Of a stretch of 64,000 nt of DNA, positions 1 through 64,000 are shown piece by piece. Below the pieces are notes generated by a model. The model ran no database searches. It was not told the origin of the DNA and saw only the letters and a list, made by a program, of their open reading frames with translations. A program made the translations under genes and the position numbers. The DNA is taken from the NCBI RefSeq assembly GCF_014197015.1, contig NZ_JACIET010000001.1, forward strand, positions 682,001-746,000, read 5' to 3'. How positions within the stretch are numbered: position 1 is the first letter of the stretch; each line of letters opens with the position of its first letter. The DNA comes from Niveibacterium umoris. GTDB taxonomy: Bacteria > Pseudomonadota > Gammaproteobacteria > Burkholderiales > Rhodocyclaceae.

Positions 1-406
1 TGAGCGCCTTGGGTTTGCGGTCGAGCAGATGCGTGATCTGCAGGATCTCGGCCGCGCGACCGACCGCCTGGGTGATCTCTTCCTTGGGCTTGCCCGCCAG
101 CTTCAGCGCGAAGCCCATGTTGTCGCCGACACTCATGTGCGGATACAGCGCGTAGCTCTGGAACACCATGGCGATGCCACGCTCAGAGGGCTGCACATCG
201 TTCGTGCGGGTACCGTCGATCAGCAGGTCGCCCGAGGTGATGTCCTCAAGGCCGGCGATCATGCGCAGCATGGTCGACTTGCCACAGCCGGAGGGGCCGA
301 CGAAGACCATGAATTCGCCATTGCCGACGTCGAGGTTCAGCCCCTTGATGACTTCGGTGTCGCCGTCGTAGGACTTGCGGATGTTGCGCAGGTGCAGCGT
401 TGCCAT
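1..406 (-). CDS. Sugar ABC transporter ATP-binding protein (MsmK/UgpC type), partial
   Basis: This is the N-terminal 135 residues of the ATPase that powers a sugar importer; the C-terminus lies beyond the window edge. Visible motifs are the Walker [10 protein letters not shown] (about residues 37-45) and the Q-loop [11 protein letters not shown] (about 82-92). The LSGGQ signature and Walker B fall outside. The start ATG at 406 follows an AAGGAG-like site immediately downstream of the GH1 stop codon, so it is the last visible gene of the leftward xylo-oligosaccharide operon. MsmK/UgpC ATPases usually serve two-permease CUT1 importers, which matches the two permeases upstream. Confidence 0.93.
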
Positions 407-409
407 GAC

Positions 410-1741
410 TTACTCCTTGACCGTGGCAGCGGCGCGCTGCCCCAGGATGAAACCGCGGTACCACAGCGCGCTGTCTTTCAGCGTGCGTTGCTGGGTTGCG
501 TAATCGACGTGGACCAGCCCGAAGCGCTTGGCATAGCCGGAATCCCACTCGTAGTTGTCGAGCAGGCTCCACGCGAAATAGCCGCGCAGATCGACGTCGC
601 GGGCGCGCGCCTGGGCGAGGGCGTCGAGGTGCCAGCGCAGGTAGTTCACGCGCAGCGGGTCGTGCACCGTGCCGCCGTTCAGCACGTCGTCGCTCGCGGC
701 GCCGTTCTCGGTGATGTAGATCGGTGGCGGGGTGTAGTCGCGGGCGATACGGACGAGGTGATCGGTCAGCCCTTCGGGGTAGACCTCCCAGCCCATGTCG
801 GTGACGCCGAGTCGGGCCGGTGCTTCGATGCCGCCTTCAGCGCTGCAGAAGGAGCGGGTGTAGTAGTTGATGCCGAGGAAGTCCATCGGCAAGCCGATGA
901 TGTCCATATCGCCGGCTTCAACCGCCGGTGCGTCTGCGCCAAGGTGGCGCACGCCATCGGCCGGGTAGGCGCCGCGGAACAGCGGATCCATGAACCAGCG
1001 GTTCATGAAGGCATCCGCCAGGCGGGTGGCTGTGCGATCGGCCTCGCTGTCGCGGTTGGCGGGGTAGCAGGGCGACTGGTTGAGCACGATGCCCAATGCA
1101 GCGGTGGCTTGCTCGGCGCGCATCGCCTGCATGGCCAGACCATGCGAGAGGAGCAGGTGGTGCGCGACGAGATAGGCTTCCTTGCGGTCGGTATTACCCG
1201 GCGCGAACTTGCCGTACTGGTGACCCAGGAAGGCGGTGCACCACGGTTCGTTATGGGTCGCGATGCTCGCGATGCGCTTGCCGAATCGGCGCACGAATTC
1301 TGCGGCGTAGTCGGCAAAGCGACGGCAGGTGTCACGGTTGCGCCAGCCGCCGAGGTCTTCGAGCGCCTGAGGCAAGTCCCAGTGATACAGCGTCGCGTGT
1401 GCCGCGATGCCGGCGGCGTCGAGTGAATCGAGCAGTCGGGCGTAGAAGTCCCAGCCCTTTTCGTTCCAGGCACCTTGCCCGTCGGGCTGGACCCGAGGCC
1501 AGGCGCAGGAGAAGCGGTAGGCACCGACACCCATCTGGCGCATGCAGGCGACGTCTTCCGCGTAGCGGTGGTAGTGGTCGCAGGCAATGTCGCCGGTGTC
1601 GCCGTTGGTGGTCTTGCCGGGCGTGTGTGAGAAGGTGTCCCAGATAGACGGCCCACGGCCATCTTCCTGGGCGGCGCCTTCGATCTGGTAGGCGCTTGTC
1701 GCGACACCCCAGATGAAGTCGGCCGGAAATGCAAGTTGCAT
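410..1741 (-). CDS. GH1 family beta-glucosidase (or broad beta-glycosidase)
   Basis: This is a retaining glycoside hydrolase family 1 enzyme of 443 aa, the usual length for bacterial BglA/BglB. The acid/base Glu lies in THNEP (about E165) and the nucleophile Glu in YITENG (about E345). There is no signal peptide, so it is cytoplasmic. I chose the ATG at 1741 because it has CGGAG six bases upstream and begins with the typical FPADFIWGVATSAYQIEG-like N-terminus. An ATG at 1780 would add 13 residues but has no ribosome site. It sits between the second permease and the ATPase gene and probably cleaves imported di- or oligosaccharides. Many GH1 enzymes also take beta-xylosides or cellobiose, so the exact substrate is open. 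Confidence 0.95.
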   Translation of the reverse strand: MQLAFPADFIWGVATSAYQIEGAAQEDGRGPSIWDTFSHTPGKTTNGDTGDIACDHYHRYAEDVACMRQMGVGAYRFSCAWPRVQPDGQGAWNEKGWDFYARLLDSLDAAGIAAHATLYHWDLPQALEDLGGWRNRDTCRRFADYAAEFVRRFGKRIASIATHNEPWCTAFLGHQYGKFAPGNTDRKEAYLVAHHLLLSHGLAMQAMRAEQATAALGIVLNQSPCYPANRDSEADRTATRLADAFMNRWFMDPLFRGAYPADGVRHLGADAPAVEAGDMDIIGLPMDFLGINYYTRSFCSAEGGIEAPARLGVTDMGWEVYPEGLTDHLVRIARDYTPPPIYITENGAASDDVLNGGTVHDPLRVNYLRWHLDALAQARARDVDLRGYFAWSLLDNYEWDSGYAKRFGLVHVDYATQQRTLKDSALWYRGFILGQRAAATVKE

Positions 1742-1812
1742 TGCGGACTCCGAATGTGCGGTTTGCATGAGCAGGTTCATTACGCGCGGGCCGTTGTTGT
1801 TTGTGTTCGCGG

Positions 1813-2655
1813 TCAGCCCTTGACCGCACCTTGCGTGAGGCCTTCGATGAGGCGACGCGAGGCGATCACGAAGAGGATCATCAGCGGCACGACCGCGATC
1901 GCGGAGCCCGCCGATATCGCGCCCCACGGCACCTGACCGGTGCCCTGCAGGGCCCGCAGCGCCAGCGGCACGGTGAACTTGTCCATGTCGCGGAAGATGA
2001 TCAGCGGGCCGGCGAAGTTGTTCCAGGTGCCGATGAAGGTGATCAGGCCGAGGGTGCCGAGGGCCGGCGTGATCAGCGGCAGCACGATGCGCCAGTAGAT
2101 GCCGAATTCACCGCAGCCATCCAGCCGCGCCGCCTCGGTGAGTTCTTTCGGGATCGCGGTGCCGATGTACTGGCGCATCAGGAAGATGCCGAACGCGCCG
2201 CATGCGCCGGGGACGATCAGTGCCTTGGCGTTGTTCATCCAGCCGATCCAGCTCATCACCAGCGCGGTCGGGATCATGCCGACGAAGGCGGGCAGCATCA
2301 CCGTGGCCATCACGACTGCGAACAGCGGTTCCTTGAAGCGGAAGTGGTACATCGAGAACGCGTAGCCAGCGAGCGAGCAGAAGAAGAGGTTCAGCACCGT
2401 CACCGCGATCGCGATGTAGAAGCTCCAGCCCAGGTTGTGCCAGAAGTACGGCAGCTTCTGCAGCAGCAGCGCGACGTTGTCGAGGAACGCGTTGCCGAAC
2501 CACATCGGGGGCGGCACCGACAGGATCTCGGTGTTGGTGTGCGTGGCGAACACGAACATGAACCAGAAGGGCGCGAGCATCACGATGCCACCCAGCCCCA
2601 CGACCGTGTAGGCGAGCCAGCGCGCCGGGCTGATGCGTTTGGTAACGACGGCCAT
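1813..2655 (-). CDS. Carbohydrate ABC transporter permease 2 (MalG/ThuG type)
   Basis: This is an inner-membrane subunit of a CUT1 sugar importer (280 aa). It has six hydrophobic segments and the cytoplasmic EAA-like loop (ELTEAARLDGCGEFGIYWRI, about residues 174-193) that contacts the ATPase. The ATG at 2655 is preferred: it lies 4 nt after the stop of the partner permease, with GAGG just upstream. An in-frame TTG 21 nt further up would overlap the partner gene. It forms a heterodimer with the permease encoded next to it. Confidence 0.94.
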   Translation of the reverse strand: MAVVTKRISPARWLAYTVVGLGGIVMLAPFWFMFVFATHTNTEILSVPPPMWFGNAFLDNVALLLQKLPYFWHNLGWSFYIAIAVTVLNLFFCSLAGYAFSMYHFRFKEPLFAVVMATVMLPAFVGMIPTALVMSWIGWMNNAKALIVPGACGAFGIFLMRQYIGTAIPKELTEAARLDGCGEFGIYWRIVLPLITPALGTLGLITFIGTWNNFAGPLIIFRDMDKFTVPLALRALQGTGQVPWGAISAGSAIAVVPLMILFVIASRRLIEGLTQGAVKG

Positions 2656-2659
2656 GGCC

Positions 2660-3646
2660 TCAGTCCTTTTGGGCAAACAGCTTGTTATTCGCCCAGGTCA
2701 TCAGGGCGATGATGATGAACAGGATCCAGGCGACCGCGCTTGCGGTGCCGAAGTCGCTGTCGACGAAGGCGGTGTTGTACATGTGCATCGCGGCGGTCTT
2801 GCCGGCCTGGTCGATGCCACCGGTGCCGCCGGTGATGATGAAAGGCTCTTCGAAGAGCTGCAGGTTGCCGATGATCGTCAGCGTCACGGCGAAGAACATC
2901 ATCGGGCGCAGCAGCGGCACGGTGATGTACCAGAACTGCTGGCGACGCGAGGCGCCGTCGATGGTCGCCGCTTCATACAGATCGTTCGGAATCGTCTGCA
3001 GCGCGGAGAGGTACAGGACGGTGTTCCAGCCGACGTAGCGCCAGAAGATCAGGCTCGAAATCATCCACTTGGTGTATTGCGGCTGGCCCCAGTCGATGTT
3101 GTGGGTCGGGAAGAGCCAGGCAAGCGGGTGGAAGCCAGCGATGCTCAGGTTGCCGATGCTGGTCAGCGTGACGTTGATGACGCCGAAGTCACGCGAGAAC
3201 AGCGAGTTGAAGACCAGCGCGATCGCCACCGTCGAGGTGATGAAGGGCAGGAAATAGACCCCCACGACGGTATTGCGGTACTTCGCCAGATAGGTGTGCG
3301 CAAAGAAGGCCAGGGGGATCGCGACCAGGTGCTGTGGCAGGCCGGAGACGATGGCGATCCAGAACGTGTTGAAGACTGACTTCTGGAACCAGTCGTCGGT
3401 CAGCACGAACTGGTAGTTCTCGATGCCAACCCAGTTCATGCCCGCCAGGCCGGTGGAGGGGTCCCAGGTGTGGAACGACAGCCACACCGAAAACAGCAAC
3501 GGGAACAGCCCGAAGCACACGAACAGGATGAAGAAGGGCGAGATGAACAGATAGGGCGCCCAATCTCGCGCCTGCAGCGTACGGCGCGCGGAGGGCGCGG
3601 CGGCTGTGGCGGTTGCGGCAGGGTTGTCAGGCATCGAAGCGACCAT
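2660..3646 (-). CDS. Carbohydrate ABC transporter permease 1 (MalF/UgpA type)
   Basis: This is the first membrane subunit of the same CUT1 importer (328 aa). A short Ala/Thr-rich N-terminus is followed by six membrane segments and an EAA-like loop (LYEAATIDGASRRQQFWYIT, about residues 220-239). The start at 3646 has TGGAG eight bases upstream; the open frame extends further but without a ribosome site. It lies between the binding-protein gene and permease 2, the canonical SBP-permease-permease order. Confidence 0.94.
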   Translation of the reverse strand: MVASMPDNPAATATAAAPSARRTLQARDWAPYLFISPFFILFVCFGLFPLLFSVWLSFHTWDPSTGLAGMNWVGIENYQFVLTDDWFQKSVFNTFWIAIVSGLPQHLVAIPLAFFAHTYLAKYRNTVVGVYFLPFITSTVAIALVFNSLFSRDFGVINVTLTSIGNLSIAGFHPLAWLFPTHNIDWGQPQYTKWMISSLIFWRYVGWNTVLYLSALQTIPNDLYEAATIDGASRRQQFWYITVPLLRPMMFFAVTLTIIGNLQLFEEPFIITGGTGGIDQAGKTAAMHMYNTAFVDSDFGTASAVAWILFIIIALMTWANNKLFAQKD

Positions 3647-3721
3647 TACAGGACTCCAGCAAATCGGGGTGGCCGGGGCAGGCGAGGGATGGGGGTGTCC
3701 CACCCCGGCCGGGGGAAGCGA

Positions 3722-4978
3722 TTACTTGCGACGAACGCGACGTTCGATCTGCGCCTTGGCATCAACCAGGGCCGTCTTGATGTCCTTGTTCTGTTCAAGG
3801 ACCTTGTCGAGTTCGGCGTTCACGATGTCCTGCGCCGTGCTGTCGAACTTGTCGACCGCCACCGCCGGGATCTTGTCGGCCGCAATCTTCCAGAGCTTGC
3901 GCGCCGGCTGGCCGCCGAGGAATTCGATCGGCTTGTCGAGGAAGGGGTCGTTCTGCGCTTCGATCAGGGCCGGGAAGGCGTCGAGCGAGCGGAAGGCCTC
4001 AAGCTGCATTTCCTTGCTCAGCGACATGAACTGGATGAAGTCCCAGGCTTCCTTCTTGTTCGCAGCCGCTTTCGGAATCGCGTAGAACGAACCGCCCCAC
4101 GATGCAAATGCGCCGTTTGGAAGCTGGGCCGAACGCCACAGCCCCTTCGTGTTCGGGGCAATCCACGCATTCAGGTGACCGGCCAGCCAGGCGCCCATCA
4201 TCTGAGTGGCAACCTGGCCACGCTTGAAGCCCTCGGCCCATTCGCTCGACCATGCGCCGATCTTGCCGTCGATGCCGGCCGTCCGCGCAGCCTTGGCCAG
4301 TTCGAAGGCCTTCTGGAAGCGCGGCGAATCGACGAGCACCTTGCCCTTCGCGTCGAAGTAGATGCCTTCGCCGTCCTTCAGGCCGGAGCGGATGTAGATG
4401 TCCTTGAGGTCGACCGCGCTGGCAAGCAGGTAGGCGCCGGTAGCGGCCTTGATCTTCTTGCCGGCTTCAATGTACGACTCCCACGACTTGGTGAGGTCGG
4501 CCTCGGTGAGGCCGGCCTTCTCGAGGATGTCCTTGCGATAGAACAGTGCGCCAGGGCCGATGTCGGCCGGCATCGCGGCGAGGTTGCCGGTGCCCCCGGT
4601 GGCCTGGGGCATCGTGAACTTGGCGAATTTCGATTTGTATTGCGCGCCGTTGTAGGGCGCCTTCGAGAGATCTTCAAGGCCGCCGGACTCGGCGAACTTG
4701 CCGATGTATCCGACTTCAACCGCCATCACGTCCGGCAGGTTGGATCCGGTCGCCAACGCGGTGGTCATGGCGTTGTGGTGGTCGCCGAATGCGAGGCTGG
4801 CCAGCTTGACCTCGACCTCGGGATGCAGCTTCTTGTACAGCGGAATCGCGGCCTTCACGGCTTCGTCGAAGCTCGGGAAGGATGCTACGGTGATGGTCCC
4901 CGCGTGGGCGCTGGTGCCCAACGCCAGGCCACAGGCCAGGCCAAGCGCAAGCCGGGTGAGTCGGTGTGTTACACGCAT
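3722..4978 (-). CDS. Extracellular sugar-binding protein (SBP family 1)
   Basis: This is the periplasmic ligand receptor of the importer (418 aa). A cleavable signal peptide (basic MRVTHRLTR, hydrophobic core, cleavage after TSAHA near residue 27) precedes a MalE-like fold with the recurrent KAAIPLYKKLHPEVEV and WEFIQF-like segments. A strong GAGGAGA ribosome site precedes the ATG at 4978. It follows the GH52 beta-xylosidase gene by 119 bp, so it may be co-transcribed with it or have its own promoter. The context suggests xylo-oligosaccharides as ligand; this is an inference, not visible in the protein itself. Confidence 0.93.
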   Translation of the reverse strand: MRVTHRLTRLALGLACGLALGTSAHAGTITVASFPSFDEAVKAAIPLYKKLHPEVEVKLASLAFGDHHNAMTTALATGSNLPDVMAVEVGYIGKFAESGGLEDLSKAPYNGAQYKSKFAKFTMPQATGGTGNLAAMPADIGPGALFYRKDILEKAGLTEADLTKSWESYIEAGKKIKAATGAYLLASAVDLKDIYIRSGLKDGEGIYFDAKGKVLVDSPRFQKAFELAKAARTAGIDGKIGAWSSEWAEGFKRGQVATQMMGAWLAGHLNAWIAPNTKGLWRSAQLPNGAFASWGGSFYAIPKAAANKKEAWDFIQFMSLSKEMQLEAFRSLDAFPALIEAQNDPFLDKPIEFLGGQPARKLWKIAADKIPAVAVDKFDSTAQDIVNAELDKVLEQNKDIKTALVDAKAQIERRVRRK

Positions 4979-5097
4979 TGTCTTCTCCTCTTGTGTATTC
5001 CTGGGGCCGCACCTGTCGTGCGTCCCGCTGTCTCATGGATACATCGTCATTTCTACCGGCGATCGCGATGTTGCCGCCGCCGGGTGCTGCCGTCCCC

Positions 5098-7221
5098 TCA
5101 GTCTGTCGCCTCCTTCAGCCACAGACTGGCGGTGACCCCCCTCGGGTAATACTTGCTGCCAATGGCGTAGCCGGCTTCGATCTGGTCGCTCCAGCTCCAG
5201 AACGCGTTGCGCGGGTCGACCAGCCATGCGGCATGGGCCCGGTCGGACCTTGCGGTGCGCGATGCCGGCATGCCAAGTATCTTTCGGGCGACGAACTGCG
5301 CCAGATAGATCTTGGAAAGCCATGAATTGTCGCTGCTGGCCGAGAGCTTCCAGCCACCGTCCGCGAAAAGGCACACGCCTTCCTTGAGCACCGCGTCCAG
5401 ATGTGTGCGCAAGGCCTTCACATAGGCGCCGTAGGGGCCGTCCGGGTTGCAGGCATCGCGACGCCCGCAGAACCACGGGTACACCAGACCCTCGATGGCA
5501 GGAATGATGCGCGAGGCGAACCCGGGCGTGCCGGGTTCCAGTACGGCTGGCAGCGTCCCGTCAGGCTGCACGGCGGCAACCAGCGTTTCCGCGCAACGCC
5601 TCGCCTGCAGAGCCGCCTGCGCGGCCGCATCGGAGCGACCAAGCCGTGTCAGCAGGCGCTCGAGCGCCAGGTAGCTCGCCCAGCACTTGCCGGCCAGATA
5701 GGTGTTGGCGCGCGCCTGACCGAGCGAAGTGTCGAGGCTGTCGTAGGTGGTGATTTCCGCACCGCCCGAGCAGCGACTGCTGTCGGCGTGCATCACGCCA
5801 TCGCGCTGTTCGGCGTCCGGGTGATCGCGCAGGATCATGCTCTGCAGGCAGTCGAACAGTGTGCCGGCGTTGTCCCGCAGCCAAACCTCGTCGTCGGTTT
5901 GTTCCACATACGCGCCGGCACACAGCACCCAGTTCGTGAGTTGCTCGTGCGTCATCTGCGAGAAGCAGCCGCTCAGTCCGCTGCGTTCATAGCAGGAATG
6001 CCCCCGGGCCGAGAATACGTTGGCAACGCCCATGTCATGGGTGAAGGCGATGCCGCCGTCGTACTCCGTGCTGTCGCCGGGCAGGCGTGTGCGGTCACGA
6101 TAGCTGTAATGGTCGCGATACAGATCGAGCACGTTGCGCACTGCCCAGGGGTGGTGCGCAAGCTCATGGAAGAGGTGATCCACCGTCAGGTCGAAGGTGT
6201 TGATCATCCGGTACTCGCCTTCATTCACGACCCACAGCGGGCGACCGTCGCGCTGCAGAAGCTGCGTGCTGCCGAGATAGGCGCGCGTCGCATGGGCGAG
6301 CATGAAGCGCTGTTCTTCCGAGAGCGCGCTCGCGCGCAGGTTTGCTTCAGCGTCGGCAGCGTCGGCGGCGGCCTCGTCGAAGCGGTCCAGCGCGAAGCGC
6401 GCGGCAGATACCGCCGAGTCGAACCAGCGTGTGTAAAGGTAGCTGGCGTCAATGCCGCTGGTGACGATTCCCGCCCGGTGGAACCCGATCGCATAGCGCA
6501 GGCGCGTCACCGCACGCGGCGCGACTTCGGCGACCAGCAATCCGCATTGCCCGAGCGCCCAGCCGCGATTCTCGACAAGAGCATCGCCGAGGATCAGACC
6601 CGGGTGGAACCCGATGCCGCTCCAGGCTCCCGGTGCGTCCGTAAGGATCGCGACCTCGCGCCCCTGACCGACGCCAACGAGCTCGGGCGTCTTCATGTGG
6701 CACATGGCGCGGTAGGGGTCGCTGCCGGCGTAGCCGAACGCCACACGCCGTGCGCGTTCGTGGTTGCTGTTATCAACTTCGATCTCGACGTAGACCGCCG
6801 GCACGAATGCTGCCTTCAGTGCGGCTTCGTCGGCGACATCGGGATCGGGTGCCGACAGCGCCGGGGTCAGCACGGTGAAACGCAGGTCGCCGGCGCGCCA
6901 GCTGTCGCGGGCAATGCCGAACTCGCGGCGGATCGCCTCATCGGGAAACACGTTGATGCTGACGCTGGCGCCGATGCGGTTCAGATCGTCATGGGCGGTG
7001 GAGAAGCGCGCCGCTTCGTCCTGGCTCATCGCGTCGCAGAAGGGGAGGGCGTCGAAGCTGCCAGCCGCGTTCGCGCTTTCGAGCATCACGAACACCGGCT
7101 CCTTCGGCGGTTGGCCGCGTTCGAGGTCGAAACCGCCGGACGCACCCGGGTAGCCAAGCGTGAAGCTTGCGAAAGCACCGAGCGGTGAGTGGTGAGCGTT
7201 GATGAAGCGCAGGTCAGGCAC
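5098..7221 (-). CDS. GH52 family beta-xylosidase
   Basis: This is a 707-aa retaining beta-xylosidase of glycoside hydrolase family 52, releasing xylose from xylo-oligosaccharides. Recognition rests on family-typical blocks along the whole length: NAHHSPLGAFASFTLGYPG near the N-terminus, WVVNEGEYRMINTFDLTVD, ITTYDSLDTSLGQARAN and GSKYYPRGVT at the C-terminus. The nucleophile Glu is expected at E334 (NEGEYR) and the acid/base Asp at D494 (TTYDSLD), close to E335/D495 reported for the Geobacillus enzyme. There is no signal peptide, so it is cytoplasmic. It diverges from the AraC-type gene at 7358 and heads the transporter operon. GH52 is best known from Firmicutes, so its presence here is uncommon, although base composition matches the neighbours. 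Confidence 0.95.
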   Translation of the reverse strand: MPDLRFINAHHSPLGAFASFTLGYPGASGGFDLERGQPPKEPVFVMLESANAAGSFDALPFCDAMSQDEAARFSTAHDDLNRIGASVSINVFPDEAIRREFGIARDSWRAGDLRFTVLTPALSAPDPDVADEAALKAAFVPAVYVEIEVDNSNHERARRVAFGYAGSDPYRAMCHMKTPELVGVGQGREVAILTDAPGAWSGIGFHPGLILGDALVENRGWALGQCGLLVAEVAPRAVTRLRYAIGFHRAGIVTSGIDASYLYTRWFDSAVSAARFALDRFDEAAADAADAEANLRASALSEEQRFMLAHATRAYLGSTQLLQRDGRPLWVVNEGEYRMINTFDLTVDHLFHELAHHPWAVRNVLDLYRDHYSYRDRTRLPGDSTEYDGGIAFTHDMGVANVFSARGHSCYERSGLSGCFSQMTHEQLTNWVLCAGAYVEQTDDEVWLRDNAGTLFDCLQSMILRDHPDAEQRDGVMHADSSRCSGGAEITTYDSLDTSLGQARANTYLAGKCWASYLALERLLTRLGRSDAAAQAALQARRCAETLVAAVQPDGTLPAVLEPGTPGFASRIIPAIEGLVYPWFCGRRDACNPDGPYGAYVKALRTHLDAVLKEGVCLFADGGWKLSASSDNSWLSKIYLAQFVARKILGMPASRTARSDRAHAAWLVDPRNAFWSWSDQIEAGYAIGSKYYPRGVTASLWLKEATD

Positions 7222-7295
7222 TGTCGTTCCTCCAATGGGGACGGATCCTACGTGCCGCGAATTCCGATCGGGATGCCCTGCTCAAGGAAAAACTT

Positions 7296-7310
7296 GCCCT
7301 TTTCCCTGAT
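7296..7310 (-). promoter_or_regulatory. Candidate xylan-regulon operator, copy 1 (GH52/AraC intergenic)
   Basis: On the minus strand this reads ATCAGGGAAAAGGGC, identical over 15 nt to the site at 8352-8366 before the GH10 gene. Identity continues at 3 of the next 4 bases (ATCAGGGAAAAGGGC-A/T-AGT). It lies 75 nt upstream of GH52 and 47 nt upstream of the divergent AraC-type gene. The likely binder is that regulator; this is an inference. Confidence 0.6.
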
Positions 7311-7357
7311 AGCTGGATAAGCTGGATTTATGTGAAACAAACTGGCAGGGCGACGAC

Positions 7358-8257
7358 ATGGCACTTCCGGAACTCCTGCCCTTCGGGGCCGACAACGCGA
7401 TCCAGCAGGCGATCGAGAGCGCTTACCTTCCGGAGTTTTCGGGAACCTTCAAGCTCCAGGGTGCGCACTTCCGCCGCGTGCCACCGGGCTGGTCGTACCC
7501 GCGACACAGCCACAGGCACTTCGAGCTTGTCCATGTGGTGGAAGGGCATCAGCACACCGAGACGACCAGCGGCGTGCTCGAACAGGGCCCCGGTGACCTG
7601 ATGATCGTGCTGCCCGGCGACCTGCATTCCGCGCACAACAAGACCAATCAGTCGATGGGGTACTGGTGCCAGCACTTCGACGTGGATGACGTCGCATTGC
7701 GCCAGACGCTGTGCCTTGCCGGAACGGCGGTCTTGCCAAAGGGTTCTCCGGTGGCTTCGGTGGTCGAGCCAGTTGTCCAAAAACTCATTGCTGCGGCGCG
7801 ACAATCGCACGAGGACAGCTTTGTCGGCAGACTGACCTCGCTTGCCTTGCTGTGCGAACTGCTGTCGGCCCTTGCACGGGGGCTGCAAGCCCAATTTGCC
7901 GAGACGCCGCCGTTTCCGCCCAACCACCTTCAGGCGGCAGGAAAACTCGCGCGCTGGATCGAGGCGCAGATTGATGCGCCGCACTCGGAAGAGCCGATAG
8001 AGACCCTCGTCACCCGGCTCGGATACAGCACCGCGCATGGTTTGGCGATGTTCACCCGCGTCTATGGCATGTCGCCGCGCCAGTACCGTTCGCGCCTGAA
8101 ACTGCGCCGCGCGCTCGAGTTGCTGCGCGACCCGATGCGCCCGATTGCAGAAATTGGCGAAGTGCTTGGCTACGACGACCCCGCGCATTTTTCCAGGCAG
8201 TTCAAGCGCTGGAGCGGGCTCTCGCCGCTGCAGTACCGGCGCTCGCAGACCGGCTGA
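7358..8257 (+). CDS. AraC-family transcriptional regulator
   Basis: This is a 299-aa activator-type regulator. The N-terminal cupin-like sensory half carries histidines in PRHSHRHFELVHVVEG (about 48-63). The C-terminal half has two helix-turn-helix motifs, ending in the classic GYDDPAHFSRQFKRWSGLSPLQYR. It is divergent from the GH52-transporter operon and precedes the GH10 gene, and both targets carry the shared upstream motif. The likely role is xylose/xylo-oligosaccharide-dependent control of the locus. The start at 7358 has AGGGCG upstream and gives the family's usual length. Confidence 0.93.
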   Translation: MALPELLPFGADNAIQQAIESAYLPEFSGTFKLQGAHFRRVPPGWSYPRHSHRHFELVHVVEGHQHTETTSGVLEQGPGDLMIVLPGDLHSAHNKTNQSMGYWCQHFDVDDVALRQTLCLAGTAVLPKGSPVASVVEPVVQKLIAAARQSHEDSFVGRLTSLALLCELLSALARGLQAQFAETPPFPPNHLQAAGKLARWIEAQIDAPHSEEPIETLVTRLGYSTAHGLAMFTRVYGMSPRQYRSRLKLRRALELLRDPMRPIAEIGEVLGYDDPAHFSRQFKRWSGLSPLQYRRSQTG

Positions 8258-8350
8258 ATTCCTGATGGGAGCGGGCTTCCGCTGCCCCCGACGGTCCGCG
8301 CCGAGTGAGTCTTGACGGCGCGTTTCTGTGCCTCTCCGAACGTGCAAACA

Positions 8351-8382
8351 GATCAGGGAAAAGGGCTAGTCCGACCCTGATC
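8351..8382 (+). promoter_or_regulatory. Candidate xylan-regulon operator, copy 2 (before GH10)
   Basis: Positions 8352-8366 repeat the 15-nt motif found before GH52. Here it is also the left arm of an inverted repeat, GATCAGGG (8351-8358) and CCCTGATC (8375-8382), separated by 16 nt. It lies about 104 nt upstream of the xylanase start, in the same orientation relative to its gene as copy 1 is to GH52. Confidence 0.6.
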
Positions 8383-8469
8383 GGTGCAACCGGCGTCCGT
8401 CGCCTGCGTCTTAGTATTCGGCCCACTCCGGCCAGGTTGCCGGGAGAAGAACCGAATCAGGAGACAGCA

Positions 8470-9651
8470 ATGGACACCCTCGGAACCGCTTGCCGCATGC
8501 TCGGCGCGGTTGCTTTTCTGTTGTCGGGCTGCGCCAATTCACCCGGGCAGGGCGCGCTGTCGTCTGCGTCAAGCCCGCCCGCATCCGTGCTTCCTGCGAA
8601 GGCTGACGTTACTTCCGGCGCAGACCCGATGCCGTCTCTGGCCAGGCTCTATCAGTCGTATTTTCCGGTTGGCATTGCAATCACGCCTGGCCAGGTGATG
8701 TTCGGCGGAAACACGCAGATTGCCGAGCAGTTCAATGTCGTGGTTGCGGAAAACGCGATGAAGCCTTTTTCGCTCAACAAGTTCGGCCCTGGCCGCTACG
8801 ATTTCGATGCAGCGGACGCCATCGTGAATTTCGCCATCACTCGTGGCATCAAGGTGCGCGGCCACGCGCTGGTCTGGCATGAACAGGCGGCAGACTGGAT
8901 GTTCTACGGCAGCGGCCCGAACGGCGATGCGACCCGGGAGGAACTGACCGAACGCCTGCACACCTACATTCGCGATGTCGTGACGCATTTCAAGGGCCGC
9001 GTCTACGCCTGGGATGTCGTGAACGAAGCCTTCATTCCCGACGAACCGGGCAAGCCGCAGATCGACGGCTGGCGCCAGAGCAACTGGTATCGCATCCTCG
9101 GGCCGCAGTTCATCGCCTTGGCTTTCAAGTTCGCGCACGAAGCCGACCCCGACGCGCTGCTGTTCTACAACGACTACAACACCGAGAAGCCGGCAAAGCG
9201 GGCGATGATCCTGCAACTGATCCGCGATCTGCAGACGCAGGGTGTTCCGATTCACGGCATCGGTCACCAGTCGCATTACACGAGCACCAACCCGTCAGAC
9301 TTCGGGTCGCTCGAAGAGACGATCGTCCAGGTGTCGAATCTCGGCCTCACCAACCACATCACCGAGCTGGATATCAGCATCAGCAGCAACCCGATGACGG
9401 GCTCGGAACCCGAGCTCACGCCGGAACTGGAGCTGGAGCAGGCCCAGCGCTACCACGACTTCTTCAGCATGTGTCTGCGGCAAAGGAAGAACGTCTCGGC
9501 GGTGCTGATGTGGGGGCTCAATGACGACGTCTCCTGGTTGCGCAACTGGCCCCACGCGCGCTTCGATGCGCCGCTGTTGTTCACCGGCGAGATGAAGCCG
9601 AAAGCCGCGTTCTGGGCGGTGGCGAACCTCGCGAAAAGCGCCAGCCACTGA
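8470..9651 (+). CDS. GH10 endo-1,4-beta-xylanase, predicted lipoprotein
   Basis: This is a 393-aa retaining endoxylanase cleaving the xylan backbone. The acid/base Glu is in WDVVNEAF (E186) and the nucleophile in ITELD (E299); KVRGHALVWH and MWGLND are further GH10 blocks. The N-terminus has a hydrophobic segment ending in the lipobox LSGC, so the enzyme is probably lipid-anchored, followed by a Ser/Pro/Ala-rich linker to about residue 50. The start at 8470 has AGGAG six bases upstream; the longer open frame to 8305 has no ribosome site. It supplies xylo-oligomers for the neighbouring importer and GH52/GH1 enzymes. Confidence 0.95.
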   Translation: MDTLGTACRMLGAVAFLLSGCANSPGQGALSSASSPPASVLPAKADVTSGADPMPSLARLYQSYFPVGIAITPGQVMFGGNTQIAEQFNVVVAENAMKPFSLNKFGPGRYDFDAADAIVNFAITRGIKVRGHALVWHEQAADWMFYGSGPNGDATREELTERLHTYIRDVVTHFKGRVYAWDVVNEAFIPDEPGKPQIDGWRQSNWYRILGPQFIALAFKFAHEADPDALLFYNDYNTEKPAKRAMILQLIRDLQTQGVPIHGIGHQSHYTSTNPSDFGSLEETIVQVSNLGLTNHITELDISISSNPMTGSEPELTPELELEQAQRYHDFFSMCLRQRKNVSAVLMWGLNDDVSWLRNWPHARFDAPLLFTGEMKPKAAFWAVANLAKSASH

Positions 9652-9756
9652 CAGATCAAGGGCGTCGATCCGGGGCACGGGCCCACAGTTCCCGTGGCAG
9701 CCCCGCGCTGCCGCAACGCCTGACTTCCTGCGGGGGATTCCGCAACCACGACGCAT

Positions 9757-9773
9757 AAGCGCTCAAAGCGCTT
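9757..9773. promoter_or_regulatory. Perfect 7-bp inverted repeat upstream of binding-protein gene
   Basis: AAGCGCT-CAA-AGCGCTT is a perfect palindrome with a 3-nt loop, 80 nt upstream of the binding-protein start and 105 nt after the xylanase stop. No T-tract follows on either strand, so a terminator is unlikely. It may be an operator or a transcript hairpin. Confidence 0.35.
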
Positions 9774-9852
9774 CGTGCAGCATCAGAACATTCTTGCGTG
9801 ACAAACAATGTGTGGCGGGACGACAACCTGCCCAAGTCGGAGGAGACGGTTC

Positions 9853-11028
9853 ATGAGCAGAAGATCAATCCGCGTCATTGCAGTGACATTGGGCTTTCTG
9901 GCGTCGGCGGGTGTATCGGCGGCGGAGTGGGTGGTGGCGCAAGTCGCTGGCTTCACCGGCCCGTCGGCCCATATCGGGCTCGACCTGCGCGCCGGGGCGA
10001 CGATAGCGATCAATGGCATCAATGCTAGAGGCGGTATCGCGGGGCGCAAGATCAGACTGGTCAGTCAGGACGACGCAAACGATCCGGAAAAGACGGCGGT
10101 GATGGCGCGCAGCCTGCTCGAAAAGGAGCATGCGATTGCATTGTTCGGCACCGGCAACAGCGACACGACCGCGGCGGTTATCAAGGCGGGGCTGCTCGAT
10201 AGCAGCGGCGTTCCCTTGATCGGGCCCCGTTCGGGTGCGGCGAATGTGCTCAAACCCGCAAACGCAAATGTTTTCGTGACGCGTGCGACTTACGTCGACG
10301 AATTGTCGGCGCTGTTCCGCCATTGTGCTGGATCAGGTTTCCAGAATATCGCGGTGGTGTACCAGCAGGACGGGTTCGGGAGCGACTTGCTTGCGAGCGC
10401 GGAGCGGCTTGCCGACGCGCACAAGATCCGCCTGGTTGCAAAGGTGCCCTATGCGGCAAAGCCGGCGCAGCGCAACCAGGTGACAAGTACGCCGGACGTA
10501 CGCGCCGCGATCGACGCGCTTGTGCGCGTGCCGCATCAGGCGGTGTTGCTTGCCACCGAATTCGATGTTGCTGCGTCGCTCATATCGACCTACAAGGGGG
10601 ATGCCAACCCCGGGATGCTGATGACCGTGTCCGCCAACGATGGCGAGTCGCTTGCGCAACGAATCGGTCTTGCACGGGCGCGCGGCGTATGGGTGACCGA
10701 GACGGTGCCTGCACCGCGTAACCAGGGCGTACCTTTGGTGCGCAAGTTCATTGGCGACCTGAAGGCTGGCGGCGTCGCCGAAGCAGACATCGAGGACATG
10801 AAGCTCACCGCGCCGATGCTGGAAGGCTACGTTGCCATGCAGGTGATCATTGAGGGCCTGCGCCGGGCCGGGCCGACAGCCGATCCGGTGAAACTCGCGC
10901 GGGCGGTTCAGGGCATCCGCGATCTTGACCTGGGTGGCTATCGCATCAGTTTCGACGGCGAATCGCGCAGCGGTTCCCGCTTTGTCGAGGTTGGCGTGCT
11001 CGATCGCAACGGAGACGTCATCCGGTGA
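9853..11028 (+). CDS. ABC transporter substrate-binding protein (Leu/Ile/Val, Peripla_BP_6 type)
   Basis: This is a periplasmic type I binding protein (391 aa) with signal peptide MSRRSIRVIAVTLGFLASAG, cleaved after GVSAA. The receptor fold shows GPSAHIGLDLRAGATIAIN, GGIAGRKIRLVSQDD and YQQDGFGSDLL, typical of branched-chain amino acid/amide/urea receptors. AGGAG precedes the ATG at 9853. No LivHMGF permease or ATPase genes lie nearby, so it is an orphan receptor; its ligand is unknown. Confidence 0.88.
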   Translation: MSRRSIRVIAVTLGFLASAGVSAAEWVVAQVAGFTGPSAHIGLDLRAGATIAINGINARGGIAGRKIRLVSQDDANDPEKTAVMARSLLEKEHAIALFGTGNSDTTAAVIKAGLLDSSGVPLIGPRSGAANVLKPANANVFVTRATYVDELSALFRHCAGSGFQNIAVVYQQDGFGSDLLASAERLADAHKIRLVAKVPYAAKPAQRNQVTSTPDVRAAIDALVRVPHQAVLLATEFDVAASLISTYKGDANPGMLMTVSANDGESLAQRIGLARARGVWVTETVPAPRNQGVPLVRKFIGDLKAGGVAEADIEDMKLTAPMLEGYVAMQVIIEGLRRAGPTADPVKLARAVQGIRDLDLGGYRISFDGESRSGSRFVEVGVLDRNGDVIR

Positions 11029-11064
11029 TTCGCCCGCGCCGTGGGTCCGACCAGTGAACCGGCG

Positions 11065-11721
11065 TCAGCGTGTCACCGGCGCCGGCATTTGCGACATGTA
11101 ATCGGCAAGTGCGTCCAGATCGGCCGCGGCGTAGGGTTTGAGCACGGCGGCCATGTCGGCGTTCGAATTGCCACGTGCGCCGTCGCGGATCATGTTCAAT
11201 TCGCGCAGAAGGTAGCCATAGTGCTGTGCGGCGACACGTGGGTAGTACCTGGTGGCGTCACCCTCACCGGCGTTGCCGTGGCAGCCGGCGCAATCCCTCG
11301 AATAGAGGGCTCTGCCGCGTTCGGTCTGGTTGCCCGGACCTTTCCCTGTGGGGCCGGCCACCGGCAGCGACTCGGCATAGCTGGCCGCATCGGCAATCGC
11401 TTCGAGCGAGAGGTCGGGGTCTTCGACGATCGGCGCCATCAGCGCATTGATCCGCTTGCCACTGCGGATATCGATGAGCTGTTTGAGGATCACCGAGGCG
11501 TGCTGCCCCGCCAGCCGCGGAATCGTCCCGCTCACGCGGCCCGAACCATCCTTGCGATGGCAGCCGGCGCATTCTGCGAAGACTGCCTTGCCGCGGGTCG
11601 GGTTGCCCTTCAGCAGCAAGGCGGCTTGCACTTCGACCGGCGTCATCTTTGGGGGTAATTCGGCCAGAACCCATTGCGGGGCGAGTCCGAGGCAGATCAG
11701 TGCAGCCAGCTTGCGGATCAT
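11065..11721 (-). CDS. Diheme cytochrome c (cytochrome c4 family)
   Basis: This is an exported electron carrier of 218 aa. A signal peptide (to QWVLA) is followed by two class I heme domains, each with CAGCH (about C51 and C143), the tandem arrangement of cytochrome c4. Such proteins feed terminal oxidases or nitrite/NO reductases. It lies downstream of the ars operon by 90 bp on the same strand, convergent with the binding-protein gene, but nothing else ties it to arsenic. Confidence 0.9.
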   Translation of the reverse strand: MIRKLAALICLGLAPQWVLAELPPKMTPVEVQAALLLKGNPTRGKAVFAECAGCHRKDGSGRVSGTIPRLAGQHASVILKQLIDIRSGKRINALMAPIVEDPDLSLEAIADAASYAESLPVAGPTGKGPGNQTERGRALYSRDCAGCHGNAGEGDATRYYPRVAAQHYGYLLRELNMIRDGARGNSNADMAAVLKPYAAADLDALADYMSQMPAPVTR

Positions 11722-11811
11722 GGGGCGTCATTCCATGCAGGATCGGGTGGTCGCCATTGTTCCCCATCCGGCGGGCGGACGGGGAACCGCGTGGGGGCGG
11801 CGACCGCCGCC

Positions 11812-12888
11812 TCAGCCGCGTTGGCCCGCTTCGTACCAGGGCTTGCTGCTGTTGACGATGCGCACCACCAGCAACATCACCGGCACTTCGATCAGCACCC
11901 CGACCACCGTTGCCAGTGCAGCGCCGGACTGGAAGCCGAACAGGCTGATCGCCGCCGCCACTGCCAGTTCGAAGAAATTCGACGCACCAATCAGTGCCGA
12001 CGGACAGGCGACGTTATGTTTCTCACCGGCCTGGCGATTGAGCCAGTAGGCCAGCGCCGAGTTGAAGAAGACCTGGATCAGGATCGGCACGGCGAGTAGG
12101 CCGATCACCAGCGGCTGGCGAATGATCGCTTCACCCTGGAAGGCGAACAGCAGCACCAGGGTCGCGAGCAGCGCCGCGATCGACCAGGGGCCGATCTTCT
12201 CCATTGCTGCGTCGAACGCTGCTTGCCCCTTGGCAAGCAGCGCACGGCGCCAGAGCTGCGCGAGGATCACCGGGATCACGATGTAGAGCACCACCGACGT
12301 GACCAGCGTGGCCCACGGCACCGTGATCGCCGAGATGCCTAGCAGCAGGCCGACCAGCGGCGCAAACGCGAAGACCATGATCGTGTCGTTGAGCGCGACC
12401 TGCGACAGGGTGAATAGCGGGTCGCCATTGGTCAGGCGGCTCCACACGAAGACCATCGCGGTGCACGGCGCTGCCGCCAGCAGGATCAGCCCCGCGATGT
12501 AGCTGTCGATCTGGTCGGCCGGCAATAGCGGCGCGAACAGGTGGCGCACAAAGACCCAGCCGAGCAAGGCCATCGAAAACGGTTTGACCAGCCAGTTCAC
12601 AAACAGCGTGACGCCGATGCCGCGCACATGCTGGCGCACTTCATGCAGCGCGCCGAAATCGACCTTCACCAGCATCGGGATGATCATCACCCAGATCAGC
12701 ACGCCGACGGGCAGGTTGACCTGCGCGACTTCCATTGCGCCGATGGCCCGGAAAAGATCCGGGAAAACCTGTCCCAATCCGATGCCAACGACGATGCAGA
12801 GAAAGACCCATACGGTCAGAAACCGTTCGAACAGACTCATCGGCGCGCCGGCGGATTGCTTGATGGCGACTTCACATTGCACGGACAT
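11812..12888 (-). CDS. acr3: Arsenite efflux transporter Acr3
   Basis: This is an inner-membrane arsenite carrier of the ACR3/BART family, 358 aa with about ten membrane segments. The family-typical MSVQCEV N-terminus is present, as is LAAAPCTAMVFVWS, which contains the conserved cysteine needed for As(III) transport in characterised homologues. Its ATG follows the arsA stop by one base, so translation is probably coupled and the protein may be energised by ArsA. Confidence 0.96.
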   Translation of the reverse strand: MSVQCEVAIKQSAGAPMSLFERFLTVWVFLCIVVGIGLGQVFPDLFRAIGAMEVAQVNLPVGVLIWVMIIPMLVKVDFGALHEVRQHVRGIGVTLFVNWLVKPFSMALLGWVFVRHLFAPLLPADQIDSYIAGLILLAAAPCTAMVFVWSRLTNGDPLFTLSQVALNDTIMVFAFAPLVGLLLGISAITVPWATLVTSVVLYIVIPVILAQLWRRALLAKGQAAFDAAMEKIGPWSIAALLATLVLLFAFQGEAIIRQPLVIGLLAVPILIQVFFNSALAYWLNRQAGEKHNVACPSALIGASNFFELAVAAAISLFGFQSGAALATVVGVLIEVPVMLLVVRIVNSSKPWYEAGQRG

Positions 12889-12889
12889 C

Positions 12890-14659
12890 TCAGGCTTTCG
12901 GGATAACGGGTTGGAGGTGGCTCAGGGTGTCCAGGCGCTCGACGCCGATGGGTTCGTCCTGCTGCAGCGGTACGACGGCATAGCGTTTCGCGTGCTGACG
13001 TGCGACGGCTTCGATATCACGCATCTCGTTGCTGGCACGCAGCCGCAGCAGGCGCGATTGCGGACGCGCTGCGGCGACGCTGTTGTTGACGACCCAGGCC
13101 CACGGCTCGATGCCGGCTCGTCGCAAATCGGACTGCAGGTTGGCGGCTTCGAGGACCGGCGTCGTTTCGGCCAGTGTCACGATCAGCACCTTGGTCTGTG
13201 TCGGGTCCTGCAACTGCATCATCGGTGTGGTGAAGTGCATGCCGGGCGCCATCTGGCGGCTGACCTCGCGGTGGTACGCGCCGGTGGCATCCAGCAGCAG
13301 CAAGGTGTGGCCGGTCGGCGCGGTGTCCATCACCACGAACTTGCGGCCGGCCTCGCGGATCACACGCGAGAAGGCCTGGAACACCGCGATTTCTTCGGTG
13401 CACGGCGAACGCAGGTCCTCTTCGAGCAGCGCTCGGCCGACGTCATCGAGTTGCGCGCCCTTTGTCGTGAGGACCTGCTGGCGATAGCGCTCGGTTTCGA
13501 CATGCGGGTCGATGCGGCTGACGCTGAGGTTTTCGAGGACGCCGGTCAGCGTGTCTTCGAGGTGGGCTGCCGGGTCGGAGGTCGTCAGGTGTACAGGCAG
13601 TCCGCGCTTGGCCAGTGAAACGGCGATGGCGGCTGCGAGCGTGGTCTTGCCGACGCCGCCCTTGCCCATCAGCATCACCAGACCGTGCTTGTCTGCGGCG
13701 ATTGCATCAAGAAGCGGGCCCAGGGCCGGGGCGTCGAAGTCTTCAAGTTCTGCGGGCGCTGCAATCGCTGGCGTGTCGCCCTCAAGCAATGCGCGCAATG
13801 CGGGGACGCCAACGAGATTGAAGGGTTTCAGCGGCAAGGTGTCGCGCGGCAGCGCGCACAAGGCCTCGGGCATTGAGGCGATGGCGTCGGCTTCGCGCAG
13901 CGCAATGGCACGAGCCAGCGGATCTTGCGGGCATTCGCTCTCCGGCAGTACGCCGTTGATCACCAGATGCTGATGGCCAAGTCCGACACTGCTGAGTTCC
14001 TGTTGCGTGCGGGCCACCTCGCGCAAGGTCGCGGCCTGTGCGCGGGCAACGAGCACCAGGCGCGTCTGCCTGGGGTCGGCGAGTGCATCCACCGCGGCCT
14101 TGTACTGTGTGCGTTGCTTTTCCAGCCCGGCGAGCGGGCCCAGGCAGGAGGCGTCGCCCTTGCCGGCGTCGAGAAAGCTGCTCCACGCGCCGGGCAACTG
14201 CAAGAGGCGGATCGTGTGTCCGGTGGGCGCCGTATCGAAAATGATGTGATCGAAGCGGGCGGTCTCGGTCGAGTTGGTCAGCAGCCCGGTGAATTCGTCG
14301 AAGGCGGCGATCTCGGTGGTGCAGGCTCCGGAGAGTTGCTCCTCGATTCCGCGCACCACCGCGTCGGGCAGCACGCCGCGCACCGGTCCGACGATGCGGT
14401 CGCGGTAGGCGCGCGCGGCGGCCTGAGGGTCGATCTCCAGCGCGGCGAGGCCCGGCACCGCGGCGACGTCGACAATCCGGTTGCCGATTTCAAGCCCGAA
14501 TACCTGACCGACGTTCGATGCCGGGTCGGTGCTCACCAGCAAAACGTGCCGCCCGCTTTCGGCAAGGTCGATTGCCGTGGCGCAGGCAATGGATGTCTTG
14601 CCGACGCCGCCTTTGCCGGTGAAGAACAGGTAGTGCGGCGGTTGCTGGAGAAAGTTCAT
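12890..14659 (-). CDS. arsA: Arsenical pump-driving ATPase ArsA
   Basis: This is a cytoplasmic two-domain ATPase of 589 aa (E. coli R773 ArsA is 583). It has two Walker A loops of the form GKGGVGKT, near residues 15-22 and 332-339, each followed by a DTAPTGHT signature. It couples ATP hydrolysis to arsenite extrusion and receives As(III) from the ArsD chaperone. I chose the start at 14659, directly before FLQQPPHYLFFTGKGG; the open frame continues upstream into arsD but with no motif. Order: arsR-arsC-arsD fusion-arsA-acr3. Confidence 0.97.
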   Translation of the reverse strand: MNFLQQPPHYLFFTGKGGVGKTSIACATAIDLAESGRHVLLVSTDPASNVGQVFGLEIGNRIVDVAAVPGLAALEIDPQAAARAYRDRIVGPVRGVLPDAVVRGIEEQLSGACTTEIAAFDEFTGLLTNSTETARFDHIIFDTAPTGHTIRLLQLPGAWSSFLDAGKGDASCLGPLAGLEKQRTQYKAAVDALADPRQTRLVLVARAQAATLREVARTQQELSSVGLGHQHLVINGVLPESECPQDPLARAIALREADAIASMPEALCALPRDTLPLKPFNLVGVPALRALLEGDTPAIAAPAELEDFDAPALGPLLDAIAADKHGLVMLMGKGGVGKTTLAAAIAVSLAKRGLPVHLTTSDPAAHLEDTLTGVLENLSVSRIDPHVETERYRQQVLTTKGAQLDDVGRALLEEDLRSPCTEEIAVFQAFSRVIREAGRKFVVMDTAPTGHTLLLLDATGAYHREVSRQMAPGMHFTTPMMQLQDPTQTKVLIVTLAETTPVLEAANLQSDLRRAGIEPWAWVVNNSVAAARPQSRLLRLRASNEMRDIEAVARQHAKRYAVVPLQQDEPIGVERLDTLSHLQPVIPKA

Positions 14660-14678
14660 CGCGGCGCTGCGCCTTCGC

Positions 14679-15491
14679 TCAGCAACAACGGCTGCCGCTG
14701 CAACAGGGCTTGGCGGCGACCGCCTCGCCCTGCAGACCAAGCCAGCGGGTAAGTTCCGCCCGATTCGGGTAGCGGCCGGCGAGTGCAACTTCGCCATCGA
14801 GCAGAATCAGCGGCAGGGCTTCGGCACCCGAGCGCTCAAGGAATCCTTTGACGACGGCGTTTTCTGCAAAGGCCATCGGCTGCTGCGCGAGGTTGAAGCG
14901 TTCAATCGACGCCCCTTGCGCAGTGGCCCACGCCACATCCGCCGAGAAGCTCACGAGTGCCTGGTCGACGTCGGTGCCACATACGCCGGTGCTGCAACAC
15001 AGGGCAGGGTCATAGACTTTCAGGGTCTTCATGCTTGTTCCTTTCGTTGCCTCGAAGCACTGCGGATACAGGGCTTCGAGCGCTGCTCGTTGCTCGGTCT
15101 TGATGTTGATCGTCGGGCGGATCGATCTTGCGCTGGCTTCGGCCTCGGCAAAGCTCGGGCAGATACCCAGTTCCAGCAATACGCCTGCGGCGACGGTGCC
15201 GGTTCGACCTTTGCCTCCACCGCAGTGGAATGCGACTTTCTTGCCGCTTCGGTAAGCCGCGACAACAGCCTGAATCGCGTCGCCGAAGAGTTTGTCCTGC
15301 GGTTCGGCGTTGTTGTCGCCAAGCGGGATGCGTTGCCATTCGACCGCTGGCGCCTGTGCCGCCAGGCCTGTGGATTCCTCACGCAGGTCGACCACGACTT
15401 CTACCGCTTCGTTGTCGATCATCGCCTGTACGTCGCTGGCAGCACCCAAGTAGATGCGGTCTGCGACGAGTGCCTGATAGGACTTTTCCAT
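14679..15491 (-). CDS. arsD: Fusion: CX5R dual-specificity-type phosphatase domain + ArsD arsenic metallochaperone
   Basis: This is one uninterrupted 270-aa frame. Residues 1-153 resemble a dual-specificity/PTP phosphatase: VVVDLRE near 32-38, then the P-loop FHCGGGKGRTG with catalytic C90 and R96. Residues 154-270 are a complete ArsD, with C12-C13-C18 in own numbering (ALCCSTGVCG) and the C-terminal CCSGSRCC pairs. ArsD carries As(III) to ArsA. An ATG at 15032 opens exactly the ArsD part and has AAAGGA eight bases upstream, so free ArsD may also be made. GAGGAG precedes the long start at 15491. The phosphatase part could act on arsenate or on a phosphoprotein; its substrate is unknown. Confidence 0.88.
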   Translation of the reverse strand: MEKSYQALVADRIYLGAASDVQAMIDNEAVEVVVDLREESTGLAAQAPAVEWQRIPLGDNNAEPQDKLFGDAIQAVVAAYRSGKKVAFHCGGGKGRTGTVAAGVLLELGICPSFAEAEASARSIRPTINIKTEQRAALEALYPQCFEATKGTSMKTLKVYDPALCCSTGVCGTDVDQALVSFSADVAWATAQGASIERFNLAQQPMAFAENAVVKGFLERSGAEALPLILLDGEVALAGRYPNRAELTRWLGLQGEAVAAKPCCSGSRCC

Positions 15492-15507
15492 GACGGGCTC
15501 CTCGCGT

Positions 15508-15987
15508 TCAGGGCAGCAGCGTACCGATACGGTCGAGCTCGGCCTTGAGGCGCGCGCGGTCGTTCGTGAGTTCGGCAAGCGGCAGCGCGAGGAAGGCTTC
15601 GATGCGGGCGCGCAGGATGCGGTAGGCGGTCATGAACGCGGCGTCTATTTCTTCGTCGGTTCCGGTGGCGTGAGCCGGGTCTTCAACCCCCCAGTGCGCG
15701 CGCAGCACCGGGCCGATATAGGCCGGGCAGGTTTCGCTGGCGGCATTGCCGCACACGCTCAGCACGATGTCGGGTGTTGCCGGCAGGTTCTCCCACGATT
15801 TGCTGTGGTAGCCCTCCGTGTCGATGCCTTCGCGCGCGAGCAACGCAAGTGAGCGCGGATGCACATAGCCGGTCGGCTTGCTACCGGCGCTCATCGCACG
15901 CCAGCCCGCGGGCGCGAGGTGGTTGAAGGTCGCCTCGCCAAGGATCGAGCGACAGGAGTTGCCGGTGCACAGGAAGAGAACGTTCAT
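15508..15987 (-). CDS. arsC: Arsenate reductase ArsC, LMW-phosphatase fold (probably thioredoxin-coupled)
   Basis: This enzyme reduces arsenate to arsenite in the cytoplasm (159 aa). The anion loop CTGNSCRS gives catalytic C7 and R13. A second cysteine pair in SVCGNAASETCP fits the three-cysteine relay of thioredoxin-linked ArsC enzymes. The ATG overlaps the arsR stop (ATGA), and the stop lies 16 nt before the phosphatase-ArsD fusion. The frame stays open upstream through arsR, but the family N-terminus begins exactly at 15987. Confidence 0.95.
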   Translation of the reverse strand: MNVLFLCTGNSCRSILGEATFNHLAPAGWRAMSAGSKPTGYVHPRSLALLAREGIDTEGYHSKSWENLPATPDIVLSVCGNAASETCPAYIGPVLRAHWGVEDPAHATGTDEEIDAAFMTAYRILRARIEAFLALPLAELTNDRARLKAELDRIGTLLP

Positions 15988-16361
15988 GATTTTTTCGCGG
16001 TTCGGGAAGATGAAAGGGGCGGCAGCACTTCGGGGGCACAACACGATGCCTCGCGCAATTCGGCGCATTGCTCGGGATGCCCGGCACAACACTCTTCGGT
16101 GAGGTAAGCGACCAGATCGAGCATCAGCGGCAGGTTTGCGCGGTAACGCTGGTAGCGGCCCTCCTGTTCGACGGTTGCGAGGCCTGACTGCACCAGCGCC
16201 TTCAGGTGGAAGGATGTATTGGTGGGCGGCAGTTCGAGCGCCTGGGCGATTTCGCTTGAAACCATGCCCTCGTGACCTTTGCGCACAAGCAGGCGAAAGG
16301 CGTCGAGGCGGATGCCGGAGGCGAGCGATTCGAAGAGCGTGGTAGCGGTAGTGCGGTCCAT
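15984..16361 (-). CDS. arsR: Arsenic-responsive repressor ArsR
   Basis: This is an ArsR/SmtB winged-helix repressor of 125 aa (ALELPPTNTSFHLKALVQSGLA as the recognition region, about residues 43-64). The C-terminal tail has several cysteines (ECCAGHPEQC, SCCAPE) that could bind As(III), as in the ArsR subgroup with C-terminal thiols. It is first in the ars operon, overlaps arsC by ATGA, and would repress from the direct repeats that abut its start codon. Confidence 0.94.
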   Translation of the reverse strand: MDRTTATTLFESLASGIRLDAFRLLVRKGHEGMVSSEIAQALELPPTNTSFHLKALVQSGLATVEQEGRYQRYRANLPLMLDLVAYLTEECCAGHPEQCAELREASCCAPEVLPPLSSSRTAKKS

Positions 16362-16380
16362 ACAACAATACTACAACAAT
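16361..16380 (-). promoter_or_regulatory. Tandem 9-nt repeats at arsR start (candidate ArsR operator)
   Basis: TACAACAAT occurs at 16361-16369 and 16372-16380 (read ATTGTTGTA on the minus strand) with a 2-nt spacer. It is AT-rich against GC-rich surroundings and touches the arsR ATG, where an autoregulated repressor would block initiation. The next 40 nt leftward from 16420 should hold the promoter; I see no clear -35/-10 pair. Confidence 0.5.
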
Positions 16381-16537
16381 AATTGGAGTGTTGCCTGCGT
16401 GTTGACGCGAACGCCACGGCTCGCCCGCCATCTCGCGGCAATGCAACCCGCTTATTCAATTGAAAGAGCCGCTATGTCGTACGACCTGGCAAGCGCAAGG
16501 CAATCATTGGGCAAGCGCCAGCATCTGGCCGTCCCGG

Positions 16538-16575
16538 AAAAAAGAATGCCCGAGGGTAAAGCGCCTCGGGCATTC
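16538..16575 (-). terminator. Rho-independent terminator of the alkylsulfatase operon
   Basis: A perfect 12-bp stem, GAATGCCCGAGG (16544-16555) with CCTCGGGCATTC (16564-16575) and an 8-nt loop, is followed on the minus strand by six T residues (A-run at 16538-16543). It ends the operon 20 nt after the stop of the gene at 16596. Confidence 0.92.
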
Positions 16576-16595
16576 GGCCGATCAAACCAGCGGAT

Positions 16596-17156
16596 TCAAC
16601 GCAGCGCCGTGGTCGCCTTTGCGTCCGGGTAGGCTTGACGCAGCAGGCCAAGCAGTCGGTCGCGCGCAGCGGTGTCACCGTGAACCGCGAGCAGGCCCAT
16701 CGAAAGGGCCCGATCAGCTGACAATTGCCCGCTGACCATGTCGCGCAGGGCTGCGCCCGATGCAAGCACTGTCGTGTCGGTGTGAAGACCGTCGACGTGG
16801 GTTGCAAGCGACCAGCGTCCTGCCCTTGCACTGACGCGTGTCCAGACGCCCGCCTCAACCTGCAGCACCGCAAAAGCGCGCATCGAACGCGGGGCAGCCG
16901 GTAATGCCGCCACGAAGGCGCGCAGACGTTCGTCTGCCCGTTCATGGGCCGCTTGCGTGTCGAGTGCCGTATCGGGGCTCAGCCAGCCGCTGCTGATGGC
17001 GTCATGCGCAGCAAAGGCCACCGCGAGTGAGCCTTCGTGCGCAGCAGCCAGCGAATCGCCCATGCCGCCCTCCAGCCCACAAGCGGTCGCCGCCGCGCAG
17101 AGCGTGGTCGCGAGCAGGGCTGCTGCCAGCCCCGTTAGCGTTCCTGAGCGGTTCAT
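16596..17156 (-). CDS. Exported hypothetical protein downstream of alkylsulfatase
   Basis: I do not recognise this 186-aa protein. It has a hydrophobic signal-like N-terminus (LTGLAAALLATTLCAAATACG) whose ATAC could be a poor lipobox, then a helical Ala-rich body with no cysteines beyond the leader and no known motif. Its start overlaps the alkylsulfatase stop by 4 nt (17153-17156), so the two are translationally coupled, and the terminator follows directly. A secreted partner, stability factor or inhibitor of the sulfatase is possible but only inferred. Confidence 0.75.
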   Translation of the reverse strand: MNRSGTLTGLAAALLATTLCAAATACGLEGGMGDSLAAAHEGSLAVAFAAHDAISSGWLSPDTALDTQAAHERADERLRAFVAALPAAPRSMRAFAVLQVEAGVWTRVSARAGRWSLATHVDGLHTDTTVLASGAALRDMVSGQLSADRALSMGLLAVHGDTAARDRLLGLLRQAYPDAKATTALR

Positions 17157-19126
17157 GGAGTAACGATGTGGAACCAGAACGGGAAGGTGTCGAGCAAGCC
17201 CATGAACTCGGCGAAGGCTTCGCGCTTGCCGTCTATCTTCAGCGCGCCTGATGCAACCGCCTGCTCCAGCGTGATTTCCTTGAGCTGGATGGCGTCGAGC
17301 GTGCCTTTGCTCAGGGTGAGCTTGGCATCGGCCTGGGCCAGCGGCTTGCCGTAGTTGAGCACCGCGTTCTCAACCGCAAGACCGTATTGCTTCTTCAGAT
17401 CGGTGAAGTCGATGTTGAGGCCGATCTTCTTGCCTGCAGCCTTCGGCCCGTTCAGACGCACCGCCAGGTAGTCGAACAGCATTTCCGGCGGCATCGCCTT
17501 GATAGTGTCAGGTGTGGCGGTGTTGATGCCGCCTGCAGCCGGTACGCCGTTGCGCAGTTCGTAGGCGCCCATCAGATACACGCCGCGCCACGGTCCGCTT
17601 TCGGCCTGGTAGCCAAGCTGTTCCAGCGAGTCGGCAAGCAGTTCCTTGCCGGCCTTGCTGTTCGGGTTCGCGAACACGACGTGCTTGAGCGCTTCGGCCG
17701 TCCAGCGGTATTCGCCCTTGGCGAAGTCGGCTTTGGCGCGCTTGATCACAGCGGCTTCCCCGCCCATGTACTCCACGTATTTCTTGGCGGACTGTTCGGG
17801 CGGCAGGTTGTTCAGATTGGCAGGGTTGCCGTTGTACCAGCCCATGTAGCGTTGATACACGGCGCGCGAGTTGTGGCGCAGTGAACCGTAGTAGCCGCGG
17901 TTGGGCCAGAACTTGTCGAGCTCGGGCGGCAGTTTGATCATCTCGGAGATTTCTTCGCCGGTGTAACCCTTGTTCATCAGGTTGACCGACTGGTCGTGCG
18001 TGTACTTGTACAGGTCGCGCTGCTTCTTCCAGTAATCGATGATCTTGTCTGTGCCCCACTGCGGCCAGTGGTGGCTCTGGAACTTCACGTCGGTTTTTGC
18101 GCCGTAAAGATCAATGGTCTCGTTCAGGTAGCTCGCCCACTTGAGCGCGTCGCGCACCTGCGCGCCACGCAGGGTGAGGATGTTGTGCATCGTATTGGTC
18201 GAGTTCTCGGCCATCCACATCGCCTTGAACTGCGGGAAGAAGGTGTTCATCTCGGCCGGCGCTTCGGTGCCCGGTGTCATCTGGAACACCATCTTCACGC
18301 CATCCACGACGTACTCTTCGCCGGTCTTCTTCACCTCGTCGGTCGGGATCACCAGGGTGCCGGTGCCGGTCGATGTGGTCTGACCCAGCCCTCCGTTCAC
18401 GCCGCCGAACTCGTTGCGCGGCAGCAGCGCGCCGTACATGTAGATCGCGCGGCGCGACATGGCATTGCCGGCGATCACGTTTTCACTGACGGCATGCTCG
18501 GTGAAGTGCTCGGGTGCGAATACCCGGACCTTGCCGGACTTGAAATCTTCGTCGCTGGCCAGACCGCGTACACCACCGTAGTGATCGACGTGCGAGTGGC
18601 TATACACCACCGCAACGACCGGGCGCTTGCCGAGTTTTTCGTTCGCGAAATCGAGCGCCGCCTTGGCGGTTTCGGTCGAGATCAACGGATCGAAAACGAT
18701 CCAGCCGGTATCGCCTTGAATGAAGGTGATGTTCGAGAGATCGAACCCACGCACCTGATAGATGCGATCGGTGACCTTGAACAGACCGTTGATCATGTTC
18801 AGTTGGGCGTTGCGGTAAAGGCTGGGGTTGATCGAATCCGGCGCCGCCTTGTCCTCGCTGATGTACGTCTTGTAGGCCTCCAGATCCCAGACCACTTCGC
18901 CCTTGGCGTTCTTGATGGTCAGGGTTGCCGGTGTTGCGATGAAACCCCGGTGCGCGTCTTCAAAGTCGGATTTGTCGTTGAAAGGCAGCTCTTTCAGCAC
19001 CGCTGCATTGGCGGCTTTGGTGGCGGCGGTGGCAGGTTTGCCGCCGACGGGTTTGGCCTGCTGTGCCCAGCTGGGCGTTGCAAAAGCCATAGCCAGGACT
19101 GCAGCCACGGAGATGACAGTCTTCAT
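17153..19126 (-). CDS. Linear primary-alkylsulfatase, SdsA1-like
   Basis: This is a 657-aa exported zinc hydrolase that would cleave alkyl sulfates such as SDS to alcohol and sulfate. A signal peptide (to PSWAQ, about residue 22) precedes a metallo-beta-lactamase domain with the double-metal motif SHSHVDHYGG (about 178-187), then a helical dimerisation domain and a C-terminal SCP2-like domain (about 530-655). Length and domain order match Pseudomonas SdsA1. The ATG at 19126 is supported by GGAG eleven bases upstream. No SdsB-type LysR regulator is adjacent. Confidence 0.93.
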   Translation of the reverse strand: MKTVISVAAVLAMAFATPSWAQQAKPVGGKPATAATKAANAAVLKELPFNDKSDFEDAHRGFIATPATLTIKNAKGEVVWDLEAYKTYISEDKAAPDSINPSLYRNAQLNMINGLFKVTDRIYQVRGFDLSNITFIQGDTGWIVFDPLISTETAKAALDFANEKLGKRPVVAVVYSHSHVDHYGGVRGLASDEDFKSGKVRVFAPEHFTEHAVSENVIAGNAMSRRAIYMYGALLPRNEFGGVNGGLGQTTSTGTGTLVIPTDEVKKTGEEYVVDGVKMVFQMTPGTEAPAEMNTFFPQFKAMWMAENSTNTMHNILTLRGAQVRDALKWASYLNETIDLYGAKTDVKFQSHHWPQWGTDKIIDYWKKQRDLYKYTHDQSVNLMNKGYTGEEISEMIKLPPELDKFWPNRGYYGSLRHNSRAVYQRYMGWYNGNPANLNNLPPEQSAKKYVEYMGGEAAVIKRAKADFAKGEYRWTAEALKHVVFANPNSKAGKELLADSLEQLGYQAESGPWRGVYLMGAYELRNGVPAAGGINTATPDTIKAMPPEMLFDYLAVRLNGPKAAGKKIGLNIDFTDLKKQYGLAVENAVLNYGKPLAQADAKLTLSKGTLDAIQLKEITLEQAVASGALKIDGKREAFAEFMGLLDTFPFWFHIVTP

Positions 19127-19486
19127 TGCGGGTACTCCATTTTTGAGTGGGAGAACTGCGGACTGCTTGGTCGCGCCGGACTGCGGTGCGAGGGTCTGGC
19201 GATTGTATTACCCGGGTTGTCGTATCAACATTTATTTCGGGAGCCGGGGCGTTTGTTCATGTTGCGTTGCTATGCAAGGGTAGCGCTGTCCCTTTTGTGG
19301 ATCGGGCCGCGCACTTGTACGGGCTCAGGTGTATCGCGCGCCACCAGGCATTCCCCCAAGTGGTTGCAATGTGCGGGGCGATCGGACGCGGGCCCCGCAT
19401 TAAGCTGCTTGCTTAGCTTGAATACTGTAATAAAATACAGTTGTTGCCGCGCGATCTTCGCGCTGCATGAAGCGGAGATGTGGGCC
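19127..19486. other. Intergenic region between divergent alkylsulfatase and SOS cassette
   Basis: These 360 bp carry the alkylsulfatase leader at the left and the LexA box (19425-19440) at the right. I see no convincing coding frame of its own. Local composition is less GC-rich around 19410-19445, consistent with a promoter. Confidence 0.6.
19425..19440 (+). promoter_or_regulatory. LexA (SOS) box
   Basis: CTGT-AATAAAAT-ACAG is a perfect CTGT-N8-ACAG, flanked as TACTGT...ACAGTT, matching the proteobacterial LexA consensus. It precedes the small ORF at 19487 by 46 nt and imuA at 19949 by 508 nt. imuA-imuB-dnaE2 cassettes are known LexA targets. Confidence 0.92.
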
Positions 19487-19819
19487 ATGCAGGATCAGGG
19501 CGATGGGTATGGCGGGCCGAGTGCCTGCGGGATCACGGTGGAAGTCGAGTCCGGTGACACCCCCTGTCATCGCAAGGGCGATTGCCTGTGGCATGTCTCG
19601 CGCGAGCAGGTCAGGCTGCAAGCCCCGCCCGGCGTGGTGCCCCCTCACACTGCCATGCGGCATGGCGGTCTGCAGCATTTTTGTCCGGTCTGCGACAGCG
19701 CGACCTTTGACACAGTGCCCGATCCGCTTTGGTTCGAGCCTGTCGCGACCCGGCCACGCAGGCCCGCCAGCCAGGCGCCGTGGATGCCGTATCCACGCTG
19801 CGAGGGGCGAAGTTACTGA
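19487..19819 (+). CDS. Small cysteine-containing ORF directly behind the LexA box
   Basis: This is a possible 110-aa protein not recognised by family. The ATG at 19487 has GGAG nine bases upstream; an in-frame ATG at 19478 is the alternative. It contains CHRKGDC (about 27-33) and HFCPVC (about 64-69), which could form a zinc knuckle, and a proline-rich tail. No membrane segment is seen. It lies between the SOS box and imuA, so if translated it is the first gene of the SOS transcript. The alternative is that this stretch is only a long untranslated leader. Confidence 0.45.
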   Translation: MQDQGDGYGGPSACGITVEVESGDTPCHRKGDCLWHVSREQVRLQAPPGVVPPHTAMRHGGLQHFCPVCDSATFDTVPDPLWFEPVATRPRRPASQAPWMPYPRCEGRSY

Positions 19820-19948
19820 TCGCCTGCGGTTCGTACAGAGTGCGCCCCGCTTCGTGCCGGCCTCGTCTGCGGGTCCCGGTTTTTCCTACAGGGCTTGCGT
19901 TGCGCGCCCTGGTTTCCACGCCACTGTTTTCAGACTCCCTATCGGCTC

Positions 19949-20707
19949 ATGTCGCAGGCCCCGCTTCCGATTTCCGCTCTGCTGCAACGCGCCGACCTCT
20001 GGCGCGGGGATGCGCTTGGCCGGGTGGAGGAGGCGAGCAGTACCGGTTTTGACGCGCTGGATGCAGCGCTGCCGGGCGGCGGTTGGCCGCAGGGCGCGCT
20101 GACCGAACTGTTGCTGCCGGCGGCGGGGCTGGGCGGCGGACTGGGCGAGGTGTCGCTGCTGATGCCGGCGCTGCGCGCGCTGGAGTCTGACGCCGGCTGG
20201 GTGGCCCTGGTGGCGCCGCCCTGGCTGCCGCACGCCGCCGCCTGGCAGGCGGCAGGGCAAAGCCTGTCGCGCCTGTTGATCGTCGAGGCGGGGCGCGACG
20301 ATGCCGCCTGGGCGAGCGAGCAGTTGCTCGCCAGCGGTGCGGTGGCGGCCTTGCTGGCCTGGCTGCCCGACAGCGATGCGCGCGCGCTGCGCCGGCTGCA
20401 ACTGGCGATGGCTGAACGTCGCACGCTTGCCTTCGTCTTCCGCGGCGAGCAGCAGGCGACTTCAGCCTCGCCGGCGCCACTGCGTATTGCTCTGGGTGCG
20501 TCCGACAGCGGGCTGGCGCTGCGCATCCTCAAACGCCGCGGCCCACCGCTGGCGCAGCCGCTGTTGTTGGAGGTGGCACGTCCGGTCAGTTGGGCCAGGC
20601 TTGCAGCGCGGCGTCCGCTGGCTGTGCCGTCGCTACCCGTGGCGCGCCTCGCCAGCGTTGTCGCGCGCACACCGGTACGCGCGCTGGCGTCGGCATTGCG
20701 ACGCTGA
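19949..20707 (+). CDS. imuA: Translesion synthesis cassette protein ImuA
   Basis: This is a RecA/SulA-like protein of 252 aa, first gene of the classical imuA-imuB-dnaE2 mutagenesis cassette. The N-terminus (TGFDALDAALPGGGWPQGALTELL, about residues 31-54) is the typical ImuA/SulA-like start of the RecA-type core. It is thought to support ImuB and DnaE2 in damage-induced error-prone synthesis. The start at 19949 begins the usual family N-terminus; the frame is open upstream without a ribosome site. The SOS box at 19425 is the likely control point. Confidence 0.92.
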   Translation: MSQAPLPISALLQRADLWRGDALGRVEEASSTGFDALDAALPGGGWPQGALTELLLPAAGLGGGLGEVSLLMPALRALESDAGWVALVAPPWLPHAAAWQAAGQSLSRLLIVEAGRDDAAWASEQLLASGAVAALLAWLPDSDARALRRLQLAMAERRTLAFVFRGEQQATSASPAPLRIALGASDSGLALRILKRRGPPLAQPLLLEVARPVSWARLAARRPLAVPSLPVARLASVVARTPVRALASALRR

Positions 20708-20750
20708 ATCGCCACGCCTTGCGTGCCGACTGCACCCGAAAGCGCCTGCA

Positions 20751-22160
20751 ATGCTCTGGCTGGCCCTGCAACTTTTCCGTTTGCCGATCGAGGTCTTCGC
20801 GGCCCGCGCGCCGGCCGTGGCGGTGGCGCGCGGCCGTGTGCTGGCGGCCGATGCGGTGGCCGAGGCGGCCGGCGTGCAAGCGGGACAGAAACTTTCCAGC
20901 GCATTGGGGCTGGCACCGCAGCTCACCGCCTGCGAGCGCGACCCGCAGCGCGAGGCCGCCGCACTGGCGCGCCTGGCCTGCTGGGCGGGGCGCTTCAGCC
21001 CGCAGGTCAGCCTCGCGCCGCCGGATGAATTGCTGATCGAAATCGGCGGCAGCCTGCGCCTGTTCAAGGGCCTCGACGCCTTGCTGGGCGAGGTGGAGGC
21101 GGGCGTATCGGCCGAGGGCTACAGCTACCGCATCGGGTTGGCGCGTACGCCGCTCGCGGCGCAGTGGTTCGCACGTGCCGGGGTGGCGGGCCATGAGGCC
21201 GATGCCGCAGCCGAACAGGCGCGGCTGGCGGCTTTGCCGCTGGGCGTGATCGGCTTCGATGAACGTGCTGCCCGGCGCCTGGCGGTACTGGGGCTTGCCC
21301 GCATCGGCGAGTTGCTGGTGCTGCCACAGGCGTCGCTGGCACGACGCTTCGGGCCGGATCTGCCGCTGCAACTGGCGCAGGCGCGCGGCGAGGTGCCGGA
21401 TCTGCGCCGCAGCTTCGACTTCCCCGAACGCTTTTCCGAATACCTCGAACTGCCGGCGCGGGTGGAGCAGGCGCCGATGTTGCTGTTCGGCGCGCGGCGC
21501 CTGCTGCAGGCGCTGGCCGGCTGGCTCAATGCGCGTGGCGCCGGTTTGCAGCACTGCGTGCTGGAACTGGAACACGAAGACATCGACGACGCGCAACTGG
21601 CCCTCGGCTTCGCCGCGCCGACACGCGACGGCGATCGCCTGGTGCGGGTACTGCGCGAACGGCTTGAACGGCTTGCACTGGCGGCGCCGGTGGTGGGGCT
21701 GCGACTGGTCGCCGAGCGGATCGAATCGCTGCCCGGCGAGAGCGTGGGCCTGTTTGGCGAAGCCGGCGCGCAACGCATCGCACCGGTGGTCGAACGCCTG
21801 CGCGCGCGGCTTGGGCGCGAGGCGGTGCACGGCGTCGCGGTGGTGGCCGGGCATCGGCCGGAATGCAGCACGCGGGCGGTGGATTGGCCGCAAGCCGGCG
21901 CGCCGCAGGCCACCCCCACGCGCCCGCTGTGGCTGCTGCGCGAAGCGCGCCCGCTGCCCGAACAAGGTGGCCGTCCGCATCACGATGGCCCGCTGCAACT
22001 GCTGACCCGCCCCGAGCGGATCGAGAGCGGCTGGTGGGATGCCGGCGAGGGGCTGGGCGATGTGCGGCGCGACTACCATGTGGCGCTGAGCGCGCGCGGC
22101 GAGTGGCTGTGGATCTACCGCGACGCGGCGGGCTGGTGGTTGCAGGGGGTGTTCGGGTGA
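20751..22160 (+). CDS. imuB: Y-family polymerase-like protein ImuB
   Basis: This is a DinB/UmuC-fold protein of 469 aa. ImuB proteins lack the catalytic carboxylates of true Y-family polymerases; here the N-terminus reads LALQLFRLPIEVFAAR with no DxD, consistent with an inactive polymerase serving as hub between beta clamp and DnaE2. Helix-hairpin-helix and little-finger regions follow (about 170-350). I chose the ATG at 20751, 43 nt after imuA. Its stop overlaps the dnaE2 start (GTGA). Confidence 0.94.
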   Translation: MLWLALQLFRLPIEVFAARAPAVAVARGRVLAADAVAEAAGVQAGQKLSSALGLAPQLTACERDPQREAAALARLACWAGRFSPQVSLAPPDELLIEIGGSLRLFKGLDALLGEVEAGVSAEGYSYRIGLARTPLAAQWFARAGVAGHEADAAAEQARLAALPLGVIGFDERAARRLAVLGLARIGELLVLPQASLARRFGPDLPLQLAQARGEVPDLRRSFDFPERFSEYLELPARVEQAPMLLFGARRLLQALAGWLNARGAGLQHCVLELEHEDIDDAQLALGFAAPTRDGDRLVRVLRERLERLALAAPVVGLRLVAERIESLPGESVGLFGEAGAQRIAPVVERLRARLGREAVHGVAVVAGHRPECSTRAVDWPQAGAPQATPTRPLWLLREARPLPEQGGRPHHDGPLQLLTRPERIESGWWDAGEGLGDVRRDYHVALSARGEWLWIYRDAAGWWLQGVFG

Positions 22161-25100
22161 AGGCGCTGCCGGCCTATGCCGAACTCCACTGCCTGTCGAA
22201 CTTCAGCTTCATGCGCGGAGCCTCGCACCCGGAGGAACTGGTCGAGCGGGCCCATCGACTCGGCTACACCGCGCTCGCGATTACCGACGAGTGTTCGTTT
22301 GCCGGTGCGGTGAGGGCTTTCGATGCCTGGCGCCAGTTGCGTGAGCGCGCGGGCGGGCAGATCGATTTCCGCCTCATCCACGGCGCCGAGTTCCGCTTCG
22401 AATGCGGGCTGAAGCTGGTGCTGCTGGCGCAGAACCGCGCCGGCTACGGCAACCTCTCGGCACTGATCACGCTGGGCCGGCGGCGGGCGGAGAAGGGCGA
22501 ATACCGGCTGGTGCGCGGCGATCTGGAATCGGTGTCACCCAACGGTGCGGTGCCGGATTGTCTTGCCTTGTGGGTGCCCGATGAGGCGCCGAACGAAGCA
22601 GATGGTCGCTGGCTCGCGCAGCGCTTTCCCGGCCGCGTCTGGCTGGCGGTGGAACTGCTCAGCGGCCCGGATGACGCGGCACGGTTGGCGAGCTTGCAGG
22701 CACTGGCCGAGGCCTGTGGCATGCCCTGTGTGGCGAGCGGCGATGTGCACATGCACGCGCGGCTGCGCCGCCCCTTGCAGGATGTGCTCACCGCCACGCG
22801 CCTGGGCACCACCGTGTTCGAAGCGGGCGACCGCCTCTACCCGAATGGTGAACGTCACCTGCGCCAGCCGCTGCGGCTCTCGCGCCTGTACCCGGCTGCC
22901 TTGCTGGAAGAATCTGCCCGCATCGCGGCGATGTGCGACTTCACGCTGGAAGAGCTGCGCTACGAATACCCGGACGAGATCGTGCCGCACGGCGAAACGC
23001 CAAGCAGCTACCTGCGCCGCGAAACCCTCGCCGGGCTCGCGCGACGCTACCCGGCCGGTGTGCCGGACAAGGTGCATGCGACGGTCGAGCACGAACTCGC
23101 GCTGATTGCCGAGCTGCGTTACGAGCCCTTCTTCCTCACGGTCTACGACATCGTCTGTTTTGCCAAGGGCGAGGGCATCCTGTGTCAGGGGCGCGGCTCG
23201 GCGGCCAACTCGGTGGTCTGCTACGCGCTGGGGATCACCGAAGTGGACCCGATGCGCGCCTCGTTGCTGTTCGAGCGCTTCCTGTCGAAAGAGCGCAACG
23301 AGCCGCCCGACATCGACGTCGACTTCGAACATGAGCGGCGCGAGATCGTGATCCAGTACATCTACCGCAAGTACAGCCGCGAACGTGCCGCGCTGGCTGC
23401 CACGCTGATCCGCTACCGCACCAAGGGGGCATTGCGTGACGCGGGCCGCGCACTGGGGTTCGGCATCGAACAGATCGATGCGCTGTCCGGTTCGCTGAGC
23501 TGGTGGGACAAGCGCGAGCAGCTGCCGGAGCGGCTCGCCGAGATCGGGCTCGATGCGAAGAGCCCGCGGGTCGCGAAGTGGCTGGCGCTGACCAACATGC
23601 TGATCGGCTTCCCGCGTCACCTCTCGCAGCATGTGGGCGGTTTCGTGATCTCGCGCGGGCCGTTGTCGCGCCTGGTGCCGGTGGAAAACGCCGCGATGGA
23701 AGACCGCTCGGTGATCCAGTGGGACAAGGATGACCTCGAATCGCTCGGCTTGCTCAAGGTCGATGTGCTGGCGCTGGGCATGCTCACCGCCTTGAAGCGT
23801 TCGCTCGATCTGGTGAGCCTGCGGCGCCGACGCGCCTTTACGCTGGCGGACATTCCGGCCAAGGATGCCGCGACCTTCGAGATGCTCTGCCAGGCCGATT
23901 CGGTCGGCGTGTTCCAGGTCGAATCGCGCGCGCAGATGAGCATGCTGCCGCGCCTGCAGCCGCGCGAGTTCTACGACCTGGTGGTGCAGGTGGCGATCGT
24001 GCGGCCGGGGCCGATCCAGGGCGACATGGTGCATCCCTACCTCGCGCACCGGGCCGACCCGGACGCGGCCCGCGCCGCGATGGCACGCCTGCCGCCGGCG
24101 GTGGCCGCGGTGCTGGCGCGCACCTGTGGCGTGCCGATCTTTCAGGAACAGGTGATGAAGCTCGCGGTGGTCGCCGCCGGCTTCTCGCCCGGCGAGGCCG
24201 ACCAGTTGCGCCGCGCGATGGCGTCGTGGCGGCAGAAGGGCCATATCGACCGTTTCAAGGACAAGCTGCGCCACGGCATGGCCGAGCGTGGCCATCCGCC
24301 CGAGTTTGCCGAGGCGCTGTGCCGCCAGATCGAAGGCTTCGGCGAGTACGGTTTTCCGGAATCGCACGCGGCGAGCTTTGCGCTGCTCGCCTACAGCTCG
24401 GCCTGGATGAAACGCCACGAGCCAGAGGCCTTCCTGTGTGGCTTGCTCAACAGCCAGCCGATGGGTTTCTACGCGCCTTCACAACTGGTGCAGGATGCGC
24501 GCCGCCACGGCGTGCAGGTGCTGCCGGTCGATGTGATGCATAGCGACTGGGACAGTGGCTTCGAGCGTGTCGCCGATGCGCGGCGGCCCGCGGTGCGGCT
24601 GGGACTACGCGAGATACGCGGCTTTGCGCAAGCTGCGGCGGAACGCATCGTTGCGGCGCGTACGCGGGCGCCGTTCAGCTGCGTGGATGATCTGGCGCAC
24701 CGCGCGATGCAGGGCGCGCGCGATCTGGAATTGCTGGCCGGGGCGGGGGCCTTGAAAGCGCTTGCCGGACACCGCCGGCAAGCCGCCTGGCAGGTCAGCG
24801 GCGTGCAGCGGCAGGGCGATCTGTTCGACAGCGCGCCGCCGGCCGAGACCCCGGTGGCCTTCGCTGCCCCGCGAGAAGGGGAAGACATCGTCGCCGACTA
24901 CGCCAGCACCGGGCTGACCCTGGGCCGCCACCCGCTGGCGCTGCTGCGCGACCGCCTTGCGGCGCAACGTTTCCTCGCTGCCGGGGTGATACGCGGTGCG
25001 CAGGACAGGGCGCTGGTGCGCGCCGCCGGCATCGTGATCGGCCGCCAGCGCCCGGGGACAGCCAGCGGGGTGATTTTCGTGACGCTGGAAGACGAGACCG

Positions 25101-25291
25101 GGCAGGCCAACATCGTTGTGTATTCGGATCTTGCCGAACGCCAGCGTCGCGAACTGCTCGGCGCCCGGCTGCTGGGCGTGTATGGGCAGCTGCAGCGCGA
25201 AGGCGAAGTGGTGCATGTGCTGGCAAAGCGTCTGGTCGATCTCTCGTCGCTACTTGGGGCCTTGCCAACGGTGAGCCGGGACTTTCATTGA
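22157..25291 (+). CDS. dnaE2: Error-prone DNA polymerase DnaE2 (ImuC)
   Basis: This is a 1044-aa C-family polymerase for SOS-induced translesion synthesis. The N-terminal PHP domain starts AELHCLSNFSFMRGASHPEEL. The palm carries CQGRGSAANS (about 350) and PPDIDVDFEHERR (about 385-397) with catalytic aspartates, and an OB-fold lies near the C-terminus (GVIFVTLEDETGQANIVV). The GTG at 22157 overlaps the imuB TGA; the frame continues upstream inside imuB, but the family N-terminus begins here. It works with ImuA/ImuB and the sliding clamp. Confidence 0.97.
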   Translation: MKALPAYAELHCLSNFSFMRGASHPEELVERAHRLGYTALAITDECSFAGAVRAFDAWRQLRERAGGQIDFRLIHGAEFRFECGLKLVLLAQNRAGYGNLSALITLGRRRAEKGEYRLVRGDLESVSPNGAVPDCLALWVPDEAPNEADGRWLAQRFPGRVWLAVELLSGPDDAARLASLQALAEACGMPCVASGDVHMHARLRRPLQDVLTATRLGTTVFEAGDRLYPNGERHLRQPLRLSRLYPAALLEESARIAAMCDFTLEELRYEYPDEIVPHGETPSSYLRRETLAGLARRYPAGVPDKVHATVEHELALIAELRYEPFFLTVYDIVCFAKGEGILCQGRGSAANSVVCYALGITEVDPMRASLLFERFLSKERNEPPDIDVDFEHERREIVIQYIYRKYSRERAALAATLIRYRTKGALRDAGRALGFGIEQIDALSGSLSWWDKREQLPERLAEIGLDAKSPRVAKWLALTNMLIGFPRHLSQHVGGFVISRGPLSRLVPVENAAMEDRSVIQWDKDDLESLGLLKVDVLALGMLTALKRSLDLVSLRRRRAFTLADIPAKDAATFEMLCQADSVGVFQVESRAQMSMLPRLQPREFYDLVVQVAIVRPGPIQGDMVHPYLAHRADPDAARAAMARLPPAVAAVLARTCGVPIFQEQVMKLAVVAAGFSPGEADQLRRAMASWRQKGHIDRFKDKLRHGMAERGHPPEFAEALCRQIEGFGEYGFPESHAASFALLAYSSAWMKRHEPEAFLCGLLNSQPMGFYAPSQLVQDARRHGVQVLPVDVMHSDWDSGFERVADARRPAVRLGLREIRGFAQAAAERIVAARTRAPFSCVDDLAHRAMQGARDLELLAGAGALKALAGHRRQAAWQVSGVQRQGDLFDSAPPAETPVAFAAPREGEDIVADYASTGLTLGRHPLALLRDRLAAQRFLAAGVIRGAQDRALVRAAGIVIGRQRPGTASGVIFVTLEDETGQANIVVYSDLAERQRRELLGARLLGVYGQLQREGEVVHVLAKRLVDLSSLLGALPTVSRDFH

Positions 25292-25428
25292 GCCGGGGTA
25301 CGGGCACGTCTGCACCGGCCTGACGGGCGCACCACATCGCGCACCAGGGAAGCCATCAAACATGTCTTGGTCGCTGCGCGCGCCGCGCCTTGCGCTGCAT
25401 CCGTCTCGCTCGCTGATTCAGACCTTCC

Positions 25429-26640
25429 CTAGAAGATGACGGTGATGAGTCGTTTCACGAGTTCTTCGAGCGGCATCATCGTCAGTACCAGCGGCGCCAG
25501 AGGCGCGAGCACTGCGACAGTGAGCCGCATCAGCGTGTCGCGCGTGATCGGCGCGAAGCGCATCTCCGCAACGATGCGCAGGCTGTTGTTCAGGTCTGAC
25601 AGCGACTGGATGTCGGTGCTGCCGAGCAGCGATTCACCCTGCGGTGTCGCGCCGCGCATCCACTTGGTGTCGAACTCGCGGACGTAGCGCTGTGCGAGGG
25701 CGCCGTATTCGAGCAGACCGTTGCGCTTGGCTTGCGCGAGCTGGGGCGCGAAGACGAGCAGGGGGCCGAGCACCATCGCCAGCATCACCACCAGCAGCGT
25801 GATGATCTCGAACTTGAACGATGGCAGCGTTGCGCCCAGATACAGGATGCGATTGGCCAGGTTGCCGGCGAGCAGGGCACCGTGCGCGAGCAGCAGCGGC
25901 ATGAAGGCGTAGGCGGTGCCCGACAGGAAGCCGAGTCCGCCGAGGCGATCGGGGTGGATCGGCGAGAGCGCAAGCTCGATGCGCGACACCTGCCACAGGA
26001 AGCGCATCCAGATGAAGAGCCGGAAATACCAGCGCAGTAGCAGGAACTGGAAGACCGGCAGGCTGATGTAGCCGAACCAGTAGCCGGCGAGGGTGAGCGA
26101 GGTCCCTTCACCCGACGCGATCGAATACCAGGTGCTGGCGTCGAGCGCGGTGTACTGGCGCCAGATGAGCTGAACCCCCAAGCTGTACACCACGCCGATC
26201 AGCGCAAGCTCGGCCACGGTCGAATTGCGCAGGCGCATGGCCGACGCGAGCGCAGCCTCGAAGCGCGCGATGGCGCCGGGCGGAATCAGTTGCCGCTCCT
26301 GAAACTGTGCCACCAGTTCCCGCATCCTCAGGTGCACTACCAGTTCGGCAATGATCAGCAGCGGCACCACTACCAGGAAGCGGCCGTGTGCTTCGAAGTC
26401 GTAGAGAAACGGCACAGCGAGCTTGCCGTGGAGCAAGTTGCCATCGATACCCGCAAGGATCAGCAGCGGCAGCCAGCAGAACAGTGCGATCACGGCGATG
26501 CGTTGGCCAACCAGGTGAAGCTGATTGTCCGAAAGGTGGGCGCGACGCAGCATCTGGAACAGCGGGCCGCCCAGCACAAGCGAGAAGTCGGTGACGTTCC
26601 GAAGCAGCCTCGGATTGGGCGCATGCGCGCTGATGCTCAT
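25429..26640 (-). CDS. Multi-pass membrane protein, unknown function
   Basis: This 403-aa protein has about seven hydrophobic segments (for example IAVIALFCWLPLLILAGI near 50-67, VVVPLLIIAEL near 92-102 and FEIITLLVVMLAMVLGPLLV near 275-294). A cytoplasmic C-terminal helical stretch precedes a last segment. A conserved-looking IHPDRLGGLGFL motif lies in the middle. GGGAGG precedes the ATG at 26640. It is the only gene of its unit, with a convergent dnaE2 end at its 3' side. I cannot assign a function. Confidence 0.8.
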   Translation of the reverse strand: MSISAHAPNPRLLRNVTDFSLVLGGPLFQMLRRAHLSDNQLHLVGQRIAVIALFCWLPLLILAGIDGNLLHGKLAVPFLYDFEAHGRFLVVVPLLIIAELVVHLRMRELVAQFQERQLIPPGAIARFEAALASAMRLRNSTVAELALIGVVYSLGVQLIWRQYTALDASTWYSIASGEGTSLTLAGYWFGYISLPVFQFLLLRWYFRLFIWMRFLWQVSRIELALSPIHPDRLGGLGFLSGTAYAFMPLLLAHGALLAGNLANRILYLGATLPSFKFEIITLLVVMLAMVLGPLLVFAPQLAQAKRNGLLEYGALAQRYVREFDTKWMRGATPQGESLLGSTDIQSLSDLNNSLRIVAEMRFAPITRDTLMRLTVAVLAPLAPLVLTMMPLEELVKRLITVIF

Positions 26641-26944
26641 TTTGTTTGCCTCCCGACCAGACCGAACTTGTCGGCGATCCGCGATGCGAGACAGGCCGGT
26701 TTCACACCACATGGGTTGCACCGCGTACTCGGCCTTCTTTGATTGTGGGCCGCGAGCGGGCGCTACGCCACCCGCGAACAGCGGTAGGCTTGATGCGTCT
26801 CAGCGGTGTCGGCTGGGCTCGGACTGGAAAGCGTGGTGATTGCGTCAAGGCTTGGCCGGCACGCCACGGAACGCCATCACATGGTTTGCGGTCGAAGCGG
26901 CGTTGTACGACACTCCTTCAACCTCTACCTGAACACGGCCCATC
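26641..26944. other. Divergent intergenic region before folE
   Basis: These 304 bp separate the divergent membrane-protein gene and folE and must hold both promoters. I see no coding frame, repeat or recognisable operator. Confidence 0.5.
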
Positions 26945-27658
26945 ATGAGCGAAGCCACACAGACGCCCGATACACCTGCCGTCCAACCGGTGTCGGCACG
27001 TATTCGCGAGCGGATCTACCGCGCCAGACAGCGTTTCCACGCCAACGACAACATCTCGGCCTTCATTGAGCCCGGCGAGCTGGATGCGCTGCTCGATGAA
27101 GTCGAAGGCAAGATGAAAGGGGTGCTGGAGAGCCTCGTCATCGATACCGAGAGCGACCACAACACGCAGGAAACCGCGCGTCGGGTGGCCAAGATGTACC
27201 TGACCGAGGTGTTCCGGGGCCGCTACATGCCGGCCCCGCCGGTGACCGAGTTCCCCAACGCCGAACGACTCAACGAGCTGATGATCGTCGGCCCGATCAC
27301 CGTGCGTAGCGCCTGCAGTCACCACTTCTGCCCGATCATGGGGCGCTTGTGGATAGGCCTGATGCCCAACGAGCATTCGAACCTGATCGGGCTCTCGAAG
27401 TACTCGCGACTGGCCGAGTGGATCATGAGCCGCCCCCAGATCCAGGAGGAAGCGATCACCCAGATGGCGGAGCTGCTGATGCGCAAGGTCAGCCCAGACG
27501 GCCTCGCGGTGGTCATGGAGGCCGATCACTTCTGCATGCACTGGCGCGGGGTCAAGGATTCCGAAACCAAGATGATCAACAGCGTGATGCGCGGATCATT
27601 CCTCAAGGATGCGGCGCTGCGCCGCGAGTTCCTCTCTCTGCTCAACCTGAAAAACTGA
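26945..27658 (+). CDS. folE: GTP cyclohydrolase I
   Basis: This enzyme converts GTP to dihydroneopterin triphosphate, the entry to folate/pterin synthesis (237 aa, homodecamer in characterised relatives). The zinc ligands lie in SACSHHFCP (C124, H127) plus the later ADHFCMHWRG (cysteine about 197). The N-terminal 30 residues are a variable extension. It is followed after 7 nt by a BLUF photoreceptor gene, an unusual partner for a housekeeping enzyme. Confidence 0.95.
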   Translation: MSEATQTPDTPAVQPVSARIRERIYRARQRFHANDNISAFIEPGELDALLDEVEGKMKGVLESLVIDTESDHNTQETARRVAKMYLTEVFRGRYMPAPPVTEFPNAERLNELMIVGPITVRSACSHHFCPIMGRLWIGLMPNEHSNLIGLSKYSRLAEWIMSRPQIQEEAITQMAELLMRKVSPDGLAVVMEADHFCMHWRGVKDSETKMINSVMRGSFLKDAALRREFLSLLNLKN

Positions 27659-27665
27659 GGCACCG

Positions 27666-28094
27666 ATGCTCGTACGTTTGCTCTACGCCAGTCGTGCGGC
27701 GACGCCGCTCACGTCCACCGTGGTGGATTCGATCCTCGCGCAGTCGCGTGACCACAACCCCAAGTTCGGCATTACCGGCATCCTCTGCTACAGCGACGAC
27801 CTGTTCCTCCAGGTGCTCGAAGGCGGACGCGACGAGGTGTGCGAACTGTTCAACGCGATCGTGCGCGATGACCGCCATACGAACGTGCGCATCCTCTCGT
27901 TCGAAGAGATTCCGGAGCGCCGCTTCGGGGGCTGGACGATGGGCCATGTGAACATGGCGACGGTCAACCCGTCGCTGCTACTCAAGTACACCGAGCGGCC
28001 GCAACTGAACCCGTTCAACTGCTCCGGGCAGGCGTCCATGGCGCTGCTGCTCGAGTTGATCGCCACCGCATCGGTCATCGGGCGCTGCGCATGA
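27666..28094 (+). CDS. BLUF-domain blue-light photoreceptor
   Basis: This is a short flavin photoreceptor of 142 aa, essentially one BLUF domain. The light-switch residues are present with the canonical spacing: Y7 (RLLYASR), N31 and Q49 (LFLQVLEGG), with W/M in GGWTMGHVNM. There is no output domain, so it must signal through a partner. It lies 7 nt after folE, so the two are likely co-transcribed; a terminator follows 70 nt downstream. Confidence 0.93.
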   Translation: MLVRLLYASRAATPLTSTVVDSILAQSRDHNPKFGITGILCYSDDLFLQVLEGGRDEVCELFNAIVRDDRHTNVRILSFEEIPERRFGGWTMGHVNMATVNPSLLLKYTERPQLNPFNCSGQASMALLLELIATASVIGRCA

Positions 28095-28163
28095 TCCGCT
28101 GATCGGGCGCGGTGTCGGCGATTCGCCGGCGAAGACTTTACTGCATCGTTCTTTTCAAAGAAG

Positions 28164-28190
28164 AAGGGGGCCTTTCCGGCCCCCTTTTCT
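28164..28190 (+). terminator. Rho-independent terminator after folE-BLUF
   Basis: AAGGGGGCC (28164-28172) pairs with GGCCCCCTT (28178-28186) around a 5-nt loop, followed by TTCTTATT. It lies 70 nt after the BLUF stop on the plus strand. Confidence 0.9.
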
Positions 28191-28680
28191 TATTGTCTGT
28201 TCGCGATATCGCCGCGTGCCTTTCCGAAGTTCATTGCTCGCACCAATTAATCCTGCACATGAGGAATGAACTGCAATCAGGAATAAATGCTGAATGCATT
28301 GCAGGAATTCCGCCTACACGATTCGATTTTCGCGCTCGATTGCCTGGTTATGGGAATGCATTCCATATTTTCTTGATAAAGCAGCAGGGGGATAAACACT
28401 TTGTGGCAAGTGGCATATCTGTGATGGCTGTAAATCAAGTGCCGATGGGCATTTGAGCGATATTGAAATGACTTTGCGATAGTTCAGAAGGCGGAATGCA
28501 TGGCCGAAAAAGCGGTCTATCGAGAATGTGCATGTCATTTACCAATTGCCGCTCATTCCGAAAAATGCGCCGTTCGTCGTGTCATAAATTATTCACTTCG
28601 TCCACCTACGCAATTGGGCCTAAACATGAAAGTAACAGGAGCGGCTAGGGCCTGGCATTGCGGCAATTCTTGAGAGTGCG

Positions 28681-28700
28681 TTCCGACATGCTTGTCGGAA
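28681..28700. promoter_or_regulatory. Perfect 8-bp inverted repeat, candidate operator of the kinase operon
   Basis: TTCCGACA-TGCT-TGTCGGAA lies 82 nt upstream of the kinase ATG. There is no T-tract. A dimeric regulator of TetR/MarR/LysR type could bind; which one is unknown. Confidence 0.55.
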
Positions 28701-28781
28701 TATGCCTGACAGATACCGGATGCCACCTCATATGGCTGCTTTCTCCGGGTCGAAAACGCACTTGAACGAGGGGCCGGGAAC

Positions 28782-30929
28782 ATGCTGAAACTGGGTTTGG
28801 GCAAGTACCGATTGATCGTCATCCTGATCACGCTGTTTCTGGTGTTCGACGTCGGCGTGCTCGGGATGACTTTCGTGATTTCGCGGCAGCTGACAGCTGA
28901 TGCCATGTCGATCAACCTCGCGGGTCAGCACCGCTACCTGATCCAGAAGCTGGCGAAGACCGCCTTGCTGATCGATCAGGATGCGACGCAGGGCACCTTC
29001 GACAGTAACGGCACCTCCAGCCTGAACGAGGTCAAGGACCTGATCGCGACCGCAGATCGCTTCAACGCGATCAACGCAACCTTCGATGGTGGCGCGAAGC
29101 TGCCGGACATGGTCGAGGATCTGGCTCTGACCCCGAGCCAGGACGAGCAGGCGGCCGCACTGTTTGCGCTGGTGAAGGACCTGTGGGCCCCGATCAACGC
29201 CGAGGTGCAGGCGCTCAATCAGCCCAAGCCGGGTTTCCGGCCGGATGTCGGGCCGCTGCTGCAGGTGCTGATCCCGAACAACCTGAACCTGCTGAGCACG
29301 ACGAACATCCTCACCAGCCGGCTTGAAGCGCTGTCGGCCGCGAAGGCCGCGAAGCTGCGCATGGTGCAGATAGCCGGCATGGTGCTGGCGCTCGCGAACT
29401 TCGGATTCATCCTGTACAGCTTCCTCGGCCAGCTCCGGAAGAGCGACATGGCGGTGGAGCGCGCGCAGCGCGAGACGGCGGACATTCTGCGCACCACTCA
29501 GGAAGGCCTGTTCCTGCTCGACCCCGAATTCCGCATGGGATCGCAGACATCGAACGCGCTCTCGAAGATCCTCGGCGTCGAAGCGAAGCCGGGCGAGAGC
29601 TTCCTCGATTTGCTCAAGCCGCTGGTGACGCCGAAGACCTATGAGACTGCCAAGGAGTACATCGAACTCCTGCTGCGCCACGATGTGAAAGAGAAACTGG
29701 TCGCCAGCCTCAATCCGCTCGACTGCATCGAGATCAGCACGGTCCGGCAGAACGGCGCCGTCGAATCACGCTTCCTGCAGATCCGCTTCAACCGGGTGCT
29801 CCAGGACCAGAAGGTGACGCACCTGCTGGTCACGGCGAACGACATCACCCGCCGCGTGAAGCTCGAGCGCGAACTCAAGGACAGCGAGCGCCGTGTGCAG
29901 GACCAGATGGGCATGATGGTGCACATCCTGCAGGCCGACCCTCGCCAGTTGCAGGACTTCCTGCTGGCGGCAACCGAAGGCCTCAACCAGATCAACGAAG
30001 ACCTGCGTACCGCCAGCCCGACGACCGGCGTCTCGACGCCACGGGTCGACGCGATGATGCGTGCCACGCACCGCCTCAAGGGCGACGCAGCGGCCCTGAA
30101 CCTCGAAGCCGTGACGCAGTCGCTGCATGGCTTCGAGTCGCTGCTGCAAGAGTTGCGCGCGCAGACGCGCCGCAGCAGCGACGACCTGCTGCCGGTGGCG
30201 GTGCGGGTCAAGGGCTTGTATCAGGAGATCAACGCGATCCAGGATGTGATCGCCCGGATCGGCCAGGTGCGGGGTGTGGTCAGCGTCGAGCCGCCGAAGC
30301 CTGCTCACGACCCCGAACTTGCGGCGCAGGCCTTTGTGCGGCAGTGGCGCGGGTTTGCGCAACAGCTTGCGAAGCGGCACGAGAAACAGGTGGAACTGAG
30401 CTATCAGGGCCTCGACCTCGAGACGCTGAATCCGCAACTGCGCGAAGCGGTGAACACGATGGTCAATCAGTTCATCCGCAATGCGCTGGTGCATGGCGTC
30501 GAGCAGCCGGCGGACCGCAAGAAGCGTGGCAAGTCAGAAGCGGGCCATCTCTCCGTGTACATCTCGAATCAGGGCGACGGCACGCTCGAGCTGAGCTTCC
30601 GCGACGACGGACGCGGCATCGACCCGGAACGGATACGCGATGCGGTAGTCCGCTCAGGTCGGTTCTCGGCCGACACCGCCAAGGTGCTCGACGCCCGGCG
30701 GTTGACGCTGATGATCTTCGAGCCGGGGCTCTCGACCCACGAAAAGGTCGACGAAGACGCCGGCCGTGGCGTCGGCCTCGATGCCGTGAAGGAAATGATT
30801 ACCCGTCTGGGCGGGCGCATCCGCATCGGCACGACGACCGGCGAGTACTGCCACTTCCGCGTGCAACTGCCGATGAAGGCCGAACCGCGCGACACCACCA
30901 TCGATGACACGATCAAGGAGGTCGCCTGA
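28782..30929 (+). CDS. Membrane sensor with PilJ/NarX-like periplasmic domain, PAS, HPt and CheA-like kinase domain
   Basis: This is a 715-aa hybrid sensor. A membrane segment near 8-33 and another near 193-215 flank a periplasmic domain. The latter's INLAGQHRYLIQKLAK (about 44-59) resembles the P-box/PilJ motif of nitrate-type sensors. A PAS domain (about 235-365) is followed by an HPt domain with phosphoacceptor H430 (ATHRLKGD) and a CheA-type ATPase: N box NALVHG (about 566), DDGRG (about 608), GRGVGL (about 662). No CheW-binding domain follows. It would phosphorylate the CheY encoded next; the genes touch at 30929. Confidence 0.9.
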   Translation: MLKLGLGKYRLIVILITLFLVFDVGVLGMTFVISRQLTADAMSINLAGQHRYLIQKLAKTALLIDQDATQGTFDSNGTSSLNEVKDLIATADRFNAINATFDGGAKLPDMVEDLALTPSQDEQAAALFALVKDLWAPINAEVQALNQPKPGFRPDVGPLLQVLIPNNLNLLSTTNILTSRLEALSAAKAAKLRMVQIAGMVLALANFGFILYSFLGQLRKSDMAVERAQRETADILRTTQEGLFLLDPEFRMGSQTSNALSKILGVEAKPGESFLDLLKPLVTPKTYETAKEYIELLLRHDVKEKLVASLNPLDCIEISTVRQNGAVESRFLQIRFNRVLQDQKVTHLLVTANDITRRVKLERELKDSERRVQDQMGMMVHILQADPRQLQDFLLAATEGLNQINEDLRTASPTTGVSTPRVDAMMRATHRLKGDAAALNLEAVTQSLHGFESLLQELRAQTRRSSDDLLPVAVRVKGLYQEINAIQDVIARIGQVRGVVSVEPPKPAHDPELAAQAFVRQWRGFAQQLAKRHEKQVELSYQGLDLETLNPQLREAVNTMVNQFIRNALVHGVEQPADRKKRGKSEAGHLSVYISNQGDGTLELSFRDDGRGIDPERIRDAVVRSGRFSADTAKVLDARRLTLMIFEPGLSTHEKVDEDAGRGVGLDAVKEMITRLGGRIRIGTTTGEYCHFRVQLPMKAEPRDTTIDDTIKEVA

Positions 30930-31306
30930 TGGCTCTCAAACTGATGATCGTGGATGACTCAAACATCATCCGCAGCAAGATCACCCGCACGTTGTCGCAG
31001 CACGACATGGAAGTGGTGGCGACCGCCAGCAACGGCGAGGAGGCAGTGAAGCGCTTCGGCGAGAAGAAGCCCGACGTGGTGACGATGGACCTGACGATGC
31101 CGCGCATGGACGGGCTCGAATGCATCCGCGCGCTGCGCAAGCTCAACCCGACGATCCGGATCCTGGTGGTGTCGGCGCTGGCCGACAAGGCGACCGCGAT
31201 CCAGGCGCTGAAGGAGGGTGCGCAGGGCTTTCTCTGCAAGCCTTTCTCGGAAACCGATCTCACCGAGGCGATGGAAGAACTTCTTGGGGACGACGCAAAT
31301 GGATGA
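30929..31306 (+). CDS. CheY-like single-domain response regulator
   Basis: This is a receiver-only protein of 125 aa with acidic pocket D9-D10, phosphoacceptor D54 (TMDLTMPRMDG) and the conserved Lys in LCKPF near 103. The start overlaps the last base of the kinase gene. It most likely receives phosphate from H430 of that kinase and is dephosphorylated by the CheX encoded next. There is no DNA-binding domain, so the output is by protein contact (motor, pilus or enzyme). Confidence 0.93.
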   Translation: MALKLMIVDDSNIIRSKITRTLSQHDMEVVATASNGEEAVKRFGEKKPDVVTMDLTMPRMDGLECIRALRKLNPTIRILVVSALADKATAIQALKEGAQGFLCKPFSETDLTEAMEELLGDDANG

Positions 31307-31745
31307 GCAACAACTTCGTGTCTTCATCGACATAGTCACCCAGTACTTCGAACGGCAGACCGGCAAGGCGCCGGAAGTCGGCAGCCCCTACCTGGGCGAG
31401 GCAAGCGCGCTGCCGATCTACGACTTCACCGGGGTGATCGGCATCTCGGGCGAGCGGCAGGGCTGCGTCTACGTCACCGCACACCGTGACCTGCTGCGCC
31501 AGCTCTTGCTGCATGTCGGCGAGTCGGATGTGTCGGACACCAACCTGTGCGATCTCGTCGGCGAGGTGGCCAACACCATCTCCGGCAACGCACGCCGCTT
31601 CTTCGGGCCGGATTTCATGATCTCGGTGCCGGTGATCGTGTCGGGCAACGCCAAGGCGATCCAGGTGCCGAAGAGCGTCAAGGCCTACATCCTGCCGCTG
31701 CGCTGGCACAAGTTCGAAGCCGCGCTGGTGGTGAGCCTGCAGTGA
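31299..31745 (+). CDS. CheX-family CheY phosphatase
   Basis: This is a 148-aa CheC/CheX/FliY-type phosphatase. The catalytic ExxN signature appears in LVGEVANTISGNARR (about 81-95). It overlaps cheY by 8 nt and is the third member of a kinase-receiver-phosphatase triad. The start ATG at 31299 lies inside the cheY end, with GGGGA upstream; the frame is open further up without support. Confidence 0.9.
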   Translation: MDEQQLRVFIDIVTQYFERQTGKAPEVGSPYLGEASALPIYDFTGVIGISGERQGCVYVTAHRDLLRQLLLHVGESDVSDTNLCDLVGEVANTISGNARRFFGPDFMISVPVIVSGNAKAIQVPKSVKAYILPLRWHKFEAALVVSLQ

Positions 31746-31776
31746 GCGCTGAACCTTCGGGGCAAGGAGACGGAAC

Positions 31777-32790
31777 ATGAAACGTTTGACCGGATGGCTG
31801 CGCGGCGGGCTCGCGGCGACCATGCTTGTGGCCACGCTGGCCGAGGCGGATACGACGCTGATCAATGCGTCGTCGAACATCAACCAGGATCTCTTTCAGG
31901 AGTACAACGCCGCCTTCGTCCGCTACTGGCGCGGCAAGACCGGCGAAGCGGTGACGATCAAGCAGACGCATGCGCAGTCGACCAACCAGGTGGCGCGGAT
32001 ACGCAATGGCGAGGAAGCCGACGTCGTCACGCTTGCCGTGTCGCTCGACATCGACACCATTGCGTCGGCGGGACTGATGCCGACCGATTGGCAGGGGCGC
32101 CTTGCCAACCATTCGTCACCCTTCACCTCGACCGTGGTGTTCCTGGTGCGGCGTGGGAACCCGCGGCAGATCAAGGACTGGAACGACCTGGTGCGTTGGG
32201 GCATCAACGTCGTCACCTCGAACCCGAAGAGCTCCGGTATTGCGCGCTGGGGGCACCTTGCTGCCTACGGTTACGCCCTGCGCCAACCGGGTGGCAACGA
32301 CACCACCGCGAAGCTCTTCCTCAAGCGGCTGTATGGCAACAACCGGGTGCTGGAATACACCGCACGCGGCGCCACCACGGCGTTCACGAAGAACAAGATC
32401 GGCGACGTGATGGTGACCTGGGAAAGCGAGGCCATGCAGGTGGTCGCCGCCGCACCGGACGAATACGAGATCGTGGTGCCGAGCATGTCGATCGTGGCCG
32501 AACCGCCGGTCGCGATGGTCGACAAGATGGTGGACAAGCGTGGCACCCGCAAGCTCGCCGACGCATACCTGCACTACCTGTATTCGCCGGAAGCGCAAGA
32601 GATGCTCGTCAAGTACAACTACCGGCCGGCCGATCCGGCGCTCGCCGAGAAATACGCCAAGCGCTTCAAGCCGCTGACGCTATTCCGGGTCGACGAGGTC
32701 TTCGGCAGCTGGCAGTCGGCTTTCAAGGCGCACTTCACGGACGGTGGTGTGCTGGACCAGGTGTATGACCCCTATCGCAATGCGTCCTGA
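31777..32790 (+). CDS. Sulfate/thiosulfate-binding periplasmic protein
   Basis: This is an Sbp/CysP-type receptor of 337 aa with a signal peptide ending LAEA (about residue 24). It shows the family blocks TLINASSNINQDLFQEYN, QTHAQSTNQVARI and SNPKSSGIARWG. CysTWA transport genes are absent. It follows cheX by 31 nt with AAGGAGA upstream, so it is probably in the same operon, which suggests a signalling or scavenging role beside the sensor. Confidence 0.9.
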   Translation: MKRLTGWLRGGLAATMLVATLAEADTTLINASSNINQDLFQEYNAAFVRYWRGKTGEAVTIKQTHAQSTNQVARIRNGEEADVVTLAVSLDIDTIASAGLMPTDWQGRLANHSSPFTSTVVFLVRRGNPRQIKDWNDLVRWGINVVTSNPKSSGIARWGHLAAYGYALRQPGGNDTTAKLFLKRLYGNNRVLEYTARGATTAFTKNKIGDVMVTWESEAMQVVAAAPDEYEIVVPSMSIVAEPPVAMVDKMVDKRGTRKLADAYLHYLYSPEAQEMLVKYNYRPADPALAEKYAKRFKPLTLFRVDEVFGSWQSAFKAHFTDGGVLDQVYDPYRNAS

Positions 32791-32835
32791 GCAGGCTACG
32801 TGGGCAAGCTAACCAGGACGACAAAGGAACTGCAC

Positions 32836-33873
32836 ATGAACCGAATTCTGCAGACGTGTCTCGCGATCGTTGCGTTCGCGGCCTTGCCGGGCCTCGCAAC
32901 GGCAGCGGAGGTGACTGGGGCGGGCGCATCGTCGCCGCGGCAGGTCTATCTCAAATGGGCGGCGGCCTATGGCAAGGCGAGCGGCAATACGATCCGCTAT
33001 CAGTCGATCGGATCGGGTGGTGGGGTGAAGGAAGTCGCGGCGAAGAGTGTGGACTTCGGCGCGTCCGACATCCCGCTGTCGGAATCGGAACTGGAGAAAC
33101 GCGGGCTCTTGCAGTTCCCGGTGCTGATCGGCGCGGCGGTGCCCTTCGTCAATCTGCCGGGCGTGAAAGAGGGCGAATTGCGGCTGACCGGGCCACTGCT
33201 TGCCGACATCTTCCGCGGCCGCATCACCCGTTGGGATGACCCGCGCATCAAGGAAGTGAATAGCGTGTCGCTGCCGTCGATGTCGATCATCGTGGTGCAT
33301 CGTGACGATGCGGCCGGTGTGTCTTTCCTGCTCACCCATTACCTTTCAAAAGTCAGCGAGGAGTGGCGCGGCAACCAGGGAACAGGCACTGCGGTGCAGT
33401 GGCCGACCGGCCTCGGCGGCAAAGGTGACGAAGGGGTCGCGACCTTTGTCGGGCGCCTGCCCGGCGCGATCGGGTACGCCGAATACGGGTATGCGCGCGC
33501 CAAGCACCTTGCCAGCGTCAGCCTGCAGAACCGCAGCGGGGCATTCGTCGTGGCGGACGAAAAGAGCCTCTCGGCGGCAGCGGCCGCCGCCGAGTGGGAA
33601 AAGAGCGCCTACGGCGAGGTGCTGAGTGACCAGGCCGCGCCGGATGCCTGGCCGATCAGCGGTGCCAGCTTTGTCTTAGTGCAGAAGTCGAGCGAGAAGG
33701 TCGGTCAGACGATCGCGGTGCTGAAGTTCTTCGAGTGGTCGTACGCGAACGGCGGAAAGCTCGCGCTCGAATCCGGCTATGTGCCGCTGCCCCCGGCAAC
33801 CGTGACACAGGTCAGCAATGCCTGGCAGCGCATCCGCGATGCGGGCGGCAAGACTGTCTCGCTGGCGCAGTAG
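32836..33873 (+). CDS. Phosphate-binding periplasmic protein, PstS-like
   Basis: This is a 345-aa PstS family receptor. The signal peptide ends ATAA (about 23), and GAGASSP, GSGGGVKEVAAKSVDFGASDIPL and QGTGTAVQWP are phosphate-binding blocks of PstS. No pstCAB-phoU follows. The start at 32836 has AAAGGA upstream and lies 45 nt after the sulfate-binding gene, so both receptors probably belong to the same transcript as the CheA-like module. Confidence 0.9.
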   Translation: MNRILQTCLAIVAFAALPGLATAAEVTGAGASSPRQVYLKWAAAYGKASGNTIRYQSIGSGGGVKEVAAKSVDFGASDIPLSESELEKRGLLQFPVLIGAAVPFVNLPGVKEGELRLTGPLLADIFRGRITRWDDPRIKEVNSVSLPSMSIIVVHRDDAAGVSFLLTHYLSKVSEEWRGNQGTGTAVQWPTGLGGKGDEGVATFVGRLPGAIGYAEYGYARAKHLASVSLQNRSGAFVVADEKSLSAAAAAAEWEKSAYGEVLSDQAAPDAWPISGASFVLVQKSSEKVGQTIAVLKFFEWSYANGGKLALESGYVPLPPATVTQVSNAWQRIRDAGGKTVSLAQ

Positions 33874-33922
33874 CCGGGATCGCGGGTTCGAAGAAGACGC
33901 GGTGATCAGAGAGGCAAGAAGC

Positions 33923-35221
33923 ATGTGGGAAACGAGCGACATCAAGCCCGCAGTAGCGCCCCGGAAAGCCAGCCGCAAGAAGCTGGCGGAACGGGGTGTC
34001 CCGCAGCCGGTGGCACATGGTGCCCTGTCGCACATTCGCGTGCTCGATCTGTCGCGCGTGCTGGCTGGGCCGTGGGCAACGCAGTTGCTCGGTGACCTGG
34101 GCGCCGAAGTGATCAAGATCGAGCGACCGGGCCACGGCGACGATACCCGTACCTATGGGCCGCCCTGGGTGAAGGACGAGGCCGGCGAAGAGACGGGTTT
34201 GTCTGCCTACTATTCGTGCGCAAACCGCAACAAGGAATCGATCACGATCGACTTTACCCGGCCTGCCGGTCAGGCGCTGGTGCGGCAACTCGCCGAGCAG
34301 TCCGACGTGCTGGTCGAAAACTTCAAGGTCGGCACGCTTGCACGTTACGGCCTGGATTACGCAACGCTGGCGAAGATCAATCCCCGCCTGATCTACTGCT
34401 CGATCACCGGCTTCGGGCAGGACGGCCCGTATGCAGAGCGGTCCGGTTACGACTTCCTGATCCAGGGCATGGGCGGCCTGATGAGCATCACCGGTGCGCC
34501 GAACGGCACGCCGACGAAGGTTGGCGTTGCCCTGACCGATGTGATGACCGGGCTCTACGCCAGCAACGCGATCCTCGCTGCGCTGGCCTGGCGCGAACGC
34601 AGCGGGGAAGGGCAGCACATCGATCTGGGCATGCTGGATGTGCAGATCGCCGCGCTCGCCAACCAGGCATCGAACTACCTCGCGACCGGTGTCGCGCCCC
34701 CGCGGATCGGCAATGCGCATCCGAACATCGTGCCCTATGACGCGTGCCCGACGGCCGATGGCCACATGATTCTGGCGGTGGGCAACGACGCGCAGTTCGC
34801 GCGTTTCTGCATGGAAGCGGGAACGGACTGGCTGGCAGATTCCCGCTTCGGTACGAACGCGGCACGGGTGAAGCACCGCGACATCCTGATCCCCCTGGTG
34901 CATGAAGTCACCCGCACACGCAGCACGGCTGAGTGGGTGAGCGCGCTCGAGGCAGCGGGCGTTCCTTGCGGGCCGATCAACGACATCTGTCAGGTATTCG
35001 ACGATCCCCATGTACGCCACCGCGGCATGCGGGTCGAGATTCCGCATCCGCAAACCGGTACTGTGCCCGTGGTACGCAATCCGATACGGATGTCGAAGAC
35101 GCCGGCGACATATCGTCGCCCACCTCCGGGGCTCGGCAGTGACACCCGCGAGTTGCTGGAGCGCCTGCTCGGCAAGGAAGCGGATGCAATCGATGCCCTC
35201 AGCCGCGATCGGGTGATCTGA
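33923..35221 (+). CDS. Class III CoA-transferase (CaiB/BaiF family)
   Basis: This is a 432-aa family III enzyme moving CoA between carboxylic acids. IRVLDLSRVLAGPWATQLLGDLGAEVIKIE (about 38-67) is the typical N-terminal CoA-binding block, and SGYDFLIQGMGGLMSITG (about 174-191) holds the catalytic Asp. It resembles the succinate-hydroxymethylglutarate/glutarate CoA-transferase subgroup, but no acyl-CoA dehydrogenase gene is adjacent to confirm a substrate. GAGAGG precedes the start at 33923. Confidence 0.92.
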   Translation: MWETSDIKPAVAPRKASRKKLAERGVPQPVAHGALSHIRVLDLSRVLAGPWATQLLGDLGAEVIKIERPGHGDDTRTYGPPWVKDEAGEETGLSAYYSCANRNKESITIDFTRPAGQALVRQLAEQSDVLVENFKVGTLARYGLDYATLAKINPRLIYCSITGFGQDGPYAERSGYDFLIQGMGGLMSITGAPNGTPTKVGVALTDVMTGLYASNAILAALAWRERSGEGQHIDLGMLDVQIAALANQASNYLATGVAPPRIGNAHPNIVPYDACPTADGHMILAVGNDAQFARFCMEAGTDWLADSRFGTNAARVKHRDILIPLVHEVTRTRSTAEWVSALEAAGVPCGPINDICQVFDDPHVRHRGMRVEIPHPQTGTVPVVRNPIRMSKTPATYRRPPPGLGSDTRELLERLLGKEADAIDALSRDRVI

Positions 35222-35376
35222 GCGATCGTCTTTTGCTCGACGTGGCTGGGCCAGCGATCAGCCTCGCTCGGCGAGGTGTCGCCACTTCGATGAATTGCAA
35301 AGATTGACGTCACCCTCGCCGCGCGCGGACACTGCAATGATCATCGCTGGAAGCCGTGTTCCTGAGGACGATCGTC

Positions 35377-36198
35377 ATGCCCGTACGCCCGACATCCCCT
35401 GTTCCTTGCACGCTGATCACCGGCGCATCGGCCGGTATTGGGGAAGCGCTCGCGCGTTGTTTCGCGCAGGCCGGCCATCACCTGGTGCTTGTCGCCCGCA
35501 GCCGCGACAAGTTGCGGAAACTCGCAGACGAGCTTGCGCAGACGCACGGCATCATTGCAATGGTCTGCGTGGCCGATCTGTCACGCAACGATGCGGCGAA
35601 CCGCCTTCTGGCCACCGTCAAGCGCCGGGGCTTCGCAGTCAACGTGCTGGTCAACAACGCTGGCGTGCTGGCCTTGGGCAGTTTCACCCGCCTCGCACCG
35701 GAAACGCACCAGGGGCTGATCGACCTGAACATCGCAGGGCTGACGGCCATGCTGTCGGCCTTCCTGCCGGGGATGGTGGATCGCGCGGCACAAGGCATGG
35801 CGGGGCGGGTGCTGAACGTGGCGTCGATTGCCGCGTTCCAGCCCGTGCCGGCGCTGGCAAGTTACGCGGCAAGCAAGGCGTACGTACTGTCCTTGAGCGA
35901 ATCGCTGGCGGAAGAACTGCGTGGATCGGGCGTCACAGTCACTGCGCTTTGTCCGGGTATCACCGCAACCGACATGCTCAGCGGGGCCCGGGACGTCAGC
36001 GAACAGGTGAGCCGCATTCCCGAATTCCTTGTGGGGGATGTCGCCGACGTTGCCCGTCAGGGCTTCGAGGCCTGCATGGCGGGCGAGGCGATCTGCGTTC
36101 CCGGCGTCATCAATCGTGCCGCGATGCTGGCCTCGCGCAGTACGCCGAAATGGCTGGTGCGCCGGGTCGGCGGCCTGCTGGGGCGAGCAAGCTTCTGA
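35377..36198 (+). CDS. Short-chain dehydrogenase/reductase (SDR)
   Basis: This is a 273-aa NAD(P)-dependent oxidoreductase with a classical SDR layout: TGASAGIG cofactor loop (about 15-22), NNAG (about 95-98) and catalytic S...YAASK (about 145-162). The arginine after the cofactor loop (VARSRDK) suggests NADP(H). The ATG at 35377 has GAGGA eight bases upstream. It stands alone between the CoA-transferase and a convergent gene; the substrate is unknown. Confidence 0.9.
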   Translation: MPVRPTSPVPCTLITGASAGIGEALARCFAQAGHHLVLVARSRDKLRKLADELAQTHGIIAMVCVADLSRNDAANRLLATVKRRGFAVNVLVNNAGVLALGSFTRLAPETHQGLIDLNIAGLTAMLSAFLPGMVDRAAQGMAGRVLNVASIAAFQPVPALASYAASKAYVLSLSESLAEELRGSGVTVTALCPGITATDMLSGARDVSEQVSRIPEFLVGDVADVARQGFEACMAGEAICVPGVINRAAMLASRSTPKWLVRRVGGLLGRASF

Positions 36199-36211
36199 AC
36201 GTGCGCGGGGA

Positions 36212-37612
36212 TCAGCGTGTTTCGTTGATAAGCGGTGTGAGCATCGTCCCGGCCATTGCGGAGGCCCAGCTTTCGGCCTCTTCCATTGCGTCTTCGATCG
36301 CGCCTTTGGCATAGAGGGCATTCGCACGGGCGAGTGCATCGCGGGCGCGCACCTGTCGCGCTTCGCGCCTTGCAACCGGGTCTGCCTCGTTGGCGCTGGC
36401 GTGGCGCGCGGGCACGTCGGCGAGCGCACGTGCGGCGGCTTCGGCCTGGGCCTGCGTTTCAGCTTCGGTACGCATTTGCCGGTCTCGCTCGGCAGTCTTG
36501 AAGCGGCGCATCCATTCGGCAAGGTTCTGCGCGGTCCAACGTGCGTCAATCGCTGCAAGCAGCGCGCGATGGCGTGCGCCGAGCAGACGCTCCGCGGCAC
36601 TCTGGGGTTGCACAAAGGGTTTGGCGACGTAGGGCTTTGCGCCGAGGCCATCCAGCCGTTCGCGCAGACTTGGCATGGGGGAAGCCTCGTTTGCCGGCGA
36701 CATGAAGGCACGCGCAAGCGCACGTTGCATGTCGACCTGGGTGCTCATGCGAAGCGCGATGCGAACCCCGACATTCGGCGAGTAGCTCGGTCGGGGGTCG
36801 ATGGTGGCACGTGACCAGAATGCTGGCCAGAAGTTGTCGTCGATGTAGCGCTTGCGCATATCGATTGCGCTCAGCAGCGCCGCAATGGTTCCGGTGGAAT
36901 GGGTCTTTGAGAGCTTTCGATCGATCGTGAGTACATGCTCACGCGCGACCGGGATTGAGAGCAGGGCAAAGAAGCGCAGGCCGCGGACCAGCAACACCCG
37001 CGCGAGCAGCGCGTCGATGGGGGCCTGCGGCAGGGTCGCTTCGATGCGCTGCAATTGCATGCGCTGGCGGCTGATCCACCCCGATGTGCCGACGTGGCCG
37101 CGCTGTTGCATGACAGCGAGTTGGATGGCCAGCGAGAGCTCACGAGAATCGATCAGTTGCAAGAGCTCGTAGCCGATCCAGAGCTGAGCTCGACCGCGCG
37201 CCAGCACGCGGGTGTCATGCGCTACTTCGAGGCCGAAACCGTCCAGAAGACGGATGGTTGTGACGCGGCGGCCTCGGCTTCGCTTTACGGCGTGGGCAAC
37301 GAGCCGATGACAGTCGGGGAAGTCGGTCGGAGAGAGAAGAAGACCATCATCAACCCAACTCGCCCTCAGGAGGGCATCCATTCGCCAGAGTGCGACGATC
37401 GCAAGGGCGGCCAAGGCGGCCCACATCGGGAAACCATCAAGCAGATAGAGCGCTGCTGCGGCGCCCAAGCATGTGCTGACGCTTGAAAAGACCAGGAGCC
37501 CGAGTCGCAGCAAAAGTGCGACCACGGTTGCGAACAGCCGGTATTGTCTCGGCGCGATACCGTGGTCTTGACGAAATCGTGCGAGAAGGGTTTCGGTCAA
37601 CGGGGAGTTCAT
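36212..37612 (-). CDS. Membrane protein resembling an M48 peptidase without the HExxH site
   Basis: This 466-aa protein has two N-terminal membrane segments (about 25-75) and then a soluble region. QLWIGYELLQLIDSRELSLAIQLAVMQQRGH (given in two parts around 145-175) is laid out like the GLLELLxxDELxAVLAHExxH block of Ste24/HtpX-type M48 peptidases, but no HExxH is present. The C-terminus is Ala/Arg/Glu-rich and helical (about 350-466). I infer a catalytically dead M48 relative; no function is known. It is convergent with the SDR gene. Confidence 0.65.
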   Translation of the reverse strand: MNSPLTETLLARFRQDHGIAPRQYRLFATVVALLLRLGLLVFSSVSTCLGAAAALYLLDGFPMWAALAALAIVALWRMDALLRASWVDDGLLLSPTDFPDCHRLVAHAVKRSRGRRVTTIRLLDGFGLEVAHDTRVLARGRAQLWIGYELLQLIDSRELSLAIQLAVMQQRGHVGTSGWISRQRMQLQRIEATLPQAPIDALLARVLLVRGLRFFALLSIPVAREHVLTIDRKLSKTHSTGTIAALLSAIDMRKRYIDDNFWPAFWSRATIDPRPSYSPNVGVRIALRMSTQVDMQRALARAFMSPANEASPMPSLRERLDGLGAKPYVAKPFVQPQSAAERLLGARHRALLAAIDARWTAQNLAEWMRRFKTAERDRQMRTEAETQAQAEAAARALADVPARHASANEADPVARREARQVRARDALARANALYAKGAIEDAMEEAESWASAMAGTMLTPLINETR

Positions 37613-38283
37613 GATTCGCGGTTTCCTTAGACTCAAATATAGCGGAAACGCGAAAAACGACAAAAACAATAATCGCAATAGATTGTCACGGCAGGAGACG
37701 CCCGCAAGCGGTTTGGCGGCATCCCAAACGGTCAAGCATTGCTTCGATTCACAATTTGGACGCGGCGTGGCACGCCGGGTAATGCTGTCGCCCGAAATGA
37801 GAACACGTATGCCAAATCTGTTGTCATACGATCTATATGTATGACTGACTGAAGTTGCGGCAGCCTGCGCTACATCTCAAAATCTACCAATTAGTCTTCG
37901 CTTTTTAGATACACACAGTAGAGCAGACGTGCTTTTAATACAGTGAAAGCCTCCTTTGGGTGGCAGTTAGATCACATTTGACACAGTAGTACGGGGAGGC
38001 CTACTTCCCGTGCGCAGTTGGTGTCTTCATTGGTAAAGATTTCCCGCAAGACGTGCAACGCCTTCAGCGGATCCTCAAAGAGGGCGGCTGTCGTGTCGAC
38101 GCGCGGGATGTGGCTGCCGCCTGCCAAGCCTAGTCTTGGTCGCTGTCTGCTACCCAGTTGAGCCCGACAGAAATCGGCGACGCAGACCTTCTAGGCCTTC
38201 TGCTTGAGCGGCTACAGCCTCTTGAACGAGCGCCCTGAAACTGCGACCAGCGTGCGGTAGCAAGCAGAACAGCATTCAGGTTG
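37613..38283. other. Gene-poor stretch with a possible gene remnant
   Basis: These 671 bp are less GC-rich than the surroundings, especially 37613-37980, and contain no complete gene. On the minus strand 38130-37972 keeps an open frame ending LFEDPLKALHVLREIF...LCQM and stop, which reads like the tail of a protein but has no start. A second short frame (38283-38150) is offset by one. This may be a decayed partner of the antitoxin gene just upstream. Confidence 0.45.
37972..38130 (-). pseudogene. Possible truncated reading frame downstream of antitoxin
   Basis: This is a protein-like stretch of about 50 codons (LFEDPLKALHVLREIFTNED and ending LLCQM-stop) without start codon or ribosome site. 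It lies where a RES-type toxin would be expected after an Xre/MbcA antitoxin. I cannot identify a RES domain in what is left, so the assignment as toxin remnant is speculative. Confidence 0.25.
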
Positions 38284-38670
38284 TCAGCTATTGGCTTGAT
38301 ACGCGTCCAAGTAATCGCAGACTCGAACGAGTCCATCGACGCGTCGGATCATCTCGCGCGGACATTCGCCGCCGAGGCTCTCAACTGCACCGTTGAACCA
38401 CTGTCGTGCCGCCTCATCCTGGCCGCCAACGAGCGCAAAGAGTGAGCGATACATCCGCACGACCTGCACGGACAGTTCCCAGGTTTCGCTGCCTTCTTTG
38501 AGCCCGCGGCCGTGCTGTTTCATCCGCGAGACCGTCGAGCGGTCTACGCCGATGGCTGAACCGAGTTCCGCCATCGAAAGATCCAGCCGCGTCCCGACTT
38601 CAAACAAGGCGGCTGTGAGTATGCGACCTCGATCCGTGGTCGTCTTTGCTTTTCCGCCGTATTCGATCAT
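38284..38670 (-). CDS. Xre/MbcA/ParS-type antitoxin (DUF2384)
   Basis: This 128-aa protein has an N-terminal helix-turn-helix (MAELGSAIGVDRSTVSRMKQ, about 33-52). Its C-terminal toxin-binding domain has the family layout: VVRMYRSLFALVGGQDEAARQW, GGECPREMIRR, GLVRVCDYLDAY. Such proteins neutralise RES-domain toxins encoded directly downstream. Here no intact toxin follows, so it is an orphan or the toxin has decayed. AGGAGA lies 8 nt before the ATG. Confidence 0.85.
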   Translation of the reverse strand: MIEYGGKAKTTTDRGRILTAALFEVGTRLDLSMAELGSAIGVDRSTVSRMKQHGRGLKEGSETWELSVQVVRMYRSLFALVGGQDEAARQWFNGAVESLGGECPREMIRRVDGLVRVCDYLDAYQANS

Positions 38671-38778
38671 TGCGCCATCTCCTGATCAGTCCACGATAGT
38701 CGAAGCTCGCGTGCCTTGCGACAGGTCGTTTCCAGGGGGTGAAGGCGTCCGCGACTCCTTAGAGAACGGATCAGTCCC

Positions 38779-39297
38779 TCAAGCCTTGGGCTCGTCCGGG
38801 GAAGGAATGCGCGCACCCATGCTCTTGTCCTCGTCGTCCGGCTGTTCGTCGATGGCGACCCAGTCACAATCGGGCAGTATCTCCGCGCCTACATCGGGCA
38901 TATCGAGCCATGCCCGCTCTTCCGCAGTGATTGGAAGCCGCGCTCCAGGCCAGTGGCGACGCGGTGCGCCTGCCGATGCACGTCCAGCAGAAGCGCCTGC
39001 ATCGGCGAACGCCGCGTTCATCATCTCGATCGATACAGGGGTTTGGCCCACCCGGCGAATGATGCTTGCCAGCCGTTGGATTTTGTCCATGCGCGCATTC
39101 GACGCGTCAACAGCCTTCGAACTCGCCTCGAGTTGGCGCAATGCGCGCGCACTAGACAGGCGCAACTCGGTCGCCAGCTGAGTGAGCGGCACGGGATTAC
39201 GTCGGGGCGTGAGCGGACGATAGCGGCGTTCGCGGCTTCTCCAGCGTTGGCTTGCTGCCAGCAATGCCGTACCGCTTGCTATTGCGTGTCCCCGCAT
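38779..39297 (-). CDS. Hypothetical protein in accessory islet
   Basis: This is an unrecognised 172-aa frame. The N-terminus is Arg-rich, a helical segment (about 40-85) could be a coiled coil, and the C-terminus is acidic (DWVAIDEQPDDEDKS). It has no motif and no signal. It lies 108 nt upstream of the antitoxin on the same strand. Antisense frames are also long here because of GC richness, so its coding status is uncertain. Confidence 0.4.
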   Translation of the reverse strand: MRGHAIASGTALLAASQRWRSRERRYRPLTPRRNPVPLTQLATELRLSSARALRQLEASSKAVDASNARMDKIQRLASIIRRVGQTPVSIEMMNAAFADAGASAGRASAGAPRRHWPGARLPITAEERAWLDMPDVGAEILPDCDWVAIDEQPDDEDKSMGARIPSPDEPKA

Positions 39298-39449
39298 GGT
39301 CAGCCCCCGCTCACTTGCGACAGGTCGATCTTACCCTCGGCGATCCAGTCCGGCCCGAGGCCGGTTCCGGATATGTGACCGTCAATCGTCACCTCGGTCG
39401 AGTGCCTGACTGTCGGCAAAAGCCGCAACGACCAGCGTGCCCCTTCCGT

Positions 39450-39884
39450 TCAGTTGTGAAACTCAGCGATAAGCTGCATATCACTCAGAGGATCCAAGTC
39501 ATCGCCAAATGAATCCCAAAAGCGCGTTTCGTCCGCGAGATCAAACGCGTCGACGGCGGGCGTGGTGCCGTCTCCGGCCACTTTCCAAATCTTTCGGATC
39601 GCTGTCATCTTCCAGCGATCAGGACCTTCATCATGGATCGGTCGGACAAGGCTGACCCGCGTCCCTTGCTCCGAGCCACCCACTTGCGCGATGAGATCGA
39701 GCACTTGAGTAACGTTCATGAGCATGACCGATTCGCCGACGCTGGCCTCACCGTCCCGAATCAGGTAAGTGGCCAAGAACCACGGTCGAAAGTACGAGAG
39801 GTGGACGGAGGTCCACACGGTCTGGCCTTCGTCCACAAATCGCGAAAGCACAGGATGACGGGCGCGAACATCAGTAATGAACAT
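39450..39884 (-). CDS. Hypothetical protein divergent from XRE regulator
   Basis: This is a 144-aa protein with balanced composition and a soluble alpha/beta look (FITDVRARHPVLSRFVDEG at the start, FWDSFGDDLDPLSDMQ near the end). I do not recognise it. I chose the ATG at 39884, placed just behind the palindrome at 39906-39930; an upstream ATG at 39974 would read through that operator. It is probably regulated by the divergent XRE protein. Confidence 0.6.
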   Translation of the reverse strand: MFITDVRARHPVLSRFVDEGQTVWTSVHLSYFRPWFLATYLIRDGEASVGESVMLMNVTQVLDLIAQVGGSEQGTRVSLVRPIHDEGPDRWKMTAIRKIWKVAGDGTTPAVDAFDLADETRFWDSFGDDLDPLSDMQLIAEFHN

Positions 39885-39905
39885 CTCAATTCCGGCAAAT
39901 GTGAA

Positions 39906-39930
39906 CACTATAGATTGTAGCTCTATAGTG
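39906..39930. promoter_or_regulatory. Perfect 9-bp palindromic operator between divergent genes
   Basis: CACTATAGA (39906-39914) and TCTATAGTG (39922-39930) are exact inverted copies around a 7-nt spacer. The site lies 22 nt before the gene on the left and 43 nt before the XRE gene on the right. ACTATAG-type dyads are typical for small XRE/controller proteins, so autoregulation by the neighbouring XRE protein is the simplest reading. Confidence 0.7.
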
Positions 39931-39972
39931 CGCGCAGCGTGTCCATTGTGGGCTTTCCTGCGAAAGCTCTGC

Positions 39973-40272
39973 ATGAACCTGCGACAAGCCTTGGGGCGCG
40001 CTATCCGATCGGTCCGTCGAAACCGTCACCTGAGTCAGGAAGCGTTTGATGTGGTGTCATCGCGAACGTACATGAGCACGCTTGAGCGCGGACTCAAGAG
40101 CCCAACGATCGACAAGCTCGATGAAATTGCGAGCGTGATGGGGGTGCAATCTGCGGCCTTGGTTTGTTTGGCCCATGCGCTTGCTGACGCCAACGATCCC
40201 CGCGGGAGGTTGGATCAGATCGCGGCCGAGGCACAAAGCCTGCTGGAGGAGTGGCGCGGGAGTCCTGGATGA
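39973..40272 (+). CDS. Small XRE-family DNA-binding protein
   Basis: This is a 99-aa regulator. The helix-turn-helix is in LGRAIRSVRRNRHLSQEAF through YMSTLERGLKSPTIDKLDEIA (about 5-55), and a short helical tail likely dimerises. It resembles phage or restriction-modification controller proteins in size. It diverges from a hypothetical gene across a palindromic operator. No phage, integrase or methylase genes are seen nearby. Confidence 0.85.
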   Translation: MNLRQALGRAIRSVRRNRHLSQEAFDVVSSRTYMSTLERGLKSPTIDKLDEIASVMGVQSAALVCLAHALADANDPRGRLDQIAAEAQSLLEEWRGSPG

Positions 40273-42683
<2,411 letters not shown>

Positions 42684-42767
42684 TGGCGAGCGGCGGCGCA
42701 GACGTTGACGCCGTGCGGGGCACCGTCTGCGCGATGAGGGATTTTTGGCAATGATGGGGAGGAGTGT

Positions 42768-43079
42768 ATGAAGGGAATCTGGTTGGGGGCGTTGGCCCTT
42801 GCCTTCTTGGCGGTACCGCAAGCGTATGCGAACGCCGAGTTGGCAAAGAAGTACAACTGTCTGGCCTGTCACGCGACAGACAAGAAGGTGGTGGGCCCTG
42901 CGTACCAGGATGTCGCGGCCAAGTACAAGGGGCAGGCCGATGCAGCCGAGAAACTCGCGGAAAAGGTCAAAGTGGGTGGCAAGGGTGTCTGGGGGCCGAT
43001 TCCAATGCCTCCTAACGCCAATGTTCCGGATGCAGATTTGAAGATCCTGGTCGCATGGGTGCTCGCGGGGGCAAAGTAG
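42768..43079 (+). CDS. nirM: Cytochrome c551 (NirM)
   Basis: This is a small periplasmic class I cytochrome of 103 aa that donates electrons to NirS. The signal peptide is cleaved after AYA (about 21), the heme site is CLACH (31-35), and the axial Met is in PIPMPPN near residue 80. AGGAG precedes the ATG. It is a close match to Pseudomonas NirM in size. Confidence 0.95.
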   Translation: MKGIWLGALALAFLAVPQAYANAELAKKYNCLACHATDKKVVGPAYQDVAAKYKGQADAAEKLAEKVKVGGKGVWGPIPMPPNANVPDADLKILVAWVLAGAK

Positions 43080-43164
43080 GTGCAGGGGGGATCATGGGTC
43101 CCCTCCGCAATCAAAGAATCACCGTTAGAGCCTCCTCAGACCGGCTAACACATCGGGGGAGCGA

Positions 43165-43536
43165 GTGAAGCTGAGCAACAGTATCGAATTCGCGGTCCGT
43201 TTGGGTGGATTTGCAGGAGTGCTGATCGCGGTTCTGCATACACCGCATGCACTTGCTCAGGACCCTAATGCGACGCGTCAGGCTGAACTCGTGAAACTTG
43301 TTAGGCAGGACTGTGGCTCGTGTCATGGTGCGCGCCTGACGGGCGGGTTAGGGCCCGCCTTGACACCGAACGCGTTAATGGATCGGCCACGTGAGGCGAT
43401 GATTGCCACGATATTGCGCGGTCGGCTTGGCACCCCGATGCCGCCCTGGGCTCCGTTTCTGAGCGAGCGAGAGGCGGAGTGGATATTTGACCGGCTGTTG
43501 GCGGGTTTCCCGGAAGAACTGGCGCATGCGCACTGA
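43165..43536 (+). CDS. nirC: Monoheme cytochrome NirC (c55x)
   Basis: This is a 123-aa periplasmic cytochrome. A signal peptide ends HALA (about 31), then CGSCH (50-54) and an axial-Met region PMPPW. NirC is thought to deliver electrons to NirS maturation or catalysis. The start is GTG at 43165 with GGGGA upstream. The end overlaps nirF by 11 nt. Confidence 0.92.
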   Translation: MKLSNSIEFAVRLGGFAGVLIAVLHTPHALAQDPNATRQAELVKLVRQDCGSCHGARLTGGLGPALTPNALMDRPREAMIATILRGRLGTPMPPWAPFLSEREAEWIFDRLLAGFPEELAHAH

Positions 43537-44728
43537 CTCATTCCTGAACATGTGGCGGGCTGCGTTGTGCACCTTTTGCCTGGCCTTGGGATGCGGCTGT
43601 GCCACCCAGCCTGTTCCGACCTCACGCGGTACCGGCGACCTGGGGGTAGTTGTCGAGCGCGCTCGCGGCACCCTAGCGATCGTCGATACGTCGCAACGCA
43701 CTGTGCTCGGCGAAGTGCCGGGGCTCGGCGACCTGTCCCACGCATCGGTCGTATTTTCGCGAGATGGGCGTTTTGCTTTCGTGTTTGGCCGTGATGGTGC
43801 CTTGAGTAAAGTCGACCTTCTGAGTCGCGCAGTGGTGCAGCGAGTTCAGCAGGCGGGCAATGCAATTGGCGGGGCGATCAGCCAGGACGGGCGAATCGTG
43901 GTCGCGCAAAACTACGAGCCGGGAGGAATCCGGGCATTTGACGCGGATACCTTGGCGCCGCTGGCGGAAGTGCCTGCCGTCTACGGCAACGAAGGTCGGC
44001 GTTCAAAGGTGGTGGGTCTTGCTGATGCTCCGGGCAACCGTTTCGTCTACGCGCTCTTCGATGCCGGCGAAATTTGGGTGAGCGACTTCTCTGATCCGCG
44101 CGCGCCCCGAACCGAGAAGTATTCAGCCGGCCGGCAACCCTACGATGGGTTGATTACGCCGGACGGGCGCTTCTATCTGGCAGGCCTGTTCGGAGAGGAC
44201 GGGGTCGCGATGTTGGACCTGTGGCGCCCATCGCAGGGTGTTCGCAAAATCCTTCACCATTGGGGCCAGGGCGAGGAGCATCTGCCCGTGTACAAGATGC
44301 CGCACCTTCGCGGCTGGGCCATGGCGGACGGACTTCTCTGGCTTCCCGCGGTTGGAAAGCACGAGGTGTGGGTCGTAGATGCTCGGACCTGGGAAGAGGT
44401 GGCCCACATACCGGTCATCGGGCAACCGGTATTCGTCATGGCTCAGCCGGACGGTCGGCAAGTGTGGGTCAACTTCGCGCTGCCGGACAATGGCAAGGTG
44501 CAGGTCATTGACGTGCTCTCTCGCGCCGTCGTGAAGTTACTGGAGCCCGGCCGGGCCATCCTCCACCTCGAATTTCAGCCACGTGGCGGCGAGGTGTGGC
44601 TTTCGGCCCGCGACGATCACAGGGTTGTTGTGCTCGGCACTGATCATTTTGACCTGCGCCAGAGCATTACCCTTGATGCGCCGTCAGGCATCTTCTTTTC
44701 CTCGCGTGCAGCGAAGATCGGCTTTTGA
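43526..44728 (+). CDS. nirF: Heme d1 biosynthesis protein NirF
   Basis: This is a 400-aa beta-propeller protein related to the d1 domain of NirS but without c-heme. It acts as a dehydrogenase in the last periplasmic steps of d1 synthesis. A hydrophobic N-terminus with CGC near residue 25 suggests a lipoprotein, as in some NirF proteins. The start at 43526 has GGAAGAA upstream and overlaps nirC; ATG at 43550 is the alternative. The stop overlaps nirDL. Confidence 0.93.
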   Translation: MRTDSFLNMWRAALCTFCLALGCGCATQPVPTSRGTGDLGVVVERARGTLAIVDTSQRTVLGEVPGLGDLSHASVVFSRDGRFAFVFGRDGALSKVDLLSRAVVQRVQQAGNAIGGAISQDGRIVVAQNYEPGGIRAFDADTLAPLAEVPAVYGNEGRRSKVVGLADAPGNRFVYALFDAGEIWVSDFSDPRAPRTEKYSAGRQPYDGLITPDGRFYLAGLFGEDGVAMLDLWRPSQGVRKILHHWGQGEEHLPVYKMPHLRGWAMADGLLWLPAVGKHEVWVVDARTWEEVAHIPVIGQPVFVMAQPDGRQVWVNFALPDNGKVQVIDVLSRAVVKLLEPGRAILHLEFQPRGGEVWLSARDDHRVVVLGTDHFDLRQSITLDAPSGIFFSSRAAKIGF

Positions 44729-45810
44729 TGGCGTTTCACGCTTTCCCCGAACGAACGGCGCCGGGGTTGCAGCCTCGGTCGCTTGAGGTCTTTGCAAACC
44801 CAGCCGGGAAGGGCGGCCACAAGCAAGCTGCGACCTCCGAAGAGACGTTTGAGTTCGATCTGATCAATCGCTGGCAACGCGATTTGCCACTCGAGACCGA
44901 ACCCTTTCAGAAAATGGGAGAGGCGCACGGCCGATCCGGGCGTGATGTTCTGGCTGCGTTGCGTCGCCTTCGGCGTAACGGTGTGGTCTCACGTGTAGGC
45001 GTCGTACTCACTCCGAGCGCCTTTGGTTTCTCGACGCTGGCTGCAGTCCGCGTTGCGCCCGAGCAACTTGACGAGGTTGCCGCCTTCATTTCGCGCATGC
45101 CCGAGGTGAACCACAACTACGCGAGGGAGCATGACTACAACTTGTGGTTTGTGCTGACCGCGCCGGACAGGGCACTCATCGAAGCAGCACTGCGCAGTAT
45201 CGGTGAGGTAAGCGGCTGCGTCCCGCTGGATCTTCCAATGCTTTCGGGCTACCACATCGATCTGGGCTTTGACCTGACCGATCTACCCATAAAGTCGACG
45301 CGTGCGGTGGCTTCGCGCCTTGGGCCGATGAGCCTTGACCCATCCCAGCGGCGGCTTTTGGCAGAGCTGCAATCGGGTTTGCCTCTTGTGCAGCGACCCT
45401 TTGCACGGCTGGGCTCAATGGTCGGTATGCACGAAGGTGAAGTCATCGAACAATTGCGCCAGTGGCTTGCCACCGGCGCGATTCGCAGGCTGGGCGTGGT
45501 GGTTCAGCACCACGAACTGGGCTTTCGAGCAAACGCGATGTGTGTCTGGGACGTTCCAGACGACGAGGTGGAAACGGTGGGACTGCAGATGGCATCGATT
45601 CCCGGCGTGAACCTGTGCTATCGACGCGCCCGGGTCGCGGGGCGCTGGCCTTATAACCTGTATTGCATGATCCACGGTCGTGAGCGAGAGGCGGTGCTTG
45701 GCGTTCGCGAATCCCTCGTCACACGTCTCTCGATCGATCACTTTCCATCTGCCGTCCTTTTCTCGGGACGGCGCTACAAACAGTGTGGTGCGCGTTATGC
45801 CGAGCGCTGA
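44728..45810 (+). CDS. nirD: Siroheme decarboxylase NirDL (fused D and L)
   Basis: This cytoplasmic enzyme removes acetate side chains of siroheme to give didecarboxysiroheme (360 aa). Two AsnC/Lrp-like halves stand in tandem: NirD-like (about 40-180, with NHNYAREHDYNLWFV) and NirL-like (about 195-350, with CYRRARVAGRWPYNLYCMIHG). Natural NirDL fusions are known, for example in Hydrogenophilus. The ATG shares its A with the nirF TGA. It acts with NirG and NirH encoded next. Confidence 0.93.
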   Translation: MAFHAFPERTAPGLQPRSLEVFANPAGKGGHKQAATSEETFEFDLINRWQRDLPLETEPFQKMGEAHGRSGRDVLAALRRLRRNGVVSRVGVVLTPSAFGFSTLAAVRVAPEQLDEVAAFISRMPEVNHNYAREHDYNLWFVLTAPDRALIEAALRSIGEVSGCVPLDLPMLSGYHIDLGFDLTDLPIKSTRAVASRLGPMSLDPSQRRLLAELQSGLPLVQRPFARLGSMVGMHEGEVIEQLRQWLATGAIRRLGVVVQHHELGFRANAMCVWDVPDDEVETVGLQMASIPGVNLCYRRARVAGRWPYNLYCMIHGREREAVLGVRESLVTRLSIDHFPSAVLFSGRRYKQCGARYAER

Positions 45811-46291
45811 ACACTCGCGGCGGGCGTTGCCGGCCGAACCGGCCGAACTGGATGCGCTCGATCGCACGCTGATTGCCGCGCTGCAGGACGGGATTGCCCT
45901 CGTTGAGCGGCCATATCAGGCGCTTGCCGCCAGATGTGGAATCGACGAACAGGCCGTGGTCGACCGAGTTGCCGCGCTGCTTGAACGCGGTGTTCTGTCC
46001 CGATTTGGCCCCATGTTCGATGTCGCGAAAATGGGCGGCACATTTGTGCTTGCGGCGCTGGCGGTTCCTGAGTCGCGCTGGGACGAAGTCAGGGCATGCG
46101 TCAATGCACTTGTCGAAGTCGCGCACAACTACCGTCGCGACCACGCATTGAACATGTGGTTTGTGTTGGCAACAGAAACCCCGGCCGGCATCGACGCGGC
46201 CATCGCAAAGATCGAGACTGCAACCGGGTTGCAGGTCTATGCCTTCCCGAAGGAGAGGGAGTATTTTGTTGAGCTCAAGTTGGCGATATGA
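45797..46291 (+). CDS. nirG: Siroheme decarboxylase subunit NirG
   Basis: This is a 164-aa AsnC-like subunit. It has a helix-turn-helix-like N-terminus and the NYRRDHALNMWFVLATE block of NirD/NirG proteins, which carries the histidine used on siroheme. It overlaps nirDL by 14 nt and nirH by 4 nt (ATGA), indicating coupled translation and a complex. Confidence 0.92.
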   Translation: MPSAEHSRRALPAEPAELDALDRTLIAALQDGIALVERPYQALAARCGIDEQAVVDRVAALLERGVLSRFGPMFDVAKMGGTFVLAALAVPESRWDEVRACVNALVEVAHNYRRDHALNMWFVLATETPAGIDAAIAKIETATGLQVYAFPKEREYFVELKLAI

Positions 46292-46836
46292 ACCAGCAGA
46301 TGCCCTCTACGAGCGGGCGTGAGATGGATGACGCTGAACTTGACCGTCGTATCGTCTTGGCCACGCAGGCAGGCCTGCCCCTGTCGACAACACCGTTTGC
46401 CGCGCTGAGCGAGCAAATGGGGGTCACGTCGGAAAAGATCATTTCGCGGTTCAGTGCAATGCAGAAAGATGGCCGTGTGCGTCGCATCGCCGCTGTGCCC
46501 AACCATTACGCGCTGGGATTCACGGCGAACGGAATGGCTGTGTGGGACGTCGATGATGAGCTGGTCGACGCCTTTGGACGGGAGTTAGGGCAACTCAAAT
46601 GCGTTACCCATTGCTATCGACGGCCACGTCACGTTCCGCTCTGGCCCTACAATCTGTTTGCCATGGTGCACGGGCGCGACCGCGAAGAAGTTCTCGGTCA
46701 CGTTGCTGAGATCAGAAGCCTGTTGGGCGACGCCTGCCGTGCCCACGAAGTGCTCTTTTCCACCGCAATCCTCAAGAAAACTGGCCTTCGCATCGATCCA
46801 GATGCCCGGCCCGGGCAGCGTGCTCGAAAGGACTGA
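46288..46836 (+). CDS. nirH: Siroheme decarboxylase subunit NirH
   Basis: This is a 182-aa AsnC-like protein with CYRRPRHVPLWPYNLFAMVHG (about 110-130), the NirL/NirH counterpart of the NirD/NirG motif. It overlaps nirG by ATGA and is last in the plus-strand d1 block before dnr. Confidence 0.93.
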   Translation: MNQQMPSTSGREMDDAELDRRIVLATQAGLPLSTTPFAALSEQMGVTSEKIISRFSAMQKDGRVRRIAAVPNHYALGFTANGMAVWDVDDELVDAFGRELGQLKCVTHCYRRPRHVPLWPYNLFAMVHGRDREEVLGHVAEIRSLLGDACRAHEVLFSTAILKKTGLRIDPDARPGQRARKD

Positions 46837-46937
46837 ACCGGAGTCCAGTGCCGACCTGTCGCATACGCGCGCCCGGGTGCCGCCGATCCTTGCTGCGTGC
46901 GTTACCATCAAGCCCCGTTTGCCACTCGCAGGTCGAA

Positions 46938-47627
46938 ATGGAAAACCGACTCAAGCCCGATATCAACGGACTGCTCTCTCGCCTGCCGCTGTTTGCCCAG
47001 GTCGATTCTGGAACGATTGCAATGCTGGCGGCTCGCACAGTGGAAGTGCGACTGGAGAGGGGCAAACTGCTGTTTCAGCAAGGCGATGCTGCCGACGGAT
47101 TCTATGTGGTCGTCTACGGCCAGGTGAAACTGGGCTTTGCGGCACAGTCCGGCCACGAGAAAGTCGTCGAGATTCTTGGCCCGCAGCAGAGCTTCGGGGA
47201 GGCGGTGATGTTCATGGGCCGGCCGTACCCGGTGTTCGCGCAAGCCTTGACCGACACGCTGCTGCTGCACATCCCCGGCGACCCGATTTTCTCGCTCATC
47301 GAGCGCAATGGCAGTTTCGCTCGCCGCATGCTCGCGGGCCTGTCCATGCGCCTGCACACGCTGGTGCAAGACGTCGAATCCTACTCGTTGCGCTCGTCGA
47401 CCCAACGGCTGATCGGCTACCTGCTGCGCAACGCGGAAGAAGCGGACGGCAACACGGCCGAGGTTGATCTGGAAACCAGCAAGCAGGTGCTCGCCTCGCG
47501 CCTGAATCTCACGCCCGAGACCTTCTCGCGTATCCTGCATGCGTTGTCCGAAGCCAAACTGATTACGGTGGACGGCAAGCACATTACGATTCACGACATC
47601 GCAAAACTCAACGCTTACGAAGGCTGA
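46938..47627 (+). CDS. dnr: Dnr-type Crp/Fnr regulator of denitrification
   Basis: This is a 229-aa Crp/Fnr activator. The cyclic-nucleotide-like sensory barrel is at about 15-125 and the helix-turn-helix (ETSKQVLASRLNLTPETFSRILHALSEAKLI, about 178-208) at the C-terminus. It lacks the N-terminal cysteine cluster of Fnr, so it is of the NO-sensing Dnr/DnrD type. It is the natural activator for the TTGA-N6-TCAA boxes in this window. The start at 46938 yields the family N-terminus. Its 3' end overlaps a convergent gene by 13 nt. Confidence 0.92.
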   Translation: MENRLKPDINGLLSRLPLFAQVDSGTIAMLAARTVEVRLERGKLLFQQGDAADGFYVVVYGQVKLGFAAQSGHEKVVEILGPQQSFGEAVMFMGRPYPVFAQALTDTLLLHIPGDPIFSLIERNGSFARRMLAGLSMRLHTLVQDVESYSLRSSTQRLIGYLLRNAEEADGNTAEVDLETSKQVLASRLNLTPETFSRILHALSEAKLITVDGKHITIHDIAKLNAYEG

Positions 47628-48892
47628 ACGGCTGCCTTCGAGCGTTTGAGGCGAGTGCGTCGGAAGGCTAGGGCAAATCCCCAGACATTGCCGGCAAGGC
47701 TTAACTGGGCCAGCAGCAGGAAGACCCCAGCAACGCGCGCAAGTGCCGGCCACAGCACCGACATTGCCAGCGCACACACCGCCGCAAGATGCAGAGACGC
47801 CTGCCAGCGCAAGCGGCGCTCGCTCGGCGGTGAATCAAGTCGCGCACCCAGCCCGAGCGCAGCGAGATGCAGCGTTGCGAGGAAGGGCAGGATCTTCAAC
47901 AGCATCGCGCCGATCACACCGCTAAACACTCCGACCGTCAGCACCACCCCGAGAGCAATCGCAGCGCGCTCCGACAACCAGCCGTCGCCGCCGAACAAGG
48001 CAAGCGCCAGCAACGGCGCTGCGATCACGAGCGCAGCCATCGCGCCGCGCCAGCCGCTGCCTGTTGCATCGCCGCGCGTGCGGCGCCGCAGTTGGAACAA
48101 GCGCAACGTCAGCAGTGCAAAACCCAGCGCGAAGGCGGCGATCCCCAACGCGAGCCAGCGCGCCAGATCGATCGCTCCTATGAGGGCAGCGGTGCTGATC
48201 GTGCTTAGCAATACCGGGAGCGCCCCGGCTGCCAGTGACATAACGGTCGCAGGATAGGGCGGCGTGATGTAGAACATCGGCACCACTAGCACCGCCACGC
48301 CAGCCACCAGCGGCAATGCCCAGCCTGCAAGCGCCCACAGCGCATGCAGATTGACCAGGGCAACGAAATGCGTGCCGGCGCCGTGTTCGAGCTGGTGCGC
48401 GAGGGCGAAGCCGAGCGCGATGGCGACGGCCAGGCCTGCCACCGCCACCCGCACCAGGCGGCGCGCAGGGTCGCGTGCCGTGGCGTGAAGCAGGCCGGGC
48501 GCGATGGCGACGACGAATACACCGCACGCCGCCGCCAGCAGGGCTGCGCCGATGCCGGTGAGGTGGTGGCCAGGCAGCATGAAGCCTGTGACCAGCAGCG
48601 CCGCACCGATCACGCTGGCCGGGTGTACCGCCGCGGCGAGCAGGCGCGGCTGCGGAACCATGCTGCCGACGGCCACCGGCAACACCTGGAATAGCGCGCC
48701 AAGCATCGCTTGCAGCATCAGCCCTGCGGTGAAGCAATGCAGCACTGCCACCGCATGCGGGTGCCAGCGGCTGGCAAGAACCGTGTCTGGGTGGATCAGC
48801 AGCAACAGCGCGCCGGCGATACCGAACACGGGCGCGCCGAGAAAGAAGCGCAGCGGAACCGACAGCGGCGGTGCGTCGCTCACTTCCAGCAT
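47615..48892 (-). CDS. Denitrification-associated multi-pass membrane protein
   Basis: This protein has 425 aa and about twelve membrane segments. Histidines lie inside or next to membrane segments (HPHAVAVLHCFTAG, VNLHALWALAGW), reminiscent of heme-copper oxidase subunit I or NnrS-type proteins. The family is not certain. It is last in a leftward operon with hemerythrin and DUF2249 genes behind a Dnr box, which suggests a role in NO handling or metal/heme supply. Confidence 0.75.
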   Translation of the reverse strand: MLEVSDAPPLSVPLRFFLGAPVFGIAGALLLLIHPDTVLASRWHPHAVAVLHCFTAGLMLQAMLGALFQVLPVAVGSMVPQPRLLAAAVHPASVIGAALLVTGFMLPGHHLTGIGAALLAAACGVFVVAIAPGLLHATARDPARRLVRVAVAGLAVAIALGFALAHQLEHGAGTHFVALVNLHALWALAGWALPLVAGVAVLVVPMFYITPPYPATVMSLAAGALPVLLSTISTAALIGAIDLARWLALGIAAFALGFALLTLRLFQLRRRTRGDATGSGWRGAMAALVIAAPLLALALFGGDGWLSERAAIALGVVLTVGVFSGVIGAMLLKILPFLATLHLAALGLGARLDSPPSERRLRWQASLHLAAVCALAMSVLWPALARVAGVFLLLAQLSLAGNVWGFALAFRRTRLKRSKAAVQPS

Positions 48893-48898
48893 GCTGGC

Positions 48899-49120
48899 TC
48901 AGGCGTGGCAGATATGGATTGACACCGTACCGTCTTCAGCAAACTCGGTGCGGTGCGTGAACCCGTTCTGCTTGAGGATGCCGTAGAGCGGCACCGGTTC
49001 GCGGTAGAGCAGCAGCACCGCCTCTTCACCACGCGGCAGCGTGTCCAGCGCTTCGAGGATCAGGTGCAAGGGTTGCGGCGGTTCGAGGCCGCGCGCGTCT
49101 ACGATGCGAGGGGCATTCAT
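48899..49120 (-). CDS. DUF2249 small protein
   Basis: This is a 73-aa TusA-like fold protein (VDARGLEPPQPLHLILEALDTL, then a short beta strand set, ending HICHA). DUF2249 proteins commonly occur with hemerythrin-like proteins and denitrification genes; the function is unknown. It overlaps the hemerythrin gene by 4 nt and lies 6 nt before the membrane-protein gene. Confidence 0.88.
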   Translation of the reverse strand: MNAPRIVDARGLEPPQPLHLILEALDTLPRGEEAVLLLYREPVPLYGILKQNGFTHRTEFAEDGTVSIHICHA

Positions 49121-49572
49121 TGTGCAATCTCCGGCATACCTAGGCGGGCAATCGCATCGGCCACGACTTGCGGGTGGGCGCTCAGCACCTGATCACACAT
49201 CGGGTAGAGGATCTGCTCTTCCTTCATGTTGTGGGCTTGCATGATCGAGAACAGCGTGTCGGCGAGGCTGGCTGCCTCGTCGAATTCGCCTGCTGCGATC
49301 AAGCGACGTACATCCTCGCACAGCGCGAGCATCTCGCCATGCTCGCTGCGCATCACGGCACTCGGGCCGGCCGACATGCCGGTAGCTGCCTCGAAAGCCG
49401 GAAAGATCACGTCCTCTTCGGCACGGAAATGCGCGTCGAGCAGGAGGTGAAAGCGCGCGAAGGCGTCAGCCGCCTGCCGTTGCGCGCGCTGCGCAATGGC
49501 CTGCTCCGCACGTGCGAAGACGTCGTCGCAGGCACGGTGGTCGGCCGCAAAATGTTCGATCACGCTTGCCAT
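49117..49572 (-). CDS. Hemerythrin HHE-domain protein
   Basis: This is a 151-aa four-helix protein with di-iron ligand pattern H-HxxxE: EHFAADHRACD (about 6-16), HFRAEEDVIFP (about 48-58), RSEHGEM and HNMKEEQILYP (about 113-123). Such proteins bind O2/NO or repair iron centres under nitrosative stress. It is first gene of the leftward operon, starting 57 nt from a Dnr box. Confidence 0.92.
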   Translation of the reverse strand: MASVIEHFAADHRACDDVFARAEQAIAQRAQRQAADAFARFHLLLDAHFRAEEDVIFPAFEAATGMSAGPSAVMRSEHGEMLALCEDVRRLIAAGEFDEAASLADTLFSIMQAHNMKEEQILYPMCDQVLSAHPQVVADAIARLGMPEIAQ

Positions 49573-49628
49573 GACAGAGTCCTTTCAGTCGTTCCGTCCA
49601 GTGTCGCGGCGCGACGCCATCGGCAGCC

Positions 49629-49642
49629 TTGACTCGCATCAA
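49629..49642 (-). promoter_or_regulatory. Dnr/FNR-type box before the hemerythrin operon
   Basis: TTGAC-TCGC-ATCAA is nine of ten to consensus. It lies 57 nt from the hemerythrin start on the left and 119 nt from norC on the right, so it most likely serves the leftward operon. Confidence 0.78.
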
Positions 49643-49675
49643 CGCCGCGTGCGCCAAGCCAACGCGGGTGGCCGC

Positions 49676-49689
49676 TTGATTGCAATCAA
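49676..49689 (+). promoter_or_regulatory. Perfect Dnr/FNR box before norC
   Basis: TTGAT-TGCA-ATCAA is a perfect palindromic match, 71 nt upstream of the norC ATG. Confidence 0.9.
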
Positions 49690-49760
49690 TGTCGCCGACT
49701 GGCCCGGGTCACGAGAATGCGCCCACCTTGCAAGCCGCATCCACAAAGGGGAGACGCACC

Positions 49761-50186
49761 ATGAGCGGAGGACTATCGACCTCGATGGCGCGGAATGTTT
49801 TCTACGGCGGAACGGCATTCTTTGCCTTCCTGTTCATTGCACTGACCGTAGACACCAACCGCACCTTGCCCAAGCGCGACAACAGCGCAAACATCACACC
49901 GGCCGTCGCGCACGGCAAGAAACTCTGGGAGACCAACAACTGCATCGGGTGCCATACCCTGCTTGGCGAGGGGGCGTACTTCGCACCTGAGCTGGGCAAC
50001 GTCTACCAGCGCCGCGGTCCGGACTTCATCAAGGCCTGGATCAAGAGCCAGCCGACCGGTACGCCGGGGCGCCGGCAAATGCCGAACTTCCACCTGTCCG
50101 ACAAGGACGTCGACGACCTGGTCGAGTTCCTCAAGTACAGCTCCGAAATCAACACGGCGAAGTGGCCGCCGAACATCGAAGGTTGA
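49761..50186 (+). CDS. norC: Nitric oxide reductase subunit C
   Basis: This is the membrane-anchored cytochrome c subunit of cNOR (141 aa). One N-terminal membrane segment (about 13-30) is followed by a periplasmic domain with CIGCH (61-65) and the axial Met in RRQMPNFHLSD. It passes electrons to NorB. GGGGAGA precedes the ATG at 49761. Confidence 0.97.
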   Translation: MSGGLSTSMARNVFYGGTAFFAFLFIALTVDTNRTLPKRDNSANITPAVAHGKKLWETNNCIGCHTLLGEGAYFAPELGNVYQRRGPDFIKAWIKSQPTGTPGRRQMPNFHLSDKDVDDLVEFLKYSSEINTAKWPPNIEG

Positions 50187-51599
<1,413 letters not shown>

Positions 51600-51638
51600 A
51601 GGAGGCGCGGGCGGCGCCGGCGTCGCCCGCAACATCGA

Positions 51639-52253
51639 ATGTCTGTAGTGGATATTTGCCCGGCCCCCGCGCCGGGCTTCTTTTTCCGCAAGGCGCGCGA
51701 AGCACATCCGCCCGGCGACCTCGCGGTGTGGATCTTCATCCTCGCCGAGTTGCTGGTGTTCGCGGTGCTGTTCGTCGCCTACGCGTTTGCGCGGGCATCC
51801 GACCGTACCCTGTTCGACACGATGCAGGCCGGGCTCGATCGCCGTGGCGGCGCGATCAACACCGTGCTGCTGATCAGCGCAAGCTGGTGCGTCGTGCGAG
51901 CGGTGCGCAGTGTGAATGCCGCACGCCTTGCCGCGGCGACCCACTGGCTGCTCGCCGCGCTGGCAGGCGGCAGCGGCTTTGTCATCGTAAAACTGCATGA
52001 ATACGCGACGGTGTTCGGGCAGGGCTATTCGCTCTCGTCAGACCGCTTCCACATGTTCTACATCGGTCTCACCTTCTTCCATTTCATGCATGTGCTGCTG
52101 GGCCTGGCGGTGCTCGTCGTGCTGCTTCTGCAAACCCGACGCGGCGCCTATCTCAGCGGACACATGAACGGGCTGGAAAGCGGCGCCGCCTACTGGCACA
52201 TGGTGGACCTGGTGTGGATCGTCCTCTTCCCCCTCGTGTACGTGCTGCGATGA
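51639..52253 (+). CDS. norE: NorE, cytochrome oxidase subunit III-like accessory protein
   Basis: This is a 204-aa membrane protein with five segments and the subunit III signature ending FIGLTFFHFMHVLLGL and YWHMVDLVWIVLFPLVY. NorE is needed for full NOR activity in Paracoccus. It follows norB by 39 nt and overlaps norF by 4 nt. Confidence 0.93.
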   Translation: MSVVDICPAPAPGFFFRKAREAHPPGDLAVWIFILAELLVFAVLFVAYAFARASDRTLFDTMQAGLDRRGGAINTVLLISASWCVVRAVRSVNAARLAAATHWLLAALAGGSGFVIVKLHEYATVFGQGYSLSSDRFHMFYIGLTFFHFMHVLLGLAVLVVLLLQTRRGAYLSGHMNGLESGAAYWHMVDLVWIVLFPLVYVLR

Positions 52254-52570
52254 AAACACCTTCACTCCATCGCGAGGACATCGCCTTCGCGGTGTTGCTG
52301 CTCGCCACGCTGGCGACCTACGCGCTCGGCGAATGGGACGGCAAGTACCGCGATGTCTGCCGCAGCGGTCATGTGACGGTCGTCAGCGCACAAGGCGCGG
52401 TGGCGGTCGTGCTCGCGCTCGTCACGCTGATCAAGGGCACGCTGGTGGCGCGCGAATTCATGGTGCTGCGCCATGTCAGCCTGCGCTGGCAAGCGGCGGT
52501 GCTTGGCTGGCTGCTATTGGCAATCGTGCTGATTGGATTCGGCTGGTACGCGGCCTCCGGGGCATGGTAA
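52250..52570 (+). CDS. norF: NorF, subunit IV-like membrane protein
   Basis: This is a 106-aa protein with three membrane segments (AFAVLLLATLATYALG, VAVVLALVTLIKGTLVA, VLGWLLLAIVLIGFGW) typical of NorF/prokaryotic oxidase subunit IV. The ATG overlaps the norE stop (ATGA). It is probably an assembly or stability partner of NorCB with NorE. Confidence 0.88.
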   Translation: MKTPSLHREDIAFAVLLLATLATYALGEWDGKYRDVCRSGHVTVVSAQGAVAVVLALVTLIKGTLVAREFMVLRHVSLRWQAAVLGWLLLAIVLIGFGWYAASGAW

Positions 52571-52802
52571 AGGGGCCTTTGTCGCGTTTGGAGACCCGCA
52601 CTGGCCGATCGCGAGCAGCGGACTGCCGTTCAAGCGAGACGCCACATTTCGTTGCTGAGCCAGCCCCTGCGCTGACCGGTCTGATCGAGCGTGCGCTACA
52701 GCGCCTTTTGCGTTGCGCGCCCGACGCTGCGTGGCGCCACACTGCCGCGCAAATTGCCGCGAATCAAGGAAGCACCGGGGCGCGCGGCCGATGCTGCGCC
52801 CC

Positions 52803-53606
52803 ATGAACGCACGCATCGAAACGGAAGCCACGCTTCCCTACTACGCCCCCAGCAGCGACGAGGTCACGCTCTTCGAGCAAGCCTGGCGCAACCGCTTGCC
52901 GGTGCTGATCAAGGGGCCAACCGGCTGCGGCAAGACACGCTTTGTCGCGCACATGGCCGCGAAGTTGGGCCTGCCGCTCTACACCGTTGCCTGTCACGAT
53001 GATCTGTCGGCCGCCGACCTTGTCGGTCGCCACCTGATCGGTGACGGCAAGACCGTGTGGTGCGATGGTCCGCTGACCCGCGCGGTGCGCGAGGGCGGCA
53101 TCTGCTACCTCGACGAAGTGGTCGAGGCGCGCAAGGACACCACCGTGGTGCTGCACCCGCTCGCCGACGATCGCCGCGTGCTGCCGATCGAGCGCACCGG
53201 CGAGCAGCTCGAAGCGCCGTCCGGCTTCATGCTGGTGGTGTCGTACAACCCGGGCTACCAGAACTTTCTCAAGAGCCTGAAACCCTCGACGCGCCAGCGC
53301 TTCGTCAGCCTCGCCTTCGACTTCCCGACCGCAGAGCGCGAGATCGGCATCCTTACCGGCGAAACCGCCTGCGACCCGATGCTCGCGCGCCGCCTGGTCT
53401 CCATCGCCGGCAGCCTGCGTACGCTCAAGGACGTCGACCTCGAAGAGGCGGTATCGACACGCCTGCTGGTTTACGCCGCACGCCTGATCGGCTCTGGTGT
53501 CGCGCCGCTGGTGGCCTGCCGTGCCGCAATCGTCGAAAGCCTGACGGACGACCGCGAAATCGCCGAGGCCTTGATGGAAGTCGTCGCCGCAACGTTTGGT
53601 GCCTGA
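52803..53606 (+). CDS. norQ: NorQ, MoxR-type AAA+ ATPase
   Basis: This cytoplasmic ATPase activates NOR together with NorD, in FeB insertion or remodelling (267 aa). The Walker A is GPTGCGKT (about 38-45), Walker B is ICYLDE (about 99-104), and MoxR blocks DDLSAADLVGRH and RQRFVSLAFDFP are present. A 232-nt gap after norF with no recognised element separates it; the start at 52803 gives the normal N-terminus. Confidence 0.95.
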   Translation: MNARIETEATLPYYAPSSDEVTLFEQAWRNRLPVLIKGPTGCGKTRFVAHMAAKLGLPLYTVACHDDLSAADLVGRHLIGDGKTVWCDGPLTRAVREGGICYLDEVVEARKDTTVVLHPLADDRRVLPIERTGEQLEAPSGFMLVVSYNPGYQNFLKSLKPSTRQRFVSLAFDFPTAEREIGILTGETACDPMLARRLVSIAGSLRTLKDVDLEEAVSTRLLVYAARLIGSGVAPLVACRAAIVESLTDDREIAEALMEVVAATFGA

Positions 53607-53619
53607 GTCCAACGTGCCG

Positions 53620-53985
53620 ATGCGCGACGCCGACGACCCCCGCCCGCTCGCGGTTGCCGCCGAAGCGCTGTACCTGATCAACCTGATGCTCGCCCCCGGC
53701 CTTGCCTTCGCGGTGCTCGCGTGGCTCTGGTGGCGCCGCCGCCGCACCGCGCATCCGGTCGCGCGAGTCCATCTGGAGCAAGCCTTCCGCGTCAGCCTGG
53801 TCGGCGGCGCGTTGATCTTTACCACGCTACTGATCGGCGCGATCGGCGGTTTTCGTGGCCCAGGTGTGTGGGTGGTCGTGATCCTGTACTTCACGGTGGT
53901 GCACTCGTCGCTGATCCTGCTCGGCGTTGTCGGCCTGGTCAAAGCGATCAACCGCGAAGCCTGGCGCTACCCGCTGATCGGCTGA
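53620..53985 (+). CDS. Small membrane protein of the nor cluster (DUF4870-like)
   Basis: This is a 121-aa protein with three membrane segments (LYLINLMLAPGLAFAVLAWLW, LVGGALIFTTLLIGAIGGF, VVVILYFTVVHSSLILLGVV) and a basic first loop. The layout resembles DUF4870/TIC20-like proteins. It is placed between norQ and the Fe-S membrane protein, with only short gaps. Function is unknown; a structural partner of the Fe-S protein is possible. The ATG at 53620 is chosen over upstream TTG/GTG options. Confidence 0.75.
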   Translation: MRDADDPRPLAVAAEALYLINLMLAPGLAFAVLAWLWWRRRRTAHPVARVHLEQAFRVSLVGGALIFTTLLIGAIGGFRGPGVWVVVILYFTVVHSSLILLGVVGLVKAINREAWRYPLIG

Positions 53986-53991
53986 TACCCC

Positions 53992-55035
53992 ATGAGCGCT
54001 CCCGCCGCCGCGCCACGACGCGTGATCCCGATTGCCAGTGTCGACGCCCCGCGCCGCCACCGCCTGCAGACGCGTCGCATCCTGTTCCAGGCCGGCTTCT
54101 TCGTGCTGTTCATTCTCGCGCCGGTATTCAACCTGTTGCGGTACGACCTTGTTGCCGGTCATGCCTGGTTCCTCGGCATGCCGTGGCATATCGGCCTGGA
54201 TGACTTCGCCGCGGGGCGTATCGATGCCGCGCAGGCTGCAGCGCAGGTGCTCCTCAAACTGCTGCTGCCGATCCTTGCCACCGCGGTGGCGGTGCTCGGT
54301 GTCGCATGGCGCTGGGGCCGGCTCTACTGCGGTTGGCTGTGCCCGCATTTTTCGGTGGTCGAAACGGTGAATCGCTTGATGCGCCGCGCCAGTGGCAAGC
54401 ACAGCGTATGGGACGCCCACCCCGGCCCGCTGCTGCACGACGGCGGCGAGCGCTGGCTGATCCGCCCGAACGGCAGCACCGAGCGGCTCGACGCGCGCTG
54501 GTGGTTCGTCGTCGTGCCGTTCGCAGTCGGCTTCGCGTTCATCTGGGCGGTGGTGCTGCTGACTTATCTGCTGCCGCCCTTCGAGATCTATCACAACCTC
54601 TTCACTGCATCGCTGACCCGTAACCAGGCGCTGTTCATCGGCGTCGCCACGCTGGTGCTGACGGGCGAATTCCTCTTCGCGCGTCACCTGTTCTGCCGCT
54701 ATGGCTGTGCGGTGGGCATGCTTCAAAGCGTGGCGTGGATCGCGAACCGCCGCGCCATGGTGGTCGGCTTCGCGCGCGAACGCGCGGCGGACTGCGCCAC
54801 CTGCCCGCAAACGCTGGGGGCCGGTGAAACCGCATGCGCCGACGTCTGCCCGATGCGGCTCAATCCGCGCGACCTCAAGCGCCGCATGTTCGCCTGCACA
54901 CAGTGTGCGCAGTGCGTGGTGGCCTGCAGCGACATCCAGACCGACAACCCCCGCGGCAGCCTGCTCGAATGGACCAGCGGCGACGCCGCGGCGCACCGCG
55001 AAGGCGGCTTTGCCCACAAGAAACACCAGGAGTGA
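53992..55035 (+). CDS. Membrane-bound 4Fe-4S ferredoxin (NapH/CcoG/NosR-C-terminal type)
   Basis: This is a 347-aa polyferredoxin with about five membrane segments. Cysteine motifs are CGWLCPH (about 113-119), CRYGCAVG (about 235), and two ferredoxin clusters CATCP...CADVCPM (about 268-286) and CTQCAQCVVAC (about 302-312). It probably carries electrons across or along the membrane, for NOR activation or copper/iron reduction during assembly. It sits between norQ and norD, where most nor operons have no such gene. Confidence 0.88.
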   Translation: MSAPAAAPRRVIPIASVDAPRRHRLQTRRILFQAGFFVLFILAPVFNLLRYDLVAGHAWFLGMPWHIGLDDFAAGRIDAAQAAAQVLLKLLLPILATAVAVLGVAWRWGRLYCGWLCPHFSVVETVNRLMRRASGKHSVWDAHPGPLLHDGGERWLIRPNGSTERLDARWWFVVVPFAVGFAFIWAVVLLTYLLPPFEIYHNLFTASLTRNQALFIGVATLVLTGEFLFARHLFCRYGCAVGMLQSVAWIANRRAMVVGFARERAADCATCPQTLGAGETACADVCPMRLNPRDLKRRMFACTQCAQCVVACSDIQTDNPRGSLLEWTSGDAAAHREGGFAHKKHQE

Positions 55036-55038
55036 GCG

Positions 55039-57027
55039 ATGGAAGAAGTCGTAGGCGCCGCATGGCACCGCTTCATCACCCGAATCGCAAACCGCAGCTA
55101 CCCCGAGGCCGCGGTGCAACTCGACGAAGTCGCCAACCTTGCGGGCCCACTGCTGCGTGCATTCGGCGGCGAGCCGGGCCTGCGTGTGGCAAGCGCTGGC
55201 GAGACCCGCCACAGCGCACGTCGCCGCTTGATCGACCGCATTGCCGCCACCGGCGACAAAACCACCCACGCCGCGCTGGACAGCGAAACCCTTCGCCTGC
55301 CGGAACGCATCGCGCTGTTCCCGGAACGTGCCCGTAATCGCGAGCTCTACCTGTGGTTGATCGCACTGGCCGGCGAAGTCAGCCGCCAGCCCTTGTCGGC
55401 GCAGCCCGCCGCTGCGGACGCACCGGCACCCTCAGCCCGGCCCGATGCCTCGCTCTGGGCCCGCGCCCGCGACATCGCGCGAGTCCTGGTGATGATGCGC
55501 CCAATCGAATGGGACAAGGCCGACACCCGCACCCATGCCGCGCGCGACGCTTGGTTGCAGCTCAACCAGCAGGCCGTGGCGGCAGTCCTCGCGCGCTACC
55601 CGGGCCTCGCGGCGCGCTACCGCCGCCTGGTCGATGCACATCTCGCGCAGCGCCCAGATCCGGCCAAGCTGCCGCCGGACGAAGCCGCCGCCGAACAGGC
55701 GATCCGCGCCGCGCTCCTCACGCCCGGCAGCGTCACAGCGCTGCCAGCTGCGACGCGCGACCCGCACCCGGTGCCCTTGTGGCTGATGCCCGCGCTGGAC
55801 ACGCCGCCCCCGCAACCGCTGCACGCCGAATCCGAAGCCGAAGATGATGCGCAACCCGGCAACGAGGCAAACGCCGCGGTGCGCGAACGCAAGCAGGCGC
55901 GGCGCGAAGAACTGCCGGACGGCCGCGACGGCTTCGTGTTGCCCTTCCGCGCCGAGAGCCTGCTGTCGTGGGCCGAGTATGTGCGGGTCAACCGCGCCGC
56001 CGACGAAGGTGACGAAGATGCTGCCAGCGCGGCGCGCGAGATGGACACCCTGGCCGTGGCGCGCGGCGGCGAAACCTCCACCGCCAAAGTCCGCTTCGAT
56101 CTCGATCTGCCCGCCGCGGCGCAGGACGATTTGCCGCTCGGCCCCGGCCTTGCCTTCCCCGAATGGGACTGGAAGCGCCGCGCGCTGGTCGACGACCGCG
56201 TGCGCGTGCAGCCCATGCGCGCCCGCCACGCCAGCAACACCGAACTGCCCGAAGCGCTGCGTCGCGCCGCGCGCCGGTTACGCGCGCAATTCTCCGCGCT
56301 GGCGCCGCAGCGGCGCTGGCTGCGCGGCCAGCAGGACGGTCCCGAGCTGGACCTCGACGCGCTGGTGCGCTGGCAGGCGGAGCGCGCCGCCGGCTGCGTG
56401 CAGCCGGAGCCCGGCGTGTACGCAGCACCGGTGCGCGCCGCGCGCGACCTCACCTGCCTCGTGATGGCCGATCTGTCGCTCTCCACCGATGCGCATGTCA
56501 GCGACACCCACAAGGTCGTGGACGTCGTACGCGAAAGCCTGCTGCTTATGGGCGAGGCCCTTGACGCCACCGGGGACCCGTTCGCCTTCTACGGCTTCTC
56601 GTCACTCAAGCGCAACCATGTGCGGGTGCACACCATCAAGGAGTTCGACGAGGAATACGACGGCGCCGCGCGCGGCCGCGTGCAGGCCCTCAAGCCCGGC
56701 TACTACACCCGCATGGGTGCCGCGCTGCGCTTTGCCACCAAGGTGCTCGGCGAACGCCCCAACGCCATGCGGCTGCTGCTCTTGCTGACCGACGGCAAAC
56801 CGAACGATATCGACCACTACGAAGGCCGCTTCGCGATCGAGGACACCGCCGCCGCAGTGCGCGAAGCCCACCGCGCCGGCCTGCGCCCCTTCTGCGTAAC
56901 GATCGACCGCGAAGGCGCCGACTATCTTCCGCACCTGTTCGGCCCGCACGGTTTCGTCGTGATCCGCGATCCGCAGGAACTGCCGCAGCGCCTGCCCCAG
57001 CTCTACGCCCAGCTCACGGCGGGTTGA
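55039..57027 (+). CDS. norD: NorD, von Willebrand A domain activator of NO reductase
   Basis: This is a 662-aa cytoplasmic protein. The C-terminal VWA domain (about 470-660) has the MIDAS motif DLSLS (D478 onward), the T in RMGAALR context and TDGKPND. The N-terminal two thirds are helical and Ala/Arg-rich. It works as adaptor for the MoxR ATPase NorQ on NorCB. It starts 3 nt after the Fe-S gene and is last of the plus-strand nor unit. Confidence 0.94.
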   Translation: MEEVVGAAWHRFITRIANRSYPEAAVQLDEVANLAGPLLRAFGGEPGLRVASAGETRHSARRRLIDRIAATGDKTTHAALDSETLRLPERIALFPERARNRELYLWLIALAGEVSRQPLSAQPAAADAPAPSARPDASLWARARDIARVLVMMRPIEWDKADTRTHAARDAWLQLNQQAVAAVLARYPGLAARYRRLVDAHLAQRPDPAKLPPDEAAAEQAIRAALLTPGSVTALPAATRDPHPVPLWLMPALDTPPPQPLHAESEAEDDAQPGNEANAAVRERKQARREELPDGRDGFVLPFRAESLLSWAEYVRVNRAADEGDEDAASAAREMDTLAVARGGETSTAKVRFDLDLPAAAQDDLPLGPGLAFPEWDWKRRALVDDRVRVQPMRARHASNTELPEALRRAARRLRAQFSALAPQRRWLRGQQDGPELDLDALVRWQAERAAGCVQPEPGVYAAPVRAARDLTCLVMADLSLSTDAHVSDTHKVVDVVRESLLLMGEALDATGDPFAFYGFSSLKRNHVRVHTIKEFDEEYDGAARGRVQALKPGYYTRMGAALRFATKVLGERPNAMRLLLLLTDGKPNDIDHYEGRFAIEDTAAAVREAHRAGLRPFCVTIDREGADYLPHLFGPHGFVVIRDPQELPQRLPQLYAQLTAG

Positions 57028-57072
57028 GCCAGCAAGTCACCGGCCGGGCACGTCCCCACAGGCGCGCCGGCC

Positions 57073-57086
57073 TTGACTCCAATCGA
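57073..57086. promoter_or_regulatory. Dnr-like box between convergent norD and nirN
   Basis: TTGAC-TCCA-ATCGA has two deviations from TTGAT-N4-ATCAA, but shares the flanking GGCC on the left and GGCTGC on the right with the other boxes here. It lies 46 nt after norD and 118 nt beyond the end of nirN, with no annotated gene to drive. Confidence 0.4.
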
Positions 57087-57203
57087 GGCTGCTCGTTCTG
57101 TTCGCTCTGCCGGCGCTCGGGGCGTGCGGACAACCGGCGCATTGACCCCCTGGCTGCGCCCAACGGTGAAAACGAAAGCCGCTTGGTGCAGGGAAGATAC
57201 TAC

Positions 57204-58751
57204 TCAGTGACTCGTCCCTTCGTCCTTCTGAGTCTTGTTCCAGACGTTGTACTTGCCGACCGGTTTGTCGGCGGGCAGGCGTTTGACTTCCTTCAGCGTC
57301 TTCGCGTCGATGATCACCAGCGCGCCGCCGTCGGTTTCGCGCTCCCATATGCTGACCACCGCGTGGCGGCCGCTGCGGTCGAATTCGACATGGGCGGCGG
57401 TCTTGCCGGGGGCGGGTGTGATGGTGCTGGCGGGTTTGAGCGTGGCCTTGTCGATCAGCAGCATCGTGTCCTTCTTCGGGCTCATCATCGCGTCGGCCCA
57501 GGCGTAGGGCGTGCTGCTGTGGCTGCGCAGGAAGAAGCCGGGGCCGAGCGCGGGGATCTGCGCGATCTCGCGCCAGCTCTTCAGGTCAATCACCGAGATC
57601 ACGCTTTCGCGCAGGTTCGGCGTGGCGAGCACGGTCGTGCCTTCATAGGCCCACGTGATGCCCGAGCCGACGTGCGGCATGCCGGCGACCGGCAGCTCGG
57701 CGACCTTGACGCGCGCATCGAGATTGACGACCTGCGCGCGGCCACCGCTGCGCGCCGCACCGATCGCATTGCGGTAGGGCGGGTCGAAGAAGAAGTCTTC
57801 CATCGACTCTTCCAGCGGAATGCGCCGCACGTTCAGATAGCCGGGCTTGGCGATCGCCTCGCCCATCTTGAAGTCGTGCACATAGCCGTCGTGGATCGGT
57901 TCGGCCTTGGGGTCGTAGCTGATCTCCCACAGTTCGGGGATGTCGCGCAGCGCGGCGACGAAACTCTTGCGCGGGCCGGCGTCGTAGATCGCGGCGACGC
58001 GCGAGGGCTGATCGCCTTTGAGGTTCGCGACCGCGATGGTCTTGATTGGTTTAAGGTCCGCGTCCATCAGCACGATGGTGCGTGGCAGCGTGTTGGCGGC
58101 GGCGACGAACCTGCCGTCGGCGGACACGGCGACGTTGCGGGTGTTGAGGCCGACACGGATTTCGGCGACCGTCTTCAGGTTGTAGAGGTCGTACTTGCTG
58201 ACCCAGCCATCGCGCGAGGCGAAGAACACATAGCGGCCGTCTGGCGTGAACTTCGGTCCGCCGTGCAGCGCGAACTTGGACGGGAAACGGTCCAGGCGCT
58301 CGAAGCGGTCGCCGTCGAGGATGCTGACCGTCGAGTTCCCGGCCTCGACGACGACGAATAGGTTCAGCGGATCGGCTTTGAACTGCGGCGTGTCCGGCAG
58401 GCTGCCCGGTGCGAAATGCACGACGCGCGACGTGGCGGTATCGGCCTCGCTCCAGCGCGGTGTGGGCTCCACCGGCGTGTAGAGCCAGCCGGCCAGCGCC
58501 TCGATGTCGGCGATCGGTAGGCGGTCGGCAAAGCCCTGCATCTGCGTCGCCGCGCGGCCGTCGCGGATGGTCTTGATCGCCTCCGGCTTCTTCAGCCGTT
58601 CGAGGCTTTCCGGCAGCAGCGCCGGCCCCATGATGCCGAGCCGGTCAGCGCCGTGGCAGCTCGCGCAATGCTGCTGGAACAGCGCGGCGGGCTCGGCAGC
58701 GTGGGCGAGGGTGCTCACACCCAGCAGTGCGCCAAGGATCAGGCGGCGCAT
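57204..58751 (-). CDS. nirN: NirN, d1-heme dehydrogenase/transfer protein
   Basis: This is a 515-aa NirS-like periplasmic protein with signal peptide (to AHA, about 18), c-heme site CASCH (29-33) and a d1-type propeller (HGGPKFTPDGRYVFFASRDGW, RTIVLMDADLKPIKT). NirN binds dihydro-d1, completes its oxidation to d1 and hands it to NirS. The ATG overlaps the nirJ stop (TGATG). The frame stays open upstream inside nirJ. Confidence 0.94.
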   Translation of the reverse strand: MRRLILGALLGVSTLAHAAEPAALFQQHCASCHGADRLGIMGPALLPESLERLKKPEAIKTIRDGRAATQMQGFADRLPIADIEALAGWLYTPVEPTPRWSEADTATSRVVHFAPGSLPDTPQFKADPLNLFVVVEAGNSTVSILDGDRFERLDRFPSKFALHGGPKFTPDGRYVFFASRDGWVSKYDLYNLKTVAEIRVGLNTRNVAVSADGRFVAAANTLPRTIVLMDADLKPIKTIAVANLKGDQPSRVAAIYDAGPRKSFVAALRDIPELWEISYDPKAEPIHDGYVHDFKMGEAIAKPGYLNVRRIPLEESMEDFFFDPPYRNAIGAARSGGRAQVVNLDARVKVAELPVAGMPHVGSGITWAYEGTTVLATPNLRESVISVIDLKSWREIAQIPALGPGFFLRSHSSTPYAWADAMMSPKKDTMLLIDKATLKPASTITPAPGKTAAHVEFDRSGRHAVVSIWERETDGGALVIIDAKTLKEVKRLPADKPVGKYNVWNKTQKDEGTSH

Positions 58752-59953
58752 CAGCGGGCCTCGACGACCGGGATCACGGAGCGCGCCGCCGGAACAGACT
58801 CCACGCCAATCTCTTCGTCGCTCAGGTAGCAGCCCGGGTCTTCGGCCCAGAAGTCGCCGGTCAGCTGCTGCGCGCGGGTGCGGGTGTTGCCGTTGCAGAT
58901 CGCCAGGTAGGCGCAGGCGCCGCAGCGGCCGGAGACCGGGCGCGGGCGCTGCTTGAGGCCGGCCATCAGCGGATCGGACGTGTCGGCCCAAATCTCGCCA
59001 AAGGCGCGATCCTTCACGTTGCCGAGCGGGTAGTGCCACCACATCGTGTCCGGGTGCACGACACCGAGGTTGTCGATGTTGGCGACATTCACGCCCGACG
59101 AATTGCCGCCCCAGCGCACCAGCCGCTCCGCGACGATGGCATGGTGTTGCGGGAAGTGGCGATGCACCCATTGCAACAGGAACACGCCGTCGGCGTCGTT
59201 GTTGCCGGTGACGTATTCGCGGGTGCCGCCGGACAGGGCATCGGTCAAGGCCTGCGCGAACAAGGTCACCATCGCGCGCCGCGTCGTCGCGTGCTGCGCA
59301 TCCGTCTTGCGGTTCTTGTTGCCGCGGCCGGCGTAGTTCAGGTGCGAGAAGTAGAACTTGTCGATGCCCTCGCGCTCGCACAGGTCCAGCAGCGGTTCGA
59401 AGTCCTGCGCGTTGCCTTCGGTCATCGTGTAGCGGGCGCCGACCTTCACGCCCCGCGCGTGAAGCAGGCGGATTGCGGCGAGCGAGGCGTCGAACGCGCC
59501 TTCCTTACGGCGGAAGTGGTCGTGCGTCGCGCCGATGCCGTCGAGGCTGATGCCGACATAGTCGAAGCCCTGCGCGGCGACACGCTCGGCGAGCGCTGCG
59601 TCGATCAGCGTGCCGTTGGTCGACAGCCCGACGTAGAAGCCCATCGCCTTCGCGCGGTCGGCAATCGGCCAGATGTCCGGCCGCAGCAGCGGCTCCCCGC
59701 CGGAGAGGATCAGCACCCGCACGCCGGCGGCGTGAAGATCGTCCATCGTGCGGAACACTTCTTCTGTGCTCAGCTCGTTGGGGAAGTCGGTGTCGGCCGA
59801 GATCGAGTAGCAGTGGCGACAGGTGAGATTGCAGCGGCGGATCAGGTTCCAGATCACCACCGGGCCGGCCGGTGTGCCGCTGCGCGCGCGAGGTGGCGCC
59901 TCGCCGCGTTCGAGCGCGGCGATCAATTGCATGTACTGGCTGATGCGAAACAT
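58751..59953 (-). CDS. nirJ: NirJ, radical SAM enzyme of heme d1 synthesis
   Basis: This is a 400-aa cytoplasmic radical SAM protein that removes propionates from didecarboxysiroheme. The SAM cluster is CNLTCRHC (C41, C45, C48) and the C-terminal SPASM-like cluster includes GRCGACAYLAICNGNTR (about 355-371). I chose the ATG at 59953 (FRISQYMQ), the family start, with GGGGGAG eleven bases upstream. It forms an operon with nirN, behind the Dnr box at 60011. Confidence 0.95.
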   Translation of the reverse strand: MFRISQYMQLIAALERGEAPPRARSGTPAGPVVIWNLIRRCNLTCRHCYSISADTDFPNELSTEEVFRTMDDLHAAGVRVLILSGGEPLLRPDIWPIADRAKAMGFYVGLSTNGTLIDAALAERVAAQGFDYVGISLDGIGATHDHFRRKEGAFDASLAAIRLLHARGVKVGARYTMTEGNAQDFEPLLDLCEREGIDKFYFSHLNYAGRGNKNRKTDAQHATTRRAMVTLFAQALTDALSGGTREYVTGNNDADGVFLLQWVHRHFPQHHAIVAERLVRWGGNSSGVNVANIDNLGVVHPDTMWWHYPLGNVKDRAFGEIWADTSDPLMAGLKQRPRPVSGRCGACAYLAICNGNTRTRAQQLTGDFWAEDPGCYLSDEEIGVESVPAARSVIPVVEAR

Positions 59954-60302
59954 ACCGCCGGCTCCCCCTGTCGTTCGATGCAGGTTATGGGTCAGACCCC
60001 AGGGTTGGCCTTGACTGCCATCAACGGCAGCGTCGCATGGCCAACGCGGCTTTATGAACGCTTGCGTGCATTCTTTGGGAAGGCCGTGTGGGCGGCTGAG
60101 CAGCACTCATCTCGCTGACTGCTGGGAGCGCGTCAGCTGCAACGGAACGCCTTTTCCAACGGAATCTGCCTACCGTGCTATGCCCGAACGTGAGAGCGGA
60201 TGTTCTCAAGTTGAACACGCGCTCGACCCGGTTACCCGGTAACTGGTCGCACATTGCGTTCCTATGGCGAGCGAGCAGCAACGTATACATGCTGATGCAA
60301 GA
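59954..60302. other. Non-coding stretch between nosL end and nirJ start
   Basis: These 349 bp contain the Dnr box at 60011-60024. The rest shows no gene, and no T-tract hairpin for the end of the nos operon could be seen. Confidence 0.6.
60011..60024 (-). promoter_or_regulatory. Dnr/FNR-type box before nirJ-nirN
   Basis: TTGAC-TGCC-ATCAA, nine of ten to consensus, lies 58 nt upstream of the nirJ ATG. Its flanks (GGCC before, CGGCAGC after) resemble those of the box before the hemerythrin operon. Confidence 0.82.
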
Positions 60303-60809
60303 TCACATCTTCTGGTCGTGATCCATGCCGCCGTCCATGCTCACGGCGTCCGGCTTGATCTCGGCGTAGGTCACCACCTTGCCGCCATATTGCTGCGCGA
60401 AGGCGTCGGCGGCGGAGCGCTCGGCAAAGCTCGCGAGCGTCGGGCCCATGCTGCCGTGGCGCTTGGAGCCCTGCACGTAGAAGGCGGCCTTCGCGTCGAT
60501 CCACGCGTCCTGCGGCTTGTCCCAGTCGGTCTTCGCCATGTCCTGTACATAGGCACCCTTCATCGCGCGCTGCTGTTCGGGCTTGAGCAGGGTCGCGACG
60601 ATCTCGCGCGTATCGCAGAAGAAGTCGTGCTGGCCGTCGGCCCACACGATCTGGCCCTTGGGGCCGGGGAAGTCGGCCAGCGTCATGCCGTCCAGCGAGC
60701 AGGCGTCGCCGCGCGCGATGGACGCCGGTTTGTCGTCGATCGGTGCCTTGCTGCAGGCGGCCAGGGCAAGAAACAGGCCGAGGGTCAGGATGCGGAAAAG
60801 GGGTTTCAC
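60303..60809 (-). CDS. nosL: NosL copper chaperone lipoprotein
   Basis: This is a 168-aa periplasmic lipoprotein (lipobox LAAC, C19) that delivers Cu(I) for N2O reductase maturation. The metal motif DACSLDGM (C37, M42) and the later RHGSMGP and DGGMDHDQKM regions are typical. The start is GTG at 60809, overlapping the nosY stop (GTGA), with GGAGA upstream. It is the last gene of the nos operon. Confidence 0.93.
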   Translation of the reverse strand: MKPLFRILTLGLFLALAACSKAPIDDKPASIARGDACSLDGMTLADFPGPKGQIVWADGQHDFFCDTREIVATLLKPEQQRAMKGAYVQDMAKTDWDKPQDAWIDAKAAFYVQGSKRHGSMGPTLASFAERSAADAFAQQYGGKVVTYAEIKPDAVSMDGGMDHDQKM

Positions 60810-61621
60810 TTGAATCTCCAGTAGGCAAGGGCCAGCGGTGCGGCGATCCAACCGGCCATCACGCCGCCGAGCACCGCAGGGTTGGCGAGCGCGGGCGGGA
60901 AGACGGTGGCAAGACCGTACATTGAGCCGACCTGGTCGAGGCTGAACACGTTGAGGATGCGGAACACGTCGGTCGGGTTGGCGAGCAGCAGCCAGGGCAG
61001 GGCGTCACCTGCGCCGCTGCCGCCCAGCGCGATGAGGCCGCCGAGCAACACCAGATCGAACACGATGACGAACAGGAACCAGGCGCCGACCGCGTAGCCC
61101 GAGGCGCGCGCGCGGTCGCTTGCCAGTACCGACAGCAGTACCGCGATCGCGAGGAACACCAGCCCGAGCAGGATCGCCGACGCAACAAAGCCGGCGTAGT
61201 GGAACAACGCGTCGCCACCCGCGGTGAGGAAGGCCGCGCCGGCAAGCCCGAAGCCGAGCACCGTGGCCACCGTCAGCGTGGCGGCAAGGCCGACGAACTT
61301 GCCGACCAGCACCTCGCCGCGCGTTACCGGCAGCGCGAGCAGCAGCTCCATCGTGCCGCGCTCGCGTTCGCCGACGATCACGTCGAAGCCCAGCACCAGC
61401 GCGATCAGCGGGATCAGGTAGGTGACCAGCGAGACGAGGCTCGCGATCGTCACGTCGATGCTGCGAAAGCCGACCTGGCCTTCGCTGGCGGCGCCGAAGT
61501 AGGCGATTGCGAGCGCGAAGCCGGCGAACACCGTGGCGATGACCCACACCCAGCGGTTACGCACGCGGTCGCGGAACTCCTTGCCGGCGATTGCGGTGAT
61601 CTGTCGCAGCACGATGCTCAT
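60806..61621 (-). CDS. nosY: NosY ABC transporter permease
   Basis: This is a 271-aa ABC-2-type permease with six membrane segments. The cytoplasmic GERERGTMELLLALPVTRGEVL (about 84-105) is the typical coupling region of NosY. It forms the NosDFY complex that mobilises copper from NosL to NosZ. It overlaps nosF by 4 nt and nosL by 4 nt. Confidence 0.95.
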   Translation of the reverse strand: MSIVLRQITAIAGKEFRDRVRNRWVWVIATVFAGFALAIAYFGAASEGQVGFRSIDVTIASLVSLVTYLIPLIALVLGFDVIVGERERGTMELLLALPVTRGEVLVGKFVGLAATLTVATVLGFGLAGAAFLTAGGDALFHYAGFVASAILLGLVFLAIAVLLSVLASDRARASGYAVGAWFLFVIVFDLVLLGGLIALGGSGAGDALPWLLLANPTDVFRILNVFSLDQVGSMYGLATVFPPALANPAVLGGVMAGWIAAPLALAYWRFK

Positions 61622-62520
61622 ACGGCCTCCTGCGAGTGTTCGAGGAACACGGCTTCGAGCGAAGGCTCGACCAACCGCAGGTCGCTGACACCGGGCTCCG
61701 CCGCCAGCTGTGCGATGCGTGCAAGCTTGTCGCCGCGATTCACGCTCAGCGCTACATGGGCCGCGTCTTCCTCGTTCGCGCCAAGGCTTGCGATCAGTCG
61801 CTCGCGCGCTTCGGCCGTCACCCTTACCACCAGCCGTACAGGCAGGTCGGCCCGTTCGCGCAGTTCGGCGACGCTGCCCTGCGCGACGATGCGGCCCTCG
61901 CGCAGGATCGCCACCTCATCCACCCGCTGCTCGATCTCGGCGAGGATGTGCGAGGTCAGCACCACGGTTGCGCCTTCGGCCTTGAGCTCGGCGATGACGC
62001 GGTAGAAATCGTGGATCGCCTGCGGGTCCAGCCCGTTCGTGGGCTCGTCGAGAAACAGCAGTTTCGGCTTGCCCAGCAGCGCCTGCGCAAAGCCGAGCCG
62101 TTGCCGCATCCCCTTTGAGTAGCCGCGCACCTTGCGCGTCGCCGCATGGGCGAGGCCCACGCGTTCCAATGCCGCATCGCATTCGGCGCGCGCTGCGCCA
62201 CGCAGCTTGGCGTAGAAGCGCAGGGTTTCGAGTCCGCTCAGGTTGTCGTACAGCGCGACGTGTTCGGGCAGGTAGCCGATCTGCTGGCGCACTTCGCGGA
62301 AGCGCGCGCCGTCGCTGGGCTCGCCGAGCAGGCGCAGCGTTCCGGCGTCCGGCGCGATCAACCCGAGCATCATGCGGAACAGCGTGCTCTTGCCGGCGCC
62401 GTTGTGGCCGATCAGGCCGAAGGTGCGACCGGGTGCGACGGCAAGCGACACGCCGCGCACGGCTTCCACTTCGCCGAAGCGCTTGGTGACGCCGGTAAGT
62501 TCAATGGCGGGCGCGTTCAA
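61618..62520 (-). CDS. nosF: NosF ABC transporter ATPase
   Basis: This is a 300-aa ATPase of the NosDFY complex: Walker A GHNGAGKST (about 38-46), signature YSKGMRQRLGFAQALLG (about 133-149), Walker B LLFLDEPTNGLDP. The C-terminal extension (about 210-300) is usual for this family. It overlaps nosD by 20 nt and nosY by 4 nt. Confidence 0.96.
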   Translation of the reverse strand: MNAPAIELTGVTKRFGEVEAVRGVSLAVAPGRTFGLIGHNGAGKSTLFRMMLGLIAPDAGTLRLLGEPSDGARFREVRQQIGYLPEHVALYDNLSGLETLRFYAKLRGAARAECDAALERVGLAHAATRKVRGYSKGMRQRLGFAQALLGKPKLLFLDEPTNGLDPQAIHDFYRVIAELKAEGATVVLTSHILAEIEQRVDEVAILREGRIVAQGSVAELRERADLPVRLVVRVTAEARERLIASLGANEEDAAHVALSVNRGDKLARIAQLAAEPGVSDLRLVEPSLEAVFLEHSQEAV

Positions 62521-63766
62521 GCCAGTATCTCCAGTCAGGGTGGCGGGGGCGCATCGCGGGCGAGGGTTCTACCACGGTGGGGGCGCGCAGCACCGGGAAC
62601 TGCCGGGCGGCAAGGCGCAGGGTTTCGACCGCCGGGCTGTTGAGCAGTACGCGGGCCGCGGGGTAGCGCCACATCAGGCGATCCACCAGGTCGGCGGCTT
62701 CGAAGGGCACGTCGCCGCGGCCATCGCCGTTGCGATCCCAGCCGAGGTAGCCACTCCAGTGGTTGCCGGCTTTCGGCCCCCACACTTCGTCTTTCGCGCC
62801 AACGTAGCGCACGCCTTCGTGGTTGCCGATGAAGTCGTTGCCGTCGACCAGGTTGTGCCAGGAGCCGGCCGACAGGTGCACACCCACTTCGTTGCGCACC
62901 ACGAGGTTGCCGGTCAGCGTGTTGTCCTGCGCGTCGTAGATAAAGAAGCCGCGGCCGTTGCCGGCGATGATGTTGCCGCTGACTTCCGCGCGCTGGATCG
63001 TGCGCAGCATGATGCCGTGGTCGGTGTTGGCCCACGCGATGTTGTTGCGCACCACCTGGTCATGCACCTCCATCAGCGCGAGGCCGCCGCGGTTGTGGTG
63101 CACGAAGTTCTTCTCCCAGGTGTTGAAGTAGGAGTTCATGTAGTGCGTGCCGTAGCGGCTGTCGTGGATCTCGTTGCCGCGGAACAGCGCGTGGTGCGAC
63201 ACGTCGACATAGATGCCGTCGCGCGAGTAGCTGATGTGGTTGTCGAGGATCTTCGCGCCCTGCGTGTTGTAGAGCTGAATGCCGTTGCCGCGGTTGGGCG
63301 AGAGGTAGTCGCGCTTGCCCGCGATGCGGTTCTTTTCCACCACCACGTCGTTGGCCTTCTCGATCCACAGCCCGAACAGGTTGTAGGCGAGCTGGTTGTT
63401 GCGCACCACCGCGCGGTGTGCACCGGGCTGGATGTAGATGCCCGCCTGCTGCTTCTCGAGGTCGTCGCCCGAATCGCGTACGACGAAGCCCTCGACGCGC
63501 ACGTCGGGCGAGGCGATGCGGATCACATCCCCCGACATGTCTCCGCTGATCGTTGGCATGTTCTCGCCAATCAGCGTGAGCGGCTTTTCGATCCGCAGGT
63601 GCTCGCGATACAGGCCCCGCGCCACGCGGATCGTGTCGCCCGGCTGGGCGCGCACGATCGCTGCCGCAATCGACTCGCCGGCCGCCACATGCAGTTCGGC
63701 GGCAGCGGCCGTGCCGGTAAGCAGCAGCGTGATCGACAGGAAGGCGACGCGAAGGGCGGAGCACAT
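62501..63766 (-). CDS. nosD: NosD periplasmic copper-maturation protein
   Basis: This is a 421-aa exported right-handed beta-helix (CASH/NosD repeats such as GNRIAG, NHISYSRDGIYVD, NIIAGNGRGFFIYDA). The signal peptide is cleaved after TAAAA (about 22). It docks on NosL and NosZ and is driven by NosFY. The ATG at 63766 begins the signal peptide; the frame is open upstream only as antisense-like extension. It lies 10 nt after nosR. Confidence 0.95.
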   Translation of the reverse strand: MCSALRVAFLSITLLLTGTAAAAELHVAAGESIAAAIVRAQPGDTIRVARGLYREHLRIEKPLTLIGENMPTISGDMSGDVIRIASPDVRVEGFVVRDSGDDLEKQQAGIYIQPGAHRAVVRNNQLAYNLFGLWIEKANDVVVEKNRIAGKRDYLSPNRGNGIQLYNTQGAKILDNHISYSRDGIYVDVSHHALFRGNEIHDSRYGTHYMNSYFNTWEKNFVHHNRGGLALMEVHDQVVRNNIAWANTDHGIMLRTIQRAEVSGNIIAGNGRGFFIYDAQDNTLTGNLVVRNEVGVHLSAGSWHNLVDGNDFIGNHEGVRYVGAKDEVWGPKAGNHWSGYLGWDRNGDGRGDVPFEAADLVDRLMWRYPAARVLLNSPAVETLRLAARQFPVLRAPTVVEPSPAMRPRHPDWRYWLERARH

Positions 63767-63776
63767 GCGCTTGAGC

Positions 63777-64000
63777 CTACGGAGCCTCGCCCCGCACTTC
63801 CTTGATCGGAATGAAGTAGCCGTCGCGCCCGATCGGGGTGAGCTTGAGGCCGGCCTTCTCGCGCCGCTTGCGCTCCTGTACCAGCGGCGGGCAGGCGTGG
63901 TCGTCGTGGTAGTAGACCATGCAGTCGAGGCACAGCAGGCACTCGCGCTGGTCGATCTTGCCGTCCGCCGCAATCGCCAGCGAGCCGCACTGCATCGCAC
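63777..64000 (-). CDS. nosR: NosR C-terminus (partial)
   Basis: The last 74 or so residues of NosR, the flavo-iron-sulfur membrane protein that supplies electrons to N2O reductase. The visible part has a cysteine-rich end (RECLLCLDCMVYYHDDHACPP, quoted with one break: C-LLC-LDC then ACPP), followed by a basic tail and VRGEAP-stop. The rest lies beyond the window. It is followed by nosD-F-Y-L on the same strand; nosZ must be outside. Confidence 0.85.
   Translation of the reverse strand, partial: AMQCGSLAIAADGKIDQRECLLCLDCMVYYHDDHACPPLVQERKRREKAGLKLTPIGRDGYFIPIKEVRGEAP

Follow-up and report, generated by a model that had tools for sequence, protein, structure and literature searches.

An arsenic resistance cluster of Niveibacterium umoris with a phosphatase and ArsD joined in one open reading frame and a probable retained arsD start inside it

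The window analysed in this work, a stretch of 64,000 nt from the genome of Niveibacterium umoris (contig NZ_JACIET010000001.1, positions 682,001 to 746,000), carries on its minus strand an arsenic resistance cluster in the order arsR-like, arsC-like, fusion ORF, arsA and acr3. The arsR-like regulator (15984..16361) matched HTH_20 and HTH_5 above their cut-offs and scored 48.5 bits with NF033788, below the cut-off of 55. The arsC-like gene (15508..15987) was assigned to the low-molecular-weight (LMW) phosphatase family by PF01451, above cut-off. Its best NCBIfam model was arsC_pI258_fam with 75.1 bits, under the cut-off of 174.3, and its homologue in a Comamonas plasmid operon carries the annotation arsenate reductase ArsC. 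The arsA ATPase gene (12890..14659; TIGR04291, 903.4 bits) and the acr3 arsenite efflux transporter gene (11812..12888; TIGR00832, 397.3 bits) complete the cluster, all five genes being read from the minus strand.

The fusion ORF (14679..15491) runs unbroken from the ATG at 15491 to the stop at 14679 and encodes 270 amino acids. Residues 1-153 constitute a phosphatase domain with a linker and residues 154-270 a complete ArsD; the Pfam families Tc-R-P, PTP-SAK and DSPc exceeded their gathering cut-offs inside residues 13-136, and ArsD was matched over residues 154-270 (E 1.6e-45). The Shine-Dalgarno sequence of the phosphatase start, GAGGAG (15498..15503, minus strand, -8.1 kcal/mol), lies directly past the arsC stop. 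A genome search in which all 18 candidates were scored found a single place for the phosphatase of this family and a single ArsD, both being the fusion ORF; ArsA was found in one place at E 1e-10, and ArsC likewise in one. The proposal of the initial annotation, that one frame joins a CX5R phosphatase to a full ArsD with its metal-binding cysteines, was thus borne out by translation, by Pfam and NCBIfam and by the positions of the cysteines.

The ArsD part (14679..15032, minus strand, 117 aa, PF06953) can also be translated alone from an ATG at 15032. It scored 129.6 bits with the NCBIfam model chaperon_ArsD (NF033727) against a cut-off of 90. The cysteines Cys12, Cys13 and Cys18 (14979..14999, minus strand), to which the excerpted literature assigns the As(III) site, are intact, and so are the C-terminal cysteine pairs 110/111 and 116/117 (14682..14705, minus strand).

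The phosphatase domain with its linker (15033..15491, minus strand) is of the dual-specificity type, passing the curated Pfam cut-offs of PF22785, PF22784, PF00782, PF14566 and PF13350, and the 14 other phosphatases in the alignment showed 42-68 % identity to it. The kinship with LMW or Cdc25 phosphatases assumed earlier was not upheld, the domain being a dual-specificity (DSP)-type protein tyrosine phosphatase according to Pfam and the LMW-family protein being encoded by the separate arsC-like gene. Neither PF01451 nor an ArsC model matched the domain at E 0.01, PF01451 sitting on the neighbouring arsC-like gene, and a Cdc25/Acr2 (rhodanese) identity was rejected as no rhodanese-like Pfam family matched at the same threshold.

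Relatives of the phosphatase were collected by scanning bacterial and archaeal species genomes with the phosphatase alignment, and the best 80 of 233 relatives were used. To these were added eight chosen plasmid records and nine relatives from genome searches with the fusion as the query, the last being biased toward loci with arsD. The 97 relatives and the window gave 98 rows with 92 distinct sequences. Copies of the window (L001 and L002) and phosphatase matches of at most 75 bits or spanning at most 120 residues were excluded, among them the weak match L031 and a truncated second copy in L035.

Genes of the ars type were present in the fetched flank of 94 of the 97 relatives (77 of 80 among the best 80 of 233), and an ArsC homologue was found at 91 of the 97 loci; the remaining three flanks (L060, L103 and L105) gave no ars gene with the six queries used. 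As judged from this gene context, the phosphatase belongs among the regular genes of ars operons. The families represented include Gallionellaceae, Chromobacteriaceae, Neisseriaceae, Burkholderiaceae, Sterolibacteriaceae, Lysobacteraceae and Paenibacillaceae, and plasmid carriers include Comamonas, Enterobacteriaceae, Pseudomonas and Bacillales; no relative was found on viral contigs. The fusion by itself is an event of a single lineage, and its wider interest is that it draws attention to a phosphatase accompanying ars genes in Pseudomonadota and Bacillota.

Several loci deviate in their arrangement. L006, L043 and L046 have the phosphatase gene outside the ars operon and transcribed divergently from it, and in L034 and L035, plasmids of Enterobacter and Citrobacter, it stands tail to tail with a gene set that includes a molybdopterin oxidoreductase and a DsrO-like gene. 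The truncated second phosphatase of L035 follows arsC.

The closest sampled phosphatase was 69-70 % identical to that of the window among the best 80 of 233 relatives. In a tree of 45 of the 98 rows, rooted at the midpoint for drawing and with bootstrap values that had not settled, the window phosphatase fell within a 30-row group of Pseudomonadota (97/91) on a separate branch, 0.34 long; support for its exact place was weak and no closer well-supported group was seen. Within the host family the phosphatase was found in 2 of 395 genomes, the one of the window and G446, in which the genes are separate. The search of six other congeners found it in none, one of them (G302) having ArsD without the phosphatase. 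This rarity in the family and the absence from the congeners suggest that the phosphatase was acquired by transfer.

The P-loop (H89-R96, HCGGGKGR; 15204..15227, minus strand) is present as HCX5R(S/T), HCGGGKGRTG corresponding to residues 89-98, and a residue count in the translation agrees with the earlier numbering of C90 and R96. We take Cys90 to be the nucleophile and Arg96 the phosphate-binding residue. H89, C90, G93, R96, T97 and G98 were found in all 98 aligned rows, an invariance that is partly by construction since 80 of the rows were retrieved with P-loop patterns, and that holds also in the 17 rows taken without such selection. Column 59 (D59; 15315..15317, minus strand) contains D in 97 rows and E in the remaining one and corresponds in the alignment to the D of 'PIPD' in ShufPTP; Asp59, which precedes the P-loop, is presumably the general acid in catalysis. 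His89-Cys90-X5-Arg96 together with Asp59 would fit ordinary phosphocysteine catalysis. Cys90 is the sole invariant cysteine. The next most common, in column 43 (15363..15365, minus strand), is present in 85 of the 98 rows, including all 18 in which arsD is the next gene, and a cysteine occupies column 111 in 32 rows. Leu at column 43 is found in the window alone, the 12 other rows without Cys having S, G, A, V, I or N; among the Bacillales plasmid rows, L038-L040 lack this cysteine and L036 and L037 have it. The loss of Cys43 hints that the window phosphatase may have changed in function.

A phosphatase gene followed by arsD on the same strand was found at 18 loci, and at every one of them a stop codon intervenes. 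These loci encode 14 distinct phosphatases, several of them near-identical, so that they are not independent observations. The gap between the two genes is 16-17 nt in seven loci and 32-35 nt in six; three further loci have gaps of 25, 12 and 465 nt, and in L007 and L052 the genes overlap by 4 nt. Searches with the fusion as the query in 300, 7, 249, 369 and 398 genomes (overlapping draws, many genomes being only partly scored; threshold E 1e-15 in the last) gave no other stop-free two-domain frame. The nearest case, G105, covered the full query with a stop inside it. Among 2142 matched plasmid records, two had one place covering at least 80 % of the query, and both were annotated as separate genes. 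Separate genes at this junction had been named by the initial annotation as evidence against its interpretation, and they are what all 18 homologues of the same order have. Comparison with these relatives shows the fusion to be derived, two separate genes being the state in all of them, and so far unique, without this amounting to proof of an error.

Two loci have unusual arsD genes. In a Gallionellaceae metagenome-assembled genome (L047:308-916) ArsD continues in frame into a carboxymuconolactone-decarboxylase (CMD) segment with more cysteines, which is another extension or fusion of ArsD. In Paludibacterium (L058:4469-4876) a frameshift seems to affect the ArsD frame downstream of the phosphatase, with an odd tail and ArsD matched in two pieces.

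The two domains of the window are joined by the nine-residue linker CFEATKGTS (15033..15059, minus strand), which corresponds to the phosphatase tail of the relatives and their intergenic gap: the relatives mostly terminate a few codons past a conserved L-Y-P, and the window continues through the linker into ArsD. An open upstream frame by itself is weak proof of fusion since such frames are common at a GC content of 64 %, 13 of the 77 ArsD places outside the window having at least 40 open codons upstream. None of these 13 shared its frame with a phosphatase gene, whereas the upstream open frame in the window is the phosphatase's own, with homology reaching the phosphatase C-terminus. The other long-open arsD loci were rejected as fusions, the upstream ars gene, where matched, lying in a different frame; this applies also to L127 and L129 (from G460 and G345), in which arsC precedes arsD. 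The most serious alternative is a sequence error, in which the true genes would be separate or overlapping by a few bases and the fusion would be an artefact, arising from a sequencing or assembly slip within the junction of about 30 nt. It draws on the separate genes at all 18 comparable loci, on the 4-nt overlaps in L007 and L052, where being off by a few bases in length could pass for a fusion, and on the occurrence of the fusion in one genome and one assembly only. The assembly is nevertheless of good quality (17 contigs, 99.49 % complete, 0.09 % contamination), the longest homopolymer at the junction is 3, and the frame is kept through the conserved end of the phosphatase and from residue 1 of ArsD onward, which makes an error improbable, at something like one chance in eight.

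The reading we favour, with a probability of roughly 0.7, is that of an arsR-arsC-phosphatase-arsD-arsA-acr3 cluster in which the phosphatase stop was lost and the gap was in phase, so that translation reads through into arsD and each domain keeps its usual role. The loss of the stop and a short gap in phase would be sufficient to carry translation through the nine-residue linker. ArsD would then continue to carry As(III) to ArsA, and the phosphatase would dephosphorylate its substrate via a phosphocysteine on Cys90, with Arg96 holding the phosphate and Asp59 acting as the acid. It would aid the cell under arsenate stress, not as an arsenate reductase, the reductase being supplied by the arsC gene; that the arsC-like gene scores under the curated ArsC cut-off is a point against this reading. 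A fixed 1:1 supply of the two domains and their co-localization may be all that the fusion provides. On balance, two ordinary ars proteins have most likely been fused in this one lineage, probably giving a bifunctional protein and free ArsD.

The start for free ArsD is preceded at a distance of 6 nt by AAAGGA (15039..15044, minus strand), and the ATG at 15032 lies at the position where the relatives begin their separate arsD gene. Pairing of AAAGGA with the anti-Shine-Dalgarno sequence was calculated at -5.6 kcal/mol, which ranked second among the nine in-frame start-like codons, behind the ORF's own start, and third when all 34 start-like codons of the ORF are counted, a single TTG in another frame being stronger (-7.3 kcal/mol). 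The arsD genes of the separate-gene relatives had values from -4.9 to -9.3 kcal/mol (9 of 18 computed). Sequence and duplex energy thus agree with the earlier suggestion that this second ATG is a credible start opening ArsD alone. Since a stop separates the genes in all 18 relatives, it would be the ancestral arsD start, which outlasted the loss of the stop upstream. It is most simply seen as a relic, as the lost stop and the in-phase gap suffice for the ORF while the old start and its ribosome site persist, and it is probably a relic still working rather than a newly evolved device. The locus probably yields two products, with translation from ATG 15491 giving the fusion and from ATG 15032 free ArsD; their calculated masses are 28.5 and 12.3 kDa. 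The locus presents a clean case in which a lost stop codon joins adjacent operon genes and the downstream start is retained.

The function first proposed for the fused domain was different, namely an extra arsenate reductase handing As(III) directly to ArsD. Phosphatase folds have been turned into arsenate reductases elsewhere, which lends this idea some background, as does the frequency of ars neighbours at the phosphatase loci. The LMW-PTP type of reductase (ArsC pI258/thioredoxin) needs conserved second and third redox cysteines, for which the phosphatase family has no invariant counterparts, and the commonest second cysteine is replaced by Leu43 in the window. A reductase with one cysteine, working via glutathione or glutaredoxin, is possible in principle. 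The same operon already holds an arsC-like gene, as do most loci of the family an ArsC homologue, and at the 18 loci of the same gene order the supposed donor and acceptor of As(III) are separate proteins. The dual-specificity phosphatase orf8 of the Bacillus CDB3 ars1 operon bears on the question from both sides: it conferred arsenate resistance in E. coli, yet it was no substitute for arsC, and its authors' verdict was that it is not an arsenate reductase (Zheng et al. 2013, as given in excerpts of PMC4562236). The work on CDB3 made use of E. coli K-12 AW3110, a laboratory strain with ars deleted. With a phosphatase that is normally free in ars clusters containing ArsC, an orf8 that is no substitute for arsC and Cys90 as the only invariant cysteine, the extra-reductase proposal is very unlikely, and the odds for direct channelling of As(III) from phosphatase to ArsD are low. 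What stands of the initial interpretation is the fusion and the credible second start for free ArsD. A phosphatase gated by arsenic, switched on or off when the fused ArsD binds As(III), appears only marginally less remote. In its favour, a thiol enzyme is here covalently attached to a domain that binds As(III), and the loss of Cys43 in the single fused member suggests altered thiol chemistry; the retained start for free ArsD is an indirect point against it. Equally speculative is a two-form protein in which the fusion would be an As-responsive phosphatase, its Cys90 controlled by As(III) captured by ArsD or by ArsD/ArsA docking and its missing Cys43 replaced by ArsD thiols or by Cys145 of the linker, while free ArsD would feed ArsA. 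A natural fusion of this kind suggests that the phosphatase and ArsD may act at the same step.

The CDB3 ars1 operon is described in PMC5481582, the content of Bhat et al. 2011 and Zheng et al. 2013 being taken here from excerpts of PMC5481582 and PMC4562236. According to these excerpts, orf8 resembles the window phosphatase in its DSP annotation and its membership of an ars operon and differs in having a gene to itself, which follows a HesB-like gene and is the last of the operon. It is linked to the window family by synteny, through Bacillales plasmid gene sets with a homologous DSP, rather than by sequence; those Bacillales plasmid phosphatases that were listed show about 45-49 % identity to that of the window. 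A closer counterpart is found on the plasmid of Comamonas sp. C11 (L033), which shares the order arsR-arsC-phosphatase-arsD-arsA and has a phosphatase 68 % identical to the one studied here, which is a free-standing protein with the annotation 'dual specificity protein phosphatase family protein', encoded ahead of arsD. Unlike the window, it has two genes with a stop and a 17-nt gap, and Cys43 is kept.

Fusions of ars proteins known from the excerpts of PMC6205960 comprise ArsR-ArsC, Acr3-ArsC, AqpS-ArsC and ArsN-ArsC/ArsD. They resemble the window ORF in joining proteins of ars operons, including ArsD to another enzyme; the window ORF differs in that the partner is a DSP-type phosphatase located N-terminal to ArsD. 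The open-access literature searched, part of it as excerpts, gave neither a phosphatase-ArsD fusion nor a report on the substrate of the ars-linked phosphatase family. As far as these sources go, fusions of ars proteins, ArsN-ArsD among them, and a DSP as a separate ars-operon gene were already known, and the join of the phosphatase to ArsD is new. On a plasmid of Lysinibacillus capsici (L178) the last base of trxB is the first base of the ars phosphatase, which there lies upstream of a run of arsR, an arsenic transporter gene, arsC, arsD, arsA and HesB.
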